Assembly: GCA_003023365.1 (NCBI GenBank)
Contig: PXTG01000097.1
Location: 1-34,591, forward strand
Source: Bacteroidetes bacterium QH_7_62_13
GTDB lineage: Bacteria; Bacteroidota; Rhodothermia; Rhodothermales; Salinibacteraceae
Length of the DNA: 34,591 bases
Reading direction: 5' to 3'
Position numbers and translations under genes: made by a program. The first letter of the stretch is position 1. Each line of letters opens with the position of its first letter. The notes below the pieces were generated by a model. It did not search any database and was not told the origin of the DNA. It was given only the letters and a program-made list of their open reading frames with translations. Positions 1 through 34,591 of the stretch are shown here, in pieces.

Positions 1-1
1 C

Positions 2-184
2 ACAGACGCGGTGGAGGCCGCCGAGGAGCGGGTGCGCGAGGAAGTCAACGACGTGCTCCAGCGCATCGGCGTCCCGCACCGCACCGATATCGATGACCTC
101 CGAGATCAGGTAAACGACCTAGCCGAACGGATGGACCGCCTGGCGGACGCTATTTCCGAGGAACAGGAAGCGGGCGACGCGTAG
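2..184 (+). CDS. Phasin-family-like protein, C-terminal fragment (5' end outside window)
   Basis: Open frame from window start to TAG at 182-184: TDAVEAAEERVREEVNDVLQRIGVPHRTDIDDLRDQVNDLAERMDRLADAISEEQEAGDA; heptad-rich 'LQRIGVPHRTDIDDLRDQVNDLAERMDRL' resembles phasin/PhaF C-terminal helices. Confidence 0.6.
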   Translation, partial: TDAVEAAEERVREEVNDVLQRIGVPHRTDIDDLRDQVNDLAERMDRLADAISEEQEAGDA

Positions 185-195
185 GTCTACGCGTC
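176..195. repeat. Palindrome spanning two convergent stop codons
   Basis: GACGCGTAG-GT-CTACGCGTC, 9-bp perfect arms; contains TAG of the phasin-like gene (182-184) and the complement of TAG of the WS/DGAT gene (187-189). Confidence 0.9.
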
Positions 196-1569
196 ATCCG
201 CCGGTGATAAATCCTCGGCGAGCCGGTCGAATTCAGCCTCGAATCCGTCGATGATTGTGTCGGGGTCCGGGATGAGATTCGCGTCGCAGGCCACGCCGAT
301 CCGCACCTCGCCGTTGTAGCTGAAGATGCTCACGCCCAGGCCGATGCGCCCGGCGCGCGGCACCCACGGCATCACGTTCTGCACGCGGCAGCCCTTCATG
401 TGCAGTTGCTCCTGCGGGCCGGGCACGTTCGTCATCACCGCGCTGGCCTTGCTGCCGAAGAACTGAACCGCCTGCTCCTCGACCTCCACCGGGAAGTGCC
501 CCAGGGCCTCCAACACCCCGAAGGTGGCTCCCGCCTCCGAGGACCCTTTGATCTCGTCCATCCGCGTCTTCACCGCCAGCACCCGTTCAAGCCGGTCGTC
601 CACACCCACCGGCAGGTCGAGGAATACGAGCCCGAACCGGTTGCCCAGCTCGAACGCCTTCTCCGGCGGCCGTAGATTGACCGGGATGAGCGAGCGGACC
701 ATCACCCCGTTCGTCGGCTCGTCGTGCTCATTCAAGTAATGCCGCAGCGCGCCGGCTACGGCCCCGAGGAGCACGTCGTTCACCTTCGCGTCGAGGGCGT
801 GGCCGATGCGCTTGACCGTCGTCAGATCGAGGGGAGCGGACCATGTGGCCTTCTGCGCCACCTTCAAGTCCCCCCTGAACGGCGTGTCCGAGTCCGGCCC
901 GAGGAGGAGGAGCTTCGACAGGGCCGCCCCCAGACTCATTCCCTGCTTCGCCCGCTGCACGCCATGCGAGGGGTTCCAAATCGACTCGATGCCGTCCGCC
1001 AGCAGGCGCCCGCCCGTCGACACGGCTCCCTGCACCGTCTTGAGGACGCCGCGGATCGCTCCTGGCAGCAATGAGCGATCCATGTTCCTGTCGGGGAAGC
1101 GGGATGGGTCGAAGTGCTCGTCGGTGAGGGAGAGGAGGACCTGCACCAGCGCCATCCCATCCCCGATACAGTGATGGAGCCGCACGATGAGGGCACTTCC
1201 CCCAAGGTAATCCTCAATCAGCTCCATGTGCCAGAGCGGCTTCGAGCGATTGAGCGGGTCGCTCATCCGTTCGCTGACCCGTTCTTTCAACTCCGCCCGC
1301 CCGGCCGCGCCCGGAAGGGCCGATCGGTGAACGTGTTGGTCGAGGTCGAAGTGCGGGTCGAGTTCCCAGTGCGGCGAGCTGAGCGGGTCACGCACCCGTT
1401 GCCGAAATCGCGTGAACCCCAGAAACCGTTCCTTGAGCAGGTCCTTGAGCGTGCCGATGTCCATCGGGTCTTCCAGCACTAGAACCCCCGTGATCGTCAT
1501 CAGGTTGGTCGGGTCGTCCATGCGAAGCCAGGCCGCGTCGACGCCGGAAAGGGGCTCGGTGGACTTCAT
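187..1569 (-). CDS. Wax ester synthase/diacylglycerol acyltransferase (WS/DGAT) family protein
   Basis: 460 aa; 'RLHHCIGDGMALVQ' matches the HHxxxDG acyltransferase motif; 'PLSGVDAAWLRMDDPTNLMTITGVLVLE' N-terminus and 'NVPGPQEQLHMKGCRV' typical of the family. Confidence 0.93.
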   Translation of the reverse strand: MKSTEPLSGVDAAWLRMDDPTNLMTITGVLVLEDPMDIGTLKDLLKERFLGFTRFRQRVRDPLSSPHWELDPHFDLDQHVHRSALPGAAGRAELKERVSERMSDPLNRSKPLWHMELIEDYLGGSALIVRLHHCIGDGMALVQVLLSLTDEHFDPSRFPDRNMDRSLLPGAIRGVLKTVQGAVSTGGRLLADGIESIWNPSHGVQRAKQGMSLGAALSKLLLLGPDSDTPFRGDLKVAQKATWSAPLDLTTVKRIGHALDAKVNDVLLGAVAGALRHYLNEHDEPTNGVMVRSLIPVNLRPPEKAFELGNRFGLVFLDLPVGVDDRLERVLAVKTRMDEIKGSSEAGATFGVLEALGHFPVEVEEQAVQFFGSKASAVMTNVPGPQEQLHMKGCRVQNVMPWVPRAGRIGLGVSIFSYNGEVRIGVACDANLIPDPDTIIDGFEAEFDRLAEDLSPADDA

Positions 1570-1763
1570 GAAGGGGGTAGATGATGAACGGGAAAGGGGG
1601 GAATGGAAAGGTGAGGGGCGGGGCGCACAGAGTCAAGGCCGCAGGCTGTCAGCGGAGCCGGGGCCCTGCGGGGAGAAACGAGCGCCGGACCGTGAACCGG
1701 ATCACGCCGAAAATTCGACCCGACACGGCTGGTTTCTCCCCTCTCCAAAAATACAGGATCGCA

Positions 1764-2939
1764 TCAGCGGGCCCGAAAGAGCGCCTCGTCCACCGCATAG
1801 ATGGTAAGGCCGAGGGTGGTCACCACTGCGAGTGCGGCTGCCGGGGCCCAGATGATCAGGCCGCCGATAATCCCCAGCACGGCCCCGAGGTATTTGATAT
1901 AGTTGAGCTGTTCGTTGGTGGTGCGGCGCAGCAGCATTTCGAGCTGTTGCTCGTCGTAGGCCCGCACGTTCTCGAAGACGATGCGTTGCACGTCGAGGGT
2001 ATCGACGAGGCGAAGGATCAGTTCGGTCAATATTTCTTCGATGGTGGTTCCGTGCCGGTCCAGGTAGGCCGGCAGGCGATCCAGCACCGGATTCATTTCG
2101 TCCAGGAGCGGATCAATCGCTTCGGGCAGTCGGCGGGTGGCCTCCCGCAGCCGTTCCTGAAAATCGTCCTCCCCAAATAGCCGGTAGGTGCGCAGCGCCA
2201 CGCCTGGGAGGCCCTCCGCGTTCTGCTCCATCTGCTCGGCCGTAAAGTCCGCGATGCGATCCTGGACCGAGGGGGTCGAGAGCACGTCTCGGAGCACGCC
2301 GCGGAGCAGGATCTTGAGTTCGTGACGCACCTCGTCGTCGGTGACCACGTCCCCGGCCACGGCCACCAGCAGGTCACGGTACTGGGCCGCGAGGCCGCTC
2401 TCGCGGATTTTCTCCATGATGATGCGCTTGTTGATGAGCTCGTCGCTCACCGCCTGGGCGAGGCGGTAGGCCACCCGTTCTCGCTGAGACGGAACGAGGC
2501 CCTGCCCCAAAATGGGTCGTTCCTTCCGGGGCCGGAAGAGCATCGTGATCGCCAACCAGTTTGTCCCAAACCCGATGAGGCCGCTCACCGTGGTGTAGCG
2601 CAGCAGGTCTTCGAGAACGATCGAATAGCCGGCCACGCTTACCGTGACGCCCGGAAAGTCCCAGGCAAACGACAGCCCAAAGAGGGCCCCCAGAATCCAT
2701 GGCAGGGCCCGGAGCACCGGAAGCCATTGGGCGTAGCTACCGGTGCGCTTCGGCGGCTCCTCGATGACAGGGTCCTCCTCGCTCGACTCGGGCAGGTGGT
2801 GGGCGACCGTGTCGAGCACGAGGTCGCGAAGTCGCCCGAGCGAGGATGTATGGGCCACGGCCGACCCGTCCGTCGCCTGCGACGACGAGGGGCGATCGGC
2901 GGAGGGGTGCGAGTTTGAGGAAGATGCGTCGTCGGGCAT
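1764..2939 (-). CDS. DUF445 family membrane protein
   Basis: 391 aa; 'GLIGFGTNWLAITMLFRPRKERPILGQGLVPSQRERVAYRLAQAVSDELIN' is characteristic of DUF445; C-terminal hydrophobic segment. Confidence 0.88.
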   Translation of the reverse strand: MPDDASSSNSHPSADRPSSSQATDGSAVAHTSSLGRLRDLVLDTVAHHLPESSEEDPVIEEPPKRTGSYAQWLPVLRALPWILGALFGLSFAWDFPGVTVSVAGYSIVLEDLLRYTTVSGLIGFGTNWLAITMLFRPRKERPILGQGLVPSQRERVAYRLAQAVSDELINKRIIMEKIRESGLAAQYRDLLVAVAGDVVTDDEVRHELKILLRGVLRDVLSTPSVQDRIADFTAEQMEQNAEGLPGVALRTYRLFGEDDFQERLREATRRLPEAIDPLLDEMNPVLDRLPAYLDRHGTTIEEILTELILRLVDTLDVQRIVFENVRAYDEQQLEMLLRRTTNEQLNYIKYLGAVLGIIGGLIIWAPAAALAVVTTLGLTIYAVDEALFRAR

Positions 2940-3122
2940 GAGGAGAAAATCGCGGTCGGGGCGTCCCCGAGGCTCAGCATCCGGACAGGCATCGGCCTTT
3001 TCGTACCGGCTTACTCACAGGTAGACTGCGGGGCTGCGAGCCGCCGGCGGCGGGCACCGCTCTACACTGAACCCTCGACTGAAGCAAAATCACTCAACAC
3101 GGGACCATCGAGCAGCTCACCG

Positions 3123-4049
3123 CTAGAATACCTTCACGAGCGTCATGTTGTCCATGTAGCGACTGGGGTTTTGCTGAAAGTCGCGCAGGAGGTCGTTCGT
3201 CCGTGCGGCCGCCGAATCCATCTTCATGTACAGTCCGGGATCGTTTATCAGGCGCCCGGCGGTCCCTTCGCCCCCATTTAGCTTGGTGGTGAGCGTGTCG
3301 AGCGCGGCGGAAGTCTCTTCGAAGGAGGCGAGGCTTCGGTTAAGGCGGTCCAACGATTCGTTCAGGCGGTGGACCGTCACGCCGAGCGAGTCGTCACTCG
3401 TTAAAGACTCCACGTTGCGGGTAACCCCCTCAAGATTTTGAATAAGGCGCTGGATGTTTTCCTTTTCGGCCGACGACGCGTCTTCGAGATTGCGCGTCAG
3501 CGTCCGGAGGGACGTCAGCGTCTGCCGGAGGTCGCTGTCCGGGCGTTGAAGCTGTCGGTTAATCCCGGTGAGCGTCGCATTTGTGCCGGTCAGCACACTG
3601 TCGAACTTCTCGACAAGGGCGGGGGCCTTCGTCGTCATCTGCTGGAGCCCCGTCTCCTCCTCCGTCACCGGGAGCGTGGACCCGGAGGCAATCGCGGGAT
3701 TATCCTTCGGTCCCGGAATGATCTTTACGTGCACCCCTCCAAGGGCGCTGATGCCTGCGACCCGGGCGCTCGACCCCTTCGGAATGGTGGGTCCCCGTTC
3801 AAGCTGAAGGCGAGCCCGGACACTCTGCGTCTCGGAATTGAACCCTACCTCCTCGACCGACCCCACCTTTACCCCCTTCATTTGCACTGCATTGCCGGCC
3901 ACCAGGCCCCCGGCGTCCTCAAACTCGGCGTAGAGGACGTAGGACTCCCCGAATAGGGACACGTTCTGGAAGAACCGAATTCCGACGAATGCGACGAGGG
4001 CCGCAGCGACGATCGCGGCCCCGACTTTCAATTCGTTGCTGTATTGCAT
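3123..4049 (-). CDS. mlaD: MlaD/MCE-family lipid transport protein
   Basis: MQYSNELKVGAAIVAAALVAFVGIRFF N-terminal TM plus MCE domain 'LYAEFEDAGGLVAGNAVQMKGVKVGSVEEVGF'; adjacent to MlaF and MlaE. Start moved from 4082 to 4049 on N-terminal architecture. Confidence 0.92.
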   Translation of the reverse strand: MQYSNELKVGAAIVAAALVAFVGIRFFQNVSLFGESYVLYAEFEDAGGLVAGNAVQMKGVKVGSVEEVGFNSETQSVRARLQLERGPTIPKGSSARVAGISALGGVHVKIIPGPKDNPAIASGSTLPVTEEETGLQQMTTKAPALVEKFDSVLTGTNATLTGINRQLQRPDSDLRQTLTSLRTLTRNLEDASSAEKENIQRLIQNLEGVTRNVESLTSDDSLGVTVHRLNESLDRLNRSLASFEETSAALDTLTTKLNGGEGTAGRLINDPGLYMKMDSAAARTNDLLRDFQQNPSRYMDNMTLVKVF

Positions 4050-4096
4050 ACCAGAAAAATCAGAAGCGAAAAAGAAAGACAATCCCGTCGCGCCCG

Positions 4097-4879
4097 CTAG
4101 ACCGAAGAGCCCGATAGCGACGCCGTGGCCGAGGCCTCATCGATCGTGTACTCGCTCGCTTTCACGAACGAGTTGAGGTGCGGATTCGTGCACTCGTGGA
4201 TCTCCTCCACCGTCCCGACCCATTCGAGGTCGTTGCCGTGGAGAAACGCCACCCGATCGGCCACCTCCAGGACAGAGTGCATGTCGTGCGTGATCACGAC
4301 GCTCGTCACGTTCAGCTCCTTGGCGAGATGATTGATGAGGTCGTTGATCGTGTTTGAGGTCTCCGGGTCGAGGCCACTGGTCGGCTCGTCGTACAGGATG
4401 TACTGCGGCTCCATCGCGATGGCCCGGGCGAGGGCCACCCGCTTGCGCATTCCCCCCGACAGCTCCGACGGATTCTTGTCCCCGACCTCCGACAGCCGAA
4501 CCAGGTCCAGGCACTCTTGCACGCGGGCTTCGATCTCGTCCTCCGTCATCGACGAGAAGTAGCGAAGCGGAAAAGCGATGTTGCCGAACGTCGTCTTGGA
4601 GTCGAAGAGGGCGCCGCCCTGAAACAACACCCCAAACCGCATTCGAAGATGGCGGACCTGTTCGTAGGGCGCACAGCAGAGGTCTTCCCCGTCGACGTAC
4701 ACGTGCCCGCTGTCGGGCTGGAGGAGGCCCACGAAATGCTTCATCAGCACACTCTTTCCGGACCCCGAACGCCCGATGATGGCGAGCTTTTCCCCGTCGC
4801 GCACCTCTATCGACACGTCCTCAAGCACGTCGAGCGCGCCGAAGCTCTTCGATATGTTCTCAACTTCAATCATAACCAA
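4097..4879 (-). CDS. mlaF: MlaF-type ABC transporter ATP-binding protein
   Basis: Walker A 'GRSGSGKSVL', signature 'LSGGMRKRVALARA', Walker B 'YILYDEPTSGLDP'; 'FGVLFQGGALFDSKTTFGNIAFPLR' typical of MlaF. Confidence 0.94.
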   Translation of the reverse strand: MVMIEVENISKSFGALDVLEDVSIEVRDGEKLAIIGRSGSGKSVLMKHFVGLLQPDSGHVYVDGEDLCCAPYEQVRHLRMRFGVLFQGGALFDSKTTFGNIAFPLRYFSSMTEDEIEARVQECLDLVRLSEVGDKNPSELSGGMRKRVALARAIAMEPQYILYDEPTSGLDPETSNTINDLINHLAKELNVTSVVITHDMHSVLEVADRVAFLHGNDLEWVGTVEEIHECTNPHLNSFVKASEYTIDEASATASLSGSSV

Positions 4880-5026
4880 GACAGGGACGAATACGCCCGG
4901 TTGTCAGCACCAAGAAGCAAGCGAACAATCAGTTCTACGGAGTCGGCGGTACAATGGTTATTCGTACGGGCGCAATCCATATCTACACGGCCCTCGAACG
5001 AATGAAGCGACTGCGGGCGGCGCTCG

Positions 5027-5779
5027 TTACAGGAGCAGAAGCGCCACCATCAAATCGGCCACGAGGATGAAGACGCAGCTCAGCACCGCCGCCTGCGTCG
5101 TGCTATCGCCCACGCCCTCGGCCCCGCTCTGAGTGTAGTATCCTTTGTAGCAGGCGACCGAGGTGATGATGAATCCGAAGGTCAGCGATTTGACGAACCC
5201 AATGAACGGATCGAGAAGCTGGAAAAACTGGCGGGCCCCCTTCAGGAACTCGCTCACGCTGAGGAACCCGCCGATGTGTCCGGTGAAGATGCCGGTCCCG
5301 ATGCCCACGACGCACGAGACGACGTACAGGACCGGAAACATAATCAGCCCCGCTAGCACACGCGGCAGGACGAGAAACCCGATCGAGTTGAGCCCCATCG
5401 CTTCGAGGGCGTCGATCTGCTCGGACACCCGCATCGTGCCGAGCTCCGCCGCAATCCGGGCCCCGACGCGCCCCGCGAGGATGAACCCAGCGATCACCAC
5501 TCCCAGCTCCAGCATGATCGAGGGCGCAACGATCGACCCGATAATCGTCTTCGGAATGAACGGCGTCTCCAACTGATAGGCTGTTTGGACGGTTAGCACC
5601 GCCCCCGAAAAGGCCGCCGCAAGCGCGACGATCGGGACCGAATCGATCCCGATGCGCACCATTTGAATGAAGAGGTTCTTCCAGTAGATGCGAATCTCAT
5701 CGACCGACGCGAAGGCGCGGCCCATCAGGATCGCGTACTTGCCAACGGCACGGAGGGGAGAAAGGAGAGCGTCGATCAC
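5027..5779 (-). CDS. mlaE: MlaE-type ABC transporter permease
   Basis: 'SVPIVALAAAFSGAVLTVQTAYQLE', 'EQIDALEAMGLNSIGFLVLPRVLAGLIMFPVLYV' are MlaE hallmarks. The ORF extends to 5977, but the upstream part is low quality and runs into the radA start; GTG at 5779 proposed. Confidence 0.9.
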   Translation of the reverse strand: MIDALLSPLRAVGKYAILMGRAFASVDEIRIYWKNLFIQMVRIGIDSVPIVALAAAFSGAVLTVQTAYQLETPFIPKTIIGSIVAPSIMLELGVVIAGFILAGRVGARIAAELGTMRVSEQIDALEAMGLNSIGFLVLPRVLAGLIMFPVLYVVSCVVGIGTGIFTGHIGGFLSVSEFLKGARQFFQLLDPFIGFVKSLTFGFIITSVACYKGYYTQSGAEGVGDSTTQAAVLSCVFILVADLMVALLLL

Positions 5780-5975
5780 CGCGGGCGCGGTTGTCTGCAA
5801 GAAAAATGGGCGACCAGAACGGCACGGGACAATCGGCCCAGTGCTTCGTATCCTTGTTGCGTCACTTATTGTGCACACCTGACCCGGCGTTAAGGTTCCT
5901 ATGTGCCTCGTGCCGTCCCCGTGCCCCCGACGCAATCTTTCGCAACCTTTGCAGACTTGACCCTCTCTTTCGCTC

Positions 5976-7361
5976 ATGGCTCGGTCCAGTTCTCGCTACG
6001 TGTGCCAGGAATGCGGCTACGAAGCCCACAAGTGGATGGGAAAGTGCGCCGGCTGCGGCGCCTGGAATACGCTCGTCGAAGAGACCGACTCGGCCGACGT
6101 GGACGCCCAGGTGCCCGACCTGTCCGGCGATGGCGCAAGCACGAGCAACGGGGCGTCGAAGCACGGGGCGCCCGAACGGCTCACCGCTGTTGAGATGGAG
6201 GGGGAAGCGCGCCTCCAAACCGGCGTCGAGGAGCTCGACCGCGTGATGGGCGGCGGTATCATGCAGGGCGGCTTCAGCCTTATCGCGGGGGATCCGGGCA
6301 TCGGCAAAAGCACCCTCATGACCGAGCTCGGCGGATACCTGCCCGACTCCGACATTCTGTACGTCACCGGTGAGGAGTCGAAGCGACAGGTAAAAATGCG
6401 CGCCCAGCGCCTCGGCGTCGATTCCGAAACCCTCTACCTTCTGGCCGAAACGAACGTCCAGCAGCTCGCCGACGCCGTGCATCAGGTGGAGCCGGATCTT
6501 CTCATCGTGGACTCCATCCAGACCATCTACCGGCCCGACCTGTCGAGCGCCCCTGGATCGGTCAGTCAGGTCCGCGAGAGCACGGCCTCCCTCCGCAAGC
6601 TGACGAAGGAGAAGGAATTTTCGACGTTCCTCGTGGGCCACGTCACCAAGAAGGGAACCATCGCCGGGCCGCGCGTGCTGGAGCACATGGTCGACACGGT
6701 CCTGTACTTTGAAGGAGACAATAACCACGCCTACCGCATCCTTCGGACGGTCAAGAATCGCTTCGGGGCGGCCAACGAAATCGGCGTGTTTGAAATGCGT
6801 GAGGACGGTCTACAGGAGGTCCCGAACCCGAGTGAGCTCTTCCTGTCGGAGCGCGGGTACGGTGTGAGCGGCTCTACTGTCGTGTGCTCACTGGAGGGGA
6901 CCCGGCCCATCCTCGTCGAAATTCAGGCGCTCGTGACGCCAACGTCCTACAACACCCCCCAGCGCACCGTCACCGGCTTCGCCTCCCAGCGCCTGCAGAT
7001 GATCCTGGCGGTGCTGGAGAAGCGCTCCGGCCTCGCCTTCAGCGACCACGACGTGTTCGTGAACGTGGCCGGGGGCGTCACCCTCGACGAACCCGCCGTG
7101 GACCTGGGTGTGGCCATCGCCGCGGCGTCTTCCTTCCGCGACATTCCCGCCGACACGGGCTCGGTGCTGATTGGCGAGGTGGGCCTGGGCGGCGAGATTC
7201 GCACCGTTAGCCAGATCGAACCGCGCCTCAAGGAAGCCGCCAAGCTCGGCTTCGAGCGTGCCGTGGTGCCCGAGAACAACCTCGACCGCATCGCCGGTGA
7301 CTACAATCTCGACGTCGCGGGTGCGGAGGAGTTGCGGGACGTAGTGGACCTGGTGCTTTAA
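5976..7361 (+). CDS. radA: DNA repair protein RadA
   Basis: 461 aa; zinc finger 'CQECGYEAHKWMGKCAGC', Walker A 'GDPGIGKSTL', RadA motif 'KNRFG', Lon-like C-terminal domain. Confidence 0.97.
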   Translation: MARSSSRYVCQECGYEAHKWMGKCAGCGAWNTLVEETDSADVDAQVPDLSGDGASTSNGASKHGAPERLTAVEMEGEARLQTGVEELDRVMGGGIMQGGFSLIAGDPGIGKSTLMTELGGYLPDSDILYVTGEESKRQVKMRAQRLGVDSETLYLLAETNVQQLADAVHQVEPDLLIVDSIQTIYRPDLSSAPGSVSQVRESTASLRKLTKEKEFSTFLVGHVTKKGTIAGPRVLEHMVDTVLYFEGDNNHAYRILRTVKNRFGAANEIGVFEMREDGLQEVPNPSELFLSERGYGVSGSTVVCSLEGTRPILVEIQALVTPTSYNTPQRTVTGFASQRLQMILAVLEKRSGLAFSDHDVFVNVAGGVTLDEPAVDLGVAIAAASSFRDIPADTGSVLIGEVGLGGEIRTVSQIEPRLKEAAKLGFERAVVPENNLDRIAGDYNLDVAGAEELRDVVDLVL

Positions 7362-7706
7362 GTGTGAGGTGCAGGATTGGGAATGAGGGAACAGGGTGGC
7401 GCGACAACCCGACGCTCGCCGATTCGCTGACGCGGTGGACCGGCTCGTCGACGATCAACGGAGCCAGAGCATCGTCCGTCGCCAAACCGAATCACAGGAC
7501 GGAGATCCCACCCCAAGGAAACATGCCCATCGGGGCCCATTCCTGCGCAGGGGACAGAACAGCCGTCAAGAATCTCTGACATCTCCCGGACGTTGGAGGA
7601 GTCGGTGTTTCACAGGGGATCCGTCATAATAATCGCGCCGGGCGGTCCGTTGTCTGAGTAGCTATGCCTCCGGACCTCCCGGCCCTGCCAACGAGTGACC
7701 CGTCGT

Positions 7707-8306
7707 ATGGAGCATACAGACGAAGACCTGGTGACCGCCTACCTGGAGGACGGCGACGAGACCGCCTTCCGCCGGCTTGTGGAACGACACCAGGACCGTA
7801 TCTTCGGCTACCTCATGGGCATGTTGAAGGACCGGGCGGTGGCCAACGACGTCTTCCAAAACACCTTCGTCCGCGTGATCGACGCGATGCGGGACGGCTC
7901 CTACACCCACGAGGGAAAGTGGCTGAGCTGGGTGATGAGCATCGCCCGCAACGCGGCCATCGATCACATGCGCAAGCAAAAGAAGTGGGCGGACATGCCC
8001 CACGACCCGGATGAGGGCCGCTCCTTCTGGGAGACCCTCGAAGACGATTCTCCCTCCGCCAACGAGGAGCTCCACCGCGCCGAACAACGAGAGTGGCTCG
8101 ACGAACACATCGAGGAACTCGCCCCCGAGCAACGCGAGGTCCTCCTCCTTCGGCAGGAGACGGACCTAACGTTCCGCGAGATTTCGGACCTGCAGGACGT
8201 CTCCATCAACACCGCCCTGGGCCGCATGCGCTACGCCCTCAAGAACCTCCGCAAGATGATGAAAAAGTCCGACAAAACCTCCCTGGCCGGGACGACCGAC
8301 TCGTAG
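7707..8306 (+). CDS. ECF-type RNA polymerase sigma factor
   Basis: 'MEHTDEDLVTAYLEDGDETAFRRLVERHQDRIFGYLMGMLKDRAVANDVFQNTFVRV' (region 2) and 'LAPEQREVLLLRQETDLTFREISDLQDVSINTALGRMRYALKNLRK' (region 4). ATG at 7707 preferred over GTG at 7695. Confidence 0.93.
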   Translation: MEHTDEDLVTAYLEDGDETAFRRLVERHQDRIFGYLMGMLKDRAVANDVFQNTFVRVIDAMRDGSYTHEGKWLSWVMSIARNAAIDHMRKQKKWADMPHDPDEGRSFWETLEDDSPSANEELHRAEQREWLDEHIEELAPEQREVLLLRQETDLTFREISDLQDVSINTALGRMRYALKNLRKMMKKSDKTSLAGTTDS

Positions 8307-8372
8307 GGACTCGTTGGGGAGCCCTCGAACACACACTCGTTTCGTCGCATCGACGACTTTCCGCCGCATCCT

Positions 8373-8895
8373 ATGGACGACTCGCTACGCATCATCCAGT
8401 ACCTGTACGGGGACGAGGTCGACGACCCCGACTTTCCTCGCCGGGTGGCGGGGGACGACGACCTCCCCCTCGCCCGACGCTGACGTGGTTGATCGCATCG
8501 TGGACCGGGCGGCCGAGGCCGCTCGTTCTCCCTCGTCTTCGCCCGGAGATCGCGCGCCTGACCGAGCGGCCCGCACCCCGGACCACAACCGGACGCGACG
8601 CCTGCAGAATGCGGGCGCAGTTCTCGCCTTACTGCTCGCCCTCGGCGTCGGCTGGTGGTACACGCCGGGCGACACGGCTCCCACCGAGGCCCCAAGCACG
8701 TCGTCCCCCCAGCAGGCGCCGACCACGGCCTCGTCGGAGCAACCCCAGAACGCGCAAGATGCCGAGGCGCTGCCCGAGTGGGATGATCGCGACGAAGTGG
8801 TGCGCCTCCATCGCCGCATCGAGACGCTGCGAACGCAGAACCGCTCTGGCGCGTGGGGCGGCAGCATGCAAACAGCTACTCAGACGAAGCCCTAG
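8373..8895 (+). pseudogene. Anti-sigma-factor-like single-TM protein gene, frame disrupted near 8460-8483
   Basis: ATG 8373 encodes MDDSLRIIQYLYGDEVDDPDFPRRVAGDDDLPLARR then TGA at 8481-8483. A different frame continues as SPSPDADVVDRIVDRAAEAARS...AGAVLALLLALGVGWWY (TM)...EWDDRDEVVRLHRRIETLRTQ to 8895. Confidence 0.6.
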
Positions 8896-8966
8896 CCGCC
8901 CGTCGACTTGACTGCACGGACCGCCCGATCCCGTCCGCCCGAACGAACGACGAGCCTCCAACGCCG

Positions 8967-9719
8967 ATGACTCGATTCTCCCGACTTGGCTACGTCTTCC
9001 TCCTCGGAACCTTTCTGTGGAGCATTCTCCTGCCCGCAGCCCTCGCCCAGCAAATGCGAACCCTCACCGTCCGCGACAGCGCCGTCTACGTCGACGGGAA
9101 AAAGCTCTCGGCGGATCAGGTCCCCGGCGACCTCGAACTGGACGGCATTACCGCCCGGTACCAGTTCGTCGGTATTCAGCGCCCCATTATTGAACTCAAC
9201 GGACGCCTCTTCGCGGTCGACAACGGGCTGAAGCCGGTCTCCGAGGACGAGGTCAACGCACAGGAGTCCTCCGTCATCCTCCAGGAGCTCAAGGCCCGTC
9301 CCTCCGCGATCGCGTCGTCGGACGCCCAGCGCGGCCCACGGGGCCAGTCCGCCTCCCCGACCCTCTCCCGGACCCGTGCCCCGCAGGAACGCTACTTGAG
9401 TGAAGTAGAAAAAGCGAACCGCGAACTCTACAAGCGCCTGATGCGCGAGCGAACGATGGAGAGTCAGGCGAAAGACCTGGCCCGCGTGATCCACATGCTT
9501 CCCGAAGACAGCGACGAACGACGGGCGAAGGTCGACTCCCTTCGCAGCCTGCTCAACAATATTTTCGCCCTGAAGCAGGAAAACCGTCGTCAGGAGATTG
9601 AGCGGCTGCAGCGCGAGATTCAGAAATTGCAGCGAAACCTGCAGAAACGCAGCCAGATGCGGGACCGAATGATCGACCATCGATTGAACCAACTGGTGGC
9701 CCCCTCGTCTGGACGCTGA
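8967..9719 (+). CDS. Exported coiled-coil protein of unknown function
   Basis: ATG 8967: MTRFSRLGYVFLLGTFLWSILLPAALAQQMRTLTV (signal peptide); C-terminus rich in coiled coil (KQENRRQEIERLQREIQKLQRNLQKRSQ). Confidence 0.75.
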   Translation: MTRFSRLGYVFLLGTFLWSILLPAALAQQMRTLTVRDSAVYVDGKKLSADQVPGDLELDGITARYQFVGIQRPIIELNGRLFAVDNGLKPVSEDEVNAQESSVILQELKARPSAIASSDAQRGPRGQSASPTLSRTRAPQERYLSEVEKANRELYKRLMRERTMESQAKDLARVIHMLPEDSDERRAKVDSLRSLLNNIFALKQENRRQEIERLQREIQKLQRNLQKRSQMRDRMIDHRLNQLVAPSSGR

Positions 9720-9747
9720 TGCTCTCCCGGGACGCCCGGCATCGTCC
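9711..9747 (+). terminator. Possible hairpin terminator after the exported coiled-coil protein gene
   Basis: GGAC...GATGC...CGGG-ACG-CCCG-GCATC-GTCC nested complementarity at the stop codon, followed by the pyrimidine-rich CTTCTTT. Confidence 0.4.
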
Positions 9748-9942
9748 CTTCTTTCGCCCCGTAACCTCCGGAGGACGTGTGAATTGCCGGGGATCGGCTG
9801 CACCTCAGGCTTTACTTTAGGTGCGACGACCTTCATCATGTAGGTGGAGGTATTTTCCGGCGGGTGTCCCGCTGCTCACCGGTCCAATTCTCACTCGGAC
9901 CGATCGCGGGAACGCCGCACACAGTTTCCCCTTCTGCACGTG

Positions 9943-11211
9943 ATGACGGACAGGGCCATGTCCCCTTCGATCTGCACCTCTTCCTCACGTTCCCGGCTCA
10001 GTCCTCCCCTCCGGCTTTTCCTGGCAACGATTGGTGTACTGGTGCTTCTGGGCGTAGAGACGGCCCCGGCGACGGCGCTCGTCGAAGATGTGCTATTTAC
10101 CGCCCGGTCCGACGGCCAGGGATACGTGATTCGCGTCCGCACGGCGGACACGATTAAAGCATACGGCATGCCTCGCTCCGCCGGCGAGCATACGATCGAG
10201 TGGGTGCTCTACAACACGGCCCTCCACGACAACTACCGGAAGGGATCCGCCAAGGGCCCAGTCAACCGCTACAGCACGACGACCCGGAATGGACACCTCA
10301 TTCTTCGGTTTGAGCTGGACCCGGAGCGCTCCGTAGACCCGAAGGTCTACCGGGACGGCGCCTCCAATGATCTCCTCCTGAACCTGGCGTACCGGGACGG
10401 AAGCGTCCCGGTGGCGGACGCCCAACAGGAATCGTCCTCCGGAGTGGTTCAACAAGCCTCTACCCCGTCCCAGCCCCCAAATGGAGCTTCGGAGGCCGCC
10501 CGCGAGCGGTGGAAGCTTGACACGGTAGTCATCGACCCGGGGCACGGCGGCAAGGATCCCGGCGCCACGGCCAACGGGCTCTACGAGAAGGACATCGTGC
10601 TGGACGTCGCGCACAAGCTCGGCACGTACGTCGAAAACCGGCTCGGCGTCAACGTCGTCTATACCCGTACGGACGACCGCTTCATTCCGCTGGAGGAGCG
10701 CGGACACATGGCCAACGAGGCCGGCGCCAAGCTCTTTATCTCCATTCACGCCAACGCGTCTCGTGCCCGCTCCGCATACGGGAGTAGCACCTACTTCCTC
10801 GGTCCCTCCAAGACCGACGCCGCCGAGAAGGTAATGGAGCGGGAGAACAGCGTGATCAAGTACGAGGAAAACACCGAGCGGTACGAAAACTACGACGAGC
10901 AGGCCCTCGTCCGGCAGACGCTCACTCAGAGCGCGTACATGCGCCAGAGCGAACAGCTGGCGTCCTCGATCCAAACGCAATTTGACGAGCGCGTCCACCG
11001 GAAAGATCGGGGCGTCCACCAGGCCGGCTTCTACGTTCTGTGGAGTGCTTCCATGCCGTCGGTCCTCGTCGAACTCGGTTTCATGACCAATCCGAAGGAG
11101 GCCCGGTACCTCAATAGCGACCAGGGACAAACCTATCTGGCCAGCGCCATCTTCCGTGCGGTCCGATCCTACAAGAAGCAGTACGAAAAGGGAATCTTCG
11201 CTGGCGAGTAG
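9943..11211 (+). CDS. N-acetylmuramoyl-L-alanine amidase (AmiC/Amidase_3 type)
   Basis: 'VVIDPGHGGKDPGATANGLYEKDIVLDVAHKLG', 'FISIHANAS', 'SVLVELGFMTNPKEARYL'; N-terminal AMIN-like beta region. Start uncertain (9844, 9943 or 9958). Confidence 0.93.
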   Translation: MTDRAMSPSICTSSSRSRLSPPLRLFLATIGVLVLLGVETAPATALVEDVLFTARSDGQGYVIRVRTADTIKAYGMPRSAGEHTIEWVLYNTALHDNYRKGSAKGPVNRYSTTTRNGHLILRFELDPERSVDPKVYRDGASNDLLLNLAYRDGSVPVADAQQESSSGVVQQASTPSQPPNGASEAARERWKLDTVVIDPGHGGKDPGATANGLYEKDIVLDVAHKLGTYVENRLGVNVVYTRTDDRFIPLEERGHMANEAGAKLFISIHANASRARSAYGSSTYFLGPSKTDAAEKVMERENSVIKYEENTERYENYDEQALVRQTLTQSAYMRQSEQLASSIQTQFDERVHRKDRGVHQAGFYVLWSASMPSVLVELGFMTNPKEARYLNSDQGQTYLASAIFRAVRSYKKQYEKGIFAGE

Positions 11212-11244
11212 TCGCTGAGGCGGTCGAGTAATCGCTGAGGCGAT
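11205..11244 (+). repeat. Two-copy 20-bp tandem repeat at the amidase stop codon
   Basis: CGAGTAGTCGCTGAGGCGGT followed by CGAGTAATCGCTGAGGCGAT, 18/20 identical. Confidence 0.85.
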
Positions 11245-11429
11245 TCTCTTACCCCCGCCGCCGAAACTCGTCCCGTACACATGCGACGCGCGGAGCAGTT
11301 CGGGGGCCCTCGTTACGCCCGTCCCGTTGCCGGCGGCTTTCCTTCTGTGCGATGCCTCCGCTGGGGCCACGGTGCCGCCCATCGAAGGCGTCCCCCCGAA
11401 AGCATTCGTCATCTCTCCCCCCAAGTGCC

Positions 11430-11996
11430 ATGCGTTCCTCCTTCCTCCTCTCTACTTTCGTCCTCGCCCTCCTTCTCGCGGGCTGCGACGCCACCAGCCC
11501 CCAGAGCACGGTGATTCTAAACGCGAATTCGCCGGAGTCTCCGACTACCGAGTACACGTTCTCCTACGACCCCAGCGAGTCGGGGGCCATCACGGTACAA
11601 TCCCAAAGCGACGACAACTTGACCTCCACCTTGGAGACGAACGGATTCCGCCGAGACGACATTACGTCGGCCCGAGTCGATAGCGTCAAGCTCGAACGCC
11701 TATCGCCGAAAGGTTTGTCGCGGGCCGAACGAGCCGTATTCGATTACCTCCAGGGCGCAACCGTCTACCTCGGTTCGAATACAGACGGGCCCAGAATTGC
11801 GGAGGCGTCGTTTCAGACGACCGACGAGCGGGAGATATCGCTCCCCGTACAGACCGCCGACGTCACCGGAACCGTAAAGAGCGGACCGACCCGTGCTTTC
11901 TTACGACTCGACACGGCCGACGAGTCGAGGCCTGATCGCAACCGAGATCGAGTCAGGGTTACGGTATACTTCCGAATTGAAGTACGGAGCGTGTAG
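11430..11996 (+). CDS. Lipoprotein of unknown function
   Basis: MRSSFLLSTFVLALLLAGCDATSPQ: signal peptide with lipobox LAGC; remainder unrecognised. Confidence 0.7.
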   Translation: MRSSFLLSTFVLALLLAGCDATSPQSTVILNANSPESPTTEYTFSYDPSESGAITVQSQSDDNLTSTLETNGFRRDDITSARVDSVKLERLSPKGLSRAERAVFDYLQGATVYLGSNTDGPRIAEASFQTTDEREISLPVQTADVTGTVKSGPTRAFLRLDTADESRPDRNRDRVRVTVYFRIEVRSV

Positions 11997-12018
11997 AGGA
12001 CCACGCCCTTGTGCCCCT

Positions 12019-12417
12019 CTACCGTACGGCGTCGCAGGAGATCTCGACCCGGGCGTTGCGGGGCAGCGCCGATACCTCCATCGCCTGTCGGGCCGGGGAC
12101 TGCTCGTTAAAGTACCGGGCGTAGACCTCGTTGACCTGCGCGTAATCGCTGACGTCCGTCAGGAGCACCTCGCAGCGCACAACGTTCTCGAACGTCATGC
12201 TCGCCGCCTTGAGAATCGCTCCAATGTTTTCGAGCACCCGCTCGGTTTCTGCCTCGATGCTTCCGTCAATCATGCTCCCCGTCTCCGGATCGATTGCGAT
12301 TTGGCCGGACACATACAACTGATCGTTCACGAGCACGCCCTGACTGTACGGCCCGATGGCCGCCGGGGCGAGAGGGGTCGTAACGATACTGCGAGAGGCG
12401 GAGGTGGAGGTAGACAT
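12019..12417 (-). CDS. ridA: RidA family protein (reactive intermediate/imine deaminase)
   Basis: 'APAAIGPYSQGVLVNDQLYVSGQIAIDPETGSM' and 'NARVEISCDAVR' match the RidA/YjgF family. Confidence 0.94.
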   Translation of the reverse strand: MSTSTSASRSIVTTPLAPAAIGPYSQGVLVNDQLYVSGQIAIDPETGSMIDGSIEAETERVLENIGAILKAASMTFENVVRCEVLLTDVSDYAQVNEVYARYFNEQSPARQAMEVSALPRNARVEISCDAVR

Positions 12418-12709
12418 AACGGGTCAAGGATGGGATCGCGGAAAAACGTGACACCCGTTAAGATTTGTCTGCTGGGAACGTGGTACAAGCGAATATTTTC
12501 TGAAGAGCCGCTTCCTCGAACGCCCGACGCTGATTCCCCGAACTCCGTTCGCTCGGCCCGGCCTGCGCCGACTGCGGTACTCTCCGTTCGCGTTCAATTC
12601 TGCGGGAAGTCCCGGCCTTGCTCCCCCGGCTTCCCGGAACGCCACTCTATAGAAATCAGTTCGACTGTATCTCCAATCAAATACCCTCCATTCATCCGCC
12701 CCCTTAGTT

Positions 12710-13861
12710 ATGGGCAAGAAGGGACGCGTGCTCGTCGCCATGAGCGGTGGTGTCGACTCGTCGGTCACCGCCGTGCTGCTCGACGAGCGCGGCTACGACG
12801 TCGTCGGCCTCACCATGAAGACATGGGACTATTCCACCAGTGGCGGACGCGACGATAAGGAGGTGGGGTGCTGCTCCATCGAGTCGATGAATGACGCCCG
12901 CGTCGTGGCCACCAAGCACGGCTTCCCCCACTTCGTCGTCGACCTGCGGGAGGAATTCGGCGACTGGGTGATCGAGCGATTCACCAACGAATACCTCTCG
13001 GGACGTACGCCCAATCCGTGCGTGCTCTGCAACACCCACATCAAGTGGGACGCCCTCCTACAGCGGGCCGACGACCTGGACTGCGAATACATCGCCACCG
13101 GTCATTACGCCAACGTCCGCTACGACGAAGACCTGGAGCGGTACGTGCTGAGCCGAGGGAAGGACCTGAACAAGGATCAGAGCTACGCCCTCTGGGGACT
13201 GCCCCAGGAGCATCTGGCCCGGTCCCTCTTTCCACTCGGCGCCTACGAAAAGCCCGAGATTCGCGAAATGGCCGCCGAGTTCGGCCTCGATAACGTGGCC
13301 GACAAGCCCGACTCCTATGAGATCTGCTTCATTCCAGATAACGATTATCCCCGCTTCCTGAAAGATCGGGTCGATGGGCTGGAGGAGGAGGTGAGCGGCG
13401 GCAAGTTTGTTCTAAGCGACGGCACCGTCGTTGGCGAACACGACGGCTACCCCTTCTACACCATTGGCCAGCGCCGAGGGCTAGACCTCGCTCTCGGAGA
13501 ACGCGTCTACGTGACCGACATCGACCCGGAGACGAATACGATTACCGTGGGGCCGAGGGAGGAGCTCATGGAGCAGACCCTGACGGCCCACGAGATCAAC
13601 CTCGTGAAGTACCCCGAGCTCGACGAGGAACAACCCGCCTGGGGGACCATCCGCTACAACGACGACGGGGCCGGGTGCCTCGCGTGGCAGCCCGACGACG
13701 ACACCTTGAAGGTGGCCTTTAGTGAACCGCGTCGCGCCATCACGCCGGGCCAGAGCCTCGTGCTCTACGAAGACGACGACGTGCTCGGCGGCGGCTGGAT
13801 CCAGGAGGTAGGAAGCGAGACCCTCGAGACATCCGACCAAGTTGCCGATGCCCATGCCTGA
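12710..13861 (+). CDS. mnmA: tRNA-specific 2-thiouridylase MnmA
   Basis: PP-loop 'VLVAMSGGVDSSVTAVLL', catalytic Cys in 'GRTPNPCVLCNTHIKWDALL', second Cys in 'SYEICFIPDNDY'. Confidence 0.96.
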   Translation: MGKKGRVLVAMSGGVDSSVTAVLLDERGYDVVGLTMKTWDYSTSGGRDDKEVGCCSIESMNDARVVATKHGFPHFVVDLREEFGDWVIERFTNEYLSGRTPNPCVLCNTHIKWDALLQRADDLDCEYIATGHYANVRYDEDLERYVLSRGKDLNKDQSYALWGLPQEHLARSLFPLGAYEKPEIREMAAEFGLDNVADKPDSYEICFIPDNDYPRFLKDRVDGLEEEVSGGKFVLSDGTVVGEHDGYPFYTIGQRRGLDLALGERVYVTDIDPETNTITVGPREELMEQTLTAHEINLVKYPELDEEQPAWGTIRYNDDGAGCLAWQPDDDTLKVAFSEPRRAITPGQSLVLYEDDDVLGGGWIQEVGSETLETSDQVADAHA

Positions 13862-14252
13862 ACGTCCCGCCTCCCTGTCCGCGCACTCGTCCCTGTGGCT
13901 TGCTGCGATGAGCGTCACGCTTGCGCTCGTCGGCTGCGCCCCGAACGAGCAGCATACAAGCCCGGAAGAAGCAGCTTCGACTCCCCCTCCGGATACAACG
14001 ACCCGTTCTGTGACCGACGATACCATTCAGGGAACCGGGACCATTCGCTACGTGGACCTCGAAGGGGGCTTCTACGGCCTCGTCGCCTCCGACGGAACGA
14101 AGTACGACCCCACGCCCCTCCCCGATAGCCTTCAGGTAGACGACCTCTCCGTTCGCTTTCGGGTGGAGGAGAAAGACACAATGACCACCCGCATGTGGGG
14201 ATCCCCAGTCGAGGTGATCGAGATCGAACGAATCGACGACGAAAACGAGTAG
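13854..14252 (+). CDS. Small lipoprotein of unknown function, overlapping the mnmA 3' end
   Basis: MPERPASLSAHSSLWLAAMSVTLALVGCAPNEQ lipobox; beta-rich domain 'GTIRYVDLEGGFYGLVASDGTKYDPTPLPDSLQVDDLSVRFRV'. Start may be 13848 or 13854. Confidence 0.7.
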   Translation: MPERPASLSAHSSLWLAAMSVTLALVGCAPNEQHTSPEEAASTPPPDTTTRSVTDDTIQGTGTIRYVDLEGGFYGLVASDGTKYDPTPLPDSLQVDDLSVRFRVEEKDTMTTRMWGSPVEVIEIERIDDENE

Positions 14253-14412
14253 GTTCCCGTTCTGTGCGGCCGATAACCGGTGTGGATGCGAGGAGGAGGG
14301 GGAACATTGAAATTCGCCACCTGGTTCAACATTCCAGTCTCACGCCCTAAGAATAACCGAGGCGTTGCGTTAAGGATCAAACGAAGAGTCCGATCGCGCA
14401 CGTCGAGCATAC

Positions 14413-15852
14413 ATGGAACGGACGGATTTGACGCGGATCGACGAGTTCACCTGGGAAATTCCGGACTCGTTCCGAGAATCGATGCGTGTTCCGGTGCGCA
14501 TCATTGCCAACGAGGATCTCATCGGAGACATCATTCGAGGAGAGGCGATCGATCAGGCCATCCAGACGGCGATGCTGCCCGGACTGGTTGGCCATCTTGT
14601 CGTTATGCCCGACGTGTACAGCGGCCAGGGCGCTCCCGTCGGCATTGTGGCCGTTTCGAAGTGGCCAGTGGGCACGATTGCCCCGGGCGCCATCGGCCAC
14701 GACATCAACACCGGCGTGCGCCTGCTCGGGTCGGACATTGACCTGAGCGAAGCCGAGGGCAACTTCGACGTTCTTGCCGACGCCTTGAAGGCGCACATTC
14801 CGAGCGGCTCCGAGGCCGAGGGCTCCCTTCACCTGAACAAGAGCGAGGTGGATCACGTGGCGCAGTCCGGCGCGCAATGGGCCCTCCGCAAGGACATGGC
14901 CCAGCAGGATGACCTCGTGCGGGCCGAAGAGGGCGGACGCCTCAACGAGGCCGACCCCGGGAAAGTGAGTGACGCGGCCCGATCGCTCGGCGCCCAGCAG
15001 CTCGGCACGCTTGGGGGCGGCGAACACTTCATCGAGATTCACGCCGTCGAAGAGGTCTTCAATCGCGCCGCCGCCGTAACGATGGGCTTGAAGGAGGATA
15101 CGATTGTCGCCCAAATTCATTGCGGCTCGCGGGGCTACGGCCGTCAGGTGTGTGCCGATTACATCGAGCGATTTCAGGACGTCGCTCCCAACTACGACAT
15201 TACACCGCCCGATCCGAACCTCGCCTGCGTGCCCCTCGAGTCGACGGAGGCGGAAGACTACATGGGCGCCATGCGGGCGGCTGCCAATTACGCCTACGCC
15301 AATCGGCAGGTGCTGGCCCACCGGGTCCGAGAAGTGTTTGACGACGCGCTGGAGGGAATGGGCAACCGCCTCAAGACGGTGTACGACGTGGCCCACAACC
15401 TCGGCCAGATTGAGATGCACCAGGTAGAGGGGAAGCACATGCGTTGCTACGTCCACCGGAAGGGGGCCGCGCGCGCCTTCGGTCCGGGCACACCCGGTAT
15501 TTCCTTACCGTACCGTGCTCTCGGTCAGCCGGTCCTCGTGCCCGGCAGCATGGGCGAGACATCCTGGGTGATGCTCGCCACGCGCGAGAGCATGCAGAAA
15601 AGCTTCGGGTCTGCGTGCCACGGGGCCGGTCGCACGATGAGTCGCCACGAAGCCAACCACCACGCCGACCCCGTAACGCTCGACGATGAACTTGAAGGGC
15701 AGGGCATACACGTTCGCTCCGGGGACGGTGCCTCTTCGGGAGGCGGCGTCAAGATCAAGGAAAACACCGACGCCATCGTCGAAACCGTGGCGGGTGCCCG
15801 CCTGGCGAGCAAGGTGGCTCGCCTGCGCCCCCTCGCTGTGGTCCATGGATAG
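14413..15852 (+). CDS. rtcB: RtcB-family RNA ligase (variant active site)
   Basis: 479 aa; 'VVMPDVYSGQGAPVG', 'GHDINTGVRLL', 'QLGTLGGGEHFIEI', 'IHCGSRGYG', 'VYDVAHNLGQIEMHQVEGKHMRCYVHRKGAARAFGPG', 'ACHGAGRTMSR'. Confidence 0.92.
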   Translation: MERTDLTRIDEFTWEIPDSFRESMRVPVRIIANEDLIGDIIRGEAIDQAIQTAMLPGLVGHLVVMPDVYSGQGAPVGIVAVSKWPVGTIAPGAIGHDINTGVRLLGSDIDLSEAEGNFDVLADALKAHIPSGSEAEGSLHLNKSEVDHVAQSGAQWALRKDMAQQDDLVRAEEGGRLNEADPGKVSDAARSLGAQQLGTLGGGEHFIEIHAVEEVFNRAAAVTMGLKEDTIVAQIHCGSRGYGRQVCADYIERFQDVAPNYDITPPDPNLACVPLESTEAEDYMGAMRAAANYAYANRQVLAHRVREVFDDALEGMGNRLKTVYDVAHNLGQIEMHQVEGKHMRCYVHRKGAARAFGPGTPGISLPYRALGQPVLVPGSMGETSWVMLATRESMQKSFGSACHGAGRTMSRHEANHHADPVTLDDELEGQGIHVRSGDGASSGGGVKIKENTDAIVETVAGARLASKVARLRPLAVVHG

Positions 15853-16025
15853 CGGCTCGTTTTCGGTCTCCAGGTGCCGGTGCACCGGCGTGGACCACGT
15901 ACGACCCCTGGCCGAGACGTTTCACGACCTTCACGGCCTTCTCAGCACAGGGGAGACACATGCCTGGGTCCGCCGCGTTGGTGGGGGTACTATCACCGGC
16001 TCGATCACCACTTCCGTTCCGTCCC

Positions 16026-16763
16026 ATGTCCGACCCCCAACAAGGTCCTCACCTTCTTCTCGTTGAAGACGACAGCGAGCTCAGCACGAGTCTCGTCCTC
16101 TACCTGGAGTCGGAAGGATACGAGGTGACGCTGGCTGAGGACGGGGAGGAGGCAGAGGAGGCAGCAACGCGACTCCCCGGGTATGACCTCATCATCCTGG
16201 ATGCCAAATTGCCGGAGCAGAACGGCTTCGAAGTGCTACGCCAAGCCCGCGAACAGGGCGTACGCACTCCTGTGCTGATGCTCACCGGCCTTGGTGATCA
16301 CGAGGATAAGATGCGGGGCTTTCAGGTAGGCACCGACGATTACCTTACCAAGCCGTTCGAGACGGAAGAACTCCTCGCCCGCATCGACGCCCTCCTTCGT
16401 CGCGAGGCACAGGCCGACGAAGAAGGCGGCGTGTTCGACGTCGGCGGCCTTCGCGTGAACCTCAACGCCGACGAGGTGACGAAAACGGATGGGTCCTCAG
16501 TCGAACTGACGGATCTTGAATACGCTTTGCTTGCCTACCTGCTCCGGCGCCGCGGCCGGACGGCCACCCGTGAGCAGATTCTCCGCGACGTGTGGGACCT
16601 GCCCTCCGAGGTCGAAACGCGGACGATTGACCGACACGTCAACGCCCTGCGTGACGTGATGGCCGGGGAAGACGAGGACTCCTGGGCCATCCAGAGCGTG
16701 TACGGCATCGGGTACAAACTCGAAGGGGCCGAGCGCGTCGAGGAGTCAACGGAAACGACTTGA
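16026..16763 (+). CDS. OmpR/PhoB-family response regulator (no adjacent kinase)
   Basis: Receiver 'LLVEDDSELSTSLVLYLESEGYEV...DLIILDAKLPEQNGFEVL...LTGLGD...GTDDYLTKPF' plus winged helix 'TIDRHVNALRDVM...IQSVYGIGYKLE'. Confidence 0.94.
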   Translation: MSDPQQGPHLLLVEDDSELSTSLVLYLESEGYEVTLAEDGEEAEEAATRLPGYDLIILDAKLPEQNGFEVLRQAREQGVRTPVLMLTGLGDHEDKMRGFQVGTDDYLTKPFETEELLARIDALLRREAQADEEGGVFDVGGLRVNLNADEVTKTDGSSVELTDLEYALLAYLLRRRGRTATREQILRDVWDLPSEVETRTIDRHVNALRDVMAGEDEDSWAIQSVYGIGYKLEGAERVEESTETT

Positions 16764-16768
16764 CTTCT

Positions 16769-16790
16769 CACCCGGCTGAAGCCGGAGGGT
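16769..16790. terminator. GC-rich hairpin between convergent response regulators (terminator or mobile-element end)
   Basis: CACCCGGCTGAAGCCGGAGGGTTT: CCGGC-TGAA-GCCGG stem-loop with flanking ACC/GGT, 6 bp after the stop codon. Confidence 0.45.
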
Positions 16791-16970
16791 TTACTGCTCC
16801 TTCGCGCATCCTCAATACTCTAACGCCGCCGAAGATCGGGGGGATCAGCGCTAACGGGAGAGCGGATTGGTACCGGGAGGCTCCCCCTGATCCAACGCTG
16901 AACGTTGATGAGAGGCACGGGACTGGGAACCGCCTGTCTTTCTTTGTCGACATCTCAGACGGCGAGTGCC

Positions 16971-17681
16971 TCAATCGTCTTCGAACCGGTACCCGATGCC
17001 GTAGACCGTCTCGATGTAGGTAGGGGCCGACGGATCGGGCTCGATTTTTTTCCGGACCGACGCCATGTGGCGGTCGATCGTCCGGGTGATAATGTTCTCG
17101 TCGATTCCCCACACGTCTCGAAGGAGTTGCTTGCGCGTGACGGTCCGCCCCTCGTGCTGGGTGAGGTAGCGGAGAATGTCAAACTCCAGGGCCGTGAACT
17201 CAACCTCCTCGTCGCCCCGATACGCCTCGTGGGTCGTGAAGTTAATTTCCACGTCCCCGATCTCGTAGATATCCATCGGCGCCTCGGACGGAGGCATGGT
17301 TCGCTGGAGGATGGCCTTGACCCGGGCAGCCAACTCCTCCACATTGAAGGGCTTCGTGATGTAATCGTCGGCCCCAAGCCCGAAGCCTTTGAGCTTCGAC
17401 TCCTGCTCTCCACGAGCGGTGATCATGAGGATAGGGGCACTGAAGCCCATCTCCTGCGACTCGCGAAGGACATCGAATCCGTCCTTCTTCGGCAACATCA
17501 CGTCGAGAAGGACCACGTCGCACTTCTCCATCTCCCGCATCAGCCGAAGGGCCTCCTCCCCATCTTCGGCCGTCTGCACCTCGTACTCCTCAAGTTCAAA
17601 GTACTCCTCCAGCCCCATGAGGATGTCGGGATCATCCTCCACAATGAGCATGTGATAGGTCCGATCCGTCGTCTTCGACAT
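16971..17681 (-). CDS. OmpR/PhoB-family response regulator (no adjacent kinase)
   Basis: MSKTTDRTYHMLIVEDDPDILMGLEEYFELEEYEVQTAEDGEEALRLM...VVLLDVMLPKKDGFDVL...GADDYITKPF; C-terminal 'RTIDRHMASVRKKIEPDPSAPTYIETVYGIGYRFED'. Confidence 0.94.
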   Translation of the reverse strand: MSKTTDRTYHMLIVEDDPDILMGLEEYFELEEYEVQTAEDGEEALRLMREMEKCDVVLLDVMLPKKDGFDVLRESQEMGFSAPILMITARGEQESKLKGFGLGADDYITKPFNVEELAARVKAILQRTMPPSEAPMDIYEIGDVEINFTTHEAYRGDEEVEFTALEFDILRYLTQHEGRTVTRKQLLRDVWGIDENIITRTIDRHMASVRKKIEPDPSAPTYIETVYGIGYRFEDD

Positions 17682-17938
17682 AACAGAAAGTAGTGCTGCG
17701 TGAAAAGGAATGGGCGGCGGGACGAGAACTGGCCCGACTACACGAACGGAACTGCATCGCTGCAATATACACGGGAGCGAATCTGTTCCGACTGGAAAAT
17801 CTGCGAACAGTCAGAAAAAGCGCGGCAACACGAGCGAAAACGGGGCGTCTCGTGGACACCGAGACGTCCATCTCCGTATGGGCAACTTGTTGATTGCTTT
17901 CCTCCTCACGACGATTGTCTGACCGATCCTCCCGACGC

Positions 17939-19009
17939 ATGACCGACGACACGAAATCTTTCTTCTTCGATCTGCTCGACACCCCGAGCCCCACCGGCTT
18001 CGAGACGCCGGGCCAGCGCGTATGGGCCGATTACGTCCGCGATCACGTCGACGCCGTGGATACCGACGCGTACGGCACCGCCTGGGCCACCCTGGACGGC
18101 TCGGACAGCGATGCGCCCCGCCTGATGCTCGACGCGCACGTAGACGAGATCGGCTTCATGGTGCGCCACATCACCGACGACGGCTTTATCTACGTCAATC
18201 GCATCGGCGGCTCCGACCGTGCCATCGCGCGGGGCCTGCGGGTGCGCGTGCTGGGCGACGACGGCCCAGTGACCGGCGTGGTGGGTAATACAGCCATCCA
18301 CATCCGCGACACCAAAAACGAGAAGGTGCCGAAGGTGCACGAGCTGTTCGTGGACGTAGGAGCCGAGGACAAGGACGGCGTCCACGACCTCGGTATTCGC
18401 GTGGGTCACCCCATGGTGTTCGACGTCTCCCCCACCGAACTTTCGGACACGCGTATCAGCGCCCGCGCCATCGACAACCGGCTCGGCGGTTTCATTATCG
18501 CACAGGTTCTGGAACGCCTTGCCGACGACCGACCCGCCTCGACGGTCCAAGGTGCCAACTCGGTACAGGAGGAAATCGGCGGGCACGGGGCCGAGATGGT
18601 AACCCACCGTCTGGAACCGGACCTCGCCGTCGCCTTCGACGTGACCCACGCTACTGGCTCGCCCGGCATCAGCAGCACGGAGCACGGGGAGGTCAAGATG
18701 GGCGAGGGACCGGCCATCACGCACGGCACCTCCACCCATCCGCAGGTCGTGCAGCGCCTCATGCAGGTGGCCGAGCAGGAGGACATTTCCCTCCAGCACG
18801 AACCCAGCGCGCGCCGCACCGGCACCGACACCGATTCGATCTTCAAGAGCCGAAGCGGCGTGCCCAGCGGCCTGGTCTCCGTCCCACTCCGCTACATGCA
18901 CTCCACCGTCGAGGTCGTGGACACCGACGACATCGAGCAGTGCGTGCAACTGCTTACGGCATTTGCGCGATCGCTCGACGCGGACGACGAGTTTGGCGTC
19001 ACCCTGTAG
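17939..19009 (+). CDS. M42 family metallopeptidase (glutamyl aminopeptidase/endoglucanase-like)
   Basis: 'DTPSPTGFETPGQRVW', 'MLDAHVDEIGFMVRHITDDGFI', 'SARAIDNRLGGFI', 'VQEEIGGHGAEM', 'THGTSTHPQVVQRLM'. Confidence 0.93.
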   Translation: MTDDTKSFFFDLLDTPSPTGFETPGQRVWADYVRDHVDAVDTDAYGTAWATLDGSDSDAPRLMLDAHVDEIGFMVRHITDDGFIYVNRIGGSDRAIARGLRVRVLGDDGPVTGVVGNTAIHIRDTKNEKVPKVHELFVDVGAEDKDGVHDLGIRVGHPMVFDVSPTELSDTRISARAIDNRLGGFIIAQVLERLADDRPASTVQGANSVQEEIGGHGAEMVTHRLEPDLAVAFDVTHATGSPGISSTEHGEVKMGEGPAITHGTSTHPQVVQRLMQVAEQEDISLQHEPSARRTGTDTDSIFKSRSGVPSGLVSVPLRYMHSTVEVVDTDDIEQCVQLLTAFARSLDADDEFGVTL

Positions 19010-19060
19010 CCCCCGAAAAGGGCCGCCGCTTTCGTTCTTCCCCCCTCCGGTTCCATCACG

Positions 19061-19492
19061 ATGCTGCCTGTACCGTCTCGCCTTCCGTCCGCGAGCGTAC
19101 CGCTGGCGGTCCTCGTCCTTCCCCTCCCAAACGCGGCGGCTCAGGATACAACTACCGGCCGTCCGCAGCAGCGTGGTATGTGTTTTCAGTTGCGTGGGAT
19201 AATGGCCTGTCGGGGTTTCTCGATCCAAAGCTTGACCTCCCTCGACGGAGAAAGCCGAATCCTTTCCGGGACGCGACGACGATTGTGTTTGATACAGCCG
19301 GAAACAGCAAAGGTCACGCTTACCGTACACAACATAATCGGGCAAGAAATAGCCCGCTTATTGGACGGCAGGGTGTCGGCTGGACGTCACCGGGTTACGT
19401 GGAGTCCCGACGATCTATCCAGCGGGGTGTACGTCTATCGAATCCAGTCCGATCGACATACTGAATCCCGGCGAGCCGTCTTGGTCAAATAG
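19061..19492 (+). pseudogene. Frameshifted remnant of a secreted protein with a Por/T9SS-type C-terminal sorting domain
   Basis: 'KPNPFRDATTIVFD' in one frame (about 19255-19293), continued after a +1 shift by 'QPETAKVTLTVHNIIGQEIARLLDGRVSAGRHRVTWSPDDLSSGVYVYRIQSDRHTESRRAVLVK*' in the next frame. Confidence 0.7.
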
Positions 19493-19566
19493 GGCGTGTC
19501 CTGATCGCGGCTTTCGGGCCGCGCAATGAATCGAGAGTCCTCGCTCCGTACCAACACCAAGTTGCC

Positions 19567-20808
19567 ATGATGTCTCTCGTCGTCCGCGTCCTCTCCGTCC
19601 TGCTCGTCGCCCTCCTTCTCTCGGGGTGTGACGCGACGGGCCCACAACCAAACACCGCGGCGGCCCCGCCCACGGTTGAGCTGACCGCGGCGCAGCAGGA
19701 CGTGCTCGACGGGACGGGCACGACGTTTGGGCTCGACCTCTTCGGCACGCTCAACGAGGAAAAAGGGGCTGACCAGAACGTCGTCGTCTCCCCCTTCAGC
19801 GTCTCGACGGCCCTGACGATGGCTCTGAACGGGGCACGAGACTCGACGCGCCGGGCCCTGAAGCAGGCGCTGGGCGTTTCCGATCACTCCATGCGCGAGA
19901 TCAACGAGGCGCACCGCCGGCTCGTCGGGGCGCTTCCGGAGCTCGACACGACCGCTACCCTCCGGTCGGCCAACTCGCTTTGGGCCCAGAACGGCTATCC
20001 CGTGAAGGCGGCGTTCACGGACACGCTTCGCTCGGTGTTCGGGGCGGAGGCGCGCAGGATCGACTTTGCGTCCCCGGAGGCGCCCGACCGCATCAACGGC
20101 TGGGTGGCCGACCAGACGGAGGGCATGATTCAAACGCTCGTCAAGGACAAAGACCTGGACGGGAACACCGTCCTCGCGCTGCTGAATGCCCTCTACTTCG
20201 AGGCCCCGTGGCAGACGGCGTTCGACGAGGAACAGACCGAAGACGCGTCCTTCGCCCGTCCGGGCCGCCCGGCGGCACGGGTGCCGATGATGCACCGGAC
20301 GGACAGTCTCCGCTACGGGTCCACCGATCGGGCGAAGATGGTCGATCTGCCGTACGGAAACGGGGCCTTCCGGATGACGGTGGTCGTCCCCGAGGAGGAA
20401 ACGAATGCCCACGCGCTGGCCACCGACCTGGACGCGGCCACCTGGGCCCGGTGGCTCGACGGGCTCGAGACCCGGAGGGTGCAGGTGCGGCTCCCTCGCT
20501 TCGACGTGACGGTGCCGCGCGCCAATTTGAACGAAGTACTCCGGACGATGGGACTGGGCATCATCTTCTTACCGTGGGCGAACTTCTCGGGCCTTTCTCC
20601 CAGGAACCCCTCCGTCAAGAAGGCGCTCCACAAGGCGGCGATCGTCGTCGACGAGGACGGCACCGAGGCCAGCGCGGCGACGGCGGTCATTTTTGAGGAG
20701 AGCACGCCGCCCACCGTGCGGGCCGACCGGCCGTTCCTGTTCGCGATCCGGGAGGCGCAGACGGGGACGCTGCTGTTTCTGGGCCGGATTGCCGACCCGA
20801 CCGCCTGA
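19567..20808 (+). CDS. Serpin-family protease inhibitor, lipoprotein
   Basis: Lipobox 'LLLSGCDATGPQ'; serpin motifs 'NVVVSPFSVSTALTMALNGARDSTRRALKQAL', 'INGWVADQTEGMI', 'VLALLNALYFEAPWQTAF', hinge 'VDEDGTEASAATAV', 'RADRPFLFAIREAQTGTLLFLGRIADP'. Confidence 0.95.
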   Translation: MMSLVVRVLSVLLVALLLSGCDATGPQPNTAAAPPTVELTAAQQDVLDGTGTTFGLDLFGTLNEEKGADQNVVVSPFSVSTALTMALNGARDSTRRALKQALGVSDHSMREINEAHRRLVGALPELDTTATLRSANSLWAQNGYPVKAAFTDTLRSVFGAEARRIDFASPEAPDRINGWVADQTEGMIQTLVKDKDLDGNTVLALLNALYFEAPWQTAFDEEQTEDASFARPGRPAARVPMMHRTDSLRYGSTDRAKMVDLPYGNGAFRMTVVVPEEETNAHALATDLDAATWARWLDGLETRRVQVRLPRFDVTVPRANLNEVLRTMGLGIIFLPWANFSGLSPRNPSVKKALHKAAIVVDEDGTEASAATAVIFEESTPPTVRADRPFLFAIREAQTGTLLFLGRIADPTA

Positions 20809-21148
20809 TCCCAACGACCGGAAATCACGATCCACGGTACCGGGTGCTCCGAAGTTCAGTTTTGAATGCCTCTTTCGAACGGCGAAGAGTCCGGCTCGGG
20901 GCCGGAATGAACCAGTCCTTCTGGCACTCAAGACGCGAGACTCCCGATCGTGCTCATCATCGATCGTTACCACCGGGCCCGAAAGATCGTATCCGACGAG
21001 ACAAAAACTCGCGGCAGGTAATAATTTTTACCCCGTCTACGTTCACCCAGAGGGTCTCCTCCCCTCTCACCAGGGGGACCCTTTGAGAACGGTCCATCGC
21101 GCAGGGGCCTCTCTTCCTTTTTCCCTCTGCTTGCCGACGTTTGGATTT

Positions 21149-22240
21149 ATGACGACCACGGCCTCCCACCCCGATGATGACGCAGGGTTTCTGCCCGTTT
21201 CGCTGAGTTCCGGCATGTCAATCCAGAAACTCCACCTTATTCTGGGGCACCTATACCTCCTCCCGTGGTTCGCCCGGCGTTGTTTCGACTGCGAGCTACC
21301 GCTCAAACCGTTCCTGGACGCCAACCCAGCACTCAAGCTCGGCGGACTTCCAATTGCGTCGAAGCTCTCCCGCTACGGAGCGGAGCCTCCCTACCTTCCC
21401 ACCCTCACGATAGACCGCGAAACGGAGCAGTCGACGATCGAGGAATTTGTAGCCGAACACCCGTTTCCGCTCGTTACGAAGCCCCTGTTCGGGGCCCGCA
21501 GCCGAAACGTGCAACGGGTGTCCACCTTCGACGAAATCAGTGCGGCGGTGAGAGACGAACCGATGGTCCTGCAACCCTACGTCGACGCTCCGAAAGAGTA
21601 CGGGATCAACGTCATGCGGGTCGGGCCCCGCCTCAAGATCTACGGCCTCACGGAAGTCCCCGTTCGGACGGTATGGGGAGATGGCGAACGGTCCCTCCGT
21701 GAGCTTACCGAAGACGCCTACGGAGCTGAGATCGCTTCACAGGTCAAGAGGGGATCCTGGCTCCCCCCGGACGGGCAGCGTGTATCGATCCAGGTTGCTG
21801 CCTGCCCGGGTGAGGGCGGTTCCTGCCTGGACGTAACCGACAAGGTCACTCCTGAGCTCCGAGCGACGTGCGAGGACGCGGCCGATCAGATCGGGCTTCG
21901 CTTCGGACGATTTGACGTGAAAGCTCACTCCCTGGAGGCCCTGCAAGAAGGAGATTTCCACGTCTTGGAGGTGAACGGGTCCCCCTCTTTAGATCTTACA
22001 CTCTACGACAACCGGTACCCCCTTTCGGTCAAGATCGAGCGATTGCGTGCCCACTGGGACGAATTTTTCCACCAGGCCCGCTCCAGCCGGTCGAGGGAGG
22101 AAAACAGTTGGGCGCTCTTAGCGACGCTTCTCTGGTTCTCGGTCTCGCCAAAGCGGTGCGTCGCTTCCTTCCGGCACGAAGTCCACGATGGTGAACTCAC
22201 TCCTCGTTCCCAATCGGAAGGGGGGGCCCCAGGTAGCTGA
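21149..22240 (+). CDS. ATP-grasp domain protein
   Basis: ATG 21149 within ORF 20693-22240; 'FPLVTKPLFGARSRNVQRVSTFDEI', 'MVLQPYVDAPKEYGINVMRVG', 'GLRFGRFDVKAHS', 'FHVLEVNGSPSLDLTLY' fit an ATP-grasp (Ddl/cyanophycin synthetase-like) fold. Confidence 0.85.
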   Translation: MTTTASHPDDDAGFLPVSLSSGMSIQKLHLILGHLYLLPWFARRCFDCELPLKPFLDANPALKLGGLPIASKLSRYGAEPPYLPTLTIDRETEQSTIEEFVAEHPFPLVTKPLFGARSRNVQRVSTFDEISAAVRDEPMVLQPYVDAPKEYGINVMRVGPRLKIYGLTEVPVRTVWGDGERSLRELTEDAYGAEIASQVKRGSWLPPDGQRVSIQVAACPGEGGSCLDVTDKVTPELRATCEDAADQIGLRFGRFDVKAHSLEALQEGDFHVLEVNGSPSLDLTLYDNRYPLSVKIERLRAHWDEFFHQARSSRSREENSWALLATLLWFSVSPKRCVASFRHEVHDGELTPRSQSEGGAPGS

Positions 22241-23203
22241 TCCCTGACTGACGTGTACCATCGTGTCCCCGTACCAGCACGTTCCATCGATTTGCGGGAA
22301 CTCGATAGAAGCGAGGTAGCCGAGCGGCCAGACCTGCCCGCCGTGGACGTGCCCACAAAAAACAGCGTCCGGGTCAGCTTCGAGCAGGGTGTCAAGTCGT
22401 TCCGGTTTGTGCTTGAGCACGATCCGAGGGCGCTGCCGGCCCCGCAATGACTGAACGAGTGCCTCGCTCTCCTCGTTGCTCGTCTGGTACCCGATACCCA
22501 GGACGCTCATCCACTCTTTTTCCTCGAGCGCCCCCTCCAGCGGCGTGACGCCCACGTCCCGAAGCGCCTCAAGCAGCGCTTCGCGTTCGGTGTAGCTGTC
22601 ATGATTCCCCGACACGAAGTACACCGGTACGTCGTATTCCTCCAACGGGGCGACGAGCTCCGGATCGACCGGTTCCATGCCGTCGAGCAGATCGCCGGTA
22701 ATGACGACACAGTCCGGCCGGTAGTGGCTCGTCGTCCGCACGATGCGGGCGAGGTCGCGCTTCGACCAGATGTCTCCGATGTGGAGATCGGTCAACTGCA
22801 GAAAGCGAAGGGAGGTGTTGTAGGCTCCCTCGACACGGCGGTAGCGGGCTCGGGGATGCTTGGCCCGGAGGAATCCTACGACGCCAAGCAGGCCAGCCGA
22901 CAGCCAGATCGCCCCGTCCCCGATCAGGAAGCCGGCCTGGCTAAGTAGAAATTGGCCGACGAACGCAAACCCGGCGAGAAAGGCGAGCCCCGACCACACG
23001 AAGGCCGTACGAACTAGGAACCGGGTGAGGAAGTTACGGGGGGCCTTGATGAGGGCGTACCCGACGACCGTCATGCTTCCCAGCGTACCGATGAGCACGT
23101 CCCCCGAAAACGGATCCGTACACTCGATGAGGACATAGTGCAGTCCGAGGAAGAGACTGCCGACGACAATCGCAATCTGGCCGAAGACGGTGATGCCGAA
23201 CAT
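22118..23203 (-). CDS. Membrane-anchored calcineurin-like metallophosphoesterase
   Basis: 'LQLTDLHIGDIW', 'VVITGDLLDGMEP', 'YFVSGNHDSYTE', 'VFCGHVHGGQVWPLG'; N-terminal TM segments. Confidence 0.93.
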   Translation of the reverse strand: MFGITVFGQIAIVVGSLFLGLHYVLIECTDPFSGDVLIGTLGSMTVVGYALIKAPRNFLTRFLVRTAFVWSGLAFLAGFAFVGQFLLSQAGFLIGDGAIWLSAGLLGVVGFLRAKHPRARYRRVEGAYNTSLRFLQLTDLHIGDIWSKRDLARIVRTTSHYRPDCVVITGDLLDGMEPVDPELVAPLEEYDVPVYFVSGNHDSYTEREALLEALRDVGVTPLEGALEEKEWMSVLGIGYQTSNEESEALVQSLRGRQRPRIVLKHKPERLDTLLEADPDAVFCGHVHGGQVWPLGYLASIEFPQIDGTCWYGDTMVHVSQGSATWGPPFRLGTRSEFTIVDFVPEGSDAPLWRDREPEKRR

Positions 23204-23281
23204 GACGTACTGGGAGAATACTCGACGGAGCGAAACAGAGAATACGTGTTTCGGAACGGAAATCAGTACATGCAGGCCTCT

Positions 23282-24220
23282 TCAGTCTGTCTCTTCGGGC
23301 AACCAGGCAGAAAGATCTCGGTCAATCAGTTCCTCAAGATGCCGGACGTGGGGCGCGTAGCGACGCCGGAGCTGTCGTTCGAGTTTCGGATTGAGTGAAG
23401 AACGACTCCCATCACCTCCCCGGGCCGACCGCCGCACGATCTGCTCAATCCACAGCCGGAGCGCCTCCGGGGTCCACCGCCGGGCAAGAGGAGGCAACCA
23501 GGACGGAAGAACAGAAAGGACTATGCCCAAGATCCGGCTCGCTTGCTCGTCGGTGCGGTTGAGCCGGGCGGAAGTGTCGATGGGTTCTTTCGGATCCACC
23601 CCCAAGAACTGGAAAACGGAGTAGAGAACATGGTGCGGGTGTTCCCGCAAGTTCTCGGAGAGCATAATGAAGAACCGTTCCCGGGGAAAGAACTCAAGCC
23701 ACCTCGACAGCGTCTGTGCGTAGAGCCCGTCCTGAAAGTACGACTTCCATTCGTGCCGCTTCCGCTCCGGGCGAGCGTCCTCCGCCTCCAGGGCCTCCTC
23801 GAATGAGAGCGGTTCGGTACCCTGCGAGACCTTATGCAGGTAGTGCGAGTAGGCGCGCCGAACCGGATCCCGAAGTATGAGGAGGAACTGGGGAGAGGAG
23901 GTCCCGTACACCCGGCGCATCCGACTCGGGACGAGATCGGGGGCTCGGAAGTACAGGGGCGTGGCTTCCCCGCTTACCCGACCGTCCGCACCGCGAAAGT
24001 ATTCAAGATACCACTCCAATCCGGATTCAAAATTCTCTTTGGGCGCGTTGAAGAAATCCAACTCCTTCACCTCCGGGAGGTGGAGCGCGGAATGCTGGCG
24101 GAGATAGTGATGGAGCGAGGTGGTTCCACTTTTCGCGGCCCCGAGTACAAAAAAATCGGGGAGATCCGTCGACGTGAGTGCTTGACCAGAGTGCGCCGAC
24201 CGCCGGGAAACTGAAAGCAT
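23282..24220 (-). CDS. Sulfotransferase domain protein
   Basis: 'PDFFVLGAAKSGTTSLHHYLRQHSALHLPEVKELDFF' (5'-PSB PAPS-binding loop) and 'FLLILRDPVRRAYSHYLHK' (3'-PB motif). Confidence 0.93.
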   Translation of the reverse strand: MLSVSRRSAHSGQALTSTDLPDFFVLGAAKSGTTSLHHYLRQHSALHLPEVKELDFFNAPKENFESGLEWYLEYFRGADGRVSGEATPLYFRAPDLVPSRMRRVYGTSSPQFLLILRDPVRRAYSHYLHKVSQGTEPLSFEEALEAEDARPERKRHEWKSYFQDGLYAQTLSRWLEFFPRERFFIMLSENLREHPHHVLYSVFQFLGVDPKEPIDTSARLNRTDEQASRILGIVLSVLPSWLPPLARRWTPEALRLWIEQIVRRSARGGDGSRSSLNPKLERQLRRRYAPHVRHLEELIDRDLSAWLPEETD

Positions 24221-24451
24221 CGATTTTGAATGGTCAGTTCTCTGTTCCTAGGCGTATCCCCGAGTCGATGAGATGGGCGACGGTCTTGGAGACGACAACC
24301 CTTGCCTCCGCCGTGAACATCGTTCCGGGAGGGGACGGGCGAAGACGCGGACCGTCTCCAACCATGACCTGAACCAACGTTCGTCACTCCCCCTCGAACG
24401 GGCGGCTAAGAACATCTTCGGTACCGGAGGCCTGCGCCCCAGCTCGTCGGG

Positions 24452-25810
24452 CTACCCGGCGAGTTGGCGGTACTTGCGCACGATACTAAACGCCATCTCT
24501 AGGGACTGCTCGTAGTTGAGGCGCGGGTCGACGTGCGACTCGTAGGCCTTGCCGAGGTCCGCCTCGCTGAGGCCGCGCGCCCCGCCAATGCATTCCGTGA
24601 CGTTCTCGCCGGTGAGCTCGAAGTGCACACCGCCGAGGTGGGAATTCTCCGCCGCGTGTACGTCGAAGGCCTGCTCGAGCTCCCCAAGGATGTCGTCGAA
24701 GTGACGCGTCTTCGTGCCATCCTCCGTTTTCTTGGTGTTGCCGTGCATCGGATCGCTGATCCAGAGGACCGTGTGGCCGATGTCCTGTACGGCTCGGACG
24801 AGCTGAGGCAACTGATCCCCAACTTTGTCGACCCCAAGGCGGGAGATGAGGGTGAGTTTGCCCGGCTCGTCGTCGGGATCGAGGGTGCGCACCAGTGTTT
24901 TGAGCCGGGACGGCGTCATGTCGGGCCCCACCTTGAGGCCCACAGGATTCTGGAGGCCGCGCGCGTACTCGACGTGGGCCTTGTCCGGCTGATTGGTGCG
25001 CTTGCCCACCCAGGGCAGGTGCGTACCCAGGTTGTAGATGCCCTCTTTGTGGGGGACGGACCGTGAGAGCGCCTCCTCGTAGGGCAGCAGTAGGGCTTCG
25101 TGGCTGGTGTAGAACGACACCCCTTCAAGGGAGTCGAGCTTCTTGTTCGTCACCGTCTCCAAAAAACCGAGGGTGTCCTCGATGGCGTCGACGATGGCGT
25201 GGTACTCCTCGGCCAGCGGCGAGTGCTGCATGAAGTCGAGGTCCCAGTACTCTGGGTGCCGGAGGTCGGCGAAGCCCCCCTCGGCCAGGGCACGCACCAG
25301 GTTCAGGGTCAGCGACGAGCTCGCGTACGCTTCCCCGAGCCGGTTGGGGTCCGGACGACGGGTCTCGGCGGAGAATTCGGCGCCGTTGATGATATCGCCC
25401 CGGTAACTGGGCAGAGTCGTGCCGTCCCGCGTCTCGGTGTCCGACGAGCGCGGTTTGGCGTACTGCCCGGCGAAGCGCCCGACCCGTACAATTCGCGTGT
25501 TGAGGCCATACGTGAGCACGAGGCTCATCTGCATCAGAATCTTGAGCCGGCTCGTGATGACCTCCGCCCGGCAGTCGGCGAACGACTCGGCACACTCTCC
25601 GCCCTGCAACAGGAAGCGCTCGCCGCGAGCGGCACGGCCAAGCTCCTCCTTGAGGTTTTCCACCTCCCAGGAGGTCACGAGGGGCGGCAACCCGGACACA
25701 TAGTCGAGGGCCTCCTCCAACTCCTCTTCGTCGGGGTACGTGGGCTGCTGGAGGGCCTCCGTGGCCCGCCACGAGTGCGGGGACCAGTCCGTCGTCGTTG
25801 CCTGCGCCAT
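24452..25810 (-). CDS. Class II 3-deoxy-7-phosphoheptulonate (DAHP) synthase
   Basis: 'DWSPHSWRATEALQQPTYPDEEELEEAL', 'RFLLQGGECAESFADC', 'VLWISDPMHGNT', 'GGVHFELTGENVTECIGG'. Confidence 0.96.
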   Translation of the reverse strand: MAQATTTDWSPHSWRATEALQQPTYPDEEELEEALDYVSGLPPLVTSWEVENLKEELGRAARGERFLLQGGECAESFADCRAEVITSRLKILMQMSLVLTYGLNTRIVRVGRFAGQYAKPRSSDTETRDGTTLPSYRGDIINGAEFSAETRRPDPNRLGEAYASSSLTLNLVRALAEGGFADLRHPEYWDLDFMQHSPLAEEYHAIVDAIEDTLGFLETVTNKKLDSLEGVSFYTSHEALLLPYEEALSRSVPHKEGIYNLGTHLPWVGKRTNQPDKAHVEYARGLQNPVGLKVGPDMTPSRLKTLVRTLDPDDEPGKLTLISRLGVDKVGDQLPQLVRAVQDIGHTVLWISDPMHGNTKKTEDGTKTRHFDDILGELEQAFDVHAAENSHLGGVHFELTGENVTECIGGARGLSEADLGKAYESHVDPRLNYEQSLEMAFSIVRKYRQLAG

Positions 25811-26021
25811 GGCGCGTCATCGATACTAGTCGGGATGAGGTAGAACTATGCGGTCTACGAGCGGGCCTCCCACACGTTTCGGGGGCGAACTCCCCGTGAC
25901 CGGCCTCGGTACAGGGACCGTTCTCCCTCACGGAAAATACAACCGGTCTTGGTCCCGTAACGTCTCCCCTTCAAGACCAACACTAAAGAGCCTCTTCTCC
26001 TCCAACGGATCTTCCTCCCTC

Positions 26022-26762
26022 GTGACGACGACTTCCGAGAAGCACATTCTCCTGGTCGAGGACGACGACGATATCGCCGATCTGCTGGAGCTTCACCTCA
26101 CCGACGATGGATACAGTGTCGACGTGGTCGACGATGGCGATGAGGGTCTGGAGAAGGCCCTGGGATGCAGTTACGACCTCATCATCCTCGATATCATGCT
26201 TCCGGGCACCGACGGGTTCGACATCTGCCGGCGCCTGCGACAGGAGCAGTGTCACGCTCCCATCCTCATGGTAACTGCGAAGACCGAAGAAGTGGACAAG
26301 GTTTTGGGACTGGAGCTGGGGGCCGACGACTACATTACGAAGCCGTTTAGCATTCGCGAGGTGATGGCCCGCGTGAAGGCGATGTTTCGGCGGGTCGAGG
26401 TGGACCAGGAGGCTCAGTCTCCATCCGAGGACGACGCTCCCATTCAGCACGACGGCCTCCGCATCGAACCGGCGAAGCGCAAGGTTCTCGCCGATGGGGA
26501 CACCGTCGACCTGACCAGCAAGGAGTACGACCTGCTTCTCCTATTTGCCCGGAATCCCGGTCGGGCCTATAGCCGCCAGGAGCTGCTCGACGAGGTGTGG
26601 GGCTACCAGTACGAAGGCTACAGTCATACGGTCAACACCCACATCAATCGGCTGCGCAATAAAATCGAACCGGATCCGTCCTCCCCCCGCTACGTGAAGA
26701 CGGTCTGGGGCGTCGGCTACCGGTTCGCCGAACGGGAGGAATTGGAGGCAAGTGATGCGTGA
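26022..26762 (+). CDS. OmpR/PhoB-family response regulator (paired with downstream kinase)
   Basis: GTG start: (M)TTTSEKHILLVEDDDDIADLLELHLTDDGYSV...LIILDIMLPGTDGFDICRRL...GADDYITKPF...HTVNTHINRLRNKIEPDPSSPRYVKTVWGVGYRFAE. Confidence 0.93.
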   Translation: MTTTSEKHILLVEDDDDIADLLELHLTDDGYSVDVVDDGDEGLEKALGCSYDLIILDIMLPGTDGFDICRRLRQEQCHAPILMVTAKTEEVDKVLGLELGADDYITKPFSIREVMARVKAMFRRVEVDQEAQSPSEDDAPIQHDGLRIEPAKRKVLADGDTVDLTSKEYDLLLLFARNPGRAYSRQELLDEVWGYQYEGYSHTVNTHINRLRNKIEPDPSSPRYVKTVWGVGYRFAEREELEASDA

Positions 26763-26821
26763 TGCGTATTTCGTATTGCGTATCTGGTAGGAGAGCAAAT
26801 ACGCACTACGCGATACGAAAT
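26759..26821. repeat. Imperfect inverted repeat between response regulator and kinase genes
   Basis: ATTTCGTATTGCGTA (26768-26782) pairs with TACGCGATACGAAAT (26807-26821), 14/15; GTGATGCGTATTT (26759-26771) pairs with AAATACGCACTAC (26797-26809), 11/13. Confidence 0.75.
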
Positions 26822-26883
26822 ATGAAGCGCGGCATCTGATCGACAAAGACTCCTCCTCCAAAAATTCGCCGACGCGCACCCAC

Positions 26884-28368
26884 ATGCTCAATAGCTTCTA
26901 CGCCAAGCTGTCGGCCCTCTTCCTCGTACTCATTCTGGGGCTGGGGGTCGTACTCATCGTTCTCGGGGGACGGACGGCCCAGCGCTACGCCGATGAGGTG
27001 GAGCAGAAGCTCAACCGCACCCTCGCGCAGGAGATGGTGCCTCGATTCGAGCCGCTGCTGGAGGACCGCATCGATAAGGCCGCCATTCGGTCAAAAATCG
27101 AGGACATGACCGGCATCAACCGGCGGATCGAGATCTACCTGCTCGACCGGGAGGGTCGGCTCAAGGCGTCCTTTGCTCCGGACTCGGCGGTGATCGAGCA
27201 GAAGCGGGTGGACATGGCCCCAATTCGGCAGTTCATGGCAGGGGCTACGCTTCCCATTCTCGGGGACGACCCTCGCCGCGACGGCGCCCAGAAGCCCTTT
27301 TCGGTCGCCCATATCGAAATTATGGGCCAGGAGGGATGCTACCTCTACGTCATCCTCCGCAGCGAACAGTACGCCTCCGCGGCGGGGATGATCGGGGATA
27401 GCTACATTATTCGGGGCGCCCTCACGGGACTGGGCCTCATCCTGCTCGTGGTGACCGGGGTGGGGCTCCTGCTCTTCCGACGCCTGACCCAGCGCCTCCG
27501 ACACATGCAGGACGTGGTCGGCACCTTCGAGCAGGGCCACTTCGACGTGCGTGTCGACGAAGGATCCAACGACGAGATCGGCCAGCTTGCCGCCTGCTTC
27601 AACCGGATGGCGGACACGCTCAACGAGACGATGGAGGAGCTTCGCCAGGCCGATCGCATGCGTCGCGAGCTCGTGGCGAACGTCTCGCACGACCTGCGCA
27701 GCCCCCTCGCGTCCATCCAGGGCTACCTTGAAACCGTGCACATGAAGGACGGGGCCCTCGATCCCAGCGACCGCCAGCGCTACGTCAAGACCGCCCTCCG
27801 CAACGCCCAGCGCCTGAGTGACCTCGTCGGGGAGCTCTTCGAATTGTCGAAGCTGGAGACGAAGCAGGTCGAGCCCAACATCGAGCCGTTTTCGATCGCG
27901 GAGCTCGTGCAGGACGTCGTGATGCAGTATCAGCCCCAGGCAGAAGACCAGACGATTGACCTACGGGCCGACCTGCCGGCGGAACCGACCCGTGTCGAAG
28001 CCGACATCGGTCTCGTCGAGCGGGCCCTCTCCAACCTCATCGACAACGCCATCCACTACACGCCGGAGGACGGGCGGGTACAAGTGCGGGTCGACAAGCA
28101 CGACCGTAACGTGAGCGTGTCGGTTTCGGACACCGGTCCCGGCATCCCGGACGACGCCCTTCCCCACATCTTTGAGCGGTCCTACCGCGTCGACAAGAGC
28201 CGGGACCGAGACAAGGGCGGCGCCGGACTGGGGCTCGCCATCGCCAAGACCATCTTGGAGCTTCACGACAGCACCCTGGAGGTTGAGAGTACGGTGGGCG
28301 AAGGAACGATCTTTCGCTTTCGCCTGCCGGTGGAGCTCCCCGGCCCTCAGCCGGCACAGCGTCCCTAA
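26884..28368 (+). CDS. HAMP-domain sensor histidine kinase
   Basis: Two TM segments, HAMP 'RRLTQRLRHMQDVVGTFEQGHFDVRV', H-box 'VANVSHDLRSPLASIQGYLETV', N-box 'NLIDNAIHYTPEDG', G-boxes 'DTGPGIPDDALPHIFERSYR', 'GGAGLGLAIAK'. Confidence 0.96.
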   Translation: MLNSFYAKLSALFLVLILGLGVVLIVLGGRTAQRYADEVEQKLNRTLAQEMVPRFEPLLEDRIDKAAIRSKIEDMTGINRRIEIYLLDREGRLKASFAPDSAVIEQKRVDMAPIRQFMAGATLPILGDDPRRDGAQKPFSVAHIEIMGQEGCYLYVILRSEQYASAAGMIGDSYIIRGALTGLGLILLVVTGVGLLLFRRLTQRLRHMQDVVGTFEQGHFDVRVDEGSNDEIGQLAACFNRMADTLNETMEELRQADRMRRELVANVSHDLRSPLASIQGYLETVHMKDGALDPSDRQRYVKTALRNAQRLSDLVGELFELSKLETKQVEPNIEPFSIAELVQDVVMQYQPQAEDQTIDLRADLPAEPTRVEADIGLVERALSNLIDNAIHYTPEDGRVQVRVDKHDRNVSVSVSDTGPGIPDDALPHIFERSYRVDKSRDRDKGGAGLGLAIAKTILELHDSTLEVESTVGEGTIFRFRLPVELPGPQPAQRP

Positions 28369-28407
28369 TGCGGATGCAAGAAGTCTCCTGTGCGTCGCAA
28401 AGAGCTC

Positions 28408-28531
28408 GTCATTCTGAGAGAGTCCGATAGGCGATCGAAGAATCTCTCCGAATCCGGCGTTTCTGCTTCATTCGGGAGATCGTTCGACGCTGGAAATCTG
28501 GGATTGCCCACGTCGCTCCGCGCAAGATGAC
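28408..28531. repeat. Long imperfect inverted repeat (REP/BIME-like intergenic element)
   Basis: Begins GTCATTCTGAGAGAG...CGATCGAAGAATCTCTCCGAAT and ends CATTCGGGAGATCGTTCGACG...CGTCGCTCCGCGCAAGATGAC; the two halves are imperfect reverse complements. Confidence 0.6.
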
Positions 28532-28749
28532 TCCACTGCCAAAGGGATTGCTTGAAGCTGCACCAAGCGCAAGCGTGAGAGAATTGTTAGGCTTTGTGAC
28601 GGGATCGTTAGAGAGCGTGTGGCTTCCGTGAGGAAATTTCCCCGAACCTCGAAGACGTTGAGGAACAACCGAAGGCAGAAGCGGCGTTGCGTAGATCTGA
28701 CGTCACGCACCTTGTGCTACTCTTTCTTTCACAACCTCTTATATGCGGT

Positions 28750-30549
28750 ATGACTCTTCGCTTCCGTTCCCTTTTCGCTGTTTTCTGCATGGCCGCCGTT
28801 GGTCTCTTCTTGGTAGGCTGTGACAGCGGCGGCGATGGTGGCAACGATCCGCCCTCAGCTGACTTCGACGTTTCCGTCAACGAATACACTGCCGACTTTA
28901 CCAGCAGTAGCAGTGACGATGGCGAGATCGTGTCGTCCGAGTGGGAATTCGGCGACGGAGAAACGTCCACCGAAGAAAACCCGACTCACACCTACGCCGA
29001 GAACGACACGTACCAGGTCACGCTAACCGTAACGGACGACGAGGGCGCGACCGACTCGAAGACGATGGACGTGTCCACCGCCCTCACGACCTTCGAGATC
29101 TCGATCGAGAACGTCTCTCCGCCCGCCCCGATCTTGAAGAGCGGCGTCTTCGCGGCTGACGATGAAGCCGGAACCACGTCGGACGGAAGCAACCCGCTGA
29201 CGCCGGGCGAGGCCTACGAATTTAGCTTCACCGCGGCCCCGAACGAAATTCCGGGCTCCGGCATGCAGTTTTCGATGGCGACGATGTTCGTCCAGTCGAA
29301 CGACATCTTCTACGCCTTCCAGCCGGGCGGCATCTCGCTGTTCGACGACAGCGGGAATCCGGTGGGCATGAACGGGGCAGAAAACGTGACCGATCAGGTT
29401 GCCATGTGGGACGCCGGCACGGAACAAGACCAGGAACCCGGCACTGGCGACAACCAGGCGCGCCGCCAGGACACGCTTGACCAGGGAGACGACGACGGAA
29501 ATGACCTCGTTCTGGTCGACAATTCCAACAGTGACGGACAGCCGACGGATGACGGTCAAGACTATCCTCGCGTGAGCGAAAGCATCCGGGTGGAGATCGA
29601 GAGCGCGGAAGCAAGCATGGGCGGATACGAATTTACGGTCCGCATCGAAAACGTGGGCGGCGCCACTCAGGTCAACGGTGCGCCGATGATCATCTCGCCC
29701 GGGACCTACGCCGTGCACTGGGACAATCTCCCGAACGGCGACGATCTCACCTATCCGCAATTCGCCCCCGGTGAAGCCGCAAACGAGACCGGGATCGAAC
29801 GCATCGCCGAGGACGGCCGACCGGCCGGTGCCGATTCTGAGAATGATCCCGTTGGGGAGGAAGTGCCTCCTGGGAACCATGCTGCGGTCCTCGCGAGCCT
29901 GACCGATGTGACCGTTCCGCTGTCACCGGGCGGGGCCGTCGTACACTCCGATCAGATTCAGCTCTTCAACACCGGAGAGAGCGCCTCGGCCGGCGTGGAG
30001 GGCATCGCCGAAGACGGGAACCCCACGGTCCTTGCGGGGAACATCAATGCGGACGAGAATGACGAGATCACGGACGCAACCGCCTTCGCTCGCCCCGACG
30101 GTGCCGACGAGAACGGGCCCCTTGCCCCGACGTCCCCTGACGCTGACAACAACAGCTACACGGTGGAGGTCGACGCCTCGCAAGGCGACCTGCTTTCGAT
30201 CGGGACGATGTACGTCCAGTCGAACGATAAATTTTACGCCTTCCAGCCCAGTGGTCTCTCGCTCTTTGAGGACGGGAATCCGATCAGCGGCGACCAGACG
30301 GGCGCGCTCCGCCTCTACGACGCCGGCACGGAGATCGACGAAGAGCCGGGTGTCGGCCTTAATCAGGCGCCCCGCCAGGACGAGTTTGGACTCGACGATC
30401 AGAATCAGCTCGCGGAAGAGGGGAACATCGTTCGCATCGAAGATACGGATGACGATGGGTCCCTCGACGACGATGGCTTTAACTACACGCCGCTCTTTGA
30501 TTCGGACGGCAACCCCGTCCTCATCAAGGTGACGGTGACGCCGCAGTAG
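28750..30549 (+). CDS. PKD-domain and spondin-domain lipoprotein
   Basis: MTLRFRSLFAVFCMAAVGLFLVGCDSGG lipobox; PKD 'SSEWEFGDGETSTEENPTHTYAENDTYQVTLTVTDDEG'; spondin-type 'EFTVRIENVGG...SPGTYAVHWDN...IERIAEDG...TMYVQSNDKFYAF...GLSLFEDGNPISGDQTGALRLYDAGTEIDEEPGVGLNQAPRQ'. Confidence 0.88.
   Translation: MTLRFRSLFAVFCMAAVGLFLVGCDSGGDGGNDPPSADFDVSVNEYTADFTSSSSDDGEIVSSEWEFGDGETSTEENPTHTYAENDTYQVTLTVTDDEGATDSKTMDVSTALTTFEISIENVSPPAPILKSGVFAADDEAGTTSDGSNPLTPGEAYEFSFTAAPNEIPGSGMQFSMATMFVQSNDIFYAFQPGGISLFDDSGNPVGMNGAENVTDQVAMWDAGTEQDQEPGTGDNQARRQDTLDQGDDDGNDLVLVDNSNSDGQPTDDGQDYPRVSESIRVEIESAEASMGGYEFTVRIENVGGATQVNGAPMIISPGTYAVHWDNLPNGDDLTYPQFAPGEAANETGIERIAEDGRPAGADSENDPVGEEVPPGNHAAVLASLTDVTVPLSPGGAVVHSDQIQLFNTGESASAGVEGIAEDGNPTVLAGNINADENDEITDATAFARPDGADENGPLAPTSPDADNNSYTVEVDASQGDLLSIGTMYVQSNDKFYAFQPSGLSLFEDGNPISGDQTGALRLYDAGTEIDEEPGVGLNQAPRQDEFGLDDQNQLAEEGNIVRIEDTDDDGSLDDDGFNYTPLFDSDGNPVLIKVTVTPQ
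29281..30282 (+). repeat. Intragenic duplicated spondin-like segment (29281-29361 and 30205-30282)
   Basis: ACGATGTTCGTCCAGTCGAACGACATCTTCTACGCCTTCCAGCC... versus ACGATGTACGTCCAGTCGAACGATAAATTTTACGCCTTCCAGCC...; proteins TMFVQSNDIFYAFQPGGISLFDDSGNP and TMYVQSNDKFYAFQPSGLSLFEDGNP. Confidence 0.85.
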
Positions 30550-30581
30550 TGCTCATCCGTCCATTCTGGCGTATACGATCG

Positions 30582-30615
30582 ACCGCCCGGTGGCTCTTGG
30601 CCGCCGGGCGGTTTT
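30582..30615 (+). terminator. Rho-independent terminator
   Basis: ACCGCCCGGTGGC-TCTTG-GCCGCCGGGCGGT, a 13-bp stem with one G-T pair, followed by TTT. Confidence 0.88.
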
Positions 30616-30717
30616 GTATGTGCGGGGAAAAGAGGTCGGCTGCGGACGGCGCCGGCCCAGCGCAGAGTCGCAACGATGTGCCGGAAGCCGGACCTGAACG
30701 GGACCCGACGGCTCCAG

Positions 30718-32223
30718 CTATGTGAGGTCGTACAGCGCCCCGAACTTGTCGTTCGCGTATCGCAGCCAGGGTTCGGCGGAGAGCGCCTCGCCGGTGACCC
30801 GCGCCAGCAGATCGGGGGCCTCCAGCTTCTGCCCGTGCCGGTGCACACGGGTCCGGAGCCAGTCGAGCAGGGGACCGAACTGCCCGTCGGCAATCCGGTC
30901 GTGGAGGCCGGGCACGTCGTCCTCAATGGCCTCCATGAGCTGGGCGGCGGTAAGGGTGCCGAGCGTGTAGGTGGGAAAGTAGCCGAACGAGCCCATCGAC
31001 CAGTGCACGTCCTGCAGTACGCCGTCGGCGTCGGTGTCGGGCACCACGCCGAGGGAGTCGTCCATCGCCTCGTTCCACAGCGTGGGGAGGTCGTTCACGG
31101 CCACCGAGCCGTCGATGAGGCCGCGCTCCAACTCGAAGCGAAGCATGACGTGGAGGTTGTACGTCACCTCGTCGGCCTCCACGCGGATGAGGGAGGGCTC
31201 CACCCGGTTGACGGCCCGGTAGAACGTATCGAGGCCCACGTCGTCGAGCGCCTCGGGAAACGTGTCCTGGAGTTTGGGAAAGTAGTGGCGCCAGAACGGG
31301 CGGCTGCGGCCGACGTGGTTTTCCCAAAGGCGGGCCTGCGACTCGTGCACGCCCAGCGAGGCGCCGTCGGCCAGCGGCGTGCGGGCCAGGCCCGGATCGA
31401 TGCCCTGCTCGTAGAGCGCGTGGCCGCCCTCGTGGATCATCGAGAAGAAGGCGGACGGGAGGTACGACTCGTCGTACCGCGTGGTGATGCGCACGTCGCC
31501 GGGCGAGAAGGACGTCGTGAACGGGTGGGCCGACACGTCCTGCCGCCCGCGATCGAAGTCGTAGCCCAGGTCGTCGAGGACGCGCTCGCCGAAGGCCTTC
31601 TGCTTCGGCTGCGGGTAGGACCGGCGGAGCACCTCGTCGTCGAGCTGCGGCGCGTCAGCGATGGCGTCGACCAGCGGCACGAGGTCCTCGCGCAGTGCCT
31701 CGAAGGTCGACGCCACCTCCGCCGTCGAGAGGCCCGGCTCAAACTCCTCCAGCAGGGCGTCGTAGGGCTCGTCGTCGTAGCCGATGGCCTCGGCCTTCTC
31801 CACCGACAGGTCCACGAGGGTCTCCAGGTGCGGCGCAAAGAGGGAAAAGTCGTCCTCCGTCCGCGCCTGCTTCCAGGCCTGCTTCGCCCGGGACGTGGCC
31901 GCCGAGAGCTCCGCCACGAGCGACGACGGCACGCGGGCCGCCCGGTCGTAGTCGCGCCGGGTTACCCGCACGAGGGCCGCGTCGTCGTCGAGCGGGTCGT
32001 CGGTCTCAACCGCGTCGGCGGCCCGGTCGAGCAGGGTGCCGGTCTCGTCGGACGCGAATCGCTCGTGGGCCATCGACTGGAGCGTGGAGAGCTGCTGGGC
32101 CCGCGCCTCCGCCCCGCCGTCGGGCATGTACGTCTCCTGGTCCCAGGCAAGCACCGCCGCCGCGGCTTTCAGGTCTTCGACGGGGGCGAGGTGGTCTCGA
32201 AGATCACTGAGAGGATCGGGCAT
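30718..32223 (-). CDS. M32 family metallocarboxypeptidase (carboxypeptidase Taq)
   Basis: 'SMIHEGGHALYEQGID' (HExxH), 'VLAWDQETYMPDGGAEARAQQLSTL', 'DVHWSMGSFGYFPTYTLGTLTAAQL'. Start MPDPLSDL at 32223. Confidence 0.95.
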   Translation of the reverse strand: MPDPLSDLRDHLAPVEDLKAAAAVLAWDQETYMPDGGAEARAQQLSTLQSMAHERFASDETGTLLDRAADAVETDDPLDDDAALVRVTRRDYDRAARVPSSLVAELSAATSRAKQAWKQARTEDDFSLFAPHLETLVDLSVEKAEAIGYDDEPYDALLEEFEPGLSTAEVASTFEALREDLVPLVDAIADAPQLDDEVLRRSYPQPKQKAFGERVLDDLGYDFDRGRQDVSAHPFTTSFSPGDVRITTRYDESYLPSAFFSMIHEGGHALYEQGIDPGLARTPLADGASLGVHESQARLWENHVGRSRPFWRHYFPKLQDTFPEALDDVGLDTFYRAVNRVEPSLIRVEADEVTYNLHVMLRFELERGLIDGSVAVNDLPTLWNEAMDDSLGVVPDTDADGVLQDVHWSMGSFGYFPTYTLGTLTAAQLMEAIEDDVPGLHDRIADGQFGPLLDWLRTRVHRHGQKLEAPDLLARVTGEALSAEPWLRYANDKFGALYDLT

Positions 32224-32380
32224 AGGAAGAGCGGGGGGAGGCTTGAAAAGAGAACAGCCGTCACAAACGTCGATTTGGGGCAAAGGTGCCGGTCCTTCAC
32301 GCAAAATGATGCGAATCTCACCGGCGGTACGGCTGTTCGGAACGGCGGATTCATCTCTTTCGCGACCGCTTCTGATCCCG

Positions 32381-33391
32381 ATGTCTTTCTGGTCGCTTCT
32401 ATCCCATCGCCTGCGGGCGTACTGGCGCGTGCCCTTTCGCGGGCGTCGACGTGGGAATGGGACTCGTCTCGCTGCTGGACGTATCGGGGAGCTCTTCGGC
32501 GGGGTCGTTCAGGGACACGTGCTTCCTACCTCGGTGGCCCTGGTCGGGCTCGCCGGCCTCGTTAGCGGGTACGCGCAGTGGCGGCGGGCGATGGCCGTCG
32601 ACCGCTCCCGGCACCGGTCTGCGTCCGGCGGGTCGGGCGAGTGGCTCGACCGGCTGGCGCGGCGCGGGCCGGCCTGGCGGGAGGCGGTGCTGGAGGTGCG
32701 GCTCCTGTGGCGCAACTCGCAAACTCGAATGTCGGCGTTCACGGCCGCCCTTCTTCCCATCATGGTCACAGCCTTTGCCTTCATTCCATTCGAGCTTGCA
32801 GATCTGCGGTCGATGTCGGGCGCGCAGTTGCTCAATGCAACATTCTTTCCGGGTCTCTTCGCGACGGGCGCATTCGCGATCTACCACGGCCAGAATCTAT
32901 TCAGCTACGAGGGCACCAGTGTCGAGTCAACGATGGCCTGTCCTGTGTCCGCCCGCACTCGGGTTTTGGGCAAGCTTCTTTTTCTGGAAGCAGGCACACT
33001 GACTTGCTTTCTGATTCCGCTCCCGTTTCTTCTGGCACGGCAAAGCCCGTTCCTCATCGTCCATACCTCCTTTTTCTTGTATAACGCCGGCGTTTTGGTA
33101 CCTGCCATAATTGCTGGTGCTTCCTTCAATCGAAAGGCACTCCCGATTGACGAGCGATCATTCAGCCAAACGAATTTTTCGGGCGGGCGCACAGCCATTA
33201 CGGTTCCTCTCTTCGGGGTGCCCTTCCTGTTCCTCTTCTCGCTCGATCGTCTCCTCTTCCAGTTCGGGGGGGTTGCCGGACTCGGTCTGCTCTTCCTGCT
33301 CGCCATGCCGACGTGGCTTCGCGGCCTCGCCCGGCTTTATGAATACAACCGCTACGCCATGATGCGCGGCTTTCGGGCATCGCGGGACTAG
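32381..33391 (+). CDS. ABC exporter permease (DUF5687-like), shorter than expected
   Basis: MSFWSLLSHRLRAYWRVPFRGRRRGNGTR...; 'EAVLEVRLLWRNSQTRMSAFTAALLPIM' and several TM segments; adjacent to an ABC ATPase and a second permease start. Confidence 0.65.
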   Translation: MSFWSLLSHRLRAYWRVPFRGRRRGNGTRLAAGRIGELFGGVVQGHVLPTSVALVGLAGLVSGYAQWRRAMAVDRSRHRSASGGSGEWLDRLARRGPAWREAVLEVRLLWRNSQTRMSAFTAALLPIMVTAFAFIPFELADLRSMSGAQLLNATFFPGLFATGAFAIYHGQNLFSYEGTSVESTMACPVSARTRVLGKLLFLEAGTLTCFLIPLPFLLARQSPFLIVHTSFFLYNAGVLVPAIIAGASFNRKALPIDERSFSQTNFSGGRTAITVPLFGVPFLFLFSLDRLLFQFGGVAGLGLLFLLAMPTWLRGLARLYEYNRYAMMRGFRASRD

Positions 33392-33589
33392 GGGCCGCTC
33401 TCCCAACGCGTGAAAAAGGAGATACACGGTCCGGCGGGCCGATTGGATGTTTGGGCGAGAAGCGCTATGATACTTTTGGCTTGTCCGAAACACGCACGAA
33501 GAGATCGGAAATCCGTCCTGCCGTTCACGTCTCTGTGCTGGACGGAGGGCCCAAACGACGGTTCTTCTCGGTCACATACCGGATCCACG

Positions 33590-34321
33590 ATGCGCCTGAC
33601 GACTCATTCACTTGCGAAGCGCTACGACAACTTCGACCTGTCAATTCCCGACCTCGAGATCGAGTCGGGGACAGCCTTCGGCCTCGTCGGCAACAACGGG
33701 GCGGGCAAGACGACCTTCCTCCGCCTCGTCCTCGACCTCATCCGGGCCGACGACGGCGAGGTGCGGCTCGGCGGCGACCCGGTGGCCAACACGTTCGACT
33801 GGAAGACGCGCACTGGTTCGTACCTCGGCCCCTCGTTCCTGATTGACTTCCTCACGCCAGACGAGTACTGGCACTTCGTGGGCCAGACCTACGATCTGAG
33901 CGAGGCGACGGTGAACGAGCGGCTGGCCCAGTTCGACGACTTCTACGTCGACGAGCCAATCGGGGCGACGACGAAGTACATCCGCGACCTCTCAACCGGC
34001 AACAAGAACAAGGCGGGACTCGTCGCCGCGCTGCTGCCCAAGCCGGACCTGCTGATTTTCGACGAGCCGTTCGCGAGCCTGGACCCGCGGTCGCAGATTC
34101 AGCTCAAGGAGCTCTTGCAGGAGCGGCGCGGGGAGGCGACGATGCTCATCTCCAGCCACGACCTCGGCCACGTCACCGACGTGAGCGATCGGATTGCAAT
34201 TCTGGAGGACGGGGAGATCGTGCGCGACGAGCCGACGGATCCGGACACGCTGGAGGACCTGACCACCTACTTCGCCGAGGCGATTCGGCCAAACGAAGAG
34301 GAGCCCGTTGAGGCGGCGTAA
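33590..34321 (+). CDS. ABC transporter ATP-binding protein
   Basis: Walker A 'GNNGAGKTTFL', 'LSTGNKNKAGLVAAL' signature region, Walker B 'LLIFDEPFASLDP', 'ISSHDLGHVTDVSDRIAIL'. ATG at 33590. Confidence 0.94.
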   Translation: MRLTTHSLAKRYDNFDLSIPDLEIESGTAFGLVGNNGAGKTTFLRLVLDLIRADDGEVRLGGDPVANTFDWKTRTGSYLGPSFLIDFLTPDEYWHFVGQTYDLSEATVNERLAQFDDFYVDEPIGATTKYIRDLSTGNKNKAGLVAALLPKPDLLIFDEPFASLDPRSQIQLKELLQERRGEATMLISSHDLGHVTDVSDRIAILEDGEIVRDEPTDPDTLEDLTTYFAEAIRPNEEEPVEAA

Positions 34322-34356
34322 GCACGACGGTCTTCTCCAACTTGCCCCCGACTGCG

Positions 34357-34591
34357 ATGGACGCCCTTTTCGTTTTGCTCCGGCACCGCGTCACGAGCTG
34401 GCGCCGCGACCCGTCGTGGGGAACGGGGACCGTGGTCGGTCAACTCGTGCTGCTGGCCCTGCTTCTCTTCTTCCTGCTTCCCCTCGGTGCCCTCGGCTAC
34501 GTGCTGGGCGACGTGCTGCGGGAGCTGTACCCGGACGCGAGCGCCCTCCGCCTGATTAACGGCGGGATGTTGTACCTGGTGCCCCTCCTGA
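34357..34591 (+). CDS. ABC exporter permease (DUF5687-like), N-terminal part, continues past window end
   Basis: MDALFVLLRHRVTSWRRDPSWGTGTVVGQLVLLALLLFFLLPLGALGYVLGDVL... open to the window end; N-terminus resembles the ORF at 32381. Confidence 0.7.
   Translation, partial: MDALFVLLRHRVTSWRRDPSWGTGTVVGQLVLLALLLFFLLPLGALGYVLGDVLRELYPDASALRLINGGMLYLVPLL

Follow-up and report, generated by a model that had tools for sequence, protein, structure and literature searches.

A Cys-less RtcB clade of halophilic Salinibacteraceae probably has a job other than that of the known RtcB RNA ligase

Hydrolysis of 2',3'-cyclic phosphates is the first half-reaction of RtcB, whose known members ligate 3'-P and 5'-OH RNA ends by means of a GTP-dependent guanylylation of a His residue. 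In human RTCB, GMP is bound by Asn226 and Lys504 (PMC8668186); Asn226 (Asn202 in P. horikoshii RtcB, the numbering used here for comparison) binds phosphate, and Lys504, Glu230, and Ser409 (Lys480, Glu206, and Ser385, respectively) bind guanine (PMC8668186; PMC10944509). When Cys122 of the human enzyme was replaced by alanine, guanylylation became undetectable, and none of the alanine mutants of the metal ligands was able to ligate (PMC10944509). Among the bacterial members of the family, RtcB of E. coli and RtcB3 of M. xanthus function independently of archease, and the latter, going by its description as cited in PMC10630183, provides a precedent for a paralogue whose activity has shifted. 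No account of a Cys-less RtcB was found in the literature searched, the coverage of which did not extend to the main mutagenesis studies of the E. coli and M. xanthus enzymes.

The window, i.e., the whole stretch of 34,591 nucleotides analysed here (contig PXTG01000097.1 of Bacteroidetes bacterium QH_7_62_13), comes from a fragmentary host genome assembly that is 62% complete. It carries the following gene:

14413..15852, + strand: Cys-less RtcB-family gene, 479 aa (translation, profile, alignment, AlphaFold model)

The translation has no internal stop, and the RtcB profile PF01139 matches it over its full length (residues 48-479, E = 4.8e-137) with 458 bits, above the curated cut-off of 27. 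The AlphaFold model (mean pLDDT 82.9, pTM 0.88) adopts the RtcB fold, and its significant structural matches are RtcBs only, with 4dwq (RtcB-GMP/Mn) as the best PDB match (TM 0.93, rmsd 2.3). P. horikoshii PH1602, human RTCB, and T. thermophilus TTHA1785 are alike in fold and can be aligned over the full length at approximately 35-43% identity. These alignments reveal substitutions at the following positions:

14617..14619, + strand: Tyr69 (TAC) in place of the invariant His67 of PDxHxGYG (alignment)
14710..14712, + strand: Thr100 (ACC) in place of the metal-bridging Cys98 (alignment)
15022..15024, + strand: Glu204 (GAA) in place of the alpha-phosphate Asn202 (alignment)
15757..15759, + strand: Lys449 (AAG) in place of the invariant Tyr451 (alignment)
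15844..15846, + strand: His478 (CAT) in place of the invariant guanine-contacting Lys480 (alignment; human Lys504 contact, PMC8668186)

The first-pass annotation of this DNA had read Thr at the Cys site and Glu at the Asn site, and the comparison with P. horikoshii, T. thermophilus, and human RtcB bears this out: GHDIN-T100-GVRL stands opposite GYDIN-C98-GVRL of P. horikoshii, and LGGG-E204-HFIEI opposite LGSG-N202-HFLEV. It had also allowed that neighbouring residues might supply the missing Cys and Asn, which is ruled out as the alignments are free of gaps at both motifs. Cys237, which is invariant in the Cys-less copies, was considered as a relocated thiolate and rejected, since the same Cys is found in the canonical RtcBs L107, L108, and L141 that keep Cys98; in the model, moreover, it directly follows the ligand His236 in a strand (residues 230-237) and should therefore face away, making such a role unlikely. 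Cys and Asn occupy the two sites in 41 of 41 canonical RtcBs (from the family, the phylum, P. horikoshii, Thermus, and human), in ten further plasmid/phage and nine viral RtcBs (25-33% identity), and also in haloarchaeal RtcBs.

At the site of the Cys that bridges both metal ions, the 20 full-length Cys-less orthologues have Thr (11), Ala (7), Val (1), or Ser (1), with Ala in the Salinibacter forms, which thus naturally carry the residue of the human C122A mutant. As Ala and Val are tolerated there as well, Thr does not stand in for Cys as a metal ligand. The Asn that binds the alpha-phosphate is replaced by Glu in 17 copies, Ala in two, and Gln in one. In total, 24 of approximately 116 positions that are invariant in canonical RtcBs are changed in most Cys-less copies, including His67, Tyr70, Phe72, Cys98, Asn202, Tyr451, Lys452, and Lys480. 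The Tyr451 site is Lys in all 20 full-length copies, and the C-terminal Lys480 that contacts guanine is His in 18 and missing in two. Compared with archaeal/metazoan-type RtcBs, the protein shares the four metal ligands, the nucleophile His, and most residues of the RNA and nucleotide loops but lacks the bridging Cys and the alpha-phosphate Asn, has His for the guanine Lys, Lys-Glu for Tyr-Lys, and Tyr for the PDxH His, and, judging by gene distribution, does not need archease. E. coli RtcB, unlike the Cys-less protein, retains Cys, Asn, Tyr-Lys, and Lys.

Judged by its sequence, the Cys-less protein lacks residues that define the RtcB ligase class. As the human GMP contacts Asn226 and Lys504 correspond to the lost Asn202 and Lys480, the nucleotide pocket of the clade is partly dismantled, and the changes beyond Cys and Asn (K480H, Y451K, K452E, and E446G), which the first-pass annotation had overlooked, point to a lost or altered use of the nucleotide more than to a simple swap of metal. 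The catalytic residues that were kept are the following:

14701..14703, + strand: Asp97, metal ligand (P. horikoshii Asp95; alignment)
15025..15027, + strand: His205, metal ligand (His203; alignment)
15118..15120, + strand: His236, metal ligand (His234; alignment)
15394..15396, + strand: His328, metal ligand (His329; alignment)
15619..15621, + strand: His403 of HGAGR, nucleophile, guanylylated in canonical RtcB (His404; alignment)

The first-pass annotation was right that the Asp, the His ligands, and the nucleophile are kept. Ten residues are unchanged in 20 of 20 full-length copies, namely these five (Asp95, His203, His234, His329, and His404 in P. horikoshii) together with Glu206, Arg238, Lys351, Ser385, and Arg408. 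The chance of retaining all ten is approximately 1e-5 when compared with an average position and approximately 0.018 when compared with canonical-invariant positions, so that the retention counts as support for catalysis rather than as proof. It bears directly on whether the protein is a non-catalytic RtcB that was kept for binding RNA ends or tRNA or for regulation, perhaps with other partners. Such a role has a precedent in E. coli RtcB, which binds the regulator RtcR independently of its catalytic activity (PMC9650030), and would agree with the partial dismantling of the GTP pocket, with the absence of a thiolate whose loss kills human RTCB (PMC10944509), and with damaged nucleophile loops in the diverged copy L021, which lacks part of the HGAGR loop, and in the sister group g9 described below. 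However, invariance of the four metal ligands, the nucleophile His, Lys351, Arg238, and Arg408 would not be expected in a pseudo-ligase, for which catalysis and metal binding would be dispensable, and we regard this explanation as possible but on the doubtful side.

Within a single halophilic family (Salinivenus, Salinibacter, and Longimonas), 22 of 27 genomes have a Cys-less orthologue; two of these copies, L021 and L030, are more diverged or in pieces. Carriers include Salinivenus lutea (G001), S. iranica (G012), and Salinibacter altiplanensis (G006), all assigned to the window's own genus, and Longimonas halophila (G014) from its family. The window itself can thus be placed in a halophilic bacterium of the Salinibacter/Salinivenus group. 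Two further genomes (genus g9) have a sister form with Cys, and the incomplete genomes G017, G019, and G024 yielded no orthologue. When the DNA of 84,980 species genomes was scanned for GxD[I/V]N[T/A/S]GVRL, 30 matches were obtained, of which 12 are RtcB, all from the Salinibacter/Salinivenus family group, and the remainder had no RtcB match; the scan missed known carriers such as G002 (which we take to be S. ruber DSM 13855) and is therefore only a partial census. A viral or plasmid origin was rejected, as the best matches reach 25-33% identity on viral contigs, 38% in phages, and approximately 40% on plasmids and are canonical where read.

That the gene is an assembly error, a contaminant, or in decay is hardly credible. 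The fragmentary host genome would leave room for it, but the same substitutions are found in independently assembled relatives, including near-complete genomes and cultured species, and are therefore not sequencing errors; the reading frames are intact, and dN/dS of the Cys-less gene is far below 1 (0.013-0.092). In four genomes where both could be compared, values were 0.029-0.113 for the Cys-less gene versus 0.086-0.153 for the canonical paralogue, so that constraint on the former is no weaker than on the latter and purifying selection on it is strong. With dN/dS of 0.013-0.113 overall and the remaining catalytic residues invariant in the 20 full-length copies, the earlier view that this is not a dead copy holds.

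The Cys-less copies form one clade (support 98/89; 98/88 without the most divergent RtcBs), which is sister to g9 (100/99, 100/100) and separate from all canonical RtcBs, including those of the family itself. The divergent clade proposed in the first-pass annotation was thus recovered, but its pairing of Thr with Glu as coordinated changes was not: the Cys site varies among T, A, S, and V and the Asn site among E, Q, and A, and g9 has Cys combined with Gly for Asn. The g9 orthologues (L022 and L023) resemble the Cys-less clade in the loss of Asn and in His for Lys480, and the G020 copy lies at the same mnmA/response-regulator locus; they differ in retaining Cys and in having lost Arg238 and the HGAGR sequence. 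Since g9 retains Cys but has lost Asn and Lys480, the alignment suggests most simply that losses in the nucleotide pocket came before that of the Cys. The g9 orthologues also follow a separate pattern of active-site change, with Arg238 replaced by Ala, Asp65 by Asn, and CHGAGR by THSGAR.

Two neighbours of the Cys-less gene are conserved:

12710..13861, + strand: mnmA, upstream neighbour (present in 17/20 loci examined)
15960..16763, + strand: OmpR-type response regulator, downstream neighbour (profile match, relatives' loci)

The response regulator is found downstream in most of the 20 loci examined, including that of the g9 member G020, and no RNA-repair gene adjoins the Cys-less gene in these loci. 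A small lipoprotein-like ORF (13842-14252, lipobox LVGC) lies between mnmA and the RtcB gene and is also found upstream in six relatives' loci. Further along the window, a stretch at 19567-24220 encoding a serpin, an ATP-grasp-like protein, a calcineurin-like phosphoesterase, and a sulfotransferase has no counterpart at the relatives' locus, where DAHP synthase comes more directly, marking the stretch as a window-specific island.

Canonical paralogues (e.g., L033-L040) occur in the same organisms with 40-44% identity to the Cys-less form. They retain Cys, Asn, Tyr-Lys, and Lys480, lie mostly beside archease, are patchily distributed, and sometimes carry an intein. In several genomes of the order the intein of such paralogues (L043-L048) sits exactly at DIN/C, so that the active-site Cys is the first residue after the intein; no Cys-less copy has an intein. 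Of the genomes G000-G024, 11 have both archease and a canonical RtcB, with the two genes adjoining in most; G018 has archease alone, located at the end of a contig; and 13 have neither, six of these being at least 90% complete. In the near-complete G002, G003, G006, G010, G014, and G015, the Cys-less form is the only RtcB and archease was not found, nor was an archease gene found in the window's own 62% complete genome. By this distribution, the Cys-less protein is a core member and the canonical RtcB-archease pair is accessory. RtcA was discarded as a partner, as almost every genome of the family lacks it. In G008, the canonical RtcB (L042) reads GGYDVNCGARL and has a gap after PDIHWDYG, and archease is in two pieces, which suggests that the pair is decaying there.

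The presence of the Cys-less form as the only RtcB in several genomes would also fit a protein that continues to act as a 3'-P/5'-OH RNA ligase, its metal site rebuilt around Glu204 in place of the thiolate and its nucleotide preference altered. Together with the binding-only role, this is the main alternative to the reading preferred below. The HGAGR loop, Glu206, Ser385, Lys351, and Arg238 are retained, and the predicted fold matches that of the guanylylated RtcB in 4dwq. Nevertheless, we consider such a ligase unlikely: none of Cys98, Asn202, Tyr451, Lys452, and Lys480 is retained, some members have Gln or Ala at the Glu204 site, and many relatives have a separate canonical RtcB with archease for ligation.

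As the carriers are halophiles, the loss of Cys could also be an adaptation to salt or oxidation that keeps a ligase, normal in other respects, from being inactivated by oxidation. The Cys of RTCB is prone to metal-induced oxidation, from which PYROXD1 protects it in metazoa (PMC12263435; PMC8668186). Yet canonical RtcBs with Cys are found both in haloarchaea and alongside the Cys-less form in these halophilic genomes, which rules out halophily as the cause, and the Cys loss is accompanied by losses in the GTP pocket that are unrelated to thiol oxidation, leaving this adaptation very improbable.

Because the Cys and several other residues needed by the known enzyme are lost, the Cys-less clade probably has a different job. 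Our preferred reading, to which we give slightly less than even credence, is that this family-specific paralogue gave up GTP-dependent His guanylylation and ordinary 3'-P/5'-OH ligation and may remain a metal-dependent RNA-end enzyme. It would account for the loss of guanylylation residues alongside metal ligands and a nucleophile retained in 20 of 20 full-length copies, and agrees with the natural Ala of Salinibacter, with dN/dS as low as or below that of the co-resident canonical paralogue, and with the six near-complete genomes that have only this RtcB. Evidence against it comes from Glu206, Ser385, Arg408, and the HGAGR loop, which are retained as though nucleotide binding persisted, from the incomplete loop of L021, and from the only modestly unusual retention of the ten residues. 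More specifically, and with considerable doubt as to the details, the clade might have a new chemistry, in which a metal centre free of Cys, built from two His and Glu together with Asp and His, processes RNA 3' ends without GTP, as the sole core RtcB in much of the halophilic family. Without the bridging thiolate, the metal would be held via His236, His328, Asp97, and His205. Glu204, next to His205 at the position of the former phosphate-binding Asn, would likely contribute a further carboxylate ligand in most members but not throughout the clade, as three copies have Gln or Ala there. Phosphate at RNA 3' ends, e.g., in 2',3'-cyclic phosphates, could then be hydrolysed or transferred with no His-GMP intermediate.

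A clade that has Ala, Thr, Ser, or Val at the Cys site and persists where the canonical RtcB is gone is in effect an experiment set up by nature, one that separates the parts of the active site needed for guanylylation from those used in other steps. For Salinibacter and its relatives, the automatic annotation as 'RtcB RNA ligase' is probably functionally wrong.
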